From: Acidobacteriota bacterium
GTDB taxonomy: Bacteria; Acidobacteriota; Vicinamibacteria; Vicinamibacterales; UBA8438
Length of the DNA stretch: 64,000 nt
Assembly (NCBI GenBank): GCA_009861545.1
Contig: VXME01000150.1
Location: forward strand, 1 to 64,000
Direction of reading: 5' to 3'
Below the pieces are notes generated by a model, which saw only the letters and a list, made by a program, of their open reading frames with translations, searched no databases and had not been told where the DNA came from. The stretch's first letter is position 1. Every line of letters starts with the position of its first letter. This document shows, in pieces, positions 1 to 64,000 of this stretch. The translations under genes were made by a program, and so were the position numbers.

Positions 1-142
1 TTTATCTGGTGCCACCCCGCCCGGCCTCCCCCCCCGCCCGCCGCGCCCCCCCGCGGGGGCGGGCCCCCCGCGGGGCGGCGCCCCCCCCCCGCCCGCGCGC
101 GCGCCACGACGAGGACCTCCCGCAGGCCAAGTGGGGGCTGGG
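1..142. other. C/G-rich low-complexity left edge, no gene
   Basis: The first 110 bases are almost pure C and G with many homopolymer C runs. No credible coding region lies here; the open frames that cross it have a proline/arginine-rich composition typical of translated GC noise. It could be a real low-complexity intergenic stretch or a contig-end artefact. Confidence 0.5.
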
Positions 143-174
143 GCCTAACGCGTCGCCCTGGCGACGGGTTAGGC
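143..174 (-). terminator. strong hairpin with attC-like outer boxes, possible terminator
   Basis: Arms at 143-156 and 161-174 pair over 14 bp with one mismatch around a 4-base loop. The hairpin lies about 70 bp past the stop of the minus-strand ATPase gene, where a terminator would be expected. The outer seven bases read GCCTAAC and GTTAGGC, which also fit the R''/R' consensus of integron attC sites, but the 32-base span is much shorter than usual attC sites. A terminator is the simpler reading. Confidence 0.45.
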
Positions 175-245
175 GGCGCTCGCTGCTCGGGCGGGGACAC
201 CGGCGAGCGCCATCGCCGCGGACGCCTCTGCCCGGCGGGCGCCCG

Positions 246-1847
246 TCACATGCCCCAGACGGTGACAGGCGCGCGGCCGCCGGACCGTGCGCGGCGGAAG
301 ATCTTCTCCTCCCAGGTCTTGGTCTCCGAGCGGTCGAAGACGATCAGGTGGCCCGCCTCGGCCCCGCAACGACCCATGTAGCCCCGCGTCTGCTCGACTC
401 CTTCGCGGACAGTCGGCTCCAGCCCGTCGCCGCGCACCTTGCACTCGACCACGAAGCGGCGGATGCATCCGGCGTGCGGCCAGACGATCAGCAGGTCCAC
501 GCGCCCCCGACCCAGGGCATACTCCCGCTCGACACGCCCCCCGCCGTTGACCACCTTCTGCAGGTATGCCTGCAGCAACAGTTGCGGCCCGGCCTCCTGG
601 TAGCGGTCGAAGCGCTGCGTCCAGTGCTCCGAGTGCTCGCGGAAGAACCGCTGGAACGCGGCGAGGAGCTTGTCGACGTTCAATCCGCCGTCCGCGTCCA
701 CGAACCACGCCGCCTCCGCGTCGACGTCGTCCTGCGTGATCCATGTGAGCTCGCGCGGAATCACCTCCGCGTAGATCGGATTCGCGATGCGCTTCGCATC
801 GTGTTGCGCCAGCAGGCCCAGGTCGCGCACGTACTCGACGTCGCGGTCCCGGTCCGCGTAGCCGTCCCGATCCTCGGCGCCGGTCAGCATCGGCAACACC
901 ACCCGCCGCACCCGCTCCTCGCGCAGCTTGTCGGCCAGGTTGTCCAGATGCGTCACGCGGGCGAGGATCAGCCGCTCCTGGGCGCCCAGGATGTCCCCTT
1001 CCGTGATGGCGCGGGAACGGTCGCGGCCCGCCCTGCTCTTGAAGCACGCCTCGCGACACAACGCGTTCACCAGCCACGGCTGCCCCGCCGTCCGCGTCCG
1101 GATCGCTTCCAGCGCCGCCGGGGCGAACGCCTGCCCTGTTTCCGCCGTGTGTTGCGCCAGGAGCGCCCGTGTCTCCGCCGCGGTGAAGTCGCCCAGCCGC
1201 AGCGACGCGGACTTGATGTTGAACGCGCTGCCGCCGAGCACCAGCGCGTTCCGCGCCGTGGAGTGGACGCGGTAGTCGCGCACGTCCCGCACCCCGCACA
1301 GGATCACGCTGTGCGGGAATCCCCCGGGCCGCTGGTCGTACCCGGCGCGAAGCTGCCGCAGCACCGACAGCAGCGTGTCGCCCACCAGCGTGTCGATCTC
1401 GTCGATCAACAGGACGAGCGGCCGCGGGTCGGCGCGGGCCCACCGCGACAACACCTCGAACAGCGCGCCGTCCGGCCCGGCGTCCGCTAGCGCCGCATTC
1501 CGCAGCCGCCCCGGCGTCTCGTCGTCCAGCGTCATCTCCGCCCTGGTGGCCAACTGGCCGAGCAGGGCGCGTAGCGCCCGCGCGGTGTCCTCGCGCGCCG
1601 CCTGGCCGACCTCGAAGTTCGCGTAGACGCAACGGTAGTCGCCGGCCTCTCCGCTGTTCAACAGATCGCGCAGCGCCAGCAGCGCCGACGTCTTGCCCGT
1701 CTGCCGCGGGGCGTGCAGCGCGAAGTACTTGCCGCTCCGTACGAAACCGAGCACCTCGTCGAGGTCGATCCGCTCCAAGGGCGGGATCAGGTAATGCTCG
1801 TCGGGGCGGACGGGACCTTCGGTGTTGAACTCCTTCATCGCTTCCAA
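246..1847 (-). CDS. AAA-family ATPase with C-terminal PD-(D/E)XK nuclease-like domain
   Basis: This 533-residue protein has a clear Walker A motif (APRQTGKTS, residues 46-54) and a Walker B motif (LLIDEID, about 146-152), as in the AAA-ATPase-like proteins that carry a degenerate nuclease domain at the C-terminus. Around residues 435-510 there is a GRGRVDLLIVWP segment followed by FVVECKV, the D...ExK pattern of PD-(D/E)XK enzymes. Such proteins are common, usually cytoplasmic and of uncertain role; a link to mobile elements or defence is inference. The start at 1847 is the furthest upstream ATG; an ATG three codons later is also possible. A hairpin follows the stop. Confidence 0.75.
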   Translation of the reverse strand: MEAMKEFNTEGPVRPDEHYLIPPLERIDLDEVLGFVRSGKYFALHAPRQTGKTSALLALRDLLNSGEAGDYRCVYANFEVGQAAREDTARALRALLGQLATRAEMTLDDETPGRLRNAALADAGPDGALFEVLSRWARADPRPLVLLIDEIDTLVGDTLLSVLRQLRAGYDQRPGGFPHSVILCGVRDVRDYRVHSTARNALVLGGSAFNIKSASLRLGDFTAAETRALLAQHTAETGQAFAPAALEAIRTRTAGQPWLVNALCREACFKSRAGRDRSRAITEGDILGAQERLILARVTHLDNLADKLREERVRRVVLPMLTGAEDRDGYADRDRDVEYVRDLGLLAQHDAKRIANPIYAEVIPRELTWITQDDVDAEAAWFVDADGGLNVDKLLAAFQRFFREHSEHWTQRFDRYQEAGPQLLLQAYLQKVVNGGGRVEREYALGRGRVDLLIVWPHAGCIRRFVVECKVRGDGLEPTVREGVEQTRGYMGRCGAEAGHLIVFDRSETKTWEEKIFRRARSGGRAPVTVWGM

Positions 1848-1928
1848 TTTGTCGCAACGCGCCTGTCACCGGTGACGGGCGGGCCCTTCGAGCCGTGTCG
1901 GGTCCGTCTCGCCGCTACGACACGGCGC

Positions 1929-2990
1929 TCAAGGCGACTCGGGCGGTGGAGGGATCACCGGCATCTCCCGGAGGCGCCGCCGGAATTCGGAGAGGTTCGT
2001 ACACGTGACCGCCGCGGCGACGAACGTGTCGAGCGGAAGGTCCGCATGGCGCGTCACGTCGTCGGCGACGATGTCCGCGGGCGCGTCGACGCCTCGTGTT
2101 CGAAGCGCGGCAGTCACCGCCTGCGCGCGAGCCGCCGCGAGACCCTCCGCATGCCCCTGCCGGCGGCCTTTCGCATGTCCCTGCGCCGCCGCCCGCCGGC
2201 TCATCGAGCGTGTGAGCGGATCATCTTCCGGGGTCGTTCCCTCGCGCGCGCCCAGCGCCAGCGCCACGCGCTCCAGCGCCCGCCAGCTTTCCGCCGACAA
2301 CGGCTCCTCCGTCAGCGCCCGGTGGATTTCCGCCGCCGTCCAGCCCGGAAACGCCAGGCTCTCCTCCGCCTCGCGATAACCGTCGCCCCGGCGCACGTGA
2401 ATCGCCAGTCCCGGTCGCCGCACCGAGATGTTCCACGGGACCTCCGCCCAGATCTCCGGAAACCCGCATTCCTGGTACACGCCGAGCTTCCACCGGCGCA
2501 CGTCCGTGGAGTGGTCTACCTCCAGAGCGACGTCCGGCAACGGGTCCTCGCCGATGATCACGGCCGAGCCCAGGCCCCGCGCCCGGTCCGGATGCAGATA
2601 CAGGATTTCGTCGGCCTGCATGATCCAACGCCTGCGGCCCTCCGCGTCCCTGCGCAGCAGATCCGCCGATCCGAGGCACAGGATCCCGGAACCGCGCAGC
2701 GAGGCGATTCGCTCGACCAGTCCCGTCAGCCGACGGGTCGGCCGCTCGTGCCACGTGGAAGTCGGCTCGCGGGTCTTCCAGGCGGTCTCGGTGGAGCCAT
2801 CCCAGAATTCCAGGTGGCCGTCGTAGGCATCGAGGGCGCTCTCGGGCAGATGAAACGACTCGCATCCGGGCAGATCCGGCGGGCGGGCGGTTGCCGGCAG
2901 CGCCGGGGCGGAAGCGACCGGCCGCGGCTCGAACAACGTGAAGGCGAACGACCCGCCACGGTGCGCTTTCCGGTCGAGTGCCGCCACCAC
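1929..2990 (-). CDS. Uma2-like (DUF820) putative endonuclease
   Basis: The 353-residue protein carries the Uma2/DUF820 signature near residues 150-190: PDVALEVDHSTDVRRWKL followed by YQECGFPEIWAEVP. This resembles the family core (PDLVVEV...K...Y...GVPEYW) and the PD-(D/E)XK fold. The C-terminal 100 residues are alanine/arginine-rich, as often seen in these proteins. Uma2 proteins are abundant in multicopy in some phyla, and their biological role is poorly known. It shares strand with the ATPase gene but is separated by 81 bp. The exact start is uncertain. Confidence 0.6.
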   Translation of the reverse strand: MVAALDRKAHRGGSFAFTLFEPRPVASAPALPATARPPDLPGCESFHLPESALDAYDGHLEFWDGSTETAWKTREPTSTWHERPTRRLTGLVERIASLRGSGILCLGSADLLRRDAEGRRRWIMQADEILYLHPDRARGLGSAVIIGEDPLPDVALEVDHSTDVRRWKLGVYQECGFPEIWAEVPWNISVRRPGLAIHVRRGDGYREAEESLAFPGWTAAEIHRALTEEPLSAESWRALERVALALGAREGTTPEDDPLTRSMSRRAAAQGHAKGRRQGHAEGLAAARAQAVTAALRTRGVDAPADIVADDVTRHADLPLDTFVAAAVTCTNLSEFRRRLREMPVIPPPPESP

Positions 2991-3181
2991 ACCATTCTAG
3001 CGCCCCGAAACGACGCGCAGGCTCGGCGCGTCGACCCATCCCCCCGCTCCATGACCTTGCGCCTCGGCACCTGGCTTCTCCGCGTTCTGCAGCGCAAGCT
3101 CCGCCCGTCAATCGTCGCTATACGGTCTTGCGCCGGCTCCGCACTCTCGATACAGTGCGGAATCGTACGGGGAGGACAACC

Positions 3182-4840
3182 ATGCCCAAGGCGACACGGA
3201 AGGATGCGAGCGTCAGTCGGAGGGCCTTTCTCAGGAAGGGCGCGACCGCCGGCGTCGGCGCGACCGCGCTGGCCGGCCTCGGCGGACGGACCCAGGAGGC
3301 GGAGGCGCAGGACTTCTGGGACATGTCGGCTGATCTGGTGACCATCGGCGCCGGCACCGCGGGGCTTGCGGCGGCCGTCTCCGCCATCGACCACGGCGCC
3401 TCCGTGATCATGGTCGAGGAGAACACCGATATCGGCGGGCACGGCCTGTGCTCCGGCGGCAACGTGCACCTCGGCGGCGGCACCAGCAACCAGAAGAAGC
3501 ACGGAGTGGAGGACTCTGCGGATCAGGTGTTCCTGGACTGGATCCGCCACGACCACCTGCAGAGCCGCTACAGCGACCGGGACCTCGTGCGCGCCTTCGC
3601 GGACGAGAACGCCGCAACCTACGAGTTCCTGATCGAGAACGGCGTCAAGTTCCAGGACCACCTGGTCGGTCCCACCCAGGCCTCGCGGGTGCGCCGGCAA
3701 CAACGCACCATCCAGTGGCCGGTCGCCAGCGAGCGGGTCACCCATCATCCGACCCGCGTGGGGTCCGGCCTCGTCCGGGCGCTCGAGAAGAGCGCGCGGG
3801 CACAGGGCGCGGAGGTCCTGCTGCGTCACAAGATGCAGAGCATCGTGCGCGAGAGCCCGTCGTCGGGCCGCGTGCTCGGCATCACGGCGACCCACGACGG
3901 CCGCACCGTGAACATCCGGGCGAACAAGGGCGTCCTGGTGGCCACCGGCGGCAGCACCAGCAACGTGACCCTGCGCCGCACCTTCGACCCGCGGCTGACC
4001 GAGGAGTACCAGGTGGCGGGCGAGCCCTGGTCGCGGCAGAGCGGAGACGGCGAGCTGGCCGCGATGGCGGTCGGGGCATCGCTCTGGGGCACCGCCAACC
4101 AGACCTGCGAGCAGGGGATCGCGATCTCGAAGACGCGCCACATCGGGTGCCAGTGGGGCTACTCCAGCCTGATCTGGCAGACGGACAGCCGCATCTTCGA
4201 TCTCGCCCGCGCCTCGGGCCTGACCGTGATCGACTGGCAGGATCTGATCCTGGTCAACCAGACCGGCCGGCGGTTCTGGAACGAGGTGGATGCCCGCTAC
4301 GACTTCTTCGCCGCGGCCATGGCCTGGAGCGGCGACGAGAACAAGCTGAACGGCGGTGGTCCCATCTGGGCCATCTTCGACCAGGACGCGGTGGAGCGGG
4401 AGGAATGGGATCCGCGTCCGCCCAACGTCGATCCGGACTACTTCTTCCAGGCCGATACCCTGGCCGAACTGGCCGCCGCGATCAAGAACCCGTACCAGAC
4501 GCTGTCGATGTCCGGCGCCACTCTCGAGGAGACCGTCGCGCGTTACAACTCCTTCGTCGACCTCGGCGAGGACGAGGATTTCGACAAGCCCACGCCCCGC
4601 TACAAGATCGAGCGGCCGCCGTTCTATGCAGCGTGGTCGACACCCATCCTCCACGACTCGCTGACCGGGTTGCGCACGAACGCGAAGGCGCAGGTCATCG
4701 ACATGCGGGGTCAGGTCATCCCGGGGCTGTACTGCGCCGGGGAGTCGCAGGGGGGCTTCGCGCAGCACGGTCTCGGCCGCTGCCTCGTCTTCGGCCGCAT
4801 TGCCGGCCGTGACGCGGCAGTCAACGGGGGGATGGCGTAG
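3182..4840 (+). CDS. Tat-exported FAD-dependent oxidoreductase of the fumarate reductase flavoprotein family
   Basis: The 552-residue product begins with a twin-arginine signal (SRRAFLRKG, residues 12-20), so it is probably exported folded with its cofactor. A dinucleotide-binding motif for FAD follows (GAGTAGLAAA, about 56-65), and the C-terminus has the closing FAD segment (GLYCAGESQGG...GRCLVFGRIAG). This is the layout of soluble fumarate reductase, urocanate reductase and ketosteroid-dehydrogenase-like flavoproteins; the substrate cannot be read from sequence. The ATG at 3182 was chosen over an upstream ATG at 2978 because it gives the Tat signal directly and has a purine-rich ribosome site (GGGGAGGA) just before it. 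Confidence 0.85.
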   Translation: MPKATRKDASVSRRAFLRKGATAGVGATALAGLGGRTQEAEAQDFWDMSADLVTIGAGTAGLAAAVSAIDHGASVIMVEENTDIGGHGLCSGGNVHLGGGTSNQKKHGVEDSADQVFLDWIRHDHLQSRYSDRDLVRAFADENAATYEFLIENGVKFQDHLVGPTQASRVRRQQRTIQWPVASERVTHHPTRVGSGLVRALEKSARAQGAEVLLRHKMQSIVRESPSSGRVLGITATHDGRTVNIRANKGVLVATGGSTSNVTLRRTFDPRLTEEYQVAGEPWSRQSGDGELAAMAVGASLWGTANQTCEQGIAISKTRHIGCQWGYSSLIWQTDSRIFDLARASGLTVIDWQDLILVNQTGRRFWNEVDARYDFFAAAMAWSGDENKLNGGGPIWAIFDQDAVEREEWDPRPPNVDPDYFFQADTLAELAAAIKNPYQTLSMSGATLEETVARYNSFVDLGEDEDFDKPTPRYKIERPPFYAAWSTPILHDSLTGLRTNAKAQVIDMRGQVIPGLYCAGESQGGFAQHGLGRCLVFGRIAGRDAAVNGGMA

Positions 4841-4868
4841 CCGGCCCGGCAATCCGCAGGCGCAGCGG

Positions 4869-5732
4869 GTGACGCCGAATCGGGACGAAACCGCAGTGAC
4901 CGACAAGGTAACGCCGCCGGCAGCAGCCGGCGGCACGGCCATCGACCCCGGAGGCCGCAAGCCGACGAGGGAGTCGCATCCGACGAGCATCGCCGTGTGG
5001 GGCGTACCGTCGCCCGTCGTGGTGAGCCGCCGCTTCGCGGCGACCGTCGGCGTGAAGTGCGCGGCGGGGTGCCCGCTGGCGGGCCGGCAGGTCGTGGTCC
5101 GCGACGCGGCGGGGGCCGACGTCGGGCACGGAAGCCTCGGAGAGAGCCCGGCGCCCGGCACCCGCGCCCTGTACGCCGCGGAGGTGATGCTGGAGGCCCC
5201 GGCCGAGGAGGGGGTCCACGCCTGGACCGCGGCTTTCGGCGGGACGGAACCCGACGCGGCTCCGGCGCAAGAGTCGGTCTCTCCGCAGGAAGCGACTCCA
5301 TCCCGCGCGGGACAGCCGGTTCAGCCCGCGACGCCGGCTCCGGCGCAGCACCTGCCGTCCGAGCACGCTCACCCGGCAGCGCCGGCTCCGGCGCAGCAGG
5401 CGGCATGCGAGCACGAAGGCTCGGTCACCACGTTCGGTTTCCGCGCGGTTACCCGGCCCGAGCACCGCGTCACGGTGACGGTCGTCGATCGGGATACGGA
5501 GACGCGCCTCGCCGGCGCCGAGGTACGGGTGGGCGTCTACCGGGGGACGACCGACGCGAGCGGACAGGCCCACGTCGCGGTGCACCCGGGAAGCTACGAC
5601 CTCTACGTGCGCAAGGCCGGCTACCAGCCGCACGCAGACCGCATTCCGGTGGTGTCCGGAGACGTCATTCGCGAGGTGGCGGCGGTGCGCGTAACGGACG
5701 CGGACCTGGACGACGACCAGGTGTGGATGTGA
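4869..5732 (+). CDS. protein with C-terminal carboxypeptidase-regulatory-like domain
   Basis: The last 90 residues form a beta-sandwich of the carboxypeptidase-regulatory/transthyretin type (RVTVTVVDRDTETRLAGAEVRVG, GTTDASGQAHVAVHPGSYDLYVRKAGY, about residues 195-265). The N-terminal part may be a second sandwich domain, and the two are joined by a proline/alanine/glutamine-rich linker with near-repeats of PATPAPAQ. No signal peptide is evident. The start is uncertain: an in-frame ATG at 4800 overlaps the upstream flavoprotein gene, and GTG codons at 4869 and 4896 are alternatives. It may be co-transcribed with the flavoprotein gene. The function is unknown. Confidence 0.6.
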   Translation: MTPNRDETAVTDKVTPPAAAGGTAIDPGGRKPTRESHPTSIAVWGVPSPVVVSRRFAATVGVKCAAGCPLAGRQVVVRDAAGADVGHGSLGESPAPGTRALYAAEVMLEAPAEEGVHAWTAAFGGTEPDAAPAQESVSPQEATPSRAGQPVQPATPAPAQHLPSEHAHPAAPAPAQQAACEHEGSVTTFGFRAVTRPEHRVTVTVVDRDTETRLAGAEVRVGVYRGTTDASGQAHVAVHPGSYDLYVRKAGYQPHADRIPVVSGDVIREVAAVRVTDADLDDDQVWM

Positions 5733-5735
5733 CCA

Positions 5736-6746
5736 TCAGTGTCCCTGGGCCGCTTCCTCGGCGGCCCGACGCTCTTCCTCTCGCGCGCCGGCCAGGATAT
5801 TCGTCAAGCCGTAGTTGCCCTCGTGGCAGGCGTGCTCGAAGATCGGCCCGATGGTCTGCTTCATCGGCATTTCGGCCGTCCAGGGCGCGTCCCAGGTCTC
5901 CGGATCCTCCACCGTGAAGCGGTAGATGATGGTGTCATCGGCCGCGCGGGTGAACCGCTCGGTCACCTGGAGGGCGGGGCCGGCGCCGCGGAACGGGTTC
6001 TTGCCGTTGTAGTTGGTGGTTTCGACCACCAGCGTGTCGCCCTCCCAGCGCCCGCGCGACTGGCCCATCCATCCGCGTGCGCCGGCCGGCGGCGCCGGTC
6101 GGCCGTCGAGCGGGATGATGCGCGCGTCATGAATCATCTCCGTGAGGATCATGACGTAGTCCCGGTTCTGGACGATGTGGTAGTTGGCGTTGTAGCCCGC
6201 GTTCATCATCGGCGGGCCGGCGCCGCGCATGACGATGCAGCGGGCGCCGAGCGGCAGGTTCTCCGCCCGGTCGTACTGTCCGCCGCGCGCCTCGCGCGCC
6301 GCCCGGCGTTCCGCCGCGCGCTGCTGTCCCTGCGCATTCACGGGCGGGATTCTGCCGTTCGGCGGATCCACGATCAAGGACGTGCGCAGGTTGCGCGCGA
6401 AGGTCGACTGACTCCGGTCGAGCCCGAACTGCGTGAAGTCGTAGTGCACGTCGGGGATCGTGCCGGGGGTCGTCTGCGACGCCTCGCGCACCGCCCTTCC
6501 CTGCTCGATGGCGGCCGCCTCCTCGGGGGTATGGAAGGCCGTGGTCACGCCGTCGGGGCGCTCGAGCGGGGTGTAGGTCTGGTTGGTCCAGAACCCCTGC
6601 AGGTCCGGTTGGCCGTCCGCGGTGCGCGGTACCGCGTAGGCCTCCTGCTCCGCCGCCCGATTCGGCGCCGAGGCATCCTGACCGCCGGCGGGGACCACGG
6701 CGACCAGGGTCACGATCCCGACGAGAACGAGCGCGCGATGATGCAT
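5736..6746 (-). CDS. exported protein of unknown function, DGQPD/CHEGNYGLT family (copy 1)
   Basis: The 336-residue product has an N-terminal signal peptide (MHHRALVLVGIVTLVAVVPAG). Conserved blocks include DGQPDLQGFW with TPLERP, then TSLIVDPPNGRIPP, and near the end CHEGNYGLTNILAGAR. The gene at 9522-10520 encodes a paralog with the same blocks in the same order. Families of this type are, to my knowledge, expanded in Acidobacteriota and have no assigned activity. The chosen start removes 31 upstream residues that lack signal-peptide character. It converges with the preceding gene with only 3 bp between them. Confidence 0.8.
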   Translation of the reverse strand: MHHRALVLVGIVTLVAVVPAGGQDASAPNRAAEQEAYAVPRTADGQPDLQGFWTNQTYTPLERPDGVTTAFHTPEEAAAIEQGRAVREASQTTPGTIPDVHYDFTQFGLDRSQSTFARNLRTSLIVDPPNGRIPPVNAQGQQRAAERRAAREARGGQYDRAENLPLGARCIVMRGAGPPMMNAGYNANYHIVQNRDYVMILTEMIHDARIIPLDGRPAPPAGARGWMGQSRGRWEGDTLVVETTNYNGKNPFRGAGPALQVTERFTRAADDTIIYRFTVEDPETWDAPWTAEMPMKQTIGPIFEHACHEGNYGLTNILAGAREEERRAAEEAAQGH

Positions 6747-7080
6747 GGCGTGTCTCCTTCCAGCCGCGAGCACCCCGATTCGACCGGGGGCGGCGAACCG
6801 GCCGGCTCGGACCGGCGGGTACGGCGTCCTGCGGGCCACTCTACTACACGCGCCGCGGATCCGGGCGCGGCGCGATCCATGCTACGATCGAGCTTCGAGT
6901 CCTGAATCGCGAGCAGGCGTTCCTCCACCCGGAAGCCCGCTCAGAGTAGCGGGTGTCGCCGGGTACGCTCTCCGGCCCTTCCCTCCTCCCAGATTCTCTT
7001 GCGGACGCCCGTCGGGTCGACGGGCGATCACCGAAACGATCTGCGCCCGGGTGAGCGCGGAAACTGGAGCACGTACCCGC
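6747..7080. other. divergent intergenic region, no gene seen
   Basis: This 334-bp stretch separates the divergent starts of the exported DGQPD-family gene and the DEAD-box helicase gene, so it should carry both promoters. I could not identify convincing promoter boxes by eye. The open frames that cross it are extensions of the helicase frame or antisense noise. Confidence 0.5.
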
Positions 7081-8352
7081 ATGCAGTTCGCCGACCTGGG
7101 CCTGCGCCCGGAAATCCTCCGCGCGGTCGCCCGCGCGGGCTACGAGACCGCCACGCCGATCCAGGCGCGGGCCATTCCCGCGGCGCTGGACGGGCAGGAT
7201 CTGATCGCCTGCGCACAGACCGGCACCGGCAAGACGGCGGCCTTCCTGCTGCCGATTCTGCAGCACCTGGGCAGCGGCCGGCCGTGCCGCCCGCCGCGCG
7301 CGCTCGTGGTCACGCCGACGCGCGAGCTCGCCGCCCAGATCACGGAAGCGGCCCGGCAGTACGGCTGCTACCTGCGGCTGCGCAGCACTGTCGTCTTCGG
7401 CGGGGTCGGCATGGAGCCGCAGGAGCGCCGGCTGCGCGGCGGCCTCGACCTGCTCGTCGCCACGCCGGGACGGCTGCTCGATCACCTCGGGCGGGGCCAT
7501 GCACGGCTCGACCGCGTCGAGACCGTGGTCCTCGACGAGGCGGATCGCATGCTCGACATGGGATTCCTGCCCGACGTCCGGCGCATCCTCGAGGCCCTGC
7601 CGGAATCGCGCCAGAACCTCTTCTTCTCGGCGACCATGCCGGACGAGATCGAAAGGCTCATCCGCCGGACGGCGACGAATCCCACCGTGATCGAGGTAAC
7701 GCGTCGGGCGACGCCGGTCGGCGCCATCAGGCAGGTGGTTCACCCGGTCGCCATGACCAGCAAGAAGGACCTGCTCAAAACGCTTCTCGAACGCGCGGAC
7801 ATGGGACCGACGCTGGTGTTCACCCGCACGAAGGCCCGCGCCGATCAACTGGTGCGGCGCCTGGAGAAGTCCCGGCGCCAGGTTGCCGCGATCCATGGGA
7901 ACAAGAGCCAGGGCGCACGGACCCGCACCCTCGCCGGGTTCCGCGACGGCAGAATCGACACGCTGATCGCGACCGACATCGCCGCCCGCGGCATCGACGT
8001 CGAGGGCATCAGCCACGTCATCAACTTCGACCTGCCCCACGTCCCGGAAGACTACGTGCACCGCATCGGTCGCACGGCGCGGGCCGGGTCGAGCGGCCAC
8101 GCGGTCTCGCTGGCCGCACCGGAGGAAGGGCAGCAACTGGCCGCCATCGAGCGATTGGTCGGGAGCGCGATCCCGCGCGAGACGGTAGCCGGATTCGACG
8201 CCGCGCTCGACGTGACGGCACCGGCGCGACGGCGCCAGACGCCTCGCCCGAAGCGCCGCCGTCGACGACCGGAGGGAGGCGGGTACGCGCGCACCGCCGG
8301 GCCCGACAAGGTCGGAGCACCTGCCCGACCGCGCCGCCGCCCCGTCCGTTGA
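7081..8352 (+). CDS. rhlE: DEAD-box ATP-dependent RNA helicase, RhlE-like
   Basis: The 423-residue product shows the full DEAD-box motif series: a Q motif (FADLGL...GYETATPIQARAIP) in the first 35 residues, AQTGTGKT (motif I), PTRELAAQ (Ia), VLDEADRMLDMGF (II), FFSATMP (III), TLVFTRTK (IV), TDIAARGIDVEG (V) and YVHRIGRTARAG (VI). The C-terminal tail of about 50 residues is rich in arginine and proline, as in RhlE-type RNA-remodelling helicases. The ATG at 7081 is chosen because the Q motif begins immediately after it. It acts in the cytoplasm on structured RNA; the subfamily assignment is less certain than the family. Confidence 0.92.
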   Translation: MQFADLGLRPEILRAVARAGYETATPIQARAIPAALDGQDLIACAQTGTGKTAAFLLPILQHLGSGRPCRPPRALVVTPTRELAAQITEAARQYGCYLRLRSTVVFGGVGMEPQERRLRGGLDLLVATPGRLLDHLGRGHARLDRVETVVLDEADRMLDMGFLPDVRRILEALPESRQNLFFSATMPDEIERLIRRTATNPTVIEVTRRATPVGAIRQVVHPVAMTSKKDLLKTLLERADMGPTLVFTRTKARADQLVRRLEKSRRQVAAIHGNKSQGARTRTLAGFRDGRIDTLIATDIAARGIDVEGISHVINFDLPHVPEDYVHRIGRTARAGSSGHAVSLAAPEEGQQLAAIERLVGSAIPRETVAGFDAALDVTAPARRRQTPRPKRRRRRPEGGGYARTAGPDKVGAPARPRRRPVR

Positions 8353-8401
8353 TTCGGGGAGACCGGGTTCCCGGGTGACCGCGTGAATCCTCTCGGCGGC
8401 G

Positions 8402-9463
8402 CTATTCGGCGATGTGGACTTCCGCGATCGCGATCCCGCTCTCGCCGGCCACGGCGTACAGCAGAAAGATGCGCCCGCTGCCGGCGTCCTCGAAGATCGC
8501 GGGATCGCGGAGCTGGTTCACGTGCCCGTAGGCGGTGCTCCGGACGGACGGCTCGAGCGGCGCGTCGGCCCCTTCCCAGTCGAACTCCGGCCGCAGCACC
8601 TCGATGCCCGGGGTCTCCTTCCAGGTCATCCAGTCGCCGGCCAAGTCGATGGTGCTCAGCTTGATGTGCTCGGGCGCCTCGCCCACCTGCGTCCAGAAGA
8701 CGTAGAGCGTGTCGTCCCGCTTCAGCAGCGCCAGGTGGCGCATGTCCGCATTGAACAGCAGCGGTCCCTGCTCGAACCCGCCGAGCGGATCCCGCGACCG
8801 GTAGAACTGCCCCGGCATCGACAATGCGTAGGTGTAGCCGCCGTGCTCGAACACGCGCATGTAGGTCCGGCCGAGACGTTCGGGCCGCGTCTCGAAATCG
8901 ATGCCGTCGGGAGAGGTCGCCACCCGCGTCGTCTGCGTGCTGACATCGTCCAGGCCGTGGAAGTACATGACGATGCGGCGATTGGCGTCGTCGACGTGCA
9001 CGTCGGGCGACGCGATGTGCGGCGCGGTCGCCTCGAACAGTCCGTCGTGCGACATCGGCACCCCGCGCCGTTCCTGCGAGGCGCGCAGCCGCGCAGCCAC
9101 TTCGGGGGCGACCTCCGGCGGCTCGGTCAGGAAGTACGAATCGGCGATCTGCAGGCTGCCCGGCGGGTGGATGGTCCACGGCCCGAGCAGGTCGTCGGCG
9201 TACGCCAGGCGGATGTAGAGGCCCTTGTGGTCGGCGAAGTACAGGTAGTACCTGCCCAGCCGGTCCTCCACCCAATCGGGAACCTCGATCAGGGACGGGC
9301 CCTGGATGTTCACCCCGATGCTCGGGTGCAGATCCGGGGTGATGATCGGTGCGTCCAGCAGGCGCTCGACACGTACTTCGGACTCCGTCGTCTGTGCGTC
9401 GGCCGCGGCGGCTCCAAGAGCCATTGCCACCGCGGCGACGCCGATAAGCGTTCGCATCGTCAC
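8402..9463 (-). CDS. exported five-bladed beta-propeller glycosidase-like protein (GH43-type fold)
   Basis: The 353-residue product has a signal peptide ending near DAQ at residues 22-24. It then shows recurring propeller strands with GRYYLYFADHKGLYIRLAYADDLLGPW, RIVMYFHGL, MRVFEHGGYTYALSM, FYRSRDPLGGF, TLYVFWTQVG and RDPAIFEDAGSGRIFLLYAV. This alternation of (W/Y)YLYF and S/T-x-D-L/P-G-x-W/F is characteristic of GH43/GH32/GH117-like folds acting on carbohydrates. The catalytic carboxylates cannot be assigned with confidence, so 'hydrolase' is inference. The ATG two codons downstream is an alternative start. Confidence 0.65.
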   Translation of the reverse strand: MTMRTLIGVAAVAMALGAAAADAQTTESEVRVERLLDAPIITPDLHPSIGVNIQGPSLIEVPDWVEDRLGRYYLYFADHKGLYIRLAYADDLLGPWTIHPPGSLQIADSYFLTEPPEVAPEVAARLRASQERRGVPMSHDGLFEATAPHIASPDVHVDDANRRIVMYFHGLDDVSTQTTRVATSPDGIDFETRPERLGRTYMRVFEHGGYTYALSMPGQFYRSRDPLGGFEQGPLLFNADMRHLALLKRDDTLYVFWTQVGEAPEHIKLSTIDLAGDWMTWKETPGIEVLRPEFDWEGADAPLEPSVRSTAYGHVNQLRDPAIFEDAGSGRIFLLYAVAGESGIAIAEVHIAE

Positions 9464-9521
9464 CTGGTCAACCCTCCAGACTCCCGGCGATCTCCCGAAT
9501 GGGCGAAGGCATCGCTCCTCG

Positions 9522-10520
9522 TCACGGCCGCAGCTCGCGCCCCAGGCTTTCCAGGCGCCGCGCGCCGGCCAGAATGCCGGTCAGCCCGTAGTTCCCCTCG
9601 TGACAGGCGTACTCGAAGAGGTCCTGGTCGGTCCGGCGGAACGGCATCATCACCGTGTACGGCGCGGTAAAGACGGTCGGGTCCGTGACGGTGAACTCGT
9701 AGGCGACGGTGTCCGGATCGATACGGGTCAGGCGCTCTATCAGGTGCATGTTGGGTCCGGTGCCGCCGCTCTGCCCGCCCCGGAACTGCGTGGTCTCGAT
9801 GACCAGGGTCTCCCCTTCCCAGTGCCCGCGGGAGACGCCGGCGAACTGCGGGAACGGCGGCTTCGCAGTGTCGTCGTCGATCGGAATGACGCGCGCGTTG
9901 TGCACCATCTCGTTGAGGATGGTCACGTAGCCCGGCGTCTGGAAGATCATCACGTTGTTGTTGTAGGCGCTCGACCGCATGGGCGGACCGGAGTTGAAGC
10001 CCATGATGCAGCGATCGGCGAGGCTGCGGTTCTCGTACGAGTCGTAGCGGTGCTCCTCCTGATAGGCGCGCCGCTCCGCCGCCGCCTGGATCGCGGCTTC
10101 GGTGCGCGGCGGCAACCGGCCGTCGGGCGGATCGACAATCAGGGAAGTCCGCTTGTCGGAGGTCAGCTCGATGCCCCGCTCGTACCAGAACTCGTTGTAC
10201 GACAGGACGCCCCCTTCCGAACGCGGGCGATAGCCGGCCGCGCCCTTCTCCGGGTCGAAGAGGTCGCGGTTCAGCCGCACACGCTCCGCCGCCTCGAACG
10301 CGGCGGCCTCTTCGAGCGAGAGACTCTCCCGCCCTTCGAACTGCGCGGGCCGCTGGAACGGCGTCAGGGTGCGGAAGGTAAAGGTGCCGGACACGTCGGG
10401 CTGGCCATCCGGCGTCCGCATCGGCATCGTGCGCTCACCGGCCTGCGCGGCTGCGTCCGCCGGCGTGAGCGTGAGCACAACGGTCAGCACGAAGAACGCC
10501 GCGAGACAACTCCTGAGCAT
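9522..10520 (-). CDS. exported protein of unknown function, DGQPD/CHEGNYGLT family (copy 2)
   Basis: The product is 332 residues with a signal peptide (MLRSCLAAFFVLTVVLTL...ADAAAQA). It shares the block order of the paralog at 5736-6746: DGQPDVSGTF, TPFQRP, TSLIVDPPDGRLPP, NEMVHNARVIPID, GHWEGETLVIETT and CHEGNYGLTGILAGAR. One invariant cysteine lies in the last block. The start was chosen 15 codons inside the longest frame to give a clean signal peptide. It follows the propeller gene's start by 58 bp on the same strand. Its activity is unknown. Confidence 0.8.
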   Translation of the reverse strand: MLRSCLAAFFVLTVVLTLTPADAAAQAGERTMPMRTPDGQPDVSGTFTFRTLTPFQRPAQFEGRESLSLEEAAAFEAAERVRLNRDLFDPEKGAAGYRPRSEGGVLSYNEFWYERGIELTSDKRTSLIVDPPDGRLPPRTEAAIQAAAERRAYQEEHRYDSYENRSLADRCIMGFNSGPPMRSSAYNNNVMIFQTPGYVTILNEMVHNARVIPIDDDTAKPPFPQFAGVSRGHWEGETLVIETTQFRGGQSGGTGPNMHLIERLTRIDPDTVAYEFTVTDPTVFTAPYTVMMPFRRTDQDLFEYACHEGNYGLTGILAGARRLESLGRELRP

Positions 10521-10726
10521 TTCCAGCCTCCCCTCCGCCGGTGACGCCCGGCGGGCTCTCGACAAATCACGGTACGGGAATCTCGACCGATCACAGTAGA
10601 CGCGGGCGAACGGAAACGCAAGCGTCTCAGTCGCTCTCGGCCATTCGATCGGAATGTCCGGCCATCCAGTTCGTTGCGCCCCTTACCGTGCACCCGATGT
10701 CGCCGAGACGGGTCGTGAGCAGATCG

Positions 10727-12769
10727 TCACCGCGGCAGCCTGAACGCGACCAGCGACGGGGCCTCGCCGCCGACGGTGAGGGCGATGTACTGCCGGCCAT
10801 CCAGCATGTAGGTCATCGGCGTCCCGATAGCGCCGCCCGGCAGGTCGACCGCCGCCAGCGCCTCACCGGTGGCCTTGTCGTAGGCGACGAGCTGCGGCCC
10901 GTCGCCGGTGCCGCCGGCCGTCAGGGACTGCACCAGCAGCGTCTTCGTCACCAGCGGCCCGTTGCGACCGCTGTCCCCGCCCAGCGGCGGCAGGTCGAGA
11001 TCGCGCAGCAACGGGTGGTTGCGGACGCGGTCGCCGTCGCCGAGCGGCGTCATCCAGCGATGTTCGCCCGTGTTCATGTCAATGGCCGTCATCCGCGAGT
11101 ACGGCGGCTTCCAGAGCGGCAGCCCCTGCGGCATGACGGGCGTACGCCGCGGGTTGCCGCCCTCCAGGAACGGCGCGCCGCCGCGGCTGAGCACGTAGCG
11201 CAGGGTCGAGTCCTCGCCGGGTCCCGGCTCGCGGAACCGCATGACGGATTGCGCGTTGCGCGACGGGATGTAGATGACGCCGGTCTCGGGATCCACGGCG
11301 CCTCCACCCCAGCTCGCGCCGCCGCCCGCGCTCGGGCGGAAGATGGTGCCGTTGAGGGAGAGCGGCGTATACAGGGGGCCCAGCCGGAATCCCTCCACCG
11401 CCTCCAGCGCCATCTGCCGGACCTCCGGCGTGAAATCGATCAGGTCATCGATCGACGCTCCCTGGTACTCGAAGGGAGCCGGCCGGGTCGGGAACGGCTG
11501 CGTCGGCGCCAGCACCTCCCCCGCCAGGTCGGTGTCGGTCGCCACCGGCCGCTCCTCTATCGGCCAGATCGGCTCGCCCGTCACCCGGTCGAACGCATAA
11601 ACGAACCCCTGCTTGGTCACCTGCGCCAGCGCCTTCACCCGGCGGCCGTCGACGGTGACGTCCAGCAGGTTGGGGCCGGTCGGGTTGTCGTAGTCCCAGA
11701 CCCCGTGGTGCACCATCTGGAAGTGCCAGACGCGCTGGCCGGTCTCCAGGTCGACGCAGATGAGGCTCTCGGCGAACAGGTTGTCGCCGACCCGGTGCCC
11801 GCCGTAGTAGTCCGACGTGGGCGTGCTGGTCGGCAGGTAGACGTAGCCGAGCTCGGGGTCCGCCGCGATGTTGCCCCAGACGTTGGTGTTGCCCGAGTAG
11901 CGCCAGGCCTCGTGCAGCCACGTGTCGGATCCGAACTCGTCGGCGCTCTGCGGCACGGTGTGGAAGTCCCACTTGTGCCGGCCCGTCCGCGCGTCGTAGG
12001 CGCGGGCGAAGCCCGGCGCGTTCTCCCTCCGGAGCAGGTAGTCGTGCACCGACGAGCCGACGATGATCGTGTCGCCGACCACGAGCGGCGGCGAGCGGGA
12101 AGGAGGCGGCAGCCGGCTGGGGTTGTCGCGCGCCCGCGGGATCCCTTCCTCCAGGCTCACCCGCCCGTTGTCGCCGAAGTCCGCGGCGAGCAGCCCGGTG
12201 CGAGCATCCACCGCGGTCAGGTAGCCGTCGCCCGTCCCCCAGATTATCCGCGCCTCTTCGCCGTCCTCCCAGTAGGCCACCCCGCGGTGGTTCCAGGGAG
12301 ACGGCAGCGGCGGACTGCCGGATTCGTAGACGCGTGGATTGTGGATCCAGAGCGTCTCCCCGGTGTGGGCATCGATCGCGGCCGCCTGGTACAGCGGCGT
12401 GGCCAGGTACAGCACGCCGTCGACCATCAGCGGCGTCGCCGACAGGCGGGCAATGCCCGGGCGTGTCACCCAGAGGTCGGGATTCTCGGCCTCCAGGTGC
12501 TCGAACACGGTCTCGGCGGCAACGAGGGAGACGCCGTGCTCGTTCTCGACGGGCAGATGCGAGTCCGCGGTGCGCCAGCGCCACGCCAGCTCCAGGTCGC
12601 CGAAGTTGTCTCCGTCGATCCGGTCCAGCGGCGAGTACTTCGTGCCCCAGGCGTCCGCCGCATAGGAACGCCACTCGCCGCCGGTGGCCCCCTGCTGGGC
12701 GACGGCGGGGAGGGCCGCGAGCCCCGTTACCAGGAATGCTCCGACCAGAGTCCTCTTGTGCTGTCTCAT
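10727..12769 (-). CDS. exported PQQ-dependent dehydrogenase, glucose-dehydrogenase-like
   Basis: The 680-residue product has a signal peptide (RTLVGAFLVTGLAALPAVAQQ) and a full eight-bladed quinoprotein propeller with tryptophan-docking repeats (for example IWGTGDGYLTAVDARTG and KQGFVYAFDRVTG). The segment VHHGVWDYDNPTGP matches the catalytic-Asp region of membrane glucose dehydrogenase-like enzymes. It lacks the five N-terminal transmembrane helices of E. coli Gcd and any fused cytochrome c domain, so it is probably a soluble periplasmic relative. Substrate and electron acceptor are unknown. The start at 12769 gives the signal peptide; an ATG ten codons upstream is possible. Confidence 0.85.
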   Translation of the reverse strand: MRQHKRTLVGAFLVTGLAALPAVAQQGATGGEWRSYAADAWGTKYSPLDRIDGDNFGDLELAWRWRTADSHLPVENEHGVSLVAAETVFEHLEAENPDLWVTRPGIARLSATPLMVDGVLYLATPLYQAAAIDAHTGETLWIHNPRVYESGSPPLPSPWNHRGVAYWEDGEEARIIWGTGDGYLTAVDARTGLLAADFGDNGRVSLEEGIPRARDNPSRLPPPSRSPPLVVGDTIIVGSSVHDYLLRRENAPGFARAYDARTGRHKWDFHTVPQSADEFGSDTWLHEAWRYSGNTNVWGNIAADPELGYVYLPTSTPTSDYYGGHRVGDNLFAESLICVDLETGQRVWHFQMVHHGVWDYDNPTGPNLLDVTVDGRRVKALAQVTKQGFVYAFDRVTGEPIWPIEERPVATDTDLAGEVLAPTQPFPTRPAPFEYQGASIDDLIDFTPEVRQMALEAVEGFRLGPLYTPLSLNGTIFRPSAGGGASWGGGAVDPETGVIYIPSRNAQSVMRFREPGPGEDSTLRYVLSRGGAPFLEGGNPRRTPVMPQGLPLWKPPYSRMTAIDMNTGEHRWMTPLGDGDRVRNHPLLRDLDLPPLGGDSGRNGPLVTKTLLVQSLTAGGTGDGPQLVAYDKATGEALAAVDLPGGAIGTPMTYMLDGRQYIALTVGGEAPSLVAFRLPR

Positions 12770-12862
12770 GCGACTCGCGCTTCCCTTCGGTTGCCTCAAC
12801 GACCGCTGACGACTTGCGGGCAGCTCACCGCCCGGGACGCCGAGCGCGGCCGCGCCCGTGGG

Positions 12863-13663
12863 CTACTTGAGGTCGGCGAACGCCACGTCGCGAGCCCGGA
12901 ACGCCGCGGTCAGCAGACGGCCGGCGTTCACCGCGGCCGGCCAGCCGGCGTAGAACGTGACATGCAGCACCACCTCGGACAGCTCCTGCGGGGTCACGCC
13001 GTTCTGGTCCAGGGCGCGATCGATGTGCAGCCGCAGCTCGTTGGTGACGTAGAGCGCCTGGTTCACCGCCACCGTGACGAGGCTGCGGTCGCGCTTCGAC
13101 AGCGTCGGCCGCTCCCAGATGTCGCCGTACAGCAGGCTGTTCCGCAACGCTCCGAGCCGCGGCACGGCCGCGTACGCGTCACTCAGACCGCCCGGCGTCG
13201 TCACCGCTTCCTCGAGATCGGGGGCGCGCGGCAGGTCGCCCAGGGTCACTCCCCGTGCCTCGAACGCCTCGGCCGCCGTCAGGGACGCCTGCACCCCGGT
13301 CGGCCAACCGGCGTAGAAGGTGACGTGCAGGATGATCTCTGAGATCTCCTCCGGCGTCAGCCCGTTGTCGAGGCCGCGCGGGATGTGGATTGCCAGCTCC
13401 TCGCGGGCCAGGGCCTGCAGAACGGCGATCGTGATCAGGCTGCGATCCCGCTTCGACAGGTAGGGACGCTCCCAGACCTCGCCGTAGACCAGGGTGTTTC
13501 GCAGCTCACGCAGATAGGGCGAACCGGCGTACAGGTCGGGCGCCGGCAGCGCGGGCACGTCGACCTGTTGCGCCGCCGCGGGCGCCGCGCCGGCGGACGG
13601 CAATCCGCAGGTCACCACGACCGCGACCAACGCTGCGACCTGAACCAGCCGTGATCTCTTCAT
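12863..13663 (-). CDS. exported tandem carboxymuconolactone-decarboxylase-like protein
   Basis: The 266-residue product has a signal peptide (about residues 1-30) followed by two copies of a CMD domain. Each copy contains a version of ERPxLSKRDRSLxTxAVxQAL, TPxExSExxLHVTFYAGWP and a terminal alpha-helix. The sequences resemble PcaC-type CMD proteins (gamma-carboxymuconolactone decarboxylase, protocatechuate pathway) rather than AhpD, because the mature protein contains no cysteine. An exported location is unusual for an aromatic-pathway enzyme, so the name indicates fold only. It precedes the PQQ dehydrogenase on the same strand (93 bp), suggesting co-transcription. Confidence 0.85.
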   Translation of the reverse strand: MKRSRLVQVAALVAVVVTCGLPSAGAAPAAAQQVDVPALPAPDLYAGSPYLRELRNTLVYGEVWERPYLSKRDRSLITIAVLQALAREELAIHIPRGLDNGLTPEEISEIILHVTFYAGWPTGVQASLTAAEAFEARGVTLGDLPRAPDLEEAVTTPGGLSDAYAAVPRLGALRNSLLYGDIWERPTLSKRDRSLVTVAVNQALYVTNELRLHIDRALDQNGVTPQELSEVVLHVTFYAGWPAAVNAGRLLTAAFRARDVAFADLK

Positions 13664-13791
13664 GGTTCGTACTCCTCAACGGTGCCCGGATTCTCTCAAC
13701 CGTCGAGCGGCTTCCTCCGCGACCGCTCGGCTCCCGGACGCAATGGTACCCCGGTCGAAGCGAATCGTACGGAGTCGAAGGGACTGCGCCG

Positions 13792-14028
13792 CTACGGGAG
13801 AATCCGGAGCAGGGCCACGGTCAACGTCACGATTCCAAGGCCCTGAAGCCACAGTGCGCGATAGATGTCGGCCTTGAACTCGGCTATCTCCTGCCGCACA
13901 CGTTCGATGTCGATGCGGGTGGCGACGTCGTGCGCCAGCGGGATCGCACCTGCCGCCGCCTTGGCGGTGGAGTCGTCGACTCCCGCCGCGCGGAACGCTT
14001 CGTAGACTTCGGTCACGAGATGACTCAC
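13792..14028 (-). CDS. small coiled-coil membrane-anchored protein (DUF1640-like)
   Basis: The 78-residue product has an N-terminal helical segment (YEAFRAAGVDDSTAKAAAGAI), a charged coiled-coil stretch (about residues 38-55, IDIERVRQEIAEFKADIYR) and one C-terminal transmembrane helix (LQGLGIVTLTVALLRIL). This helix-coil-TM plan is that of small DUF1640/CCDC90-like proteins. A protein with the same plan is encoded at 59487-59699. Function unknown. Confidence 0.6.
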   Translation of the reverse strand: MSHLVTEVYEAFRAAGVDDSTAKAAAGAIPLAHDVATRIDIERVRQEIAEFKADIYRALWLQGLGIVTLTVALLRILP

Positions 14029-14106
14029 CGGTTCCCTGCCCTTCCTGGTGGGGGTTCGGAAGCAGAGACAATTCGAGTATACGGGATCGCCGCGGCGGGT
14101 TGGGCA

Positions 14107-16608
14107 TCAGAAACCCGGCCGCCATTCCCAGGCGCAAACCTGGGTCGACCCGCGCAGCCACTCCAGCGCTGGTGAACCGATCGGGCTGCCCGGAGGCGCA
14201 ACAGGCATGGGCGCGGCCGGATTCGGAACGGGACCACCCGGTCGCTCGAGGAAGCGTTCAATCTCGCGCCGCAGCAATCGATTGTGGGTATCGGTCGCCG
14301 ATCGTCGGGTGTGGAGAGTGTGGATGCGCTCCAGTGTCTCCGCCGCGTGGGCGCGCACCTCCGCCATGGGAGCGCCCTCGGCGAGTCCCATCAACCGTTC
14401 GACGACAACCCGCTGCACCGCCCGCCGGACCGCGCGCGCGTACGCGGATTCGGCCGGCGTGTCGAAGACACCCTCCACCATCGCTTCCAGTACCTCCTCC
14501 AGGTCCGGCAGGGTGTCGTCGAGCATGGCCTGCTCGACCAGGCGGGCAGCCCGGGACGGGACGAGCATCCGCGAGACGGTCAGATCCGCCGCGACGATGG
14601 CCGGCGTCAGCGCATCGAACACCGGACCGGTCCGGCGCGGGAACAGCTCCCGATGCGGGCCGTGGCCCGGCGGCCGTGGAGGAATCCGTTGCAGCACGCT
14701 TTCCGGCAGCGCCAGCTCCGCCGGGTCGAGCGTGCGCAGGAGCGCCGCCAGCGCCGCCCGCTGGCGATCGCCCGGGACGGGGCTCACCGGCACGCGGCCG
14801 TCGCCCCGCAGCGCATAGACGTAGTCCACCCCGCCGAGCGCGGACGCCGCGGCATCGACCTGGTAGCGGTGGTGCAGGTAGAGCGGCACCAGCGCTTCCT
14901 CCAGCGTCGCCAGCGGGCGCCCGGCGGGAATCGCGCTCTCGCCGAAGCGGTCGAGGGCGACGCGGCGCACTTGCAGCATCCGCTCCAGCTCGCGGGCGGG
15001 GTCGGTGCCGTTGGCCCACAGGTGGACCCGCGGGTGTGCGGCGGCATCCTGGTTCGTCAGGTAGCGCAGGTCCTCGTCCCACGCCTCGTCGAGCAACCGC
15101 TGCAGCGCGGACGCCGTGTCGGTCCCGTCCGGATAGTCCTGGTAGCCATAGGCGATGGCCACTTCGTCCCATTCCCCGATGCCGACGTCGTAGGCGTCCG
15201 ACAGGTCGATCTGCGCGTCCGGGCCCAGCGTCACGAGCGGGTGCGGGTAGTCCATGACCGAGATCCGTCCCTGACTGCTCGCGTAGTAGTTGTGGCCGAG
15301 CCCCAGGGTGTGCCCTACCTCGTGCGCGGACAACTGGCGGATCCGCGCCAGCGCCAGATCCGCCAGCTCGGGCACTTCTTCGTCACCGCGCAGATAGGGC
15401 GAGAGCAGTCCCTCGGCGATGAGGTAGTCCTGCCGGACGCGCAGGGAACCGAGCGTGACGTGTCCCTTGATGATCTCGCCCGTGCGCGGATCGGTCACCG
15501 AGCTGCCGTAGCTCCAGCCCCGCGTGGAGCGGTGCACCCACTGGATGACGTTGTAGCGCACGTCGAGCGGATCGGCTCCCTCCGGCATCAGCTCCACGCG
15601 GAAGGCGTCCCGGTACCCGGCCGCCTCGAACGCCTGGCTCCACCAGCGCGCGCCATCCAGCAGCGCCGAGCGGATCGGCTCCGGCGTGCCCCGATCCAGG
15701 TAATAGACGATGGGCTCGACCGCCTCGCTGGTCTCCGCGCCCGGGTCGCGCTTCTCCAGGCGATGCCGGCGCAGATAGCGGCGGGTCATCGGATCGCCGA
15801 GCGGGGCCGCGTAGTCGACGTAGGAAACCGCGCCGTACCCGGCGCGCGGATCGTAGGGCCGCGGCGTATAGCCATCATCGGGCAGCGCGATGAAGGACTG
15901 CCGCTGCCGCACCGTCACCGCTTCGGCGCTGGGAGTCACCGCGTCGATGGAGCCGCGGCCGAAGCCGGGTCCGTCCCCGCGGCTCTCGCGCGCAAACGTG
16001 AGCGTGGCCTCCATCTCGGTGTTCTCGGGAAACGCCATCGTCCGGGCGAGGTGGACGGCGCTGCGCCGGCCGTCGAGCCGGTACGCGCCGGGCAGGCGAT
16101 CCGCGACGCCGTGGACGTCGCGCAGCAGGAACGGCGTGGCGTCGACGAGGAAGCGATCGTCGGTGCGCGCGGCGGCCGTGAACCCGAACAGAATCGAGGT
16201 GGCGAAGGCGTCCTCCACCGCCCGCCGTTCGTCCGGGTTCGAAGTGTCTGCGCGGTAGGCGTAGTTCGGCTGAACCATCAGGATCTTGCGGCCGACCCGC
16301 TCGAACCGCACGATGCGCGTGCCGCCGAGCTGCCCGCGGTCCAGACCGATATCGTTCGATCCCACCCCGGCGGCGAGCGCATTGACGTACAACACCTCGA
16401 CGCCGAGACGGCCGATCTCCAGCCAGAGCGTCCCGGCGTCGTCGTCCCAGTAGAGCGGAAAGAAGCCGTCCAGCCGCTCGAACCCGGCCGTATGCGACTC
16501 GATGGCCGGCAGGCCGCCCTCCCGTGCGCCGGCCGCGGCCGGCCAACCGAGCGCGGTCGAAATTGCGATTGCCGCTGCCGCCCGCAACGTGAACCTGGCC
16601 CTGATCAT
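14107..16608 (-). CDS. exported zinc metalloprotease, metzincin type (DUF5117/DUF5118-like)
   Basis: The 833-residue product has a signal peptide (MIRARFTLRAAAAIAISTALGWPAAAG). The extended zinc motif HEVGHTLGLGHN (HExxHxxGxxH, near residue 427) is followed by a Met-turn-like SVMDYPHP about 20 residues later, the hallmark of metzincin peptidases. The N-terminal half (LWLEIGRLGVEVLYVNALAAGVGSN and onward) resembles the DUF5117/5118 regions of large bacterial zinc-dependent metalloproteases. It is likely periplasmic or surface-exposed. It lies downstream of three tandem paralogs of unknown function on the same strand (109 bp gap), and could be in one transcript with them. Confidence 0.85.
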   Translation of the reverse strand: MIRARFTLRAAAAIAISTALGWPAAAGAREGGLPAIESHTAGFERLDGFFPLYWDDDAGTLWLEIGRLGVEVLYVNALAAGVGSNDIGLDRGQLGGTRIVRFERVGRKILMVQPNYAYRADTSNPDERRAVEDAFATSILFGFTAAARTDDRFLVDATPFLLRDVHGVADRLPGAYRLDGRRSAVHLARTMAFPENTEMEATLTFARESRGDGPGFGRGSIDAVTPSAEAVTVRQRQSFIALPDDGYTPRPYDPRAGYGAVSYVDYAAPLGDPMTRRYLRRHRLEKRDPGAETSEAVEPIVYYLDRGTPEPIRSALLDGARWWSQAFEAAGYRDAFRVELMPEGADPLDVRYNVIQWVHRSTRGWSYGSSVTDPRTGEIIKGHVTLGSLRVRQDYLIAEGLLSPYLRGDEEVPELADLALARIRQLSAHEVGHTLGLGHNYYASSQGRISVMDYPHPLVTLGPDAQIDLSDAYDVGIGEWDEVAIAYGYQDYPDGTDTASALQRLLDEAWDEDLRYLTNQDAAAHPRVHLWANGTDPARELERMLQVRRVALDRFGESAIPAGRPLATLEEALVPLYLHHRYQVDAAASALGGVDYVYALRGDGRVPVSPVPGDRQRAALAALLRTLDPAELALPESVLQRIPPRPPGHGPHRELFPRRTGPVFDALTPAIVAADLTVSRMLVPSRAARLVEQAMLDDTLPDLEEVLEAMVEGVFDTPAESAYARAVRRAVQRVVVERLMGLAEGAPMAEVRAHAAETLERIHTLHTRRSATDTHNRLLRREIERFLERPGGPVPNPAAPMPVAPPGSPIGSPALEWLRGSTQVCAWEWRPGF

Positions 16609-16717
16609 CCGCTCTCTCCTTCGGCGAGTCCGTTTCCGCCGGCAGCGTAGCACGCAGTTGGAGCGCCCGCGGCCCGACGCGGCGCGGGAAACGCGGTGGC
16701 AACGGAGGGCCGGTCGG

Positions 16718-17647
16718 TCAGTTGCGGAATGGCTCGGACTCGTCGACCACCACGCGGAAGCGGCGGAAGCGACTGTAGGTGGCCACGCCTTCGACCTCCG
16801 AGCCGCTCTCCAGATTGTGGTAGCGCTCGCGCATCTCCACCGGTGCGGGGTGTTCCAGCTCCGCGGGCATCCCGTAGCGGACCGCGACGAGCGATTCGAC
16901 GTCGTTGCCGTCGAGAGCCAGCTCGCTGGCCAGCACGCGGCCGCTCGCAGCCTCGATCCAGAAGTGGCCTCGCGCGGGCACGTTCTCGCGATCGCCCCCG
17001 CGGACTACGGTGGTCGGCGCCGTTTCCCGGTAGGCGACGACCCACACGCCGGCGCTCTCCGGCAGGTCGACGCCCAGGCCCGGCGGACGGTCCGCTACGC
17101 GCTCGAACGCGAACCGCCGCTTGTACGACTCGCGCAGAAAGAGGAGCGCGAAGGTCGGCGTGTTGGTGGTGCGCCGGACGTCGCCGACGTTGTAGCGCGC
17201 GCTCTCCGCCAGAATCCCCCGCACCCGGTCGTCCAGCGACGCCCCCGTGTCGAGAAAAAGCCCGGCCAGCCGATCATCGCGATCCCGGACCCGGCTGCCG
17301 TTGGCTTCGAAGACGTCCCGGAAGCCGAAGTGCCGGCGGGCGCCCTCCGGCTGGACCAGGAGATAGTCCGAACGCAGCGTAGCGCGTTGGACGGCGTCGT
17401 TCCCGCGCCGCTGGAAGACGCCGGACTGCGTGGCCCGCTGCTCGTACCGCTCCTCCATCACGACGCCCGAAAGCTGCGCGTGGAGCTGCTCGACGTAGTG
17501 CGTCGCACGGACGAGCACGAGCCAGAGCGACGGCTCCTGCGCCAGACCCGGCAGCGCCGGAGCCAGGGTCAGGGTCAGCGCCAACACCGGAATCAACGTC
17601 CGAATCCCGGTGGGCGCCGTACTGCCCCTGGCGGCCTCGTTGTCCAT
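16718..17647 (-). CDS. exported protein of unrecognised family, tandem paralog 1 of 3
   Basis: The 309-residue product has a signal peptide ending near LPGLAQ, then the same block order as its two neighbours: YVEQLHAQLSGVVMEERY, LRSDYLLVQPEG, FGFRDVFEANGSRVRDR, SARYNVGD, TPTFALLFL, VWVVAYRET, GRVLASELALDGNDVESLV, PVEMRERYHNLESGSEVEG and ATYSRFRRFRVVVDE. I do not recognise a named domain. It is predicted mostly beta in the second half and secreted. It lies 64 bp downstream of paralog 2. The start was set at an ATG eight codons into the longest frame. Confidence 0.75.
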   Translation of the reverse strand: MDNEAARGSTAPTGIRTLIPVLALTLTLAPALPGLAQEPSLWLVLVRATHYVEQLHAQLSGVVMEERYEQRATQSGVFQRRGNDAVQRATLRSDYLLVQPEGARRHFGFRDVFEANGSRVRDRDDRLAGLFLDTGASLDDRVRGILAESARYNVGDVRRTTNTPTFALLFLRESYKRRFAFERVADRPPGLGVDLPESAGVWVVAYRETAPTTVVRGGDRENVPARGHFWIEAASGRVLASELALDGNDVESLVAVRYGMPAELEHPAPVEMRERYHNLESGSEVEGVATYSRFRRFRVVVDESEPFRN

Positions 17648-17711
17648 GTTCGCCTCCGTCCCACCTGTCACAGGAGTGGCCTCGGACGACGACGCCGGCG
17701 CCCGCGCTCGA

Positions 17712-18665
17712 TCAATCGCGAAACGGCGCCGACTCCTCCACGAGCACCTGGAAACGCCGGAAGCGGCTGTAGGTCGCCGTACCCTCCACGCGCGAACCGC
17801 TGCGCCGATTGTTGTATCGCTCCCGCATCTCGACCGGTACGAGGTGGTCCAGCTCGTCCGGCCTCTCGTAGCGGACGGTGACCAGCGACTCGAGCCCTTC
17901 GTCCTCCAGCGCGAGCTCCGTGACCAGGACGCGACCCGTGCGCGGGTCGATCCAGTAGCGGCCCCCGGCCGGCAGGTTGCCGCCTCGACGACGGCGGATC
18001 ACGGTGGTCGGCCAGGTCTCCCGGTACGCGATCACCCAGACGCCATCGTCATCCGGCTCGTCGATCCCGAGGCTCGGAGACCGGTCTCGCACGCGTTCGA
18101 ACTCGAACCGCGGCTTGTACGACTGCCGCAGGAAGAGCAGCGCCAAGGTCGGCGTGTTGGTGTTGCGCTGGATGTCGCCGACGTTGTAGCGCGCGCTGTC
18201 GGTCAGGATGCCCTGCACCCGCCGGTCCACCGTCGACCGGCCGTCGAGAAAGAGCTGCGTCAGCCGCTCCTCCCGATCGCGCACCCGGCTGCCGTTGGCC
18301 TCGAAGACGTCCCGGAAGCCGAAGTACCGCTCGGAGCCTTCCGGACGCACCAGGAGATAATCCGAGCGCAGGGTGACCCGCTCGTAGGAATCGTTCCCGA
18401 ACCCGAAGCCCGGCGACGACGCTCGCTGCTGATAGCGCTCCTCCATCACCACGCCGGAGAGCTGCGCGTGCAGTTCCTCGACGTACTCGGTGGCCCGCGC
18501 GAGCAACTGCGGCAGCGAGGGTTCCTGGGCCCGACCGGGGCCTGCGGACACCAGGGCCAGCGTCAAGGCGACGCCCGCCGCCGGCGCCGCGCGCCCTGCC
18601 GCCGCCAGGCGCGACCACCGGCGCGCGCAGGAAACGATGCCGGTCCGTGTCCAACGTCGACCCAT
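17712..18665 (-). CDS. exported protein of unrecognised family, tandem paralog 2 of 3
   Basis: The 317-residue product has a long N-terminal region ending in a signal peptide (VALTLALVSAGPGRAQ), then the shared blocks: YVEELHAQLSGVVMEERY, LRSDYLLVRPEG, YFGFRDVFEANGSRVRDR, SARYNVGD, NTPTLALLFL, RYWIDPRTGRVLVTELALE, ESLVTVRYE, PVEMRERYNNRRSGSRVEG and ATYSRFRRFQVLVEE. The frame continues open far upstream to 19730, but that part overlaps paralog 3 out of frame, so the ATG at 18665 was chosen. No function can be assigned. Confidence 0.75.
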   Translation of the reverse strand: MGRRWTRTGIVSCARRWSRLAAAGRAAPAAGVALTLALVSAGPGRAQEPSLPQLLARATEYVEELHAQLSGVVMEERYQQRASSPGFGFGNDSYERVTLRSDYLLVRPEGSERYFGFRDVFEANGSRVRDREERLTQLFLDGRSTVDRRVQGILTDSARYNVGDIQRNTNTPTLALLFLRQSYKPRFEFERVRDRSPSLGIDEPDDDGVWVIAYRETWPTTVIRRRRGGNLPAGGRYWIDPRTGRVLVTELALEDEGLESLVTVRYERPDELDHLVPVEMRERYNNRRSGSRVEGTATYSRFRRFQVLVEESAPFRD

Positions 18666-18772
18666 GGGCTTCAGGCGACTATACCGCCGTCGGGCGAAGC
18701 GAGCCACCGTCGAGCAGCCGCGCTCGACACGGCGCACTCGCGAGCCGCGCCCGGCGCAGCCGCGCGACGGAC

Positions 18773-19675
18773 TCAGTTGCGGACCGGCGCGGACTCCTCG
18801 ACGAGCACCTGGAACCGGCGAAAGCGCCTGTACGTCGCCGTGCCCTCGACGCGAGACCCCGTCAGGAGATTGCGGTAGCGTTCGCGCATCTCGACCGGCA
18901 CGAAGTGCCCGAGCGTGTCGTTCGCCTCGTAGCGGACGGTGATGAGCGCCTCGAGGCTGTCGGAGTCCAGGACGAGCTCGCTGAGGAACACACGGCCGGT
19001 CGCCGGTTCGACCCAGTATCGCCCGCGGACGGGCAGGCGCTGATCGTCCCGCCCGCGAATCACGGTGATCGCTCCCGTTTCCTCGTAGTCGACGACCCAC
19101 AGGCCCAGGCCGCGTCCGGGTGCATCGATTCGCAGGCGGGTGGTGGCGTCGGTTCCGCGGCGGAACTCGAATCGGTCCTTGTACGCGGAACTGAGAAAGA
19201 GCAAGGCCATGGTGGGCGTGTTGATGTTGCGCTCGACGTCGCCGACGTTGTAGCGGGCGCTGTCGGCCACGATTTCCCGGATCCGCCGGTCCACCGATGC
19301 GGAGCGGTCGAGAAAGAGCTCCATCAGGCGTTCCTCGCGGTCGCGAACGGCTCGTCCGTTGACTGCGAAGACATCCCGGAAGCCCAAATGACGTTCGGAT
19401 CCCCGGGGCTGCACGAGGAGGTAGTCCGAAAGGAGCGTCACGCGACCGATTCGCGGAATCTGCCTGGCATACTGGGGCGGCACCCGCGAACGCTGCTCGT
19501 ACCGCTCCTCCATCACCACGCCGGCGAGCTCCCGGTGCAGCTCGTCGACGTATTGGGTCGCCTGCGTCAGCACGGCAGCCAGCGAGGGCTCCTGCGTGCC
19601 GCCCGCCGCGGGCGTCTGCGTCAGGGCGAGCGCGACGAGCGATGCCGACCGCATACGGGTCACGGAGAATCTCAT
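18773..19675 (-). CDS. exported protein of unrecognised family, tandem paralog 3 of 3
   Basis: The 300-residue product has a short signal peptide (SASLVALALTQTPAAGG) and the family blocks: YVDELHRELAGVVMEERY, LLSDYLLVQPRG, HLGFRDVFAVNGRAVRDR, SARYNVGD, NTPTMALLFL, RYWVEPATGRVFLSELVLD, PVEMRERYRNLLTGSRVEG and ATYRRFRRFQVLVEE. It is the first gene of the minus-strand set and starts 153 bp from the divergent PQQ dehydrogenase gene. The ATG at 19675 is preceded by a purine-rich site (GGGAGAACG). Function unknown. Confidence 0.75.
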   Translation of the reverse strand: MRFSVTRMRSASLVALALTQTPAAGGTQEPSLAAVLTQATQYVDELHRELAGVVMEERYEQRSRVPPQYARQIPRIGRVTLLSDYLLVQPRGSERHLGFRDVFAVNGRAVRDREERLMELFLDRSASVDRRIREIVADSARYNVGDVERNINTPTMALLFLSSAYKDRFEFRRGTDATTRLRIDAPGRGLGLWVVDYEETGAITVIRGRDDQRLPVRGRYWVEPATGRVFLSELVLDSDSLEALITVRYEANDTLGHFVPVEMRERYRNLLTGSRVEGTATYRRFRRFQVLVEESAPVRN

Positions 19676-19828
19676 CGTTCTCTCCCGTTTCCCCGATGGG
19701 CGCCCCGCCGGCGGCGCGGGAATCGCCCACCGGCCGCGCGTGACCGGCAGGAGGTCAAGCATAGCCCGGTCGCCGGCGGATCGCGTGCGCGGATCGTGTG
19801 TTACCGTGCGCAGCGAAGGAGTCCCGAC

Positions 19829-21595
19829 ATGCACCATTCGATTCCAGTCGGCCGCCGCGCTTCCCTGCTAGCCGCAACGCTCCTGTTGGCGACCGCCGGT
19901 CCCGTGGCGGGTCAGAGCCCGGCGGACGCCGAATTCGTCCCCGTCACCGACGCCATGCTGCAGAGCCCCGCGGACGGCGACTGGTTGATGTGGCGCCGCA
20001 CGCTGGACGGCTGGGGCTACAGCCCGCTCGATCAGATCGATCGCGACAACGTCGGCGACCTGCGCATGGTGTGGACGCGGGCGCTGGGGCCCGGCGCACA
20101 GCAGGGCACGCCGATCGCCTACGGCGGCACGCTGTACATGCCGAACCCGAACGACGTCATCCAGGCGATCGACGCGGTGACCGGCGACCTGCAGTGGGAG
20201 TACCACCGCGATATCCCCGACGACGTCAACGACTATCTGGGCGGACTGATCAGCGTCAACCGCAACATCGCGATCTGGGACGACATGATCATCGACACCG
20301 CCAACGACGATTACGCCTTCGCGCTGAACGCCACGACCGGCGAGCTGGTCTGGGAGACGCAACTCTTCGACTACACGCAGAATCCCGCCCGGCACTCGGC
20401 CGGCCCCATCGTCGCCGACGGCAAGGTGATCTCCGGGCGGAGCTGCCGCCCCCGGCGCGGTCCCGAGGCCTGCGTCATCATGGCCCACGACGCCCGGACC
20501 GGCGAGGAGATTTGGCGGCGCCGACTCATCCCGGCCCCCGGCGAGCCGGGCGACGAGTCGTGGGGCGGCGTGCCCTACGAGGAGCGAGCCCACGTCGGCT
20601 CGTGGATGGTGCCGAGCTTCGATCCCGAGCTGAACCTGGTCTACGTCGGGACGTCGGTCACCTCGCCGGCGCCCAAGTTCATGCTGGGCGGGGTCGACAA
20701 CAAGCACCTCTACCACAACTCCACCCTGGCGCTGGACGCCGACACCGGCGAGATCGTGTGGTACTACCAGCACCTGAACGACAGTTGGGACCTCGACCAT
20801 CCGTTCGAGCGGCTGCTGGTCGATACCGCCGTCGCGCCGGATGCGAGCGAGGTGACCTGGATCAACCCGCGCATCCAGCCCGGCGAGGTCCGCCGCGTCG
20901 TGACCGGGGTTCCCGGCAAGACCGGCGTGGTCTACACGCTCGACCGGGAGACCGGCGAGTTCCTCTGGGCCAGGAACACCGTCACGCAGAACGTCATCAG
21001 CGACATCGACGGGGCCACCGGCGCGGTCACCGAGAACGCCGAGCTCGTCTTCAGTGCGGAGGGCCAGGAGGTCCTCGCCTGCCCCACCTGGAACGGCGGC
21101 AAGGACTGGGAGGCCGGCGCCTACAGCCCCCTGACCAACACCATGTACATGCCGCTGCGCAACGCCTGTGCGCGCATGCTGGCGACCACCGCGCCGGGAA
21201 CCTCGCACTACGCCCTCGCCGTCCGCAACCAGATCGCGCCCGGCACCGACCAGGTCGGTACGGTCCACGCCATCTCCGCCGAGACGGGCGAGACGGTGTG
21301 GCTGCACGAGCAGCGCGCGGCCACGATGTCGCTGGTAGCCACCGGCGGCGGGCTGGTCTTCGGGGGCGACAACAACGGCCGGTTCAAGGCGTGGGATCAG
21401 GAGACCGGCGAGGTCCTCTGGGAGATCAACCTCGGCTCGGCGGTGACGAGCTTCCCGATCAGCTACGCGGTGGACGGCAAGCAGTACATCGCGGTCGGTA
21501 CCGGGACCGCCAGCACCGCTTCTCTGTTCGGCCGGCTGACGCCGGAGATCCGGCCCAGCGCCGGCAACAACCTGTTCGTCTTCGCGCTCCCTTGA
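19829..21595 (+). CDS. exported PQQ-dependent alcohol dehydrogenase-like quinoprotein (copy A)
   Basis: The 588-residue product has a signal peptide (SLLAATLLLATAGPVAGQ) and quinoprotein propeller repeats such as NPNDVIQAIDAVTGDLQWEY, FALNATTGELVWE and VYTLDRETGEFLW. The catalytic region reads WDLD at residues 320-323; in PQQ alcohol dehydrogenases the first Asp is the base, and an Asp two positions on is the mark of lanthanide-using enzymes. There is no fused cytochrome c domain. A near-twin of identical length lies at 29064-30830. Ribosome site GAAGGA precedes the ATG. The stop codon coincides with the first bases of an integrase remnant, so the C-terminus ends FALP where the twin has FALPE. 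Confidence 0.88.
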   Translation: MHHSIPVGRRASLLAATLLLATAGPVAGQSPADAEFVPVTDAMLQSPADGDWLMWRRTLDGWGYSPLDQIDRDNVGDLRMVWTRALGPGAQQGTPIAYGGTLYMPNPNDVIQAIDAVTGDLQWEYHRDIPDDVNDYLGGLISVNRNIAIWDDMIIDTANDDYAFALNATTGELVWETQLFDYTQNPARHSAGPIVADGKVISGRSCRPRRGPEACVIMAHDARTGEEIWRRRLIPAPGEPGDESWGGVPYEERAHVGSWMVPSFDPELNLVYVGTSVTSPAPKFMLGGVDNKHLYHNSTLALDADTGEIVWYYQHLNDSWDLDHPFERLLVDTAVAPDASEVTWINPRIQPGEVRRVVTGVPGKTGVVYTLDRETGEFLWARNTVTQNVISDIDGATGAVTENAELVFSAEGQEVLACPTWNGGKDWEAGAYSPLTNTMYMPLRNACARMLATTAPGTSHYALAVRNQIAPGTDQVGTVHAISAETGETVWLHEQRAATMSLVATGGGLVFGGDNNGRFKAWDQETGEVLWEINLGSAVTSFPISYAVDGKQYIAVGTGTASTASLFGRLTPEIRPSAGNNLFVFALP

Positions 21596-21842
21596 CGCGC
21601 CGGGGACGCCATCCCAACAAGGCGCTCTCGGCCGCCTTCGTCCGTTCCGCCCCGCCCGGCAGGCACGCGGACGGCAATGGTCTGTACCTGTTCGTCCAAC
21701 CGACCGGGACCCGAAGCTGGATCCAGCGGTTCGTCGTCCGCGGACGGCGCCGCGAACTCCGACTCGGCGCCGCCGCGCTCGTCCCGCTCGCCAAGGCCCG
21801 CGAGCAGGCCCTCGCCAAACGCATGCTGGCCCGGTCGGGCGG
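21593..21842 (+). repeat. direct repeat, left copy (integrase 5' end)
   Basis: Bases 21593-21842 match 23803-24038 with scattered substitutions, one single-base deletion and one roughly 19-base deletion in the right copy. Both copies begin at the same point (TGACGCGCCGGGGACGCCAT), which argues that the boundary is a former recombination junction. The offset between copies is 2,210 bp. The segment between them carries small membrane-protein genes not seen elsewhere in the window. Confidence 0.8.
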
Positions 21843-22130
21843 CGAGCCTCTCTCGGAGAAACGCCGCGTCCAGGGCGTTCCCACCTTCGCCGAAGCCGCC
21901 CGGCGTGTCCTCGAACAGAAGCGCGACGGCTGGCGCGGCCGGTGGCACGTTCACAACTGGAGGCGGAGCATGGAACGGTACGTCTTCCCCCCGCGTCGGC
22001 GACCGGCCCGTCTCCGAAGTCAACACGACCGACGTGCTGGAGATCCTCACGCCGATCTGGCACGTCAAGGCGTTCACGGCGACAGCGCGCAGGTCGGTCG
22101 TCGTGCAAGTGCCAGTCATATCGGCTAGGC
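21593..22130 (+). pseudogene. 5' remnant of a P4-type tyrosine integrase (copy 1)
   Basis: The frame beginning LTRRGRHPNKALSAAFV continues through DGNGLYLFVQPTGTRSWIQRF, RRRELRLGAAALVPLAKAREQA and PTFAEAARRVLEQKRDGWRGRWH. This is the arm-binding (DUF4102) and early core-binding region of integrases of the P4 type. After about 21995 the matching frame shifts (GDRPVSEVNTTDVLEIL then WHVKAFTATARR in the neighbouring frame), and the whole catalytic domain with its Arg-His-Arg-Tyr residues is missing. It is therefore a broken gene. Its first 250 bp are repeated at 23803-24038. Confidence 0.75.
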
Positions 22131-22185
22131 TGACCTGCGCTGGCTGCTGGGCGAACCGACGTCGGCCGCTCCCAAGGGGAGAACG

Positions 22186-22830
22186 ATGGAACCTTCGAGA
22201 CCCGTCGCTTGGCAACCCGACCGGCTGCTGCGCGTCTTGCTCACCTGGACTTCACTAACAACACTGGTGTTCTGGCTGCCAACCGTCCGCTGCGCGTTCG
22301 ACGGCCGCAGCTACGAATGGGGACTCTGGGGCATGCGAGGAGCCGGCCTCTCGGGCGACTACTGGTTCCCAGTTCTCGGAGCGGCGCTGGCGTGCTGGCC
22401 GGTGACTCGTGGCTGGCGCGGGGCTCGCCCGCCGTTCCGCTGGGTGTTTCCGGCATGGCACGCCGCTCTGGCAGTCGTCATCACAGAAAGAGCGGTCGCG
22501 CTTGGCGACAGGCTCACGTTGCAGCTCGGCACGCTGGGCGTGATCATCCCGCTGCAACTGGTAGGGCCGTTGTTGTTCGGAACGGTCGCCTGCATGGCGA
22601 TCTACTGGGCGCTATGCGATCTCCGCTCCCCCGCGCAACGGTTGGTCGCACCGCACGACCCGATCGACCGCTCGTTGGCGAGAGTGCTGCTGGCGTTGCT
22701 TCCCGTGAGTTTCGTCCTGCTCAGGTTCGGCGAGCCCCACGGGCTGACCGACTTGGTCGGCGTGATCATCGTCGGCGGGTTGTGGTTCTTTCTGCCTCGT
22801 GTTCTGCAACCCTGGCTCGTACGAGACTAA
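22186..22830 (+). CDS. multi-pass membrane protein, unrecognised
   Basis: The 214-residue product has about five or six hydrophobic segments (for example LTWTSLTTLVFWLP, GDYWFPVLGAALACW, VFPAWHAALAVVITE, LGVIIPLQLVGPLLFGTVACMAIYWAL, LLALLPVSFVLLRF and LVGVIIVGGLWFFLP). It starts from an ATG preceded by a purine-rich AGGGGAGAACG. No family is recognised. It lies between the two integrase remnants and is probably cargo or a leftover of the same insertion. Confidence 0.55.
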   Translation: MEPSRPVAWQPDRLLRVLLTWTSLTTLVFWLPTVRCAFDGRSYEWGLWGMRGAGLSGDYWFPVLGAALACWPVTRGWRGARPPFRWVFPAWHAALAVVITERAVALGDRLTLQLGTLGVIIPLQLVGPLLFGTVACMAIYWALCDLRSPAQRLVAPHDPIDRSLARVLLALLPVSFVLLRFGEPHGLTDLVGVIIVGGLWFFLPRVLQPWLVRD

Positions 22831-23043
22831 CTGGTCGTGGGGGGGTGCGAAGAGCCCCGTGGCGGAAGCCCTGGAAGCCCGAAGGCTCGTTGAGCGGCGC
22901 GTGACCGTGGTGGACGTGGTCAGCGCGAGACTCGATAGAGCGCTGAGGTCATCCCTACTGCCGCCGAGGTCGTCACCGGCGGCGACCGTGGGGCTCAGCA
23001 TCCTCACCAGAGGGCGCAACTGACCACCCCTCGCTTGCGGATC

Positions 23044-23478
23044 TCAGTGACCGGCGGCGCCGGGTTCGGGGCCACCCTGAGCGCCATCGTCCGGATCGTC
23101 ATCCGTGAGCTTCCCGAGAGCAACTTCGACAGCGCGGACTCGATCATCAAGACCGCGCACGTCCGTCCGGATCTCCGCATGATGGGTCTGCGTATCGGAG
23201 CGCAGATCGTCGATCCGGACGTCCGTCCGAGATGAGCCTGGAAGAAAGGCGAGGACGATCTGGACGACCGCAAGCGCGGCGATGGTGAGCGTCAGCCACC
23301 ACATCCTCTGCCCCTGTGTGTCCGATGCCTGAATCGATCTTCGGTGGATTTCAGCTATCGCCGAGTTTCCCCACTGGCCATCCCTCACAATCTGACCGAT
23401 GAGTTGCTCGTACGTCATCGCCCGGAGTTCCGTAGCCGAAGGGAGGGTCGGTTGCCCGGAGCCCTGCGGGTCAGTCAT
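23044..23478 (-). CDS. small single-pass membrane protein with C-terminal coiled coil
   Basis: The 144-residue product has a polar N-terminus (YEQLIGQIVRDGQWGNSAIAEIHRR), one transmembrane helix (MWWLTLTIAALAVVQIVLAFL) and an acidic, probably coiled-coil tail (DDLRSDTQTHHAEIRTDVRGLDDRVRAVEVALGKL is the region, about residues 88-128). No family is recognised. Overlapping plus-strand frames are shorter and less protein-like. It is unlike any other gene in the window and lies between the integrase repeats. Confidence 0.5.
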   Translation of the reverse strand: MTDPQGSGQPTLPSATELRAMTYEQLIGQIVRDGQWGNSAIAEIHRRSIQASDTQGQRMWWLTLTIAALAVVQIVLAFLPGSSRTDVRIDDLRSDTQTHHAEIRTDVRGLDDRVRAVEVALGKLTDDDPDDGAQGGPEPGAAGH

Positions 23479-23802
23479 GAACGGAGATTCTACGTCGGGC
23501 CGGCCTCCGCGAAGCGGCTCGTCGATTCGCGCAAGTGCTTGACGTGGCCGGTGACTGCTTCGTACGGTGGGTCCCCGCAGCCTCCGACGAGATTTTCCGC
23601 GTGGTTCTCGGGCGGACCGCCGGGCGTTTCAGGGTCGCGGGAGACGGGTAGACTACGATGCGATGCGGTCCGCGGGGGGCGTCGGTGGTCCTGTGGATTC
23701 CCGACACGAATGGGGGAAGCGACGAGAGAATCATGGTCGAGATGCGACACGTAAAGCACTTCGTATGAGTGTCTTACGGAGATCATACAGCTCACGCTGC
23801 CC
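23479..23802. other. gap between small membrane protein gene and integrase remnant, no clear gene
   Basis: This 324-bp stretch holds the upstream region of the minus-strand membrane-protein gene and the left flank of the second integrase remnant. No open frame here shows recognisable protein features. It is less GC-extreme near 23740-23800 (TCGTATGAGTGTCTTACGGA), which could be promoter sequence or old element DNA. Confidence 0.4.
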
Positions 23803-24038
23803 TGACGCGCCGGGGACGCCATCCCGACAAGGGGCTCTCGGCCGCCTTCGTCCGTTCCGCGCCGCGTGGAAGGTACGCGGACGGCAATGGCCTGTACCTG
23901 TTCGTCCAACCGACCAGGACCCGAAGCTGGATCCGGCGTTTCGTCGTCCGCGGACGGCGCCGCGAACTCGGACTCGGCGCCGCGACGCTCGTCCCCTCGC
24001 CACGGCCCGTGAGCGCGCCTGCTGGCCCGGTCGGGCGG
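23803..24038 (+). pseudogene. 5' remnant of the same tyrosine integrase (copy 2), direct repeat
   Basis: The frame LTRRGRHPDKGLSAAFV, DGNGLYLFVQPTRTRSWIRRF, RRRELGLGAATLVP repeats the arm-binding domain of the remnant at 21593. A one-base deletion near 23995 (GTCCCCTCGCC against GTCCCGCTCGCC) and a further small deletion destroy the frame, and homology stops about 10 bp before the flippase-like gene. Only about 80 residues of the integrase remain. It supports a past tandem insertion or a duplication with decay. Confidence 0.75.
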
Positions 24039-24046
24039 TTTTCACG

Positions 24047-24937
24047 ATGAAGAAGCGAGAAGTGACGCACGGCGCACCATGGTGGTTGCGCCGCGTCGGA
24101 ACGGCGCTCGCCGTCTGCAGCCTCGTCTACGTCGCCGTGCGGTTCCTGGAGTATCGCGCCGATCTGGCCGTGGCGCTCGTGCCGCGGGCCGTCTGGCTTG
24201 CGGTACCGGCGCTAGCGTTGCTCTATGCCGCCGGCGGCGTGCTGCTGGCCTGCGCTTGGCGGGATTTGCTGGCGACGAACGGCGAGCGTCCTGGACTGCG
24301 CTGGTCCGTCGGCACTTACGGCCTCTCACAACTGGCGAAATACATTCCGGGCAACGTCTTTCACTTCGTCAGCCGCCAAGCCCGGGGGGCGGCCGATGGC
24401 CTGCCGCACGGCGTCCTCGGCCGGTCGTCGCTATACGAGTTGCTGTCGCTGGCGGCGGCCGGCGCCATTATCGGCCTTTGGGCGCTGCCGTTGGTCGATG
24501 GCAGGCTCGGGTGGCTGTCGACTCCCCATGCCGGTGCGGCGGTCGTCGTGCTAGGTCTCCTGGCGGCGCGGGTGACGGCGGGCGCGCGGATGGCCAGGGT
24601 GCTCGGCGCCCACCTCCTGATTCTGCTGTTCGGCGCGGTTGTCTTTCTTTGGTTGCTCAGCCTACTCGACGCGCTGCCCGACTCGGCCGCGTGGCTGTCC
24701 TTCTGCGGCGCCTACACGCTCGCCTGGCTGGCAGGTTTCGCCACGCCTGGCGCACCCGCGGGGCTCGGCGTGCGCGAGTTGGTGCTGTTGTTCCTGCTGC
24801 GCGGTGACGTGCAGGACGAAGAGTTGCTGCTGGCGGTCACGCTCGCACGGGTGATCTCCGTGCTGGGCGACACGCTGTTCTTCTGCGCCGCCGCCTGGGC
24901 CGCTAGTGGACTGTCCTTGAAGAAAGCTCTTCCATGA
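24047..24937 (+). CDS. LPG-synthase-TM-like (flippase-like) integral membrane protein
   Basis: The 296-residue product has roughly eight hydrophobic helices and the features of the lysylphosphatidylglycerol-synthase membrane domain family: SVGTYGLSQLAKYIPGNVFHFVSRQ near residues 85-110, and FATPGAPAGLGVRELVLLFLL near residues 225-250. Members of this family often move glycolipids or polyprenyl-linked sugars and sit beside glycosyltransferases. Here the neighbours are integrase remnants and a possible glycosyltransferase tail. The ATG at 24047 gives a normal first helix. Confidence 0.75.
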   Translation: MKKREVTHGAPWWLRRVGTALAVCSLVYVAVRFLEYRADLAVALVPRAVWLAVPALALLYAAGGVLLACAWRDLLATNGERPGLRWSVGTYGLSQLAKYIPGNVFHFVSRQARGAADGLPHGVLGRSSLYELLSLAAAGAIIGLWALPLVDGRLGWLSTPHAGAAVVVLGLLAARVTAGARMARVLGAHLLILLFGAVVFLWLLSLLDALPDSAAWLSFCGAYTLAWLAGFATPGAPAGLGVRELVLLFLLRGDVQDEELLLAVTLARVISVLGDTLFFCAAAWAASGLSLKKALP

Positions 24938-25076
24938 GTGAAGCGCCGCATGGGGTCGGCGTACTTCCACCGGAGAGGCTTCTCACTTTTCGCGTAGACG
25001 TCCGTGTACCGCCGCAGCTTGCGCGCCAAGTCATCCGCGGAGCCGGCCCTGCACATGACCCTCGGGTGGGAGTGCG
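24938..25076 (-). pseudogene. possible C-terminal scrap of a glycosyltransferase gene
   Basis: On the minus strand this segment reads DDLARKLRRYTDVYAKSEK followed by LRWKYADPMRRF. It resembles the tail of WaaE-like family 2 glycosyltransferases, where a KLxRYT motif precedes a C-terminal amphipathic region. No start or catalytic region is present, and the frame runs on into the antisense of the flippase-like gene. The resemblance is weak; it could also be chance. Confidence 0.25.
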
Positions 25077-25159
25077 GATGCTGCGGGCATCGGCACCCGA
25101 CCGTTTCAACAGGCGTGACAGTGCCTGGAGGACGATCACCGACCAGGAGCTCAACACGT

Positions 25160-25200
25160 TTTAGTAGACACGCCACTCAATAATTTAGTAGCATGCCTAC
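25160..25200 (+). promoter_or_regulatory. candidate PadR operator/promoter
   Basis: Two copies of TTTAGTAG lie 24 bp apart (25160-25167 and 25184-25191). The second overlaps an inverted repeat GTAG-N5-CTAC (25188-25200) that ends 4 bp before the regulator's ATG. The AT-rich stretch stands out in GC-rich surroundings. PadR proteins usually bind short inverted repeats over their own promoter, so autoregulation is a reasonable inference. Confidence 0.45.
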
Positions 25201-25203
25201 ACA

Positions 25204-25548
25204 ATGACAGAGCCCCCGAACAACCGGGTCGAGCTGCTCTACGGCACCCTCGACCTGCTGATCCTGCGCACCCTCCTCTACGGGCCCTCGCACGGCCACG
25301 CCATCGCCAAGCACATCCAGCGCGTCTCGGAGAACGCGCTGCAGATCGAGACGGGCTCGTTGTACCCCGCCCTGCACAAGCTGGAGGGGCGCGGCTGGAT
25401 CGCGGCCGAGTGGAAGAAGTCGGACAAGGGCAAGCGCGCCCGCTACTACCACCTCACCGCGGCCGGCCGCAAGCACCTCACGGTGCAGCAGTCGCGCTGG
25501 GAGGCGCTGTCGGTGGCCATGGCCCGGGTGCTGCGGCCCGCCGAATAG
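25204..25548 (+). CDS. PadR family transcriptional regulator
   Basis: The 114-residue product is a standard short PadR winged-helix protein: LYGTLDLLILRTLLYGPSHGHAIAKHI (first helices), then IETGSLYPALHKLEGRGWIAAEW (recognition helix and wing) and KRARYYHLTAAGRKHL (wing strand). It has no large effector domain. It sits 14 bp upstream of a 905-residue ADOP permease, a pairing common in Acidobacteriota, and probably represses that pair until an unknown signal is sensed. Confidence 0.92.
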   Translation: MTEPPNNRVELLYGTLDLLILRTLLYGPSHGHAIAKHIQRVSENALQIETGSLYPALHKLEGRGWIAAEWKKSDKGKRARYYHLTAAGRKHLTVQQSRWEALSVAMARVLRPAE

Positions 25549-25562
25549 AGGGAGGCACGATC

Positions 25563-28280
25563 ATGTGGCGGCAACTCCATCTCCGGCTGCGCTCGCTCTT
25601 CCGCCGGCATGGGCAGGAAAGCGAGCTCGACGAGGAGATCCGATTTCATCTCGCCAACGAGACCGAGGAGCTGATGGCCGCCGGGATGTCACCCAAGGAG
25701 GCCCGCGCTGCTGCGCAGCGCGATTTCGGCAACGTGACGCTCATCCGCGAGTTGACCCGCGAAGCCTGGGGCTGGGCTCCTGCCGAGCGCTTCCTTCACG
25801 ACATTCGCTCCGCGATACGGGGGGTGCAGAAGGCCAAGGGCTGGGCGCTCGTCGTGCTGGCCTCGCTCGCCTTGGGCATCGGCGCCAACACCGCGCTCTT
25901 CAGCGCCGTCGACGGGCTGCTCTTCAGGACGATTCCGGTCCCGGACCCCGACGGTCTCGTACGCCTGCGTTGGACCGGCGACAACGGCGCCAGGCATGTT
26001 GGGATCTCCTACGGCTACACCCGGGGAGACGGCGTCCAGGGGTACTTCTCCTACCCCGTCTTCGAAGCCCTGCGGGACGCCAACGAGACGCTCTCCGGGC
26101 TGTTCGCGGTGGCGCAGACGCCGTTGACCCTGATCGTCGACGGCAGGGCCGAGGTCGCAACCGGCTTCGCCGCTACCGGCGGCTACTTCGGGGTCCTCGG
26201 CCTGCGGCCGGCCGCGGGCCGCGCCATCGGCCCCGACGACGACCGGCCGGGAGCCGAGCCGGTGGCGATGATCAGCCATCGGTTCCGGCAACGCCGCTTC
26301 GACGCGGACGAGGAAGCGGTAGGCAAGGTCATCCGCGTGAACGACGTCCCCACCACCATCGTGGGCGTGCTCCCCCCCGGCTACACCGGCATTCGGCGGC
26401 CGGACGCCGCCGCCGCCGACGTGCACCTGCCCCTCGCCACCCTGCCCCTGCCGGAACGCGACGATCGCCTGGCGGACGGGACGACGTGGTGGCTCCCGAT
26501 CATGGGGCGGCTGAAACCGGGGGCGACCGCGGCCCAGGTGCAGGGCAACCTGGACGGGGTGCTCCGGGCCGCCGCGCAATCGGCGCTGGCGTCGCACCTC
26601 GACGGCCTGTCCGAGGAAGAACGGGCGCTCCCGCGGAACCGCGATCTGAGCGCCGAGCCGCGGCTGCTCGTCGATTCCGGCCGGCAGGGCCTCTACGACG
26701 CGAATCCCCGGTCGTCCGGCCAGGCCCTCGTCCTGGGCGTCGTCGTCGCCCTCGTCCTGCTCATCGTGTGCGCCAACGTGGCCACGCTGCTGCTGTCGCG
26801 GGCGGTGTCACGACACCGCGAGGTGGCGATCCGCATGTCGGTCGGCGCTTCGCGGGGACGGCTGATTCGGCAACTGGTGACCGAGAGCCTGTTCCTGTCG
26901 GCGACCGGTGGGGCGCTCGCGCTGCCTGTTGCCTGGGCGGCGCGTGGACTGCTGCCGTTCGGCCAGACGAGCCCGTTCGACTGGCGGGTCTTCGCGTTCG
27001 CCGCGATGCTGAGCCTGGCCGCCGGGATGATGTTCAGTCTCGTGCCGGCCCTGCGCGCCACCCGCGCCGAGCCGTTGGACGCGCTCAAGGAACAGAGCCG
27101 GAGCGTGACCCTGTCGCGCTCCCGGCTGAGCCGGGCGTTGATCGTGGTCCAGGTCGCGTTGTCGCTGGCGCTGCTGGTCGGCGCCGGGCTCTTCCTCAAG
27201 ACCCTGGCCAACCTGCGAGGCGTCGACGTCGGGTTCAATCCGGAGCAGGTGCTGCTGTTCCAGATGGACTCGGCGCGGAGCGGCTACGGCCCCGAGGAGT
27301 CGGTCGCGCTCTACGCCAGGGTCCGCGACAGCGTGCAGCGGCTGCCGGGCGTGCGCTCCGTCACCATGGCGCAGCAGGCGCTACTGGCCGGCGGGAGGTC
27401 GAGGGGCACGGTCCACGTCGAGGGCGGGACCGACCCGGGACGCGCCACGCACATGATGACCGTGGCGCCCGGCTTCTTCGACACGATGGAGATTTCGCTG
27501 CTGGCGGGACGCGCCTTCGAGGCCCGCGACGACGCGGACGCGCCGAGGGTCGCAGTGATCAACGCAGCCGCCGCGACGGAGCTGTTCGGGGTCGAGAATG
27601 CCGTCGGCCGGCGGTTCGGTTTCGACCAGGAGGAGCGCGGCGAGATCGAGGTCGTTGGCGTCGCCCGGGACAACCGCTACGACGACCTCCGGGGCGCGGT
27701 GCCGCCGACGGTGTTCCGCTCGGCCGTGCAGTCTCCCCTGCGCGCCGCCACGTTCGCGGTCCGGACCGGCGGCCCCCCGAACGCCCTGACGCCGGCGGTG
27801 CGCGAAGCCGTCCGGCAGATCGACCCGCGGCTCCCGATCATGAACGTCACCACCCAGACCGCGGCGATCGAGCAGCGGTTGTCCGACGAGCGCCTCTACG
27901 CCCTCGCCTATACCGCCTTCGGCGGCCTGGCGACGCTGCTGGCCGCCATCGGGCTGTTCGGGCTGGCCTCGTACACCGTCACGCAGCGCACCAACGAGGT
28001 CGGCATCCGGATGGCACTCGGCGCGCCGTCGACGGGCATCGCCTGGATGGTCCTGCGCGAGTCGCTGGTGCTCGTCGCCGCCGGCGTCGCGGCCGGGGTC
28101 GGCATGGTGCTGCTCGCCGGACGCCTGATCGCGAGCCTGATCCACGGTCTCGCCCCCACCGACCCGATCACGATCGTGCAGGCGGCTGCGCTGCTGGCGG
28201 GAATCGCGGCGGCGGCTGTCTGGTTCCCCGCGCGCCGCGCCGCGCGCGTCGACCCCCTGACCGCCCTCCACAAAGAGTGA
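25563..28280 (+). CDS. ADOP-type ABC transporter permease (MacB/FtsX-like), full length
   Basis: The 905-residue product has the N-terminal ADOP cap (ELDEEIRFHLANETEEL, GMSPKEARAAAQRDFGN, about residues 20-60), then TM1 (ALVVLASLALGIGANTALFS), a large periplasmic MacB-type domain, an FtsX bundle around residues 380-480, a second periplasmic domain and a final FtsX bundle ending FPARRAARVDPLTALHKE. No ATPase gene is adjacent, hence 'orphan permease'. The ATG at 25563 is preceded by GAGGCACG. With the PadR gene it should form a two-gene operon. The substrate is unknown; antimicrobial or lipoprotein export is typical of MacB relatives. Confidence 0.9.
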   Translation: MWRQLHLRLRSLFRRHGQESELDEEIRFHLANETEELMAAGMSPKEARAAAQRDFGNVTLIRELTREAWGWAPAERFLHDIRSAIRGVQKAKGWALVVLASLALGIGANTALFSAVDGLLFRTIPVPDPDGLVRLRWTGDNGARHVGISYGYTRGDGVQGYFSYPVFEALRDANETLSGLFAVAQTPLTLIVDGRAEVATGFAATGGYFGVLGLRPAAGRAIGPDDDRPGAEPVAMISHRFRQRRFDADEEAVGKVIRVNDVPTTIVGVLPPGYTGIRRPDAAAADVHLPLATLPLPERDDRLADGTTWWLPIMGRLKPGATAAQVQGNLDGVLRAAAQSALASHLDGLSEEERALPRNRDLSAEPRLLVDSGRQGLYDANPRSSGQALVLGVVVALVLLIVCANVATLLLSRAVSRHREVAIRMSVGASRGRLIRQLVTESLFLSATGGALALPVAWAARGLLPFGQTSPFDWRVFAFAAMLSLAAGMMFSLVPALRATRAEPLDALKEQSRSVTLSRSRLSRALIVVQVALSLALLVGAGLFLKTLANLRGVDVGFNPEQVLLFQMDSARSGYGPEESVALYARVRDSVQRLPGVRSVTMAQQALLAGGRSRGTVHVEGGTDPGRATHMMTVAPGFFDTMEISLLAGRAFEARDDADAPRVAVINAAAATELFGVENAVGRRFGFDQEERGEIEVVGVARDNRYDDLRGAVPPTVFRSAVQSPLRAATFAVRTGGPPNALTPAVREAVRQIDPRLPIMNVTTQTAAIEQRLSDERLYALAYTAFGGLATLLAAIGLFGLASYTVTQRTNEVGIRMALGAPSTGIAWMVLRESLVLVAAGVAAGVGMVLLAGRLIASLIHGLAPTDPITIVQAAALLAGIAAAAVWFPARRAARVDPLTALHKE

Positions 28281-28481
28281 GTTCAGTGGCCGCCGTGCCG
28301 ACCCGGCTGGGCCGGACGGGTGCAAGACAAGCTGCCGGCGGCCAGTAGCTTTCCCGTTTGGCAAAGTGGAAGTCAACGCGCGAATCGTGGCTGGAGTTCC
28401 GCAAGCAAGTCCCGTACTATGAATGACTTGCGAGAAACACAGACTGCCAGCGATGCCTTGACGCCATCGAAGGAGCGCGCC

Positions 28482-28922
28482 ATGTCCCGAGTCCAGCTTG
28501 CCATCAACGTGACCGACCTCGACAAGGCGATCACATTCTATTCCCGCCTGTTCGACACTGCCCCCGCGAAGGTGAAGCCCGGCTACGCGAACTTCGCGAT
28601 CGCCGATCCGCCGCTGAAGCTGGTCCTCTTCGAGAGCCGGGAGGGAGCGACCCTCAATCACCTGGGCGTCGAGGCGGAGACGGCCGAGGAGGTCGCGGCG
28701 GCCGAACGCCGCCTGCGCGGGGCCGGACTCGAGACCACCGGCGTCGAGGACGCCATCTGCTGCTACGCGGAGAAGACCGAGACGTGGCTGGTCGACCCCG
28801 ACGGCGCCCGCTGGGAGTGGTACGTCAAGTCCGGAGACGCCGGGCAACTCCACAAGACGGCCGCCGGCAGCCAATCGTCCTGCACAACCGACGACACCAC
28901 ATCCGCAACCTGCTGCACCTGA
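28482..28922 (+). CDS. CadI/ArsI-family VOC metalloprotein (heavy metal or organoarsenical related)
   Basis: The 146-residue product follows the CadI/ArsI pattern of the vicinal-oxygen-chelate fold: MSRVQLAINVTDLDKAITFYSRLF in the first 24 residues is the family start, then PGYANFAIADPPLKLVLFE, LNHLGVEAE (His60) and the adjacent cysteines CCYA at 93-96, ending DPDGARWEWYV. The C-terminus adds a Cys-containing tail ending TCCT. Mycobacterial CadI is induced by cadmium and ArsI cleaves C-As bonds using the vicinal cysteines. No ars genes are near, so the function here is inferred from family only. Confidence 0.85.
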   Translation: MSRVQLAINVTDLDKAITFYSRLFDTAPAKVKPGYANFAIADPPLKLVLFESREGATLNHLGVEAETAEEVAAAERRLRGAGLETTGVEDAICCYAEKTETWLVDPDGARWEWYVKSGDAGQLHKTAAGSQSSCTTDDTTSATCCT

Positions 28923-29063
28923 GCCGCACGCCCGCCGGCGGCGGAACAGCCTCCGCGCCGGGCCTGCCGCCCCGCCGTGCAAGCAGCGGTAGATCCACGT
29001 AGCGGTAAGATGCCCGGGTCGTCGGTCGGATCGCCGGCTCTCCCCGCGTATGGAGGTATCGAG

Positions 29064-30830
29064 ATGCCGTACCTGTCACGCGCCGCACGATTCGCACTGC
29101 ACGCCGCTATCGCCCTGCCGTTGCTGACCACGTTCTCGCCGGTCGTCCACGCACAGACGTCCTCGGACTTCGTGCCGGTCACCGACGCCATGCTCGAGGA
29201 TCCGGCGCCGGCGGACTGGCTGACGTGGCGCCGCACGCCCGACGGCTGGGGCTACAGCCCGCTCGACCAGGTCGACCGCGACAACGTCGGCAGTCTGCGC
29301 ATGGTCTGGTCGCGCGCCCTGACCGAGGGCAGCCAGGAAGGGACCCCGCTGGCCTACGGGGGCGTGCTCTACATGCCCAATCCCGGGGACGTCATCCAGG
29401 CCATCGACGCCGAGACCGGCGATCTCGTCTGGGAGTACCGCCGCGACAATCCGGAAGACGTCACCGAGTACGTCGGCAATCTCACGACGAACCGGAACAT
29501 CGCGATCTACGGCCGCCACATCATCGACACCAGCGTCGACAATCACGTCTTCGCCCTCGACGTCGAGACGGGCCGGCTCGCCTGGGAGACGCCGATCCTC
29601 GACTACACCAGGAACCCGGCCCGCCACTCGTCGGGACCGATCATCGCCGGCGGCAAGGTCGTGTCCGGGCGAAGCTGCATGCCGCGCGGCGGCCCCGAAG
29701 CCTGCGTCATCACCGCCCACGACGCGACGACCGGCGAGGAGATCTGGCGGCGGCGTACCGTCCCGGCCCCCGGCGAGCCGGGCGACGAAACCTGGGGCGG
29801 CATCCCCTTCGAGGAACGCGTGCACGTCGGATCCTGGATGGCGCCGAGCTACGACCCGGCGCTGAACCTCGTCTACGTCGGCACGTCGGTCACCTCTCCC
29901 GCGCCGAAGTTCATGCTCGGGGGCGTCGAGAACCAGCACCTGTACCACAACTCCACGCTGGCCCTCCACGGCGACACGGGCGAGATCGTGTGGTACTACC
30001 AGCACCTCAACGACCACTGGGACCTCGATCACCCCTTCGAGCGCATCCTCGTCGACACGGCGGTGGCGCCCGACCCGGCGGCGGTGAGCTGGATCAACCC
30101 GCGACTCACCCCCGGCGAGACGCGCCGGGTCCTGACCGGCATTCCCGGCAAGACCGGCGTCGTCTATGCGCTCGACCGGGCCACCGGCGAGTTCCTCTGG
30201 GCGCGGCCGACGGTGACCCAGAACGTCATCAGAGCCATCGACGGGGCCACCGGTGACGTCATCGAGAACGCCGAGGTCGTCTTCAGCGCCGAGGGCCAGG
30301 ACGTGCTGGCCTGCCCCACCTGGATCGGCGGCAAGGACTGGGAGGCCGGCGCCTACAGCCCCCGGACCAACCGCATGTACATGCCGTTGCGCAACGCCTG
30401 CGCGCGGATGATGGCCACCCGCGACGGCGGCATGGATCTCTACGCGCTCGCGGTGCGTACCGAGTTCGCCCCGGGCTTCGATCAACTCGGTACGGTGCAG
30501 GCGATCTCGGCCGAGACCGGCGCCACCGAGTGGATCCACTCACAGCGAACCGCCACCATGTCGCTCGTCGCGACCGGCGGCGGGCTCGTGTTCGGCGGCG
30601 ACGTCAACGGGCGCTTCCGGGCGTTCGACGACGAGACCGGCGCGGTGCTCTGGGAAATCAATCTCGGCTCGGCGGTCACCGGCTTCCCCATCACCTACGC
30701 GGTCGACGGCCGGCAGTACGTGGCGGTGAGCACGGGGACGGCCGGCACCGCGTCGGGGTTCATCCGGCTGACGCCGGAAATCACGCCGAGCGCCGGGAAC
30801 AATCTGTTCGTCTTCGCGTTACCGGAGTGA
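29064..30830 (+). CDS. exported PQQ-dependent alcohol dehydrogenase-like quinoprotein (copy B)
   Basis: The 588-residue product is a close paralog of the protein at 19829-21595 and has exactly the same length. It has a signal peptide (FALHAAIALPLLTTFSPVVHAQ) and propeller repeats. The catalytic segment WDLD lies at residues 319-322, and SGRSCMPRGGPEACVI carries the two cysteines also present in copy A. No cytochrome domain is fused. GGAGGT lies upstream of the ATG. Divergence is concentrated in the signal peptide and scattered positions. It probably oxidises a small alcohol or related compound in the periplasm. Confidence 0.88.
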   Translation: MPYLSRAARFALHAAIALPLLTTFSPVVHAQTSSDFVPVTDAMLEDPAPADWLTWRRTPDGWGYSPLDQVDRDNVGSLRMVWSRALTEGSQEGTPLAYGGVLYMPNPGDVIQAIDAETGDLVWEYRRDNPEDVTEYVGNLTTNRNIAIYGRHIIDTSVDNHVFALDVETGRLAWETPILDYTRNPARHSSGPIIAGGKVVSGRSCMPRGGPEACVITAHDATTGEEIWRRRTVPAPGEPGDETWGGIPFEERVHVGSWMAPSYDPALNLVYVGTSVTSPAPKFMLGGVENQHLYHNSTLALHGDTGEIVWYYQHLNDHWDLDHPFERILVDTAVAPDPAAVSWINPRLTPGETRRVLTGIPGKTGVVYALDRATGEFLWARPTVTQNVIRAIDGATGDVIENAEVVFSAEGQDVLACPTWIGGKDWEAGAYSPRTNRMYMPLRNACARMMATRDGGMDLYALAVRTEFAPGFDQLGTVQAISAETGATEWIHSQRTATMSLVATGGGLVFGGDVNGRFRAFDDETGAVLWEINLGSAVTGFPITYAVDGRQYVAVSTGTAGTASGFIRLTPEITPSAGNNLFVFALPE

Positions 30831-30868
30831 CGTGGCGGTCGTCTTGGGCGCGGACGCCGGGACGGTAT

Positions 30869-31330
30869 TCAAGGCCGCAGCAACTCACCTGTGACGAAGA
30901 CGCGGCGGCACGCGGCGATGACGCCGTCGGGGCGAAAAGTGCATTCGAGCGCGGCGGCTCCGGCCTGTAGCGGGACGATCAGCGACTCGGGAACATCGTC
31001 GTCCAGACCGACCACCATCTCCGCGTTCACCGTCGCCCTCAGACCCATGCCCACGTCGATGCCTTCGTGGACGACAGAGCGGAATCCAGGCAACGTGAAC
31101 AGGACGGCGTAGGTGTCCCGCGGCAGATCCGCGATCCGGTACCGGCCATCGAGGTCGGTCACGTCGAGGCGTGGCTCGCCCAGCGTCGAGCCGACTGCCT
31201 GAACGGTGACCCCTGGCAAAGCGTCGCCGGCTGTGTCGAGCACTTGGCCGACGATGACCCCGTCCTGTGCCGACGCGAACGCAGACGCCAGAATGAACGC
31301 CGCGAACAGAGCCGAAGCGGTAACTCGCAT
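30869..31330 (-). CDS. exported carboxypeptidase-regulatory-like domain protein
   Basis: The 153-residue product has a signal peptide (MRVTASALFAAFILASAFASAQ) and one carboxypeptidase-regulatory-like sandwich (IVGQVLDTAGDALPGVTVQAVG, TDLDGRYRIADLPRDTYAVLF). A C-terminal part follows with two cysteines (LECTFRPDGVIAACRRV) that could form a disulfide. Such stand-alone domains are probably surface or periplasmic binding modules. Its partner is unknown. It converges with the PQQ dehydrogenase gene. Confidence 0.65.
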   Translation of the reverse strand: MRVTASALFAAFILASAFASAQDGVIVGQVLDTAGDALPGVTVQAVGSTLGEPRLDVTDLDGRYRIADLPRDTYAVLFTLPGFRSVVHEGIDVGMGLRATVNAEMVVGLDDDVPESLIVPLQAGAAALECTFRPDGVIAACRRVFVTGELLRP

Positions 31331-31428
31331 GGAGAAACCTCCCGTTCGCATCATACCGTGAGCACTCGTCGCTGTAGCGTTGCGTCCATGGTGCAAGAAT
31401 CAGACAGAACCATCGGGTTGTTGTTTTG

Positions 31429-31640
31429 AAGAAGGCGACGGTCGTCATTGGCCGTCTCCGAACGGTGACGAGCACGAAAGCGTCCTGCACGTCGAACTCG
31501 GGCGGTGGATTGCCGTTCTCCGCCAACGTCCTGCGGGCCGTCTCGATGCCGATTCCGAAGCGCTGCATGAAGCCCATGTTCTTCATGGCTTCCGCGATCA
31601 GTTCTGCGTCGCCGAGCATGCCTCCACTGCCTCCGGTTCC
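31429..31640 (-). pseudogene. C-terminal remnant of a RecG-like/AlbA-type ATP-binding protein
   Basis: On the minus strand the frame reads ELIAEAMKNMGFMQRFGIGIE, TARRTLAENGNPPPEF, FVLVTVRRRP. This is the closing part of COG2865-type proteins (AlbA_2 domain plus HATPase_c_4), in which GxGI followed by A...L...G.P.PEF and VTL/V-RRRP is typical. The N-terminal 350 or so residues are missing, and no stop follows at the expected place. It is a decayed fragment in the 372-bp gap between two intact genes. Confidence 0.6.
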
Positions 31641-31702
31641 GATGCCGCGTCAATCCTCTTCGATTATGGCGCGGGCCGCGTGCGGCAAGGGTTCTGTACG
31701 CG

Positions 31703-32125
31703 TCACCAGCCGTACTGGCCCTTCGACACCCGGTCGAACGACTCCCGGACGAGCTCCCGCAGCACGTCCATGTCGATGTCCTCCAGCTTCTTGATGTAGA
31801 GGCACGACTTCCCCGTCGTGTAGCGGCCGAGATTTCTCATCAGCGCCTCGTGCCGCTGGAAGCCGGTCATGATGTAGACTGTCAGGCTCTGCTTGCGCGG
31901 CGACACGCCGGTCGCCATCCAGTCGCCCTCGCGCCCGGAGGGGTACTTGTAGTGGTAGCTGCCGAAGCCGATGATGCTGTCGCCCCACATCGCGGGCGGC
32001 TCACCCGTGACACCGGCCATCAGGTCGACGACGGCGCGGCAGTCCTCCCGGCGTTTCTCGTTCTCGATACCGTCGAGGAAGGCCCCGACGTCCGCGTCGT
32101 TCTGCTTCGTCTTCAGCTCGGCCAT
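31703..32125 (-). CDS. DUF1801 (YdhG-like) domain protein
   Basis: The 140-residue product begins MAELKTKQNDADVGAFLDGIE and shows the DUF1801 core: MWGDSIIGFGSYHYKYPSG, then YIMTGFQRHEALMRNLGRYTTGKSCLYIKK and a helical end DMDVLRELVRESFDRV. Proteins of this fold are small and cytoplasmic; their biochemical role is unsettled. The ATG at 32125 fits the family length, and the longer frame upstream is arginine-rich noise. Confidence 0.85.
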   Translation of the reverse strand: MAELKTKQNDADVGAFLDGIENEKRREDCRAVVDLMAGVTGEPPAMWGDSIIGFGSYHYKYPSGREGDWMATGVSPRKQSLTVYIMTGFQRHEALMRNLGRYTTGKSCLYIKKLEDIDMDVLRELVRESFDRVSKGQYGW

Positions 32126-32195
32126 GGGGCCGAGTGTATCCGCTGAAGACCCCCGCCTGGTCTTGGTGACGAAGACGGACTCGGCCCAAGCGGCG

Positions 32196-34691
32196 CTATT
32201 CCGTGCGCAGCGCCGTCGTCGGCTCCGTCGCCGCCGCCCGCCGGGCGGGCAGCCAGGCGCCCGCGGCTGCTGCCGCGAACAGCAGCACGGCGGCAACTGC
32301 GAACGTCGTCGGATCCGTCGGCGCAATCCCATACAGCGGGGGCGCCAGCAACCGGGTCAGCGCGACGGCTCCCAAGAGCCCGAGCACGGTACCGGCGAAC
32401 GACTGCAGCACGGAGCGCCCCAGGACATGCCGGATCACCGCGCCGCGGGTAGCGCCGAGCGCGACCCGCACCCCGATCTCCCGCGTCCGCGCGCTCGTCT
32501 CGTACGCCACCACCGCATACAGGCCGGCGCCGGCCAGGAGCACCGCGAGCAGGGCGAACGCCGCCAGCAGCATCGTGATGAAACGCGGCTGGGCGAGGGT
32601 GGCCGCGACCACGTCGTCCATGGCGTGGACGGTGACCGGGAGCTGCGGATCGAGCCTCCACACCTGTTGCTTGAGCAGCCCGATGGGGTCGGAACCGGCG
32701 GCCGTCCGGACCAGCACGAACCGGGGCTGTCGCCACATACCGCTCCGACTGGCCCAGGGCAGGTAGATCTCGAACGGGTCCGGCCGGTCGACGTCGATGC
32801 CGAAGGCGTTCGTGTACACGCTGCCGGCCACGCCGACCACGGTGAGCCAGTCGCCGTCGTTCAGCAAGGCCAGGCGGGGCATCCGAAAGCGCTGCCCGAC
32901 CGCGGTGCCGGGCGGCCACAGCCGGTCGGCGAGATCGCGGCTGACGAGCGCGGCATCGGTCCGGGCGGCGTCCGCATCGAACCCGCGCCCCTCGAGAATC
33001 GGGATCTCGGCGGCGGCGAAGTAGCGGTTCGGGACGTAGTTGATGGTGACCGCGGCCTGGGCGATGTTCGCCTCGTCGGCGTCCAACCGGCCGAACGAGA
33101 ACATGGCGGGCAGAAACGGCACCTGCTCGGCCGGCGCGGCGCGCTCGACGCCCGGGACCGCCACGGTCAGATCGGCGAGCTGCGCAAGGAAGCGGGAGCG
33201 CGCCTCCGCCCCTTCATAGCGGTCCCCGGACAAGCGGGGCTCCAGCGCCACGGCATCGTCGGCCGTCCAGCCGATGTCGACGTCGAGCAGGGTCCAGAGG
33301 GAGCGTCCCATCAGCAACGCGCCGATCAGCAGCACGACGGCCAGGGTGCTCTGCACGGCGACGAGCCCGCCCCGCAGGCGGCCGTGGTCGCTGGCGCGGT
33401 GCGACCCGCGTCCCTGGATCTGCCCCATGAGATCGCGGCCTACCGTGAGGAGTGCCGGCGGCAGAGTCGCCGCTACGCCGGCGAACAGGGCCGCCATCGC
33501 CGCCCAGGCCGTCACCCGGCTGTCCACGTCGATGGGGTTCAGCAGTCCCCGGCCGAACTCGGGCGGCACGTTGGCGGCGGCGAGTCCGGCCAGCCACCGC
33601 GCGAACACCAGCCCGAGCAGCCCCGCCAAGGCGGCGATGAGCACCGACTCGGTAAGGAGCTGACGGCAGAGCCGCGGCCGGCTCGCCCCCGCCGCGGCGC
33701 GGATCGCGAACTCGCGCGTGCGGGACAACGCCTGCGACAGGAACAGGTTCGCGGCGTTGGCCCACGCGATTAGCAGTACGCAGGCGGCCAGCCCGAACAC
33801 CAGGAACAACGCGGCCCGCCGCTGCTGGACCCACGCGAACTGGCCATCGACGCCGAGCCCGGCGAGCTGGTTCAGCGACCTGAGACGGGTGGTGAACCCG
33901 GCCGAGGCCCACTCGGGGTTCCACTGGGTGGACAGCGCCGCCGCCCGCGCATCGGCCTGCTCGAACGTCACGTCTCGCCCGAGTCGCGCGCCCACCGAGA
34001 CCCGGCCCTCGCCCGGATCGCCGGAAGCGGCCCGGCGCCCCACGTCCAACGGCGCCCAGAAGACAGTGTGTGCGTCGGGGAACCGAAACGACGCCGGCAT
34101 CACGCCCACGATCGTGAGCTCGCCGTCGCTGAAGCGCAGCGGCCGGCCGACGATGGCCGCGTCCCCCCCGAAACGTGTCATCCAGGTCGCGTGGCCGATG
34201 ATCGCGACGGTGCCGAGCGTCTCGTCCGGCGCAAAGGCCCGTCCGAGCGCGGGCGCGACGCCAAGGAGCGGGAACAGGCCCGGCGATAGGCGGGCGCCCT
34301 GCATCGCCTCCGGCTCCCTGCCCCCGATGAAGACACGCTCTACGTGGACGTACGCCTCGACGCCGTCGAACAGCGTCCCCTCGTTGCGCCAGCTCTCCAC
34401 CATCGCCGCCGGCTGGCCCGGACCGCCGCCGGTCGGTCCGAACCGGTTCAGCTCCACCAGCCGCTGCGCATCCGCGAATGGCACCGCGTTCAGCAGCACG
34501 CTGTCGACGATGGCGAACACCGCCGTGGTCATACCCACGCCGAGTCCCAGGATGAGTACCACCGCGAGGGTGAACCGGGGCGCCCGGCGCAGCACGCGCG
34601 CGCCATAGCGCACGTCCTGCCACAGCGTGTCGAGCCAGTAGATCGACCCCTGGTTGATCTCCAGGCGCTGCGCGAGTGGCCGCTCGATCAA
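32196..34691 (-). CDS. ADOP-type ABC transporter permease lacking the N-terminal cap
   Basis: The 831-residue product starts MIERPLAQRLEINQGSIYWL and reaches TM1 (FTLAVVLILGLGVGMTTAVFA) by residue 40, so the ELDEEL/FGN cap seen in the 25563 protein is absent. The rest is standard: two MacB-type periplasmic domains, each followed by an FtsX bundle, and the end ARRAAATEPTTALRTE. Its ATG overlaps the stop of the upstream mazF-like gene by 4 bases (ATGA), so translation may be coupled to a toxin-antitoxin unit. The N-terminus may be an eroded cap. The substrate is unknown. Confidence 0.85.
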   Translation of the reverse strand: MIERPLAQRLEINQGSIYWLDTLWQDVRYGARVLRRAPRFTLAVVLILGLGVGMTTAVFAIVDSVLLNAVPFADAQRLVELNRFGPTGGGPGQPAAMVESWRNEGTLFDGVEAYVHVERVFIGGREPEAMQGARLSPGLFPLLGVAPALGRAFAPDETLGTVAIIGHATWMTRFGGDAAIVGRPLRFSDGELTIVGVMPASFRFPDAHTVFWAPLDVGRRAASGDPGEGRVSVGARLGRDVTFEQADARAAALSTQWNPEWASAGFTTRLRSLNQLAGLGVDGQFAWVQQRRAALFLVFGLAACVLLIAWANAANLFLSQALSRTREFAIRAAAGASRPRLCRQLLTESVLIAALAGLLGLVFARWLAGLAAANVPPEFGRGLLNPIDVDSRVTAWAAMAALFAGVAATLPPALLTVGRDLMGQIQGRGSHRASDHGRLRGGLVAVQSTLAVVLLIGALLMGRSLWTLLDVDIGWTADDAVALEPRLSGDRYEGAEARSRFLAQLADLTVAVPGVERAAPAEQVPFLPAMFSFGRLDADEANIAQAAVTINYVPNRYFAAAEIPILEGRGFDADAARTDAALVSRDLADRLWPPGTAVGQRFRMPRLALLNDGDWLTVVGVAGSVYTNAFGIDVDRPDPFEIYLPWASRSGMWRQPRFVLVRTAAGSDPIGLLKQQVWRLDPQLPVTVHAMDDVVAATLAQPRFITMLLAAFALLAVLLAGAGLYAVVAYETSARTREIGVRVALGATRGAVIRHVLGRSVLQSFAGTVLGLLGAVALTRLLAPPLYGIAPTDPTTFAVAAVLLFAAAAAGAWLPARRAAATEPTTALRTE

Positions 34692-35023
34692 TCCGACAGC
34701 CCCATGCAGAATGCGACCGTCCGGTTCAGCCGCCGGACGTCCGGCAAGTCCAACCGTCCGATCCGCGCGCTGATCCGCTCGCGTCGCACGGTGACCGGCT
34801 TGTCGGCCATGATCTGTGAGGTCTTCTTCAGGCCGTTAGCCTCGGAGGGTGCAATAGTCGCGCGGAAATCCGGGGCATCGACCAGGGTGGAGGTCATCTG
34901 GCACACGATGACCGACGCATGCTCCTGCGGGAACACGTCACTCTGAACAATCACCGCCGGCCTCGGCTTGCCGAAGTCGCCGGGGGCGGAAACCGTCACC
35001 ACGTCACCGCGCCGCAGCCGCAT
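34688..35023 (-). CDS. MazF/PemK-family endoribonuclease toxin
   Basis: The 111-residue product has the MazF fold signature: RRGDVVTVSAPGDFGKPRPAVIVQSD at the start, then VIVCQMTSTLVDAPDFR, GLKKTSQIMADKPVTVRRERI and LDLPDVRRLNRTVAFCMGL. MazF toxins cleave mRNA in the cytoplasm and are neutralised by a partner antitoxin. The antitoxin gene upstream overlaps its start by 20 bp, and its own stop overlaps the next gene by 4 bp. Confidence 0.88.
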   Translation of the reverse strand: MRLRRGDVVTVSAPGDFGKPRPAVIVQSDVFPQEHASVIVCQMTSTLVDAPDFRATIAPSEANGLKKTSQIMADKPVTVRRERISARIGRLDLPDVRRLNRTVAFCMGLSD

Positions 35024-35249
35024 CGAAATCCGAGACGGCCTCGATCCACGTCAGCGCGTCTGCCTCGCTGGCCGGATCGAGCCTGGTGACCGCATCCGCA
35101 ACGCGCGCCCGCACCGCGGCGCTACGGGCGTCCGGCAGCGTCAACCGAATCTCGCGTTCTGCGAGTCCGCGACGACGTGCACGCATTGCCCGCATCCGCT
35201 CCGCTGGAGAGGCTGGCGTGGCTGTCTGCCCTTCGTCCATGAAGAGCAC
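35004..35249 (-). CDS. MazE-family antitoxin (DUF3018 type)
   Basis: The 81-residue product contains SPAERMRAMRARRRGLAEREIRLTLPDARS, and ends ADALTWIEAVSDFD. These are the DUF3018 antitoxin features: a ribbon-helix-helix-like N-terminus followed by a toxin-binding tail. It overlaps the toxin gene start by 20 bp, the usual order of antitoxin first. The ATG three codons further in is an equally likely start. It should repress its own operon. Confidence 0.85.
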   Translation of the reverse strand: MLFMDEGQTATPASPAERMRAMRARRRGLAEREIRLTLPDARSAAVRARVADAVTRLDPASEADALTWIEAVSDFDAAAAR

Positions 35250-35306
35250 TGTAACGCGTTACGCCGCGTCCGACAAGGACGCGCGGAACCTCATGCAAAG
35301 GACCGT

Positions 35307-35326
35307 GGCCCCGCCGGACTGGGCGG
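35307..35326. terminator. GC hairpin between mazE-like gene and TonB receptor gene
   Basis: Arms CCCCGCC (35307-35313) and GGCGGGG (35320-35326) pair perfectly around a 6-base loop. There is no T tract. It may act as a second transcription barrier behind the TonB receptor gene. Confidence 0.35.
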
Positions 35327-35348
35327 GGACCCGCGGTCGGGGAAGGAA

Positions 35349-35382
35349 GGGCGCGACTCCATCCTTGGGCGGAGCCGCGCCC
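35349..35382 (-). terminator. probable terminator of the TonB receptor gene
   Basis: Arms at 35349-35360 and 35371-35382 pair over 12 bp with one mismatch around a 10-base loop. The hairpin begins 7 bases past the receptor's TAG stop on the minus strand and is followed on that strand by a pyrimidine run (CCTTCCTTCCCC). Position and shape fit a terminator. Confidence 0.55.
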
Positions 35383-35389
35383 CCGCGAG

Positions 35390-38300
35390 CTACCAGCTCA
35401 ACTGCGTCGACAGCCGCAGCATCCGGCCGAGGACGTAGCGGCTCGGCTGCGCCCAGACGCCGGAGGTGTAGTTGGTCGACGCCTCGGCGTACCAGACGTC
35501 GGTGTTGGTCACGTTGTAGATCTCGAGCTGCGGGCGGAACTCGACGCCCGCCGCGTTGAAGATCCGCTGGAAGCTGAAGTTCACCATGTTGGTCCGGGGC
35601 AACTGGTGGATGGTGCCGGCCGGCGCGACGGGCACCGTGATCGACGACTGCACCATGTCCGGGATGACGGGCATCCCGGGCATGCACGGCGCGCCGTTGA
35701 TCGTCGCGCCCTGACACGTCGGGGAACGACCGGTGGATCCGCCGTCGGCGGTATAGACGGTGTTCCGGTTGATGACCCAGTTGACCGGCAGCAGCTCGTC
35801 CACGCGCTGGATGTCACCGGTCAGCCGGCCGGTGACGCTGTTCAGCACCAGGCTGAACTGCGCGCCGCCGGGCAGCGGGAAGTAGCCGCCGAGCTTGAAG
35901 TCGTTCTTGAAATCGACCCCGTCGTAGGCGACCTGCATGCCGCCCGGCAGGCTGACGTTGTAGCGGCTCATGTCGGTTCGGTCGCAGAAGCGATCGCCGT
36001 TCGGGTCGCCCCGGTTGTCGCACTCGCTCGTGATCTTGCGCTGCGTCGTCAGGCTGGAGATGAGCTGTCCGCCGCCCGGCAGCCGCGCATTCAGGGCGAT
36101 CTCGATCCCGTTGTAGACGCCGGTGTGGCCGATGGGGTTGGTGACCAGGTTGTCCACCTGCCCCGCGAGGTCCGCGCTGGCCAGGTCGTACACGTTGAAG
36201 ACCTCGCCGTTGAGCGGGTTGACCACCTCGACCGCCCGGAACGAGCCCGGCGCCTCCCAGTTCTGGTTGTAGATGAACATCCCCTCGTAGCCGCGGTCGG
36301 TGAAGAGGATGTCGTGGAACGACCGGCGGTACCAGCCGACGCTCAGCGAGACGTTGCGCGTGAGCTCCCGCTCCACGCTGACCGAGGTCTCGATGTTCCA
36401 TTCCCGCACCAGGTTCGGGTCGATATCGTCGAGCCGCCGCGTGCCGAAGTTGGGCGGCAGCCGGTTGAAGTCGAGCTCGTGGTCCTGCACGATGCTGTCG
36501 CCGTTCGGGTCGCTCCAGGGCAGGGCAAACGTCGTCAGGGCCATCGGATTCACCCGGTTCGGCAATGCCGTGGTGGTCGGGGTCAGGTACTTGCCGGTGC
36601 TGAACTTCAGCGCGGTCCTCGCGTCACCGAAGACGTCCCAGGCGACGCCGATGCGCGGCGACCACTCCGGACCCCAGCACGGCACGCAGGTCACCTCGGC
36701 AAAGTCGCGCCCCTTGGCGAAGCGGCCGTCGGGCACGCGCTGCGGCGGCACCGACCCGTTGAGCCAGTCGGCGCGCAGGCCGCCGGTAATCGTGACGCGG
36801 TCGACGGTCCAGGCGTCCTGGACGAACCAACCGGTCTCCTTGACCGAGTTCAGCCGGATGAACGGATAGTTGCCCGCCAGCACCTCGTAGGCGCGCCCGT
36901 CGCGGATGTTGATCCGGCTGATGTCGCCGTTGTTGAAGCGGTGCTGCTCAGCCGTCCCCCAGGCGTAGGAGAAGCCGGTCTTGAAGTTGTGCGAGCCGGT
37001 CACGTAGGAAATATTGGTCATCACCCGCTCGCCCGGCAGGTTCCAGGTGAAGTCCTCCACCGAGTCGAACTGGATGTTTCGGTCGAGGTCGCGCTTGTGC
37101 ACGAACTGCAGCCAGTTGTCGGACCAGCGCGGAAACACGGTGTTCGGCTGCGGGTCGCTGCAGCAGTCGGCGACACCGGAGCTGCCGTAGCCCGCCTCGA
37201 ACAGCAACCGGCTGCTGATCGTCGACGTCCACTTCGCCTGCCCCTGCCAGTACGGGGCGTGGTGCCAGCCCTGCCCCTTGTTCTGGTAGTTGCGGGCGGT
37301 CTCCGGGTCGGGGCCGCGCTGATCGTCGAGCAGGAACGCGGACTGAATCAACGCCGACTCGGGCGCGGCCTGCCACTGCCCGCGGTAGCGCGCCTCGTGC
37401 GGCAGGTCGATGTAGGGCCCGCGCCGCTTGTTCAGCCGGTCGAGGGTGGCGCTGAACTTGTTGTTCGGGTTCGCCTGGAAGGTGAACCGGGTGACGCTGG
37501 AGATGATGTCCTCTTCGTTGAAGAACTGGCTCCGATCGTCGAACAGCCAGCCCGGCTCCGGCGTCCAGGCGCCCCAGTAGCGGACCGACTCGTGGAACCA
37601 GAGCTTGTCCTGGATGATCGGCCCGCCGATCGACCCGGAGTAGTCGAACAGCTTGTTGAACTCGGCCGCCTCGGTGGTGCCCGCCTGCCGCAGCCGGTCC
37701 GAGTAGTTGTTGGAGATCCAGCCCCCGGCGGTGTGGCCGACGTAGCCCTGGCCGCTGAAGGTGTTGCCCCCCTCCTTGGGGATGATGTTCATCACGACGC
37801 CGCCGGCCTGCATCTCGGCGTTGCCGCCGCCGCCGCCCGCCTGCACCGCCATCTCCTGGGTCGCCAGATCCTGGTTGTACATGACCGGGACCCCTTCGAG
37901 GGCGAGCAGGTCGAGGGCCATGCCCTCCTGCATGACGGTGGTGTGCTTGGCGTTGGCGCCGCGCGCCTCGAGCTGCAGGTCGTTGACGTAGCGCGACCCG
38001 CCGACGTCGACTCCCGCCATCGAGACGCCCGGGACCATCATCGCCTGGGTCCACGGGCTGCCCGTGTTGATGACGTTGTCGAGCACCTCGCGGGAGAGCA
38101 CCTGCACGCGGGCCGCCTGCTGCACGTCGACGGTCGGCGCCGCGCCGGAAACGGTCACCGTCTCCTCGAGAGCCCCGACGGACAACTGGATATCGAGCTC
38201 GGCCGTGAACTCGGACGGCAGGTCGTAGGCCTCCTGCACGACCGTGCCGAAGCCGGCGAGCGAGAACGTCAGGCTGTAGAGGCCGGGCCGCAGGTTGACG

Positions 38301-38512
38301 ATGCTGTACCGCCCCTGGCCGTCGGTGACGGCGATGCGGCTGCCCTCGATGAGCTCCGGACTCGAGGCCTCCACCGTGACACCCGGAAGGATGCCGCCGG
38401 TGTTGTCGGTGACCTGGCCGCCGATCGCGCTCTGGGCCGCGGCCGACGCCGGCCACAGCGCCAGGCCCGCGAGCAGGATCCAGGCGTAGCTGATCTTGCG
38501 GACGCACTGCAC
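35390..38512 (-). CDS. TonB-dependent outer-membrane receptor with N-terminal carboxypeptidase-regulatory domain
   Basis: The 1040-residue product has a signal peptide ending SAAAQ, then a CarboxypepD_reg sandwich (GGQVTDNTGGILPGVTVEAS, DGQGRYSIVNLRPGLYSLTF), a plug region (QVLSREVLDNVINTG, VMNIIPKEGGN) and a long beta-barrel ending RMLRLSTQLSW with the terminal aromatic residue expected of outer-membrane proteins. This is the Oar/SusC-like class expanded in Acidobacteriota, which imports large or scarce substrates with TonB energy. The start is a GTG at 38512, chosen for its strong ribosome site (GGAGGTGGAATC) and the immediate signal peptide. It is divergent from the heme-motif protein at 38956. 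Confidence 0.9.
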   Translation of the reverse strand: MQCVRKISYAWILLAGLALWPASAAAQSAIGGQVTDNTGGILPGVTVEASSPELIEGSRIAVTDGQGRYSIVNLRPGLYSLTFSLAGFGTVVQEAYDLPSEFTAELDIQLSVGALEETVTVSGAAPTVDVQQAARVQVLSREVLDNVINTGSPWTQAMMVPGVSMAGVDVGGSRYVNDLQLEARGANAKHTTVMQEGMALDLLALEGVPVMYNQDLATQEMAVQAGGGGGNAEMQAGGVVMNIIPKEGGNTFSGQGYVGHTAGGWISNNYSDRLRQAGTTEAAEFNKLFDYSGSIGGPIIQDKLWFHESVRYWGAWTPEPGWLFDDRSQFFNEEDIISSVTRFTFQANPNNKFSATLDRLNKRRGPYIDLPHEARYRGQWQAAPESALIQSAFLLDDQRGPDPETARNYQNKGQGWHHAPYWQGQAKWTSTISSRLLFEAGYGSSGVADCCSDPQPNTVFPRWSDNWLQFVHKRDLDRNIQFDSVEDFTWNLPGERVMTNISYVTGSHNFKTGFSYAWGTAEQHRFNNGDISRINIRDGRAYEVLAGNYPFIRLNSVKETGWFVQDAWTVDRVTITGGLRADWLNGSVPPQRVPDGRFAKGRDFAEVTCVPCWGPEWSPRIGVAWDVFGDARTALKFSTGKYLTPTTTALPNRVNPMALTTFALPWSDPNGDSIVQDHELDFNRLPPNFGTRRLDDIDPNLVREWNIETSVSVERELTRNVSLSVGWYRRSFHDILFTDRGYEGMFIYNQNWEAPGSFRAVEVVNPLNGEVFNVYDLASADLAGQVDNLVTNPIGHTGVYNGIEIALNARLPGGGQLISSLTTQRKITSECDNRGDPNGDRFCDRTDMSRYNVSLPGGMQVAYDGVDFKNDFKLGGYFPLPGGAQFSLVLNSVTGRLTGDIQRVDELLPVNWVINRNTVYTADGGSTGRSPTCQGATINGAPCMPGMPVIPDMVQSSITVPVAPAGTIHQLPRTNMVNFSFQRIFNAAGVEFRPQLEIYNVTNTDVWYAEASTNYTSGVWAQPSRYVLGRMLRLSTQLSW

Positions 38513-38955
38513 GATTCCACCTCCGTTCCGCGAGTGTTTCCGACGAACGCGGCGTTCCGGGGAAACGGAAACGATGGAGGGGCCGACCGTACGCAATGGA
38601 AGGAGAGACGCGAGCGCCGGCACCGGCCGGTCCGCTTCGCTTCGACGAGGCCGCGGGCAGTCGCCGCGGATGATGTTGGCCCCAGCATAGCTTCCGCTCT
38701 CCGGGTGAACGCCAACTACCGACGACGCGAGCTCGACCGCGAACGACACGAGCCGCGGTCACGCAACGCGGCGGCGGCCCGGCCCTCACTATACTCCTCG
38801 CGCTCCACGACGCAACCCCGAGCGCCTCCTCCGCTTTCCTCCGACGACAACGCATGCACCCTTGACGGTCCATCCCCCGCGGGGGCATGCTCGGCACGAA
38901 CGGCCGCCAGCAGTCACCGCAGAGCGCCGGCCGGACCGCAACACGGAGGATAGCC
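38513..38955. other. divergent promoter region between TonB receptor and heme-motif protein
   Basis: This 443-bp stretch lies between two divergent starts and must hold both promoters. On the plus strand TATACT at 38790-38795 resembles a -10 box, about 160 bp before the ATG at 38956, but no good -35 is seen. No convincing gene occurs in it; the frames crossing it are extensions of the flanking genes. Confidence 0.4.
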
Positions 38956-41154
38956 ATGAGCAAGCGTTTCGCAGGAGCGTCGGTCGCCGCGATGTTCGTC
39001 GCCGCGGCGTTGGTGTCCCTCTCGGCGTCAGGCCGCGCCGCGAGCGGGGCGCAGGCGCCGGAGGCCGACATCAGCGGCGTGGTCACCAGCGCCAACGGCC
39101 CCGAGGAGGGGGTCTGGGTGATCGCCGAGACCACTTCCCTGCCGACCAAGTTCGTCAAGAGCGTGGTGACCGGCGACGGCGGCCGGTACCTGATCCCCGA
39201 TCTGCCGGACGCGACCTACGACGTGTGGGTGCGCGGCTACGGCCTGATCGATTCCGACGCCGTGACCGCGATGCCGGGCGACACGGTGGACCTGGAGGCC
39301 ACGGTGGCCCCGACGCCGGCCGATGCGGCGAAGGTCTACCCGGCCAACTACTGGTACTCGCTGATCCAGCCGCCCGTGCCGACCGAGTTTCCGGGGACCG
39401 GCGAGGACGGCAACGGCATCGCCGCCACCCTGCAGCACCAGGACCAGTGGGTGGACATCCAGAAGCAGGGCTGCATGCTGTGCCACCAGCTCGGCAGCCG
39501 CATCATCCGCGAGATCGACAACCTCGACCAGTTCGACTCCAGCCTCGAGGCCTGGAACCACCGCGTGCAGATGGGCCAGCGCGGCGGGCAGATGACCAAC
39601 GTCATGAACCGCTTCGGCCGGATGCGCGGCCTGCGGATGTTCGCCGACTGGAGCGACCGCATCGCCGCCGGCGCCGTGCCCGAGGCCCCGCCGCGGCCGC
39701 AGGGGGTCGAGCGCAACGTCGTGGTCTCGATGTGGGAGTGGGGCACCGAGATCGACTACATCCACGACGAGATCACCACCGACAAGCGCGATCCGACCAT
39801 CAACGGCGACGGTCCCGTCTACGGCGTGAACATCTCCAACGACGCGCTCACGATCCTCGACCCGGTGACCCACACCGCTTCCAGCCTGGACGTCCCGCTG
39901 CGCGTCGACCCCGACACAGTGCCGGGGATGATCGCCATGTCCATGCCGGCGCCGTCCCGGTTCTACGGAGACGAGCTCATCTGGAACGACCCGGCCAACC
40001 CGCACAACCCGATGATGGACCAGAAGGGGCGGGTCTGGATGACCTCGGCGATCCGCAACCGCGCCAACCCGGACTATTGCAGAGAGGGCTCGGACAATCC
40101 GTACGCGCAGTACTTCCCGCTGGCGAACGGCTTCCGCTCGGCGGTCTTCTACGAGCCGGATCAGGAGCAGTTCGTGCTGGTCGACACCTGCTTCGGGACC
40201 CACCACCTGCAGTTCGCCGAGGACGACAACGACACGCTCTACTTCAGCGGCGGCGGACAGGCCATCGGCTGGATCGACACCAGGCTGTACGACGAGACCG
40301 CCAACGAGCGGATCTCGCAGGGCTGGTGCCCCACGGTGCTCGACACCAACGGCGACGGCGCGATCACGAAGCCGTGGAACGAGCCGGCGGTGCGCGGCCG
40401 GGAGGTCGAGCACGACCCGGCGCTCGACACGCGCGTTTCCATCGGCAGCTACGGCGTCATCGCCGACCCGACCGACGAGAAGGCAATCTGGATCAGCTCG
40501 AACCGGTTCCCGGGCCGGCTCGCCCGGCTGCACGTCGGCGACAACCCGCCGGAGAGTTGCGTGACCGAGATGTACGAGGTGCCGTCGGTCCTCGATCCGA
40601 ACGTGCCGCCCGAGAAGCGCGGCTTCGGCTCCCGCGGCATCGACATCGACCGCGACGGCGTCATCTGGACCGCGCTGTCCGGCTCGAGCCACATGGCCAG
40701 CTTCGACCGGACGAAGTGCGCCGTGCACAACGGCCCGAGCACGGCCGAGGGGCGCCACTGCGTCGAGGGCTGGACCCTCTACCCCACCCCGGGGCCGACG
40801 ATTCCCGGCACCGAGCCGCCGGTTCGGGCCGACTACCACTACTACAACTGGGTCGACCAGTGGGACACGCTCGGACTGGGCAGGGACGTCCCGATCGCGA
40901 CAGGCTCGAACTCCGACTCGCTGCTGGCGCTCGACCCGGACAGCGGCGAGTGGGTCGTGCTGCGGGTGCCGTATCCGCAGGGCTTCTTCACGCGCGGCCT
41001 CGACGGCCGCATCGACGACCCGGACGCCGGCTGGAAGGGACGCGGCGTGTGGGCCACCTACGGCGCGGCGGTCACCTGGCACATCGAGGGCGGCCCGGGC
41101 GTGAAGCCGGGGATGCTGAAGTTCCAGGTGCGGCCGCACCCGCTGGCGAACTGA
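38956..41154 (+). CDS. exported propeller-like protein with regulatory-like domain and one c-type heme motif
   Basis: The 732-residue product has a signal peptide (residues 1-32). A carboxypeptidase-regulatory-like sandwich follows (ADISGVVTSANGPEEGVWVIAE, GDGGRYLIPDLPDATYDVWVRGYG, about 37-120), then a CxxCH heme-attachment motif (CMLCH, 173-177). The rest is a large repeat region with streptogramin-lyase/NHL-like strands (GRVWMTSAIRN, GIDIDRDGVIWTALSGSSHMASFD, SLLALDPDSGEWVVLRVPYPQGFFTRGLDGRI). Heme attachment in the periplasm is inferred from motif plus signal peptide. GGAGGA lies before the ATG. The function is unknown; electron transfer linked to a propeller-borne activity is possible. 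Confidence 0.75.
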   Translation: MSKRFAGASVAAMFVAAALVSLSASGRAASGAQAPEADISGVVTSANGPEEGVWVIAETTSLPTKFVKSVVTGDGGRYLIPDLPDATYDVWVRGYGLIDSDAVTAMPGDTVDLEATVAPTPADAAKVYPANYWYSLIQPPVPTEFPGTGEDGNGIAATLQHQDQWVDIQKQGCMLCHQLGSRIIREIDNLDQFDSSLEAWNHRVQMGQRGGQMTNVMNRFGRMRGLRMFADWSDRIAAGAVPEAPPRPQGVERNVVVSMWEWGTEIDYIHDEITTDKRDPTINGDGPVYGVNISNDALTILDPVTHTASSLDVPLRVDPDTVPGMIAMSMPAPSRFYGDELIWNDPANPHNPMMDQKGRVWMTSAIRNRANPDYCREGSDNPYAQYFPLANGFRSAVFYEPDQEQFVLVDTCFGTHHLQFAEDDNDTLYFSGGGQAIGWIDTRLYDETANERISQGWCPTVLDTNGDGAITKPWNEPAVRGREVEHDPALDTRVSIGSYGVIADPTDEKAIWISSNRFPGRLARLHVGDNPPESCVTEMYEVPSVLDPNVPPEKRGFGSRGIDIDRDGVIWTALSGSSHMASFDRTKCAVHNGPSTAEGRHCVEGWTLYPTPGPTIPGTEPPVRADYHYYNWVDQWDTLGLGRDVPIATGSNSDSLLALDPDSGEWVVLRVPYPQGFFTRGLDGRIDDPDAGWKGRGVWATYGAAVTWHIEGGPGVKPGMLKFQVRPHPLAN

Positions 41155-41190
41155 GGGAGCGCGGTCGAAGGCTCGCAGCTCCTGTACAAC

Positions 41191-41226
41191 CCCGCGGGCA
41201 GTGTCCATTACGGCACTGCCCGCGGG
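41191..41226 (+). terminator. perfect 13-bp hairpin, probable terminator
   Basis: Arms at 41191-41203 (CCCGCGGGCAGTG) and 41214-41226 (CACTGCCCGCGGG) pair perfectly around a 10-base loop. It begins 36 bases after the stop of the heme-motif gene. There is no clear T tract, but the strength and position favour a transcription terminator. Confidence 0.6.
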
Positions 41227-41376
41227 AAGCCTCCATACGGTAGCCTGCGCCGCCCTCCCCACGGGAACGGGCCGCCGCCACTTCCTGTCGCGTTCGAAGT
41301 GCCTTGGATTCGAGATGGGGCGTCCCGGCGACAGAAATTCCGCGGGCGGCGCGCCGCACTGTGGCAGAATGGCGGA

Positions 41377-42198
41377 ATGAAGCGGCCGGCTTTCGTCGGT
41401 GCCGCGCTGGCGGTCGTACTGGCGCTCGCCGCCAATGCCGCGTTCGGCCAGTGGGGCTGGCGGACTCGGTATCCGCCCCGCATCCGTCCTCCGGAGCAGC
41501 GCGACGCCGGCTTCTCCTTCTGCCGGCTCATGTACTCCAGCGAGTACACGGGCCGCGGCATGGGCCGCTGGTCCACCGACTACCCCTTCGCCGACATCAA
41601 CTTCATGATCCGGCTGTCGGAGCTGTCGACGACCGATGTCAACTTCGACGCCGACGACGAGCCGATCCACTGGGTCGTCCCGGTCACGAACGACACGATC
41701 TTCGGCTGCCCCTTCATCATCGCCTCCGCCGTCGGATCGATGGTGCTCTCCGGCGAGGACGCCGGCCGCCTCCGCGAGTACCTGCTGAAGGGCGGCTTCC
41801 TGTGGGTCGACGACTTCTGGGGAAGCTGGGAGTGGGCCCAGTGGGTGAGCCAGATTCACAAGGTGTTGCCGGCCGGACAGTATCCGATCGTCGACCTGCC
41901 GATCGAGCACGCGTTGTTCAACACGCTGTTCCAGATTTGGGAGGTGCCGCAGATCGCCAACATCGGCTTCTGGCGGCGCTCCGGGGGGCGCACGTCCGAG
42001 CGCGGCCGCGACAGCGCCGAGCCCCACTTCCGCGTCATCTTCGACGAGCGCGGGCGCATCATGGTGGCGATGACGCACAACACCGACATCCAGGACGCGT
42101 GGGAGCGCGAGGGAGACGACCCGCGCTTCTTCGAGAACTTCGCGCCGGACGGCTACTCGCTGGGGGTCAACGTCCTGCTCTACGCCATGAGCCACTGA
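41377..42198 (+). CDS. exported DUF4159 domain protein
   Basis: The 273-residue product has a signal peptide (FVGAALAVVLALAANAAFGQ) and the DUF4159 region: FCRLMYSSEYTGRGMGRWSTDYPFADINFMIRLSELST spans residues 49-85, then LREYLLKGGFLWVDDFWGS near 132-150, and the closing GYSLGVNVLLYAMSH. DUF4159 proteins are common in phyla with large exported proteomes and lack an assigned activity; the fold resembles glutamine-amidotransferase-like domains. The ATG at 41377 gives the signal peptide. A hairpin separates it from the gene upstream. Confidence 0.85.
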   Translation: MKRPAFVGAALAVVLALAANAAFGQWGWRTRYPPRIRPPEQRDAGFSFCRLMYSSEYTGRGMGRWSTDYPFADINFMIRLSELSTTDVNFDADDEPIHWVVPVTNDTIFGCPFIIASAVGSMVLSGEDAGRLREYLLKGGFLWVDDFWGSWEWAQWVSQIHKVLPAGQYPIVDLPIEHALFNTLFQIWEVPQIANIGFWRRSGGRTSERGRDSAEPHFRVIFDERGRIMVAMTHNTDIQDAWEREGDDPRFFENFAPDGYSLGVNVLLYAMSH

Positions 42199-42200
42199 AC

Positions 42201-42220
42201 CGCGCCGCGCCTGCGGCGCG
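42201..42220. terminator. perfect 8-bp hairpin between convergent genes
   Basis: CGCGCCGC (42201-42208) and GCGGCGCG (42213-42220) pair perfectly around a 4-base loop, immediately after the DUF4159 stop. It lies between convergent genes and could stop transcription from either side. Confidence 0.5.
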
Positions 42221-42307
42221 ACCCGCATCGCCGCCACCGACTGCGCCCATCGTCCGCTTTGCCGGCCGCGGGCCCTGAATCCGATTCGAAGCCGCCGCCA
42301 GTCCCTG

Positions 42308-43126
42308 TCAGTGAGCCCGCGTCTTCTTCGAGACGAGGTTGAAGAACGAGAAGAGGTGCTCGACCACCTTCGGGTTCCTCGAGATGAAGAGCGAGTGATC
42401 GCCGCCGGGGATCTCGATGTAGAGGTGCCGCATGCCCAGCTCGCTCATCCTCGCCACCGACGCTCGCACCCCCGCGGTGGGAACGACACGATCGTCCGAG
42501 CCCTGGATCACCAGGAACGGGATGTGGCGGATTGCCTCCGCGTCGACGTAGCCGGCGTTCATGCTGCCGCCGGCCACCGCGGCGAGCCCGGCCCAGACGT
42601 CGGGGTAGCGGCTGGCGAGGTAGTAGGTGCCGGCGCCGCCCATGGAATGGCCCCACAGGTAGATCCGGTTCTCGTCGACGTTGAGCTCCCCGGTCACCAG
42701 CCGGAACACGTTCATGACGTCCTGCTCGGCCCGGCGGTCCTGCTCCGAATCGCCGCGGTAGCCGTATCCTCCCCGCCGCGTGTAGCCGAGCGGCGTCACC
42801 ACGACGTACCCGTGGTGCTCCGCCAGATCGAGAAAGCCCGCGTAGTTCATCAGCCAGTCGTACTGGCGCCCCGCCCCGTGCAGCGAGACCATCAGCGGTG
42901 CAGGAGTCGCCGGGTCGTAGCTCGAGGGCACGAAGAGGGCGTAGGGGATGGTCTCGCCGGTCTCTTCCATCACGTACGAACGATGCTGGACGCGCGGGTC
43001 GTTGACCGCGTACTCGTTGTCGCGCGCCTCGCGCTGGGCCAGCAGATCCGTGGGGACGCCGGCGACGAGCCAGAGCGCGCCCGCGAGCGTCAGAGCGGGA
43101 CCGACCGAACGAGGGATTGTCTGCAT
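42308..43126 (-). CDS. exported alpha/beta-hydrolase, PHB-depolymerase/feruloyl-esterase-like
   Basis: The 272-residue product has a signal peptide (SVGPALTLAGALWLVAGVPTDLLAQ) and an alpha/beta-hydrolase core: APLMVSLHGAG (oxyanion region), NRIYLWGHSMGGAGTYYLAS with the nucleophile Ser in GHSMGG, PFLVIQGSDDRVVP with the likely Asp, and GGDHSLF with the likely catalytic His. This matches the LpqC/esterase family that cleaves esters of polymers or plant phenolics. The substrate is unknown. The ATG at 43126 has a strong ribosome site (AGGAGGAAAGCG). Confidence 0.85.
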   Translation of the reverse strand: MQTIPRSVGPALTLAGALWLVAGVPTDLLAQREARDNEYAVNDPRVQHRSYVMEETGETIPYALFVPSSYDPATPAPLMVSLHGAGRQYDWLMNYAGFLDLAEHHGYVVVTPLGYTRRGGYGYRGDSEQDRRAEQDVMNVFRLVTGELNVDENRIYLWGHSMGGAGTYYLASRYPDVWAGLAAVAGGSMNAGYVDAEAIRHIPFLVIQGSDDRVVPTAGVRASVARMSELGMRHLYIEIPGGDHSLFISRNPKVVEHLFSFFNLVSKKTRAH

Positions 43127-43314
43127 CGCTTTCCTCCTGCGCGTCCCGGTGGTCCATCGCCGCCCGGCCGGATGCGCTGTTGCAAGGATCATACGGCGGC
43201 GGATGCACCTGACGCCGCGCGGGTCCGCGGACGGTGTCCCCGGTAAACGCGCCGCAGCCTGGTGCAGTCGCTTGCACCGTAGGGTTTCGTTAGTATTCAC
43301 GAGTGAGGTGCACC

Positions 43315-44319
43315 ATGAGAAAGCAGATATCGGCGTTGCTGGCGGCCGTCATCGCGTTCGGGGCTTTCGGCACGCTCGGCGCCGCCCCGGCCGCGGCCGA
43401 GGACATCGAGATCACCGAGTGGGTGGTTCCCTGGGAGAACACCCGGCCCCGCGACCCCTACGTGGACGGCCAGGGGCGGGTCTGGTTCGTCGGACAGCGG
43501 GGCAACTACCTCGCCTACCTCGATCCGGCGACGGGCGACTTCCGGCGCTACGAGCTCGACCCGGGCACGGGGCCGCACAACCTGATCGTCGACGACGACG
43601 GAATCGTGTGGTACGCGGGCAACCGGGCGATGCACATCGGCCGGCTCGACCCCGAGACCGGGGACATCGAGAAGATCATGATGCCGACGCCCGAGGCGCG
43701 TGATCCGCATACGCTCACCTTCGACCACAACGGCGACATCTGGTTCTCGGTGCAGGGCGGCAGCTTCGTCGGCAAGCTCGGCACGCGGACCCGCACCGTG
43801 GAGCTCATCCCGATCGAGGGCCGCGGCCGCCGTCCCTACGGCATCGTCGTCGACGCGAACAACCGCGCCTGGTTCTGCCAGTTCGGCACGAACAAGCTCG
43901 CCACCGTCGATCCGGAGACGATGGAGCTCGAGGAGTTCGACCTGCCGCGCGCCGAGGCAAGACCCCGCCGCCTGGCCCTGACCTCGGAGGGGCATCTCTG
44001 GTACGTCGACTACGCGGGCGGCAACCTCGGGCGCTTCGATCCGGAAACCGGTGATGTGCAGGAATGGGCCGTCCCGGGCGGCGCCTCGGCGCGCCCGTAC
44101 GGCATGTCGGTGGACGACAAGGACCGGCTCTACTTCGTGGAATCGGGGACCATGCCGAACCGGTTCGTCGGCTTCGACCCGGCGACCGAGGAGTTCTTCG
44201 CATCTACCGCGATCGCGAGCGGCGGCGGGACCGTGCGCCACATGTACTACCACGCGCCGGCGCGCGAGATCTGGTTCGGCACCGACACGAACAACATCGG
44301 CCGCGCGCGCGTGCCGTAG
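43315..44319 (+). CDS. exported Vgb/streptogramin-lyase-like seven-bladed propeller protein
   Basis: The 334-residue product has a signal peptide (ISALLAAVIAFGAFGTLGAAPAAAE) and repeated propeller units: YVDGQGRVWFVGQRGNYLAYLDPATG, IVDDDGIVWYAGN, TFDHNGDIWFSVQ, VVDANNRAWFCQFGTNKLATVDPET and LTSEGHLWYVDYAGG. Virginiamycin B lyase has this fold, but most exported relatives are of unknown activity and streptogramin cleavage should not be assumed. GTGAGGTG lies before the chosen ATG; an ATG four codons upstream is possible. The methyltransferase gene starts 7 bp after its stop. Confidence 0.8.
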   Translation: MRKQISALLAAVIAFGAFGTLGAAPAAAEDIEITEWVVPWENTRPRDPYVDGQGRVWFVGQRGNYLAYLDPATGDFRRYELDPGTGPHNLIVDDDGIVWYAGNRAMHIGRLDPETGDIEKIMMPTPEARDPHTLTFDHNGDIWFSVQGGSFVGKLGTRTRTVELIPIEGRGRRPYGIVVDANNRAWFCQFGTNKLATVDPETMELEEFDLPRAEARPRRLALTSEGHLWYVDYAGGNLGRFDPETGDVQEWAVPGGASARPYGMSVDDKDRLYFVESGTMPNRFVGFDPATEEFFASTAIASGGGTVRHMYYHAPAREIWFGTDTNNIGRARVP

Positions 44320-44326
44320 TCGACGC

Positions 44327-45061
44327 GTGGCCCAGTACGACGCGATCGCCGAGGCGTACCGGGACTCGAAGCAGCTCCCCTTCCGGAAGGCCATCGAGCG
44401 CTACACGCTGTTCGAGGCCTTGGGAGACGTTCGCGGGCTGACGCTGCTGGATCTCGCCTGCGGCGCGGGCTTCTACACGCGCCTGCTCAAGAGGGCCGGT
44501 GCAGCCAGCGTGACGGGAATCGATGTCTCGGCGGAGATGGTCCGCCTGGCCGAGCGGGAGGAAGCGCGCGACCCGCTCGGCTGCTCGTTTCTCTGCCGGG
44601 ACGTCGCCGACTTCGAGCCGCAACCGGGCGCGGCGGACCTGGTCGTGGCCATGTACCTGCTGCACTACGCCGGGACCCCGGCGAAGCTGCTCCGCTTCCT
44701 GCGCGTCTGCCACGACGCGCTGCGGCCCGGCGGCCGGATCGTCGGCTTCAACGACAACGTCCTGCGCCCGCCGCGGGGAACTGTCTCGTGGCGTCAGTAC
44801 GGCCTCGAAAAGACGGGCCCGCCGTCGGCGCCGAAAGAAGGCGACCCGATTCACTACCGGTTCACCAACCCGGACGGCGGGCAGTTCGAGTTCCACAACT
44901 TCTTCCTGAAGCCCGAGACCTACGACGATGCCTTCCGGAAGACCGGGTTCCGCGACTTCCGCTGGCTCGGGGTCTCCCTGGAACCCGACGAGCGGAACAA
45001 CCCCTTCTGGGACGACTTCCTCGCCAACCCGCCGGTGATCGCCTACGCGGCGACGAAGTAG
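44327..45061 (+). CDS. class I SAM-dependent methyltransferase
   Basis: The 244-residue product has the SAM-binding motif LTLLDLACGAGFYTRLLKRAGA (motif I, near residues 34-55), VTGIDVSAEMVRLAEREE (motif II), ADLVVAMYLLHYAG (motif IV-like) and LRPGGRIVGFND (motif VI). It is a small cytoplasmic enzyme of the ToxA/16S-like class I group; the substrate is not evident. The GTG start at 44327 is 7 bp after the Vgb-like gene and is supported by the YDAIAEAYRDS start typical of the family. The NRAMP gene follows after 10 bp, so the three genes look like an operon. Confidence 0.85.
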   Translation: MAQYDAIAEAYRDSKQLPFRKAIERYTLFEALGDVRGLTLLDLACGAGFYTRLLKRAGAASVTGIDVSAEMVRLAEREEARDPLGCSFLCRDVADFEPQPGAADLVVAMYLLHYAGTPAKLLRFLRVCHDALRPGGRIVGFNDNVLRPPRGTVSWRQYGLEKTGPPSAPKEGDPIHYRFTNPDGGQFEFHNFFLKPETYDDAFRKTGFRDFRWLGVSLEPDERNNPFWDDFLANPPVIAYAATK

Positions 45062-45071
45062 GATCTGCACG

Positions 45072-46289
45072 ATGCGTCGCTTCCGCGCCGGACCGGGTTT
45101 CCTGGTTGCCGCCGCCTTCATCGGACCCGGCACCATCGTGACCGCGAGCCGGGCCGGCGCCGGGTACGGGACCGCTCTGCTCTGGGCGGTTCTCTTCTCG
45201 GTCGTGACCACCGCCATCCTGCAGGACATGGCGGCGCGCGTGGGCCTGGCCGGGCGGCGCGGGCTCGCCGAGGCCATACGCGACAGCCTGGGCAACCCGG
45301 TGGTCCGGACCGGCGCGCTCGGCCTCATCGCGCTGAGCATCCTGATCGGCAACGCCGCCTTTCAGACCGGCAACCTGCTCGGCGCGTCGCTCGGCCTCAG
45401 CCTGCTCACCGGACTGCCGCAGGGGCTTCTGGTGGCGCTGGTCGGCGGGGTGGCCGGCGCCCTGTTGATGACCGGCACCTACAAGACCATCCAGAACGCG
45501 CTGGTCGCGCTGGTGGGACTGATGAGCGTGGTCTTCTTCCTGGTGGCCGTACTCAGCGCCCCGAGTCCGAGCGACCTGCTCTCGGGGCTGCTGGTTCCAC
45601 GGGTGCCGGAGGGAGCGCTGCTCACCGTGCTGGCGCTCATCGGCACCACCGTCATCCCCTACAACCTCTTCCTCCATGCTAGTGCCGTCCTCGAGCGCTG
45701 GCCGGACGCGGACAGGAACGAGCAGAACATCCGCGAGTGCCGGCAGGACACCCTGTTCTCGGTCGCGCTCGGCGGCCTGATCACGGCGGCGGTGGTAATC
45801 GCCGCCTCTCCCCTGCTCGGGCAGGGCGCGGACGCCGCCGACGCCGCAACGGTGGCGGCGCGCCTCGAGCCGCTGCTCGGCAGCGCGGCCCCGGTGTTCT
45901 TCGGCATCGGACTCTTCTCCGCCGGCGTGACCTCGGCGATCACCGCGCCGCTGGCCGCCGCCTATGCCGCCGGGGGCGCGCTCGGCTGGGGCTCGGACCT
46001 CAGGAGCCCGCGCTTCCGCCTGCTCTGGGGCTTCGTGCTGCTGACCGGCATGTTCTGCGGGATCTTCCTGGGAGCCTCGCCGTACCAGATCATCCTGCTC
46101 GCCCAGGCCGGCAACGCGATCCTGCTGCCGCTGACCCCGATCCTGCTGCTCGTCGTGGCGAACCGCAGCGGGATAATGGGCAAGTACCGCAACTCGCGGC
46201 CCGCCAACCTGCTCGGCGCGGTGGTGGTGCTCGTCATCTTCGGACTCGCGTCGGTGCAGATGGCCCGGATCCTCGGTCTGGCGGGTTAG
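45072..46289 (+). CDS. NRAMP-family divalent metal transporter homolog with substituted metal-site motifs
   Basis: The 405-residue product has about eleven transmembrane helices and overall NRAMP layout: LVAAAFIGPGTIVTASRAGAGYG in TM1 and LIGTTVIPYNLFLHAS in TM6. The canonical TM1 DPGN is GPGT here (residues 18-21) and TM6 MPH is IPY (195-197), so the residues that bind Mn/Fe in studied NRAMPs are changed. This divergent subgroup is, to my knowledge, found in several bacterial phyla; its ion is unsettled. It is an inner-membrane protein, probably co-transcribed with the methyltransferase. Confidence 0.85.
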   Translation: MRRFRAGPGFLVAAAFIGPGTIVTASRAGAGYGTALLWAVLFSVVTTAILQDMAARVGLAGRRGLAEAIRDSLGNPVVRTGALGLIALSILIGNAAFQTGNLLGASLGLSLLTGLPQGLLVALVGGVAGALLMTGTYKTIQNALVALVGLMSVVFFLVAVLSAPSPSDLLSGLLVPRVPEGALLTVLALIGTTVIPYNLFLHASAVLERWPDADRNEQNIRECRQDTLFSVALGGLITAAVVIAASPLLGQGADAADAATVAARLEPLLGSAAPVFFGIGLFSAGVTSAITAPLAAAYAAGGALGWGSDLRSPRFRLLWGFVLLTGMFCGIFLGASPYQIILLAQAGNAILLPLTPILLLVVANRSGIMGKYRNSRPANLLGAVVVLVIFGLASVQMARILGLAG

Positions 46290-46379
46290 CACGGGTTGGC
46301 ACTGCGTCAGCACGGTCACCGCGACGCCCATACACACGACAGGGTGTGTGCGGGCACGAGACGTGACACATTGACACGA

Positions 46380-47027
46380 ATGCACTCGAACGGCGCGCCC
46401 TCTTGCGCCGTGGAAACGGAAGGCGGAATCGCCGCGCGCCGTGGCCGGCGCGCCGCCGCCTGTGCCGGGGCTCTGACGGCGGCGCTGCTGACTGCGGCCG
46501 CTCCCCCGCCGAAGGCCGCCTACCTGGACGGCCCTCCAACGGCCCACGCCGGCGGCTTCGGCGACGATACCTGCCACGCCTGCCATTTCGAGAACGACCT
46601 CGACGATCCAGGCGGCTCGCTGGAGCTCGACGGGTTGCCGGAGACGTTCGACCCGGCGGCGACCTACCGCATCACCGTCTCTCTGGAACGCTCCGGGATG
46701 GGACGCGCCGGCTTCCAGTTGGCGGCACGCGTGAGCGAAGGCAACGACGCCGGCGAACCGGCGGGTACCCTGCAGGGCCTCGCCGGCGACGAACGCGTGC
46801 AGGTCGTCTCGGGGCCGAACGGCGTGACCTACGCCCAGCACACCGAGCCTGGAACCACGCTCACCGGCCCGGGCGCGACCTCCTGGACCATCGAGTGGCG
46901 CCCGCCTGCCGCCAACGCGACATCCGTCACTTTCCACGCGGCGGCCAACGCGGCGAACGACGACGCCTCGGAGTTCGGAGATTTCATCTACACGGCGTCG
47001 GCGACGACGCGTCCCACCAGCCCCTGA
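46380..47027 (+). CDS. exported protein with one c-type heme motif and a Reelin-like (choice-anchor V) domain
   Basis: The 215-residue product has a signal-like hydrophobic stretch (AACAGALTAALLTAAAPPP, about 26-45), then CHACH (65-69), a CxxCH heme-attachment motif in the context GFGDDTCHACHFEND. The following region (YRITVSLERSGMGRAGFQLAAR, TSWTIEWRPPA, SVTFHAAANAANDD) matches the choice-of-anchor V/Reeler type domain often found behind such a heme motif. A periplasmic or surface mono-heme protein is likely. The ATG at 46380 gives a start with a plausible leader. Confidence 0.75.
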   Translation: MHSNGAPSCAVETEGGIAARRGRRAAACAGALTAALLTAAAPPPKAAYLDGPPTAHAGGFGDDTCHACHFENDLDDPGGSLELDGLPETFDPAATYRITVSLERSGMGRAGFQLAARVSEGNDAGEPAGTLQGLAGDERVQVVSGPNGVTYAQHTEPGTTLTGPGATSWTIEWRPPAANATSVTFHAAANAANDDASEFGDFIYTASATTRPTSP

Positions 47028-47075
47028 CGGCCGGCCGATACCGCCTGCTATCATGCTCGGTTCCGGGGTACTCCA

Positions 47076-48170
47076 ATGAAGACCGTAGGCTTCGTCGGCT
47101 GGCGCGGCATGGTCGGCTCGGTCCTGCTGGACCGCATGCAGTCCGAGGGCGACTTCGGCGGCTGCGACCCGCTGTTCTTCTCCACCTCCCAGGCAGGTCG
47201 GCGCGGTCCCGAGATCGGGGGCGCCGAGCCGCTGGGCGACGCCCACGACGTGCGGGCCCTCGCGCAGGCCGACATCGTCGTGACGTGCCAGGGCGGCGAC
47301 TACACGAAGGCGGTCCACGGCGCGCTGCGCCGGCGCGGCTGGGACGGTTACTGGATCGACGCGGCGTCTGCGCTGCGCATGAACGACTCGAGCGTGGTCA
47401 TCCTCGACCCGGTGAACCGCCGGGTCATCGACGAGGCGCTCGACGCCGGCACGAAGGACTTCATCGGCGGCAACTGCACGGTCAGCCTGATGTTGATGGG
47501 CCTGCAGGGGCTGTTCGACCGCGGCTGGGTCGAGTGGATGACGTGCATGACCTACCAGTCGGCGTCGGGCGCCGGCGCCCGGCACATGATCGAGCTCGTC
47601 CGCCAGATGGGCGACCTGGCGGGCTGTCGGTCGCCCGACCAGACCGCGCTGGAGCTCGACCGCCTCGTCACCGGGCGCATGTCGAACGGCGACCTGCCCA
47701 CCGAGCACTTCGGCGTGCCCCTGGCCGGCAGTCTGATCCCCTGGATCGGCGGTCCCATGGACAACGGCCAGTCGCGCGAGGAGTGGAAGGCGGCGAACGA
47801 GGCCAACAAGATTCTGGGCAGCCGCCGTTTCATCCCCATCGACGGGCAATGCGTGCGCATCGGCGCCATGCGCTGCCACAGCCAGGCTCTGACCGTCAAG
47901 CTGACCGCCGACGTCCCGATCACGGACATCGAGGCCGCCATCGGCGGCGCCAACGACTGGGTCGAGGTGGTCCCGAACGACCGTGAGGCGACGTACGAGC
48001 GGCTCACGCCGGCCGCCGTCTCCGGCCGCCTCCACGTCCCGGTGGGCCGCATCCGCAAGACGACGTTCGGCGACGACTACCTGACCTGCTTCACCGTCGG
48101 CGATCAGCTCCTCTGGGGCGCCGCGGAGCCGCTCCGGCGGATGCTGCGGATCCTGCTGGGCAGGCTCTGA
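47076..48170 (+). CDS. asd: aspartate-semialdehyde dehydrogenase (E. coli type)
   Basis: The 364-residue product matches the E. coli-type enzyme (367 residues) along its length: VGFVGWRGMVGSVLLDRM (NADP-binding), FFSTSQAG, VTCQGGDYT, WIDAASALRM, and FIGGNCTVSLMLMGL with the catalytic cysteine. TYQSASGAGARHM and SRRFIPIDGQCVRIGAMRCHSQAL follow as expected. It reduces aspartyl phosphate to aspartate semialdehyde for lysine/DAP, threonine and methionine synthesis. No other pathway gene is adjacent. The next gene converges with an 8-bp gap. Confidence 0.95.
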   Translation: MKTVGFVGWRGMVGSVLLDRMQSEGDFGGCDPLFFSTSQAGRRGPEIGGAEPLGDAHDVRALAQADIVVTCQGGDYTKAVHGALRRRGWDGYWIDAASALRMNDSSVVILDPVNRRVIDEALDAGTKDFIGGNCTVSLMLMGLQGLFDRGWVEWMTCMTYQSASGAGARHMIELVRQMGDLAGCRSPDQTALELDRLVTGRMSNGDLPTEHFGVPLAGSLIPWIGGPMDNGQSREEWKAANEANKILGSRRFIPIDGQCVRIGAMRCHSQALTVKLTADVPITDIEAAIGGANDWVEVVPNDREATYERLTPAAVSGRLHVPVGRIRKTTFGDDYLTCFTVGDQLLWGAAEPLRRMLRILLGRL

Positions 48171-48178
48171 CTCCCGCG

Positions 48179-49306
48179 TCAGCGCGCGACGTACGGCCGT
48201 CCGACCAGCAGCGCAGGGTCCGCATCCGTCTTCGGCACCAGCTTCTGCGTGCGCCCGTGCTGGTTGTCGCCGCCGTAGAGGTTCCCCTCCGAGTCGACCG
48301 AGATGGTGTGCACCTCGAGGAACCCGGTGGGCCCCTCGTTGGAGACGTTCCAGGTGTAAAGGCGGTTGCCGTCGAAGTCGAGCTTCACCATCTTGAGCGG
48401 GAGCAGGTCCGAGACCCACAGGTGGTCCTCGTTGACGATGAGATCGAGCGGCAGGCCGAAGCCTGACCACGTGGCGAGATGATCGACCTCGGCGTGGTAC
48501 TCGCCGGACGCCTCGCTGGAAATGCGGAACTTCTGCACGCGGCCGTTGGCCCGGTCGAGCGCGAAGATCAGGCCGTCGGGTCCCATGCCCAGGGCATGGA
48601 TGCCGTTGAACCGGCCCGGTTCCGTGCCGAACCCGCCGAACTCGGACTGGTAGCGGCCCTCGGCGTCGAGAATGATGATGCGGTGGTTGTCGAGCCCGTC
48701 CGCCACGAGCACCCGCCCGTCCGGCAGGAACGCCACGTCCTGCGGCCGTCCGAAGTGGGTCTCGTCGCTGCCGCCGACGTTCTTCTCGCCCAGCGTCATC
48801 AGCAGTTCGCTGCCGTCGTTGGAGAGGACGAAGATCTGGTGGCGGCTCTCGTTGATCACCCAGACGCGGCGCTCCGGATCATAGGGACTGATGCGGACGC
48901 GGTGCGGTCCCGGGCCGTCGGACTCGTCGCACAGGTGGTCCCACTGGTCCCAGACCTCGATCAGGTTGCCGTCGCCGTCGACGATCATGAGGCAGTTCTG
49001 CCAGGTCCGCCGCTCGGCGTCGCGCAGCGCGTTGATGCCGATCGAGCCGACCCAGCCGGCGAACTCCGGAGGAACCGGATCGGGCAGGCGCGTCTCACCC
49101 CGCTGCGAGATGAAGATGCGGTCCGGGGACTCGGCGAACACACCCGAGTTGCCGCCGAAAGCGAAGCCCTCCCCCGCAAACGGCTTGTGCCAGCCCTCGA
49201 CGATCTCGTAGGGACTTGGACCGATGGGACCCGCATCCTGGGCCAGAACCGATCCGGCGAAGAAACCCGCCAGCAGCAACACGACCGCCGAAGTGCAGTA
49301 CCGCAT
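48179..49306 (-). CDS. exported NHL-repeat protein (peptidylglycine amidating-lyase-like propeller)
   Basis: The 375-residue product has a signal peptide (TSAVVLLLAGFFAGSVLAQ) and six-bladed NHL-type repeats: FGRPQDVAFLPDGRVLVADGLDNHRIIILDAEGRYQSEFG covers residues about 187-226, then GRFNGIHALGMGPDGLIFALDRANGRVQKF and PLDLIVNEDHLWVSDLLPLKM. The arrangement is that of NHL proteins related to the PAL domain of peptide-amidating enzymes. An enzymatic role is not demonstrated by sequence. It is divergent from the RNase D gene. Confidence 0.8.
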   Translation of the reverse strand: MRYCTSAVVLLLAGFFAGSVLAQDAGPIGPSPYEIVEGWHKPFAGEGFAFGGNSGVFAESPDRIFISQRGETRLPDPVPPEFAGWVGSIGINALRDAERRTWQNCLMIVDGDGNLIEVWDQWDHLCDESDGPGPHRVRISPYDPERRVWVINESRHQIFVLSNDGSELLMTLGEKNVGGSDETHFGRPQDVAFLPDGRVLVADGLDNHRIIILDAEGRYQSEFGGFGTEPGRFNGIHALGMGPDGLIFALDRANGRVQKFRISSEASGEYHAEVDHLATWSGFGLPLDLIVNEDHLWVSDLLPLKMVKLDFDGNRLYTWNVSNEGPTGFLEVHTISVDSEGNLYGGDNQHGRTQKLVPKTDADPALLVGRPYVAR

Positions 49307-49441
49307 GATCTGAAACCTCCACGGTCCGGCCGCCCGGACCTGTCGCTCGTCTCTGGAACCCGGTCTCTGCCGCGTGCGCGCCACGACGCCGCCGAGTATA
49401 CACAGCGCGCGGCCGCCCCCTCGCGTGGTAGTGTTCGCGCC

Positions 49442-50500
49442 GTGATTCAGACTCAGCCCGCGTTGGCGGATCTCGCCGCCCGCATCGCCGCCACCGACCG
49501 CGTCGGTGTCGACACCGAGGCCGACAGTCTGCACTGCTACCACGAGAAAGTCTGCCTCGTGCAGGTTGGCCTGTCCGCCGCCGACGAGCTGGTCGACCCG
49601 CTTGCCGACATCGACCTGACACCGCTGCTCGATTCGCTGGCGGGAACCGAGCTGGTGATGCACGGCGCCGATTTCGACCTGCGCATGCTGTACCGCCTCG
49701 GCCTCGGAACCCCGTCGAAGGTGTTCGACACCATGATCGCCGCACGGCTCGCCGGGGCCACTCGCTACGGCTACGCCGCGCTGGTCGCCGAGCACTTCGA
49801 CGTCACCCTGCCCAAGGGGCAGCAGAAGGCGAACTGGGCACAGCGGCCGCTGGCGCCAGCCCTGGCCCGCTACGCGCGTAACGATACGCACTACCTCCTG
49901 CCGCTCGCCGAACGGCTCGAACGCCGATTGACGGACCTCGGCCGTCTCCCGTGGCTGGAGCAGGCGTGCGGGCGCGCCGGCGCCGCCGCACGGGTTACCC
50001 GCAAGCGCGACCCCGAGACCGAGTGGCGGGTGCGCGGCAGCCATGTGCTCGAGGCCCGGGCGAGCGCCGTGCTGCGCGCCCTCTGGCACTGGCGTGAGGG
50101 CGAGGCGCGCAGCGCCGACCGTCCGCCGTTCCACATCCTGTCGAACGCGGATCTCGTCGACGCGGCGCGGCGGCTCGATCGGGGCGACGCGACAACGCCC
50201 CGCGGACTGCGCGGAGCGCGCCGGTCGCGGTTCTCGCACGCGGCCGACGGGGCCCTGGCTCTGGATCGGGCGGCGTGGCCGAAGCGCCCGGCGGTCAAGG
50301 CGCGCCCGCGCCTCACGAAGGGGCAGGAAAAGCAAGTCGCCGCGCTCAGGCAGCGCCGGGACACCCGGGCCGAGGCACTGGCTATCGACGCGGAGCTGAT
50401 CGCGCCGCGGGCCGCGCTCGAGCGGATCGTCCTGGAGGGCGACGATGGACTGGCCGTGTTGCTGCCTTGGCAACAGTCGCTGCTCGGCGGGCGGGATTGA
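49442..50500 (+). CDS. rnd: ribonuclease D
   Basis: The 352-residue product has the DEDD exonuclease motifs in order: VGVDTEADSLHCY (Exo I), MHGADFDLRML (Exo II) and YARNDTHYLLPL (Exo III, Asp and Tyr of the DEDDy type), within the first 175 residues. A helical region that fits an HRDC domain follows near residues 215-280. It trims the 3' ends of tRNA precursors and other small RNAs. Length is close to E. coli Rnd (375). The start is a GTG at 49442, set where family similarity begins. Confidence 0.9.
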   Translation: MIQTQPALADLAARIAATDRVGVDTEADSLHCYHEKVCLVQVGLSAADELVDPLADIDLTPLLDSLAGTELVMHGADFDLRMLYRLGLGTPSKVFDTMIAARLAGATRYGYAALVAEHFDVTLPKGQQKANWAQRPLAPALARYARNDTHYLLPLAERLERRLTDLGRLPWLEQACGRAGAAARVTRKRDPETEWRVRGSHVLEARASAVLRALWHWREGEARSADRPPFHILSNADLVDAARRLDRGDATTPRGLRGARRSRFSHAADGALALDRAAWPKRPAVKARPRLTKGQEKQVAALRQRRDTRAEALAIDAELIAPRAALERIVLEGDDGLAVLLPWQQSLLGGRD

Positions 50501-50525
50501 GGCTGCTGCCTCTGCCGAGAACGCC

Positions 50526-51221
50526 ATGACCACCCCGTCCGACACCACCTGGGTGCATTACCTGCCGGCCGCGACCACCGTCATCGCGGCGGCGTTCTCG
50601 TTCACGCTGTTCCGCAAGTACCGCGCCCGGCCTACGCCGCACATCGGCTGGTGGGCGGCCGGCGTCGCCACCTACGGCACCGGCACGCTGCTGGAAACGG
50701 TAATCACGCTGGCCGGCAACACGGTCGTGCTCACCAAGCTCTGGTACGTAGCGGGCGCCGTCCTCGGGGCGTACCCGCTGGCCCAGGGCTCCCTCTATCT
50801 GCTCTATTCGCGACGCTTCGCCAATCGCGTCACGGCGGTCAGCATGCCGTTCGTCGTGCTGACCGCCACGCTCGTCCTGCTCTCGCCCATCGTCGCCGAA
50901 GCCCTGGAACCGCATAGGCCTTCCGGGGCCGTGCTGGCCTGGGGGTGGGTGCGGCTGCTGACCCCGTTCATCAACATCTACGCGGCGTTCCTTCTCGTCG
51001 GCGGGGCGATTGTCAGCGCGTGGCGCTTCTCGAAAACGAAGCACGCCGGCTATCGAGCCGCCGGGAACGCCCTGATAGCCTTCGGCGCGCTGTTGCCCGC
51101 GATCGGCGGGACGGCGGCGAGGGCCGGGTTCGTGGAGGTCCTGTACGTGGCCGAGTTCTTCGGCCTCGTTCTTATCTGGGCCGGTGAACGGACCTGCGCC
51201 GTGCGGCCCGCCGCTTCATGA
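50526..51221 (+). CDS. seven-helix integral membrane protein, unrecognised
   Basis: The 231-residue product has about seven hydrophobic helices: LPAATTVIAAAFSFTLF, IGWWAAGVATYGTGTLLETVI, LTKLWYVAGAVLGAYPLAQGSLYLLY, AVSMPFVVLTATLVLLSPIV, LLTPFINIYAAFLLVGGAIVSAW, GNALIAFGALLPAIGGTAA and VLYVAEFFGLVLIWAG. It resembles the 7TM sensor-type domains (histidine-kinase N-terminal region) but has no cytoplasmic output domain. It begins 25 bp after rnd and may be co-transcribed with it. Confidence 0.65.
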   Translation: MTTPSDTTWVHYLPAATTVIAAAFSFTLFRKYRARPTPHIGWWAAGVATYGTGTLLETVITLAGNTVVLTKLWYVAGAVLGAYPLAQGSLYLLYSRRFANRVTAVSMPFVVLTATLVLLSPIVAEALEPHRPSGAVLAWGWVRLLTPFINIYAAFLLVGGAIVSAWRFSKTKHAGYRAAGNALIAFGALLPAIGGTAARAGFVEVLYVAEFFGLVLIWAGERTCAVRPAAS

Positions 51222-51608
51222 GGACACGACGGCACGGACCCGCGACACGAAATCGCGGGCTGCCTGCAGGTCCTCGCGGGCGCCCTCGTCATCGACCACG
51301 AACGCCGGGGCGTAGTCGGCCTCCTCGCGGAACTTCTGCAGCCTGGCGATGAGACCGGAGGTCGCCGGCTCGAATCGGCCCGTCCGGACGAAGTGCAGGT
51401 TGAAGAGATGCTGTGCTCCCCGGTGCGTGCGAGGCTCGAAACCCTCGGCGTACAGCTGCGCGCGCACTGCATGGAAGACCGCGAAGTACATGCGCCCGAC
51501 CGCGATGCGCGGCAGTCCGTCGGCAAGCAGCGCTTCCGCGGCGCGCAATTCCTCATCGGCGAGATCGAGCTCGGCCCCGGCGCTCTCGCGCCGGCCTTCA
51601 TCGGTCAA
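51216..51608 (-). CDS. HEPN-domain toxin-like protein (UPF0332 type)
   Basis: The 130-residue product is helical, with RIAVGRMYFAVFHAVRAQL near the middle, then FEPRTHRGAQHLFNLHFVRTG and a final helix DLQAARDFVSRVRAV. This matches UPF0332/HEPN proteins, whose RxxxxxH motif (here RTHRGAQH) supplies RNase activity in several toxins. The start is a TTG at 51608 that overlaps the TGA stop of the upstream nucleotidyltransferase gene, with GAGGGG about 8 bases before it, so the pair is translationally coupled. Confidence 0.8.
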   Translation of the reverse strand: MTDEGRRESAGAELDLADEELRAAEALLADGLPRIAVGRMYFAVFHAVRAQLYAEGFEPRTHRGAQHLFNLHFVRTGRFEPATSGLIARLQKFREEADYAPAFVVDDEGAREDLQAARDFVSRVRAVVSS

Positions 51609-51928
51609 AGCGGCAGCCCCTCCCGCTGAATATCCATCACCAGCAGCCGTTCCTGCGCGCGCCAGCGTTCGAAAGTCCGCCGGTCGAGCACGGTTGGCGA
51701 GAGGAGCACGTCGTGCTCCAGTCCGATTTCCGAAGCGAGATCGATGACGTCCTTCTTCGTCCGCCAGTCGACCACCTGCAACACGACCGCAACGTCGACA
51801 TCGGAATCCTCGCGCATCTCGCCTCGTGCGCAGGACCCGAACAACTGCACGTCCACTAGCGCATCGCCGTAACGCTCGCGGAGGCTGGCGGCGAACCGAT
51901 GGGCCGCCCGCTGCGGCAATTCGTTCAT
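51605..51928 (-). CDS. minimal nucleotidyltransferase (MNT) antitoxin-like protein
   Basis: The 107-residue product has the MNT core VQLFGSCARGEMREDSDVDVAVV: the GSxxxG...DSDVD pattern of DNA polymerase beta-type nucleotidyltransferases. Other MNT antitoxins modify the HEPN toxin with AMP; that activity is inferred. The start at 51928 is the ATG nearest the conserved helix. It immediately precedes the HEPN gene with a stop/start overlap, the usual MNT-HEPN arrangement. Confidence 0.85.
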   Translation of the reverse strand: MNELPQRAAHRFAASLRERYGDALVDVQLFGSCARGEMREDSDVDVAVVLQVVDWRTKKDVIDLASEIGLEHDVLLSPTVLDRRTFERWRAQERLLVMDIQREGLPL

Positions 51929-52050
51929 GATCCTCCGCTTTCGCCCGATGGAGACGCCCGGATCGTAGTGCGTTCCCTTCGGAAGCTCCAGTTTCCGGCT
52001 GTACAATGGGCAACCTGAACCGTCAACCAACCGATCCGCGGAGATCTTCC

Positions 52051-54639
52051 ATGAATCGACAGAGTGCGCTTCGGTCACTGCTCGCCCCCACCATCGGAAT
52101 CGCCCTGCTCTTCCTCTCGCTCGCGTCCGCGACCCAGGCGCAGCCGCCCATCGTGCAGCCGGGCGCGCCCGGCCAGCCGAGCCGTACCATCTCGGCCGCC
52201 GAAGCCTCCGACCTGGCCGGCATCCGCTACACCGAGGCGGACGTGCGGTTCATGCAGGGGATGATCTCCCACCACGCCCAGGCGCTCGAGATGACCGAGC
52301 TGCTCGACACGCGGACCGAGAGCGACGCGATGCGGCAGACGTCGCGGCGCATCGAGCTCTCGCAGGAAGACGAGATCGAGATGATGCAGGACTGGCTGCG
52401 CACCCGCGGCCAGGAGGTCACCGCGATAGACGCGCATCATGCGCCCGGCGCGATGCGCATGCCGGGGATGCTGACCGACGAGGAGATGGAGAGCCTGGCG
52501 GACGCCGACGGGGTCGCATTCGACCGGTTGTTCCTCGAGGGGATGATCAAGCACCACCGCGGCGCCCTGACCATGGTCGAGAACCTGCTTGAACAGCCCG
52601 GCGCGGCGCAGGGCTCGCAGCTCTTCGCGTTCACCTCCGACATCACGGCCGATCAGACGGCCGAGATCAACCGCATGGACGCCATGCTGGCGGAGCTGTC
52701 CCCCGACCCGCGGGTGCAGCTTGCGTCCGGTTTCCAAGACGCCGGCCAGGCGCTCTGGAACATGGCCCTGGTGGCCACGCGGCCGAAGCCCGAGGGCTTC
52801 TACGATCCCAACAATCCGGCGGGACGGCCGATGCCGGTCGAGGCGGACCCGGAGCCCGAGGCAAAGGCTGAGCCAGCCGCGGCGGGCGCAGCCGGGGATG
52901 AAGCGGCGCCGGACGAGCAAGCCGACCACGAGGAGGGCCGGGACGAGGACGGTGCGGCACACGATGATCCCGAGCACGAGGGCGGCGGCGCGGACGACGG
53001 CGCCGAGCCGGAGCAGGAAGCGGCCGACGCGGCGGAAGAAGACGACGCCGACGACCCGCAGCGGCGCGGCCTGCTCAACTTCGGCAACACCGACCTCGCC
53101 TTCGCCGGCGACCGGATGTTCGTCGGCAGCCACCATGGGTTCAATACCTACCGCGTCGAGGTCCCGGCGTCGCCCCAGCTCGTCACCTCCGTGGTCTGCC
53201 CCGGCGGGCAGGGAGACGTGTCGGTCGTCGGCAACCTGCTGATCATGTCGGTCGAGCAGACGCGGGGACGGCTGGACTGCGGGCTGCAGGGAGTCGCGGA
53301 GCCGGTGAGCGATCAGCGCTTCCGCGGCATTCGGATCTTCGACATCAGCGACATGCGCATGCCGCGACAAGTGGCGGCGGTGCAGACCTGCAGGGGATCG
53401 CATACGCACACCGTGGTCGCCGACCCCGACGACGAGGGCAACGTCTACGTCTACGGGTCGGGAACCGGCGCCGTCCGTTCAGGAGAGGAGCTCGAGGGCT
53501 GCTCGGACGAGTCGCCGGCCGAGAACCCGGACACGGCGCTGTTCCGCATCGACGTCATCCAGGTCCCGCTGGGGAATCCCGAGAACTCGGCTATCGTCAG
53601 TCGCCCCATGGTGTTCCGCGATCCCGAGACCGGCGCGGCCGCGGGTCTCTGGCCTGGGGGAGACCACGGTCCGGGGACGCAGCGCACCGCCGAGAGCAGC
53701 CGCTGCCACGACATCACCACGTTCCCGGACGCCGGGCTGGCCGCCGGGGCGTGCTCCGGCAACGGCATCCTGTTCGACATCTCCGACCCGGTCAATCCGG
53801 TCCGGCTCGACGACGTGATCGACCCGTCCTTCGCCTACTGGCACTCGGCGACGTTCAACAACGACGGCACCAAGGTGATCTTCACCGACGAATGGGGCGG
53901 CGGCGGGCGCCCGCGCTGCCGCGCGTCCGACCCCCGCGAGTGGGGCGCGAACGCCATCTACGACATCGTCGACGGCGAGATGCAGTTCCGCAGCCACTAC
54001 AAGCTGCCCGCCCCACAGACCGACCGCGAGAACTGCGTGGCGCACAACGGCTCCATCGTGCCGGTGCCGGGCCGCGACATCATGGTGCAGGCGTGGTACC
54101 AGGGCGGCATCTCGGTCTTCGACTTCACCGACTCGTCGAATCCGGTGGAGATCGCCTTCTTCGACCGCGGCCCGATTCACCCGGACCGTTTCGTCATGGG
54201 CGGGTTCTGGTCGGCGTACTGGTACCGCGGCTACATCTACGGCACCGAGATCGCGCGCGGCCTCGACGTGCTGGAACTGCTGCCAAGCGAGTACCTGACC
54301 GAGAACGAAATCGCCGCGGCCGCATCGGTGGCATCCCCCGCGTTCAACGCGCAGCAGCAACCGCGCCTCGAGTGGCCCGTTCGCCCGGTGGTGGCGCGCG
54401 CCTACCTGGATCAGCTCGAGCGCAGCGACACGCTGTCGGCGGACCGCCGGGCGGCGTTGTCGGACTTGCTGGACCGGGTCGACGCGGCCGGGTCGGGCAC
54501 CGACGCCAGCCTGGCGGCCGAGCTTGCGCCGGCCGCCGACGCGCTGGGGAGCGACGCCGCGGACGCGAACGGGCGCACCGCGCAGCGGCTCCAGGGGCTC
54601 TCGGAGACGCTGATGGGTCTTGCTGAGCGTCTGCGATGA
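52051..54639 (+). CDS. exported DUF305 domain fused to LVIVD-repeat propeller
   Basis: The 862-residue product has a signal peptide (LLAPTIGIALLFLSLASATQAQ). Two DUF305-type segments follow with HH pairs: FMQGMISHHAQALEM (67-81) and FLEGMIKHHRGALTM (about 168-182), typical of metal-responsive DUF305 proteins. A highly acidic linker (about 270-345) joins these to an LVIVD-repeat propeller (LAFAGDRMFVGSHHGFNTYRV, FRGIRIFDISDMRMPRQVA, GISVFDFTDSSNPVEIAFFD). The His pairs suggest metal binding, but no ligand is known. The fusion of the two domains is not one I know as standard. The ATG at 52051 is preceded by GCGGAGATC. Confidence 0.8.
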   Translation: MNRQSALRSLLAPTIGIALLFLSLASATQAQPPIVQPGAPGQPSRTISAAEASDLAGIRYTEADVRFMQGMISHHAQALEMTELLDTRTESDAMRQTSRRIELSQEDEIEMMQDWLRTRGQEVTAIDAHHAPGAMRMPGMLTDEEMESLADADGVAFDRLFLEGMIKHHRGALTMVENLLEQPGAAQGSQLFAFTSDITADQTAEINRMDAMLAELSPDPRVQLASGFQDAGQALWNMALVATRPKPEGFYDPNNPAGRPMPVEADPEPEAKAEPAAAGAAGDEAAPDEQADHEEGRDEDGAAHDDPEHEGGGADDGAEPEQEAADAAEEDDADDPQRRGLLNFGNTDLAFAGDRMFVGSHHGFNTYRVEVPASPQLVTSVVCPGGQGDVSVVGNLLIMSVEQTRGRLDCGLQGVAEPVSDQRFRGIRIFDISDMRMPRQVAAVQTCRGSHTHTVVADPDDEGNVYVYGSGTGAVRSGEELEGCSDESPAENPDTALFRIDVIQVPLGNPENSAIVSRPMVFRDPETGAAAGLWPGGDHGPGTQRTAESSRCHDITTFPDAGLAAGACSGNGILFDISDPVNPVRLDDVIDPSFAYWHSATFNNDGTKVIFTDEWGGGGRPRCRASDPREWGANAIYDIVDGEMQFRSHYKLPAPQTDRENCVAHNGSIVPVPGRDIMVQAWYQGGISVFDFTDSSNPVEIAFFDRGPIHPDRFVMGGFWSAYWYRGYIYGTEIARGLDVLELLPSEYLTENEIAAAASVASPAFNAQQQPRLEWPVRPVVARAYLDQLERSDTLSADRRAALSDLLDRVDAAGSGTDASLAAELAPAADALGSDAADANGRTAQRLQGLSETLMGLAERLR

Positions 54640-54672
54640 CTTGAATTACCCGACCGCGGGTGTTTCACGATC

Positions 54673-54912
54673 GTGAGTCCGACTGTCTTCCGAGCGCGCG
54701 GATATCGCTTCTACTTCTTCTCGCGCGAGGAGGAGAGACCGCACGTTCATGTCCACCATGCGACGGGGGAGGCGAAGTTCTGGAGCGAGCCCGAAATCGA
54801 GTTGGCGCGGAACTACGGACTCAGTCCCGACCGGCTGAACACGGCCCAGCGGATGATCGACGAACATGCGGATGAAATCCGTGCAGCCTGGAACGACCAC
54901 TTCGGACGTTGA
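54673..54912 (+). CDS. DUF4160 domain protein
   Basis: The 79-residue product matches DUF4160: MSPTVFRARGYRFYFFSREEERPHVHVHHATGEAKFW near the start, then LSPDRLNTAQRMIDEHADEIRAAW. The start is a GTG at 54673. DUF4160 genes are regularly followed by a DUF2442 gene, as here, where the two overlap by 47 bp. Their role is unknown; a toxin-antitoxin-like module has been suggested from context. Confidence 0.85.
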   Translation: MSPTVFRARGYRFYFFSREEERPHVHVHHATGEAKFWSEPEIELARNYGLSPDRLNTAQRMIDEHADEIRAAWNDHFGR

Positions 54913-55171
54913 GGTCACCAACGTCTCCGAGCACGGCTTCTGGATCTTCATTGGGGACCGCGAGCTCTTTGCCCCGTTCACCGAGTTCCCCTGGTTTGAA
55001 CATGCATCCATCAGGGAACTCACGACCGTGGAGCTGCCGAGTCCGCATCACCTTTACTGGCCTGAACTCGATGTCGATCTGGCTGTCGATTCACTGGACC
55101 ATCCGGATCGCTATCCGCTCGTCAGCCGTAGGCATCGCCGCCGGAGGCAGGCGACCGGCCGGGTTCGTTGA
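54866..55171 (+). CDS. DUF2442 domain protein
   Basis: The 101-residue product contains VEVTNVSEHGFWIFIGDRELFAPFTEFPWFEHASIREL, the DUF2442 core, and LYWPELDVDLAVDSLDHPDRYPL at the end of the domain. It overlaps the DUF4160 gene and is read in another frame, which suggests coupled expression. The arginine-rich last 15 residues are outside the domain and may be read-through of a mutated stop. Confidence 0.85.
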   Translation: MRMKSVQPGTTTSDVEVTNVSEHGFWIFIGDRELFAPFTEFPWFEHASIRELTTVELPSPHHLYWPELDVDLAVDSLDHPDRYPLVSRRHRRRRQATGRVR

Positions 55172-55207
55172 CTCTCCAACCGTGCCTCCTCGCGGGGTAA
55201 CCTGACT

Positions 55208-55467
55208 TCAGATACCCCTACGGAGCCGGTCCACGAGCTGCCACACCTCGGAACTGGGGTTCTCTCTCCGGGAGTTGCCGTTGCCCACGTGGCGTCCAGG
55301 ATCTCGTCGGCCGACTTCGTCCACACGAACGGCCGCCCGGTGCGCGCCCACTCGGTGAAATAACCCGGCTCGGTAACCTCTCCTTCGCTCAGAATGCGAA
55401 GAATGTACCGCTGGCGCTGCTCTTGGCCGCGGCCGCGCCGCGGTAGCCGCCCCGAGGGTTTCTTCAT
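55208..55467 (-). pseudogene. decayed RloB-like gene with IS630 transposase scar
   Basis: The minus-strand frame starts MKKPSGRLPRRGRGQEQRQRYIL at 55467 and reaches ILSEGEVTEPGYFTEWAR, resembling the RloB N-terminus (EGxxTEPxYF). It then passes directly into TGRPFVWTKSADEIL (about 55345-55290), the closing motif of IS630-family transposases. After a frame change the segment ENPSSEVWQLVDRLRRGI ends at a TGA at 55208-55210, as RloB C-termini do. Most of the RloB body is missing. The reading is that an IS630 element inserted and was later largely deleted. Confidence 0.6.
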
Positions 55468-55623
55468 GACCTGCTTACGCCGGCAACCTGTTCGAACTCT
55501 GCCGGGCTCAGCACGGGGACACCACCACCCCTGGTTCGTGGTGTCGCCTGCGTTCGGCGCCGTCCGGCATGTCGTTTGCTCTATCCAGGCACCAACGGTC
55601 ATCATGAACAGCCTGGAGACACG

Positions 55624-56418
55624 ATGCCGGACGTCACTGATGCAATCCTCGACCGGATGATCCGCACCATCGTCGACGAGGTCGATCCCGAGCAGGTGAT
55701 CCTCTTCGGCTCCCGCGCCCGCGGCGATGCCCGGCCCGACTCCGACGTCGACCTCCTCGTCATCGAGTCCAAGCCGTTCGGCGCCGGCCGGAGCCGGCAC
55801 GCCGAGGAAGTCCGTCTCAACCGGGCGCTGGCCGCAACCCCGGTTGCCAGGGACATCCTCGTCTACAGCCGCGATGACATCGAGCAGTGGCGGGGCTCAC
55901 TGAACCATGTCGCCGCCCGCGCCATGCGCGAGGGGCGGGTGCTGTACACCAGGGGTTGGGGCGTCCTCTCGGCGACATCCCGGCCGTGCGGCGTCCGTGA
56001 CGGCGACGAGGCTTCGCCCGACGTCGGACAGGCCCGGCTGCTCCTCGGTATGGCCGACAACGACCTCGGGGTCCTTCGCGTCGCCGGCGACCCCGCCGAG
56101 GTCTCCGATGAGAGTTTCGGATTCCACGTCCAGCAGGCCGCCGAGAAGGGCTTCAAAGCCTGGATCGCGCTGCTCGGCAAGGAGTATCCGTTGACGCACG
56201 AACTCGACCTGCTCGTCGAGATGATCCGGCAGCAGGACGCTGCCGTGTCGCTGTACGCCAACCTGGCCGGATTCAGCGCATTCGCCGTGAGGTACCGCTA
56301 CGGCCCACTCTCGGAGAACGCCGCACGCATCGATCGTCCGGCCGCGATCCGGGAAGCGGAAGCACTGCTGCGACGGGTGCGGCGCCTGCTGCCGGAAGCA
56401 GGGTCCGAGGCACTGTAG
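55624..56418 (+). CDS. fused MNT nucleotidyltransferase-HEPN protein
   Basis: The 264-residue product joins a nucleotidyltransferase domain (VILFGSRARGDARPDSDVDLLVI, residues about 23-48) to a C-terminal HEPN domain (DNDLGVLRVAGD, FHVQQAAEKGFKAWIALLGKEYPLTHELDLL, about 140-205). These two activities are usually split into toxin and antitoxin genes, as at 51216-51928. The HEPN RxxxxxH catalytic pattern is not obvious here (KEYPLTH), so toxin activity may be lost or of a different type. The ATG at 55624 follows an AGACACG site. Confidence 0.8.
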   Translation: MPDVTDAILDRMIRTIVDEVDPEQVILFGSRARGDARPDSDVDLLVIESKPFGAGRSRHAEEVRLNRALAATPVARDILVYSRDDIEQWRGSLNHVAARAMREGRVLYTRGWGVLSATSRPCGVRDGDEASPDVGQARLLLGMADNDLGVLRVAGDPAEVSDESFGFHVQQAAEKGFKAWIALLGKEYPLTHELDLLVEMIRQQDAAVSLYANLAGFSAFAVRYRYGPLSENAARIDRPAAIREAEALLRRVRRLLPEAGSEAL

Positions 56419-56424
56419 CGCAAG

Positions 56425-56443
56425 GGGAGCCTCTGCCGCTCCC
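56425..56443 (+). terminator. hairpin after the MNT-HEPN gene
   Basis: GGGAGC (56425-56430) and GCTCCC (56438-56443) pair around a 7-base loop, a few bases past the stop. It is a modest terminator candidate. Confidence 0.35.
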
Positions 56444-56540
56444 TCCCTACCTGCTCCGTATCGGCCACCGATTCCTCCGCTGGCGGCTGGCGGGCGGCTG
56501 CTCTACAATCGCCGGTCTACCCTCGGCCGGGCCACCGTGC

Positions 56541-57188
56541 ATGACCGACGACCAACGCACCGCGATCTTCACCCGCCTGCGTGCAGAGAATCCCGAGCCG
56601 ACCACCGAGCTCGACTTCGGGACCCCCTTCGAGTTGCTGATCGCCGTGGTGCTTTCCGCCCAGGCAACGGACGTGGGTGTGAATCGGGCGACGACGAGGC
56701 TCTTCCCCGTTGCCCGCACGCCCGCCGCCATGCTGGAGCTGGGCCTGGACCGGCTCAAGGACTACATACGCACCATCGGCCTCTTCAACACCAAGGCCGA
56801 GAACATCCTGAAGACCTGCCGGATTCTCCTCGACGAGCACGGCGGCGAGGTGCCCCGGCGGCGCGAGGCCTTGGAAGCGCTGCCCGGCGTCGGCCGCAAG
56901 ACCGCCAACGTCGTTCTGAACACCGCCTTCGGCGAGCCGACCATCGCCGTCGACACGCATATCTTCCGCGTGTCCAACCGCACGGGAATCGCCTCCGGCA
57001 AGACGCCCCGCAAGGTGGAGGACGCGCTGCTGGACTCGGTGCCCGACGCCTTCAAGCGCGGCGCCCACCACTGGCTGATCCTGCACGGCCGCTACGTCTG
57101 CACGGCACGCCGGCCACGCTGCGCGGAGTGCGCGATCGAGGATCTTTGCGAGTTCGAAGACAAGGACTGGACGCAGCCCGGGAAGTGA
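56541..57188 (+). CDS. nth: endonuclease III (DNA glycosylase/AP lyase)
   Basis: The 215-residue product matches endonuclease III throughout. It has LSAQATDVGVNRAT, a helix-hairpin-helix with the catalytic lysine (LPGVGRKTANVVLN), the catalytic aspartate in VDTHIFRVSNR, and four cysteines for the 4Fe-4S cluster at the C-terminus (C-x6-C-x2-C-x5-C). It removes oxidised pyrimidines in base-excision repair. Length agrees with E. coli Nth (211). Confidence 0.95.
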   Translation: MTDDQRTAIFTRLRAENPEPTTELDFGTPFELLIAVVLSAQATDVGVNRATTRLFPVARTPAAMLELGLDRLKDYIRTIGLFNTKAENILKTCRILLDEHGGEVPRRREALEALPGVGRKTANVVLNTAFGEPTIAVDTHIFRVSNRTGIASGKTPRKVEDALLDSVPDAFKRGAHHWLILHGRYVCTARRPRCAECAIEDLCEFEDKDWTQPGK

Positions 57189-57452
57189 GGACGCCGGCGT
57201 CGACCGAGCGTCGGCACGAGACGCAACTTCCGGACGACCCGGCGCTGTGAGTCGGCCGAGCTCAGCGTCAGAAGAACAGCAGCACGATTTCGGGAACCCG
57301 CCGCGCCGCGATTTCCGTCACACTGTAGATGGATGTCCGAATCGCGCCGGCGCCGTCCGGGCACCTGTTTCGCGCCGTCCCTCGTGCGGCGTAGCCGCCG
57401 TCGGCCTTCGCCGCGGTCGTGCGACACGCCGTGAGCTACAAGGAGATCGCAT
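57189..57452. other. intergenic region before hflK, no gene seen
   Basis: This 264-bp gap contains no open frame of protein-like composition. It should hold the hflKC promoter and the nth terminator, but I could not define either by eye. Confidence 0.35.
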
Positions 57453-58487
57453 ATGGACCAAGTACCCAACATCCCCATCGACGTCTCGCGGGTGCGCCTG
57501 CCGCGCTTTCCGCGGGGCGCCGCCACGGCGGCCGCCGCGCTGATCGTGGCCGCCGTCGTCGCCTTCGGCGCGCTGTACCAGGTGCAGCCGGAGGAAGTCG
57601 GCGTCGTGCTCCGGTTCGGACGCTACGTGCGCGCCACCGACCCGGGCCTGCGCGCCAAGATCCCGTTCGCCGAAACCGTGCTCAAGGTGCCCGTGCAACG
57701 GCAGCTCAAACAGGAGTTCGGATTCCGGACCATGGAACCGGGCATCCGCACGCAGTACGCCGCCTTCGACCGTAACGCCACCGAGGAGTCCGTGATGCTG
57801 ACGGGCGACCTCAACGTGGCGGTGGTCGAGTGGATCGTGCAGTACCGCGTCGCCGACCCGTATCTCTACCTCTTCAAGGTGCGCAACCTCGAGGACACCT
57901 TCCGCGCCATGAACGAGGCGATCATGCGCGAGGTGGTCGGGGACCGGACGGTCACCGAGGTGCTGACGGTCGGACGCCAGGAGATCGAGTCCAGGGTCGA
58001 GGGACGTCTGCAGGACCTCGCCAACCAGTACGAGATGGGCATCACCATCGACCAGGTGGTGCTGCAGGACGTCAACCCGCCGGATCCCGTCAAGCCGTCG
58101 TGGGACGAGGTCAACCAGGCCCAGCAGCAGCGCGACCGGATGATCAACGAGGCGCGGGCCGAGTACAACCGCGTCATTCCACGGGCACGGGGCGAGGCCG
58201 AGCAGACCGTGCTGCAGGCCGAGGGCTACGCGCTCGACCGGGTCAACCGGGCCGAGGGCGAGGCGACCCGCTTCGAGGCGGTTCAGGCCGCCTACCGCCT
58301 GGCTCCCGACGTGACGCGGCGCCGGCTCTACCTGGAGACGATGCAGCGCATCCTGCCGCGGGTGGGCCGGAAGCTCTACGTCGATGAGGACGCGACCGGC
58401 GTCCTGCCGTTGCTGTCGCTCGACGGCGCGACACCGCGCCGTGCTGCCCAGAACACGACGCCCGTGGGGGCCGGAGGTGGACAATGA
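57453..58487 (+). CDS. hflK: HflK, SPFH-domain regulator of FtsH protease
   Basis: The 344-residue product has one N-terminal transmembrane helix (AAAALIVAAVVAFGALYQV, about 24-42) and an SPFH/band-7 domain (VQPEEVGVVLRFGRYVRATDPGLRAKIPF, then EWIVQYRVADPYLYLFKVRN). A helical coiled region follows (INEARAEYNRVIPRARGEAEQ). HflK forms with HflC an inner-membrane complex that surrounds FtsH and modulates its proteolysis. AAGGAGATC precedes the ATG. It overlaps hflC by 4 bp. Confidence 0.93.
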   Translation: MDQVPNIPIDVSRVRLPRFPRGAATAAAALIVAAVVAFGALYQVQPEEVGVVLRFGRYVRATDPGLRAKIPFAETVLKVPVQRQLKQEFGFRTMEPGIRTQYAAFDRNATEESVMLTGDLNVAVVEWIVQYRVADPYLYLFKVRNLEDTFRAMNEAIMREVVGDRTVTEVLTVGRQEIESRVEGRLQDLANQYEMGITIDQVVLQDVNPPDPVKPSWDEVNQAQQQRDRMINEARAEYNRVIPRARGEAEQTVLQAEGYALDRVNRAEGEATRFEAVQAAYRLAPDVTRRRLYLETMQRILPRVGRKLYVDEDATGVLPLLSLDGATPRRAAQNTTPVGAGGGQ

Positions 58488-59413
58488 GCAGGAACGCACT
58501 CTCTCTCGTGATCGTCTTCGCGGCGCTCGTGATCGTCGGCCAGGCCGCCTACACGGTGAGCGAGACCGAGCAGGTAATCATCACGCAGTTCGGGGAACCG
58601 GTCGGCGACCCGGTGGTCGCCCCCGGGCTGCACTTCAAGATCCCGTTCATTCAGCGCAGCAACTTCTTCGAGAAGCGCTTCCTGGAGTGGGACGGCAATC
58701 CGAACCAGGTGCCGACCCGCGACAAGCGTTTCATCTGGGTCGACACCTACGCCCGGTGGCGCATCGTCGATCCGCTGCTCTTCTTCCAGCGCCTGCGCGA
58801 CGAGCGCGGGGCGCAGTCGCGGCTCGACGACATCCTCGACGGGGAGACCCGCAACGCGGTCGCGCGCCACGACCTGATCGAGCTCGTGCGCAGCAGCAAC
58901 CGCGATCCGGCCGACGTGCTGATCGAGTCGGAGGAGGAAGAGGCCATTCTCGAGCAGATCGAGCGCGGCCGGCTGGAAGTGACCCGCACGATTCTGGACA
59001 CCGCCGCGGGGCGCACCGCCGACCTCGGCATCGAGCTGCTCGACTTTCGCTTCAAGCGGATCAACTACGTCGAGGAGGTCCAGCAGGACGTCTTCGCGCG
59101 GATGATCGCCGAGCGGCAGCGGATCGCCGAGGAGTTCCGGTCGGAGGGCCAGGGCGAGTCGGCCCGCATCCACGGCGAGCGCGAGCGCGAGCTGGCCCAG
59201 ATCCAGTCCGCGGCCTACCGCCGGGCCGAGGAGCTGCGGGGCGAGGCCGACGCCAACGCCACCCGCATCTACGCCGACGCCTACAACCGCGACGAGGACT
59301 TCTACGCGTTCACCAAATCGCTGGAAACCTACGAGGCGACCATGGATACCGAGACGCTGTTCATTCTGGGGACCGACAGCGAGCTGCTCCGGTTCCTGGA
59401 GCGGACGCGCTGA
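58484..59413 (+). CDS. hflC: HflC, SPFH-domain partner of HflK
   Basis: The 309-residue product has an N-terminal membrane helix (LSLVIVFAALVIVGQAAYTV) and SPFH domain (SETEQVIITQFGEPVGDPVVAPGLHFKIPFIQ, TYARWRIVDPLLFFQRL). A charged coiled-coil stretch follows (EEFRSEGQGESARIHGERERELAQIQ). It starts within the hflK stop (ATGA overlap), so the two are translationally coupled, as usual for this complex. Confidence 0.93.
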   Translation: MSRNALSLVIVFAALVIVGQAAYTVSETEQVIITQFGEPVGDPVVAPGLHFKIPFIQRSNFFEKRFLEWDGNPNQVPTRDKRFIWVDTYARWRIVDPLLFFQRLRDERGAQSRLDDILDGETRNAVARHDLIELVRSSNRDPADVLIESEEEEAILEQIERGRLEVTRTILDTAAGRTADLGIELLDFRFKRINYVEEVQQDVFARMIAERQRIAEEFRSEGQGESARIHGERERELAQIQSAAYRRAEELRGEADANATRIYADAYNRDEDFYAFTKSLETYEATMDTETLFILGTDSELLRFLERTR

Positions 59414-59440
59414 GCCGGGCTCGGAACCGACGCGGCCCAT

Positions 59441-59471
59441 GCCGTGAGTCGTCCCCGCGGCGGCTCACGGC
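59441..59471. terminator. hairpin between convergent hflC and small coiled-coil gene
   Basis: GCCGTGAG (59441-59448) and CTCACGGC (59464-59471) pair perfectly around a 15-base GC-rich loop. It lies 28 bp after the hflC stop and 15 bp from the convergent gene's stop, fitting a shared terminator. Confidence 0.5.
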
Positions 59472-59486
59472 GCGCCCGCGGATGTG

Positions 59487-59699
59487 TCAGCCGGCGACCA
59501 GACGCAGGAGAAGGGCGAGGATCGCCATGGACAGCGCGACGTTGAACCCGGCGATCCATTTCAAGAGCTTCACATCGGACTCGATGTTGGAAAGCCGGTC
59601 TTCGAAGCCCGCGATCTCTTCGGCAGCCTCGCGGGCCTTGTCCTCCGGCGCGCCGGCGGCCTTGAATGCGTCGTAGGTCTTCGACAGCATCAGCGCCAT
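59487..59699 (-). CDS. small coiled-coil membrane-anchored protein (DUF1640-like)
   Basis: The 70-residue product has the same plan as the protein at 13792-14028. It has an N-terminal helix (SKTYDAFKAAGAPEDKAREAAEEI), a short coiled coil (FEDRLSNIESDVKLLKW) and a C-terminal transmembrane helix (GFNVALSMAILALLLRLVAG). The ATG at 59699 was chosen because upstream residues of the longer frame are arginine-rich noise. Function unknown. Confidence 0.6.
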   Translation of the reverse strand: MALMLSKTYDAFKAAGAPEDKAREAAEEIAGFEDRLSNIESDVKLLKWIAGFNVALSMAILALLLRLVAG

Positions 59700-59760
59700 C
59701 TCGGCATCGTACGGTAACGGCCGCGCGGAAGCAACGCGCCCGCGGAAGAACCGATGCAGG

Positions 59761-62211
59761 TCACTCCCCCCGCAGGACGATCGCCGGATCCACTCGCGCC
59801 GCGCTGCGGGCCGGTGCGAACGCGGCGAGCATCGAGGCCATTCCAAGGATGACGGCGGCACCGGCCAGCGTCGGCGGGTCGCGGGGGTCTATCTCGTACA
59901 GCAGGCTGGCGAGCCCGCCCGTGGCCAGGACGCTGGCCCCGAGGCCGAGCAGCAGACCGATCCCGGTCAGCCGCTCGGCGCGGCGCAGCATCAGCCGGAC
60001 AATCGACGCGGGCGTGGCGCCGAGCGCCGCCCGGACTCCGATCTCCCGTTGGCGACGGCCGACGACGTAGCCCATCAGGCCGTAGAGGCCGACGAGCGCC
60101 AGGGTTGCGGCGACCGCCGCGAGCGCCGACGCCAGTCCGGCCTGGAGGCGCGCGTCCCTTGTCGCGTCGAACCGGAGCTCCGCGAAGGTACGAGGGGCGG
60201 ACACGGCGCCGCCTGCCTCGAGCGCGCGCAGATGCTCGCGCAGGGCCGGCAGCGCCCCGCGCGGATCCGCCCGCGTTCTCAGATTCACCCACGTCCAGCC
60301 CGGCGGGTCCTGCGCGAGCGGAACGTAGACCATCGCGTACGCCGGTGAGCGCACGTCGCGCCGGGCGGCGTCGCCCACGACCCCGACGATGCGCCGGGCC
60401 TGGTCCTCGACGGCCCATTGCAGGCTGTGGCCGATCGGGTTCGTCCCCGGCCAGTACAGCTCGGCCAGGGTGCGGTTCACGACGGCGACAGCTGCTCCCG
60501 ACTCCTCGGCCGCCTCGAAGTCCCGCCCGGCCAGGAGCGGAATGCCCAGCGTCTCGAAGTAGTCGCGGCTGACCGGCCGGTAGCGCGCGGTGACCGCCGA
60601 CGCCGGCCCGGCGACCGGCGAATCGTGAACGTAGACCTCCCGGGCCGGCAGGAACGACACCACCGCGCCGCCGCCGGATGCGCTGGCCGCTTCCACGAAC
60701 GGCTCGTCCCGCAGGCGGTCGACGAGTGCGCCGAACAGCACCGCCCGCTCCTCCGCGGTCAGACCCGGCACCGTCACCCTGGCCGTCAGCCCGCGGCCGG
60801 CGTGGAAGCCGAGGTCGACCTCGGCGGTCCGGAACGCGCTCCGGACCAGCAGGCCGCACGACACGAGCAGCACGAGCGACAGCGCCACCTGAACCACCAC
60901 CAGCCCGTTCATCGCCCGCACGCCGCGGCTGCCGGTCGTCCCCATCCGCTGGCGCTCGGCGAGCGAGGTTCCGTCGCGGAGCACCTGCGCCAGCGGCAAC
61001 GCCGCGAACAGGAGCGCGGCCAGGGCCGCAACGGCGACGCCGATGGCGAGCACCCGCCGGTCCGGACCGAGGTCGAGCTCGTAGGGCACCCCGAGCGGCA
61101 GCAGCGGCGTCAGTGGGCTCAGCGTGTACACCAGCCCCGCCGCCAGCGTCCCGCCCGCGGCCACCAGCAGCACCACCTCGGCGCCCACGCGGCGCGCCAG
61201 ATCGAGGGCCCCGGCTCCGAGCGCGCGGCGAACGGCCAGTTCGCGCCGCCTTTCGAGACCACGCGCGATCAGCAAGGTGGCCAGGTTCGCGCACCCCACC
61301 AGCAGGCCGGCCATGGCCATCAGCCCCAGCATCAGCAGCACCCGGCCCACGGGCTCGCGATACTCCGGCCATAGCCGCAGGTAGTTGCCGGGCAGCACCG
61401 CGACGCGCCAGGGCTGTCCCATGTCGGGAAAGCTCGGATTGTCGACCCGGTCGCGCGAGAGCACCGCGTCGAGCGGATCGATGCGCGCCTGCAGCGCCTC
61501 GATCCGTTGTCCGCCACGCACCCGCCCGACGGTCTGGAACACCGGCAGGGCGGCGCTCCCGAACACCCGAGAATCGTCGACGCCGAACTCCTCGGCGGCC
61601 ATCAACGCGGGAATCCAGAAGGCGCTCTCGAAGCTGGGCCAGACCGGACCGCGGAACCCGGGCGGCGCCACGCCGATGACCTCGAAGCGGCGGCCGTCCA
61701 GCAGCAGGTCGCGGCCCACCACGTCCGGGTCCGACGCGAACTGCGTGCGCCACAGCATGTGCGACAGGACGATCACGGAATGAGCGCCGGGGGCTACGTT
61801 GTCGGACGGCGCAATGATCCGCCCGAGAAACGGCTGCACCCGTAACACGGAGAAGAAGTTGCCGGAAACGAGCTCGCCTTCGTGCAGCTCCGGGAACTCG
61901 CCGCCGCCGACCGTGCTGAAGGTGCGCACGAAGGCCGCCAGGTCCGCGGGTCCCTCACCGTCGTCGTGCAGGACATCGCGGAAGGCGACGTAGTCCGGCC
62001 AGGCAATCGTGGAGTACTCGACACCGCTTCGCGCGTAGAGCGTGATGAGCTCGCCCCCGTCGGCGAAGCCGAGAGGCCGCCACAGCGCCCGGTCCACGAG
62101 ACTGAACGCCAGCGTCGACCCGGCGATGCCGATGGCGACGGTCAGCACCGCCGCCGCGACCCAGCCCGGCTTCTTCAGGAGAAAGCGCAGCGCGAGCCTC
62201 AAGTCACGCAC
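59761..62211 (-). CDS. ADOP-type ABC transporter permease, short form
   Basis: The 816-residue product begins MRDLRLALRFLLKKPGWVAAAVLTVAIGIAGSTLAFSL in its first 38 residues, with TM1 near the N-terminus and no ELDEEL cap. Two MacB-type periplasmic domains and two FtsX bundles follow (RRELAVRRALGAGALDLARRVGAE, RREIGVRAALGATPASIVRLML), ending APARSAARVDPAIVLRGE. No ATPase or PadR gene is adjacent. It lies 4 bp downstream of the Gfo/Idh/MocA gene's start region on the same strand. Substrate unknown. Confidence 0.9.
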   Translation of the reverse strand: MRDLRLALRFLLKKPGWVAAAVLTVAIGIAGSTLAFSLVDRALWRPLGFADGGELITLYARSGVEYSTIAWPDYVAFRDVLHDDGEGPADLAAFVRTFSTVGGGEFPELHEGELVSGNFFSVLRVQPFLGRIIAPSDNVAPGAHSVIVLSHMLWRTQFASDPDVVGRDLLLDGRRFEVIGVAPPGFRGPVWPSFESAFWIPALMAAEEFGVDDSRVFGSAALPVFQTVGRVRGGQRIEALQARIDPLDAVLSRDRVDNPSFPDMGQPWRVAVLPGNYLRLWPEYREPVGRVLLMLGLMAMAGLLVGCANLATLLIARGLERRRELAVRRALGAGALDLARRVGAEVVLLVAAGGTLAAGLVYTLSPLTPLLPLGVPYELDLGPDRRVLAIGVAVAALAALLFAALPLAQVLRDGTSLAERQRMGTTGSRGVRAMNGLVVVQVALSLVLLVSCGLLVRSAFRTAEVDLGFHAGRGLTARVTVPGLTAEERAVLFGALVDRLRDEPFVEAASASGGGAVVSFLPAREVYVHDSPVAGPASAVTARYRPVSRDYFETLGIPLLAGRDFEAAEESGAAVAVVNRTLAELYWPGTNPIGHSLQWAVEDQARRIVGVVGDAARRDVRSPAYAMVYVPLAQDPPGWTWVNLRTRADPRGALPALREHLRALEAGGAVSAPRTFAELRFDATRDARLQAGLASALAAVAATLALVGLYGLMGYVVGRRQREIGVRAALGATPASIVRLMLRRAERLTGIGLLLGLGASVLATGGLASLLYEIDPRDPPTLAGAAVILGMASMLAAFAPARSAARVDPAIVLRGE

Positions 62212-62215
62212 CGTC

Positions 62216-63394
62216 TCATCCCGCCGGCATCGACGTCCATTTCTCGGACGAACCCGCGCTCGCCACTACCGTCTCGATGAACAGCATGCCGCGCAGGCCG
62301 TCGTCGACGTTCGGGAAGTCGAGCGCGAGCGGATCGGGCTCCCCACCCAGCACGCGGGCACGGATGGTGTCGCAGGCGTTGGCGTAGATGTTCGCGAACG
62401 CCTCGAAGAACGCCTCCGGGTGGCCGGCCGGCAGCCGGGTCGCGCGGGCCGCGGCGGGGCTCATCTCGCCGATGTAGCCATTGCCGCGGCTCCAGGTCTC
62501 CTCCGGCCCGTCGAGCGAGGTCAACTGCAGCGTGTTGGGCGTCTCCTGCCGCCAGCGGAGGCCGCGCCGCTCGCCGTAGACGCGAAGCGCGAGCCCGTTC
62601 TCCTCGCCGACCGAGACCTGGCTGGCGAACAGGACGCCGCGCGCGCCGCCCTCGAAGCGCACCAGGACGTTGCCGTCGTCGTCGAGCCGCCGGCCGTCGA
62701 CGAAGATCGTCAGGTCCGCGGCGAGCTCCGTGACGCGCAGGCCGGTGACGTACTCCGCGAGGTTCTCGGCGTGCGTACCGATGTCGCCGATGCAGCCGGC
62801 CGCACCGCTGCGGGCCGGGTCGGTGCGCCAGTCGGCCTGCTTCATGCCGGTCCGTTCCAGCGGCGTGGCCAGCCAGCCCTGCGGGTATTCCGCCACGATC
62901 TTCCGCACCGGCCCGAGCTCGCCCTTGCGCACGAGGTCGCGGGCCAGCTTCACCATCGGGTAGCCGGTGTAGTTGTGGGTCAGCGCGAACACGCAGCCGG
63001 ATCGCTCGACGATCTCCTTGAGACGCCGCGCCTCGTCGACGTCGAACGTCATCGGCTTGTCGCAGACGACGTGGATGCCCGCCTCGAGCAACGCGCTCGC
63101 CATCGGGAAGTGCAGGTGGTTGGGGGTGACGATCGAGACGAAGTCGACCCGCTCCCCCGCCGGCAGCCTCCGCTCACGCTCGATCATCTCGTCCAGCGAA
63201 CGGTAGACTCGCGCCGGATCGAGGAGCAGCTCGCGCCCCTTCTCCCGCGATCGCTCGAGATCGGAAGCGAACGCCCCGGCGACCAGCTCCACGCCGCCGT
63301 CCAGCAGCGCCGCGCGCCGGTGGACGTCCCCGATGAAGGCGCCCGGGCCGCCTCCGACCATTCCCATCTTCAGCGTCCGGTCCAGAATCGCCAT
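62216..63394 (-). CDS. Gfo/Idh/MocA-family NAD(P)-dependent oxidoreductase
   Basis: The 392-residue product has an N-terminal Rossmann motif ([19 protein letters not shown]), then [37 protein letters not shown] (about 85-121) with the CDKP/EKP catalytic-Lys motif of the family, and a C-terminal substrate domain ([20 protein letters not shown]). Members oxidise sugars or inositols in the cytoplasm. A sugar isomerase/epimerase gene lies immediately upstream with a 2-bp gap, so the two probably act in one sugar pathway. The ATG at 63394 directly precedes the Rossmann fold. Confidence 0.9.
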
Positions 63395-63396
63395 GA

Positions 63397-64000
63397 TCAG
63401 CTCTCGAACGCCGCGTCGAAGGCCAGGCTCGACGGCGCGAAGTCGATGCTCTTGACGAACTCGCACGACTCGCGGGCGCCGTGCTCGCGGTCCATGCCGG
63501 AATCCTCCCACTCGACGGACAGCGGTCCGGTGTAGGCGATCCGGTTCAGGGCGCGGATGATCGCTTCGAAGTCGACGTCGCCCCGGCCCACCGAGCGGAA
63601 ATCCCAGCCGCGGCCCGGCTCCCCGAACCCGAGGTGCGACGAGAGGATGCCGCTGCGGCCGTCGAGCGTGACCGCCGCGTCCTTCATGTGGACGTGGTGG
63701 ATGCGGTCGGGGAACTCCTCGATGAAGCGCACCGGATCGACCCCCTGCCACTTCAGATGGCTCGGATCGAAGTTGAAGCCGAAGGCGTCGCGCCGCCCGA
63801 TCGCCTCGAGCGCCCGCGCGGCGGTGACGATATCGAAGGCTATCTCGGTCGGATGGACCTCCAGGGCGAAGCGCACCCCGTTGTCGTCGAACACGTCCAG
63901 GATCGGGTGCCACAGCGCCGCGAAGCGCTCGAAACCCGCCTCGATGGCCTGCGGGCTGACCGGGGGGAAGGAGTACAGCAGGTGCCAGATGGACGAGCCG
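63397..64000 (-). CDS. sugar phosphate isomerase/epimerase (AP endonuclease family 2 fold), cut by window edge
   Basis: The visible C-terminal 200 residues are of the xylose-isomerase-like TIM-barrel family: [20 protein letters not shown] at the edge, then [44 protein letters not shown] and [18 protein letters not shown]. Metal ligands of the family are evident (Glu in ALEVHPTE, Asp-His in FDPSH, His in HVHMKD, Glu in VEWED). The frame stays open to base 64000 on the minus strand, so the N-terminus is outside the window. It likely partners the adjacent oxidoreductase. Confidence 0.88.

What the first reader, a model, noticed from the sequence alone, without database searches (positions are those of the whole stretch)
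16718..19675. Tandem triplication of an unrecognised exported protein family beside a metalloprotease
Three consecutive minus-strand genes encode signal-peptide proteins of about 300-317 residues with the same blocks in the same order (VVMEERY; SDYLLV; GFRDVF; SARYNVGD; TPTxALLFL; PVEMRERY; RFRRFxVxV), and I cannot place them in a named family. They lead into a metzincin-type protease gene and are divergent from a PQQ dehydrogenase. Local triplication of secreted proteins often means dosage or variant-specific binding. They may be substrates, inhibitors or partners of the protease.
Basis: partly seen in the sequence, partly recalled or inferred. Interest (0 to 1): 0.7.

Follow-up and report, generated by a model that had tools for sequence, protein, structure and literature searches.

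The report
Tandem triplicated LolA-fold periplasmic proteins

Summary
Three consecutive minus-strand genes (18773-19675, 17712-18665, 16718-17647) encode exported proteins of 300-317 aa that are 57-65% identical, followed by a DUF5117/DUF4953 met-zincin gene. Sequence libraries do not name them: no significant Pfam-A, NCBIfam or PDB-sequence match. Structure does: AlphaFold2 models of a window copy and of a 37-39%-identical relative both match LolA/LolB-superfamily structures first (Foldseek probability 1.00; Z about 10 over about 195 residues), and profile-profile comparison weakly agrees. The family occurs in most Vicinamibacterales genomes, beside a separate canonical LolA, and sporadically elsewhere in Acidobacteriota. 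The triplet and the protease linkage are found only in the four genomes of this genus, where each position is its own orthologous line: old, separately maintained paralogues. A sister lineage has one copy next to the same CMD and PQQ-dehydrogenase genes, without the protease. Across 97 loci the recurrent partner is instead an acidobacterial VWFA domain, fused N-terminally in 14 and adjacent in 8. Best reading: soluble periplasmic LolA-fold carriers or binders of acylated cargo. The fold is a well-supported prediction; ligand and role are inferred.

The parts
18773..19675 (-). Copy C (P0001, 300 aa), exported LolA-fold family protein, first gene of the run
   Evidence: orthologous group of position C in four genomes
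17712..18665 (-). Copy B (P0002, 317 aa), exported LolA-fold family protein; structure modelled (residues about 45-307 confident)
16718..17647 (-). Copy A (P0003, 309 aa), exported LolA-fold family protein; the most divergent of the three between species
14107..16608 (-). Exported met-zincin (833 aa; DUF5117 + DUF4953) with HEVGHTLGLGHN; next gene on the same strand in this genus only
12863..13663 (-). Carboxymuconolactone decarboxylase-family protein (two CMD domains); older neighbour, kept next to the single copy of a sister lineage
   Evidence: L068
10727..12799 (-). PQQ-dependent dehydrogenase, conserved downstream neighbour
19829..21595 (+). Divergent PQQ-dependent dehydrogenase

Best explanation
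The three genes encode soluble, exported (periplasmic) proteins with a LolA/LolB-type beta-clam: an N-terminal helix, a curved antiparallel sheet, and a helical insertion in the place of the LolA lid. As in other proteins of this fold, the clam most likely holds an acyl chain of a lipid, or the lipid anchor of a lipoprotein, and carries or presents it in the envelope. The three copies are old paralogues, each kept as a distinct line, and so probably handle different cargo or partners. In this genus they are probably transcribed together with a met-zincin. Shown by computation: gene anatomy, family relations, orthologous lines. Predicted: fold, export. Inferred: ligand, transport role, specialisation, co-transcription.
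For: Two AlphaFold2 models from divergent members (P0002: pLDDT 79, pTM 0.77; L041 member, 37-39% identical to the window copies: pLDDT 83, pTM 0.79) both return LolA-superfamily structures first: 3bk5, DUF1329 4z48, LolA3 9tp6, LolB 9tpm, NE2245 3buu (Foldseek probability 0.97-1.00 where among the leading rows; Z 8.3-10.4 over 176-201 residues). hhalign of 57 family rows ranks LolA (probability 20.9, E 0.0011) and LolA_like (10.9) first and second of 22 alignments; the 20 unrelated ones reach at most 1.1. Leader sequence, no lipobox, no cysteine in the mature part. Paralogue lines A, B and C each group across four genomes (SH-aLRT 94, 85, 100), with dN/dS 0.15-0.48, i.e. purifying. LolA holds lipoprotein acyl chains in a hydrophobic cavity (PMC9457489), and the superfamily also includes the triacylglyceride binder LprG (PMC6363788).
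Against: A shared fold does not show function: RseB is a regulator and VioE an enzyme with the same fold. TM-scores are low (at most 0.45) and sequence identity to the hits is about 5-12%. The most conserved positions include many charged residues (9 R, 6 E, 2 D of 58 near-invariant), more than a purely greasy cavity needs. No recurrent adjacency to LolCDE, RND or MMPL transporters was seen, though this was only read from neighbourhood clusters, not searched for by name.
Confidence: 0.5

Rival explanations
1. LolA-fold sensor or regulator, working like RseB: the protein binds an envelope signal (lipid or mislocalised component) and passes it on by protein contact, with VWFA domains as the contact partner in other families of the order.
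For: The same domain is C-terminal to a VWFA domain in 14 of 97 loci, in families f3, f4, f5, f7, f11, f15 and one unassigned contig, and VWFA genes are commoner within three genes of the family (10 of 518 near genes against 1 of 444 far genes, p 0.014). RseB is among the structural matches.
Against: No sigma factor, anti-sigma factor or two-component gene was recognised beside the window copies; the window copies have no second domain; RseB ranks below LolA-like structures, with Foldseek probability at most 0.66.
Confidence: 0.2
2. Partners of the neighbouring met-zincin (substrate, inhibitor or chaperone).
For: Same strand, gaps of 64-109 nt in the window, and the same four-gene order in all four genomes of the genus.
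Against: The met-zincin neighbours the family in 4 of 97 loci, all in this genus; a sister lineage has the gene with CMD and PQQ dehydrogenase but without the protease (L068); most Vicinamibacterales carry the family without this linkage. In another branch an M14 carboxypeptidase is near, but with a MutS-like gene between them.
Confidence: 0.15
3. LolA-fold enzyme (as VioE is): the invariant E-E, R-D and E-x-x-E residues form an active or polar binding site.
For: Signature V-x-E-E-x-Y-x-Q, F-R-D-V-F, P-x-E-M-x-E-x-Y kept in nearly all of 25 members.
Against: No substrate-linked gene recurs next to the family across the order; conserved charges may only hold the lid, as R43 does in LolA (PMC9457489).
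Confidence: 0.1

Closest known systems
LolA / LolB (PF03548; lipoprotein carrier and receptor)
   Same: Predicted beta-clam fold and N-terminal helix; soluble exported protein like LolA; weak profile similarity (probability 20.9, best of 22 alignments)
   Different: No PF03548 match; about 260-residue domain against about 180; conserved charged signature; a separate canonical LolA exists in the same genome
LolA_like, PF17131, and DUF1329-type proteins (structures 3bk5, 4z48, 3buu)
   Same: Best structural matches in size and topology (Z 8.3-10.4)
   Different: No Pfam match; the genome has its own PF17131 protein elsewhere
RseB (LolA-fold sensor of sigma-E stress)
   Same: Fold of one domain; a LolA-fold domain in multi-domain proteins elsewhere in this order
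   Different: No second domain in the window copies; no anti-sigma factor recognised nearby
LprG / LppX (mycobacterial lipid-carrying lipoproteins)
   Same: LolA-type clam; among matches of the second model (Z 6.6-7.1)
   Different: No lipobox here; no sequence similarity found
Acidobacterial VWFA-domain proteins (TIGR03436)
   Same: Fused to the family domain in 14 of 97 loci
   Different: The window copies lack this domain, although the genome has 24 matches elsewhere

Membership tests
LolA/LolB fold superfamily | Beta-clam of curved antiparallel sheet with N-terminal helix and helical lid | tested here: met
   Two models match LolA-superfamily structures first, probability 1.00, Z about 10 over about 195 residues; predicted structure only
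LolA/LolB fold superfamily | Hydrophobic cavity that holds acyl chains | not testable with these tools
   No coordinates to measure a cavity; most strands show one more hydrophobic face, which is only consistent with it
LolA family proper (PF03548) | Match to the family model | tested here: not met
   25 members scanned, no PF03548 match at E up to 1
LolA family proper (PF03548) | Being the genome's general lipoprotein carrier | tested here: inconclusive
   A separate PF03548 protein in this genome and in 28 of 31 genomes makes it unlikely; function itself was not tested
LolA_like (PF17131) | Match to the family model | tested here: not met
   No match in 25 members; PF17131 is elsewhere in the genome
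LolB | Lipoprotein anchor (lipobox cysteine) | tested here: not met
   No cysteine at or after the leader junction in P0001-P0003
RseB | LolA-fold domain followed by a second RseB domain | tested here: not met
   Single domain that reaches to about residue 307 of 317; no RseB-type Pfam match

The most novel reading that the evidence does not exclude
Vicinamibacterales have a private envelope pathway, parallel to canonical LolA, in which this LolA-fold domain, alone, in tandem or fused to a VWFA domain, carries or senses a lineage-specific acylated cargo, with paralogues tuned to different cargo.
Probability: 0.2. Interest if true: 0.6.

Novelty: new member of a known kind. Interest (0 to 1): 0.35.

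Why it matters
It gives a predicted fold, and so testable biochemistry, to a family of unannotated exported proteins found in most genomes of an abundant order of acidobacteria. It also shows that the striking protease neighbour is a local arrangement, and that the recurrent partner is the acidobacterial VWFA domain, itself of unknown function.

Tried and rejected
Pfam-A, NCBIfam and PDB-sequence searches gave nothing significant; the weak PepSY hit (E 0.15) is below cut-off and not supported by the fold search. Recent dosage amplification: rejected, because copies are 57-65% identical and form position-specific lines. Diversifying selection: whole-gene dN/dS is 0.15-0.48, below 1; copies evolve faster than the protease (0.16-0.17) and CMD (0.10-0.13) but stay under purifying selection; site tests were not run. 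PQQ dehydrogenase as a functional partner: 12 near and 12 far genes, no enrichment. The promoter scan found no sigma-70-like site, uninformative in this lineage. Literature searches found no paper on this family or on the VWFA partner, and none on DUF4953 among the rows listed. One contig hit (L047) and a few fetched stretches (L080, L081, L180, L199, L200, L211, L212) were not recognised by my simple gene caller and are left out of the 97 loci.

Full report
OBSERVATION. The window holds three consecutive minus-strand ORFs (C 18773-19675, B 17712-18665, A 16718-17647) of 300, 317 and 309 aa. Each begins with a hydrophobic leader; no cysteine follows the leader, so they look like soluble exported proteins and not lipoproteins (no signal-peptide program was available). 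A search of the whole genome finds these three and no other copy.

SURROUNDINGS. The next gene, 14107-16608, is an exported met-zincin with DUF5117 and DUF4953 and an intact zinc motif. Then follow a CMD-family protein, a PQQ dehydrogenase, and two proteins without a Pfam family; the divergent gene at 19829-21595 is another PQQ dehydrogenase. Gaps between the four same-strand genes are 107, 64 and 109 nt, without a minus-strand terminator-like site.

NO SEQUENCE FAMILY. No Pfam-A or NCBIfam model gives a significant match for the window proteins; among 25 family members the best Pfam E-value is 0.054 and the best NCBIfam E-value 0.0086, each in a single member. No PDB sequence matches the profile.

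FOLD. The alignment of 25 members gave a model of P0002 with pLDDT 79 and pTM 0.77, confident from about residue 45 to 307: one long helix, then a mostly antiparallel sheet with a helical insertion after the third strand. Foldseek against the PDB puts a LolA-like protein (3bk5) and a DUF1329 protein first and second, LolA3 fourth and LolB in the first twelve; the second aligner gives them Z 10.1, 10.1, 9.6 and 9.2. A second model, of a distant member (37-39% identical to the window copies), gives the same families. Both models share most of their alignment rows, so they are not fully independent. TM-scores stay at or below 0.45. Profile-profile comparison is weak but points the same way: LolA and LolA_like rank first and second among 22 alignments. 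I take the LolA-superfamily fold as well supported, as a prediction.

NOT LolA ITSELF. The family misses the PF03548 and PF17131 models, and the genome has a protein of each elsewhere; PF03548 is found in 28 of 31 genomes of the lineage.

DISTRIBUTION. 54 of 60 related genomes, all of this order, have the family. In a sample of the phylum 46 of 297 genomes have it: 30 of 32 in this order by my count of the rows, 16 elsewhere (at most 8 candidates per genome were scored, so counts are lower bounds). A scan of the species-genome collection with two short motifs returned 16 loci, all acidobacterial; the choice of motifs limits this.

HISTORY OF THE TRIPLET. In the four genomes of the genus the same block C-B-A-met-zincin-CMD-PQQ recurs (one has a short called ORF between the protease and CMD). 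In the tree each position forms its own group across the four genomes (support C 100, B 85, A 94; the last two are below the 95 mark and this is a quick tree). The triplication therefore most likely predates the genus. The near relatives outside it have single copies at such loci; one (L068) keeps family gene-CMD-PQQ without the protease. dN/dS computed is 0.15-0.48 for the copies, 0.16-0.17 for the protease and 0.10-0.13 for CMD and the downstream PQQ dehydrogenase. Nineteen sites are fixed differently between the lines, spread over the fold.

PARTNERS. In 97 loci with the family, the met-zincin is within three genes in 4, all in this genus; an M14 carboxypeptidase in 11, eight of them one inherited M14-MutS-family arrangement in taxonomic family f1; a VWFA gene in 8. 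In 14 loci the family domain is the C-terminal part of a protein with an N-terminal VWFA domain, in families f3, f4, f5, f7, f11 and f15 and one unassigned contig. NCBIfam's TIGR03436 matches six of six such proteins tested at E 4e-10 or better, one of them above the curated cut-off. VWFA genes are 10 of 518 near and 1 of 444 far genes (p 0.014), M14 11 and 1 (p 0.008); loci are not independent, so these p values are optimistic.

HOW IT PROBABLY WORKS. LolA and LolB are incomplete beta-barrels with a hydrophobic cavity under a helical lid, and LolA holds lipoprotein acyl chains there (PMC9457489); LprG binds triacylglycerides, RseB is a regulator and VioE an enzyme of the same fold (PMC6363788). 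Holding acyl chains is the task best documented for exported proteins of this fold, so I commit to carriers or binders of acylated cargo, at 0.5, with sensor (0.2), protease partner (0.15) and enzyme (0.1) as rivals. The many invariant charged residues are the main feature this reading does not explain.

VERDICT. A real, old, lineage-specific triplication in an unnamed family of a known fold; the protease linkage is local. Interest 0.35.

Noticed in passing
L048, L071, L077, L078, L082, L162, L165, L167, L168, L175, L176, L178, L189, L203: The family domain is fused C-terminally to an acidobacterial VWFA domain (TIGR03436-like), an architecture not described in the papers found.
   Followed up: partly
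L156, L157, L161, L163, L164, L166, L171, L173: A second subfamily in the same taxonomic family keeps the gene order M14 carboxypeptidase - MutS-like gene - family gene.
   Followed up: partly
window 9525-10520 and 8405-9457: Two exported-looking proteins without any Pfam-A match; relatives of the first recur in many loci of this lineage (cluster c2).
   Followed up: no
window 25563-28280: MacB/FtsX-type permease (905 aa, MacB_PCD and FtsX domains); such genes are no commoner near the family (6 of 518) than far from it (11 of 444).
   Followed up: partly
window 14284-16650 (+): Open frame of 788 aa antisense to the met-zincin, and similar long antisense frames elsewhere: probably a by-product of high G+C.
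   Followed up: no
window 16718-17647 and the same position in L034, L035, L036: Copy A is 95% identical to its counterpart in L036 but only 65-68% to those in L034 and L035, while copies B and C stay at 81-90%: accelerated change, or a different paralogue at that position.
   Followed up: no
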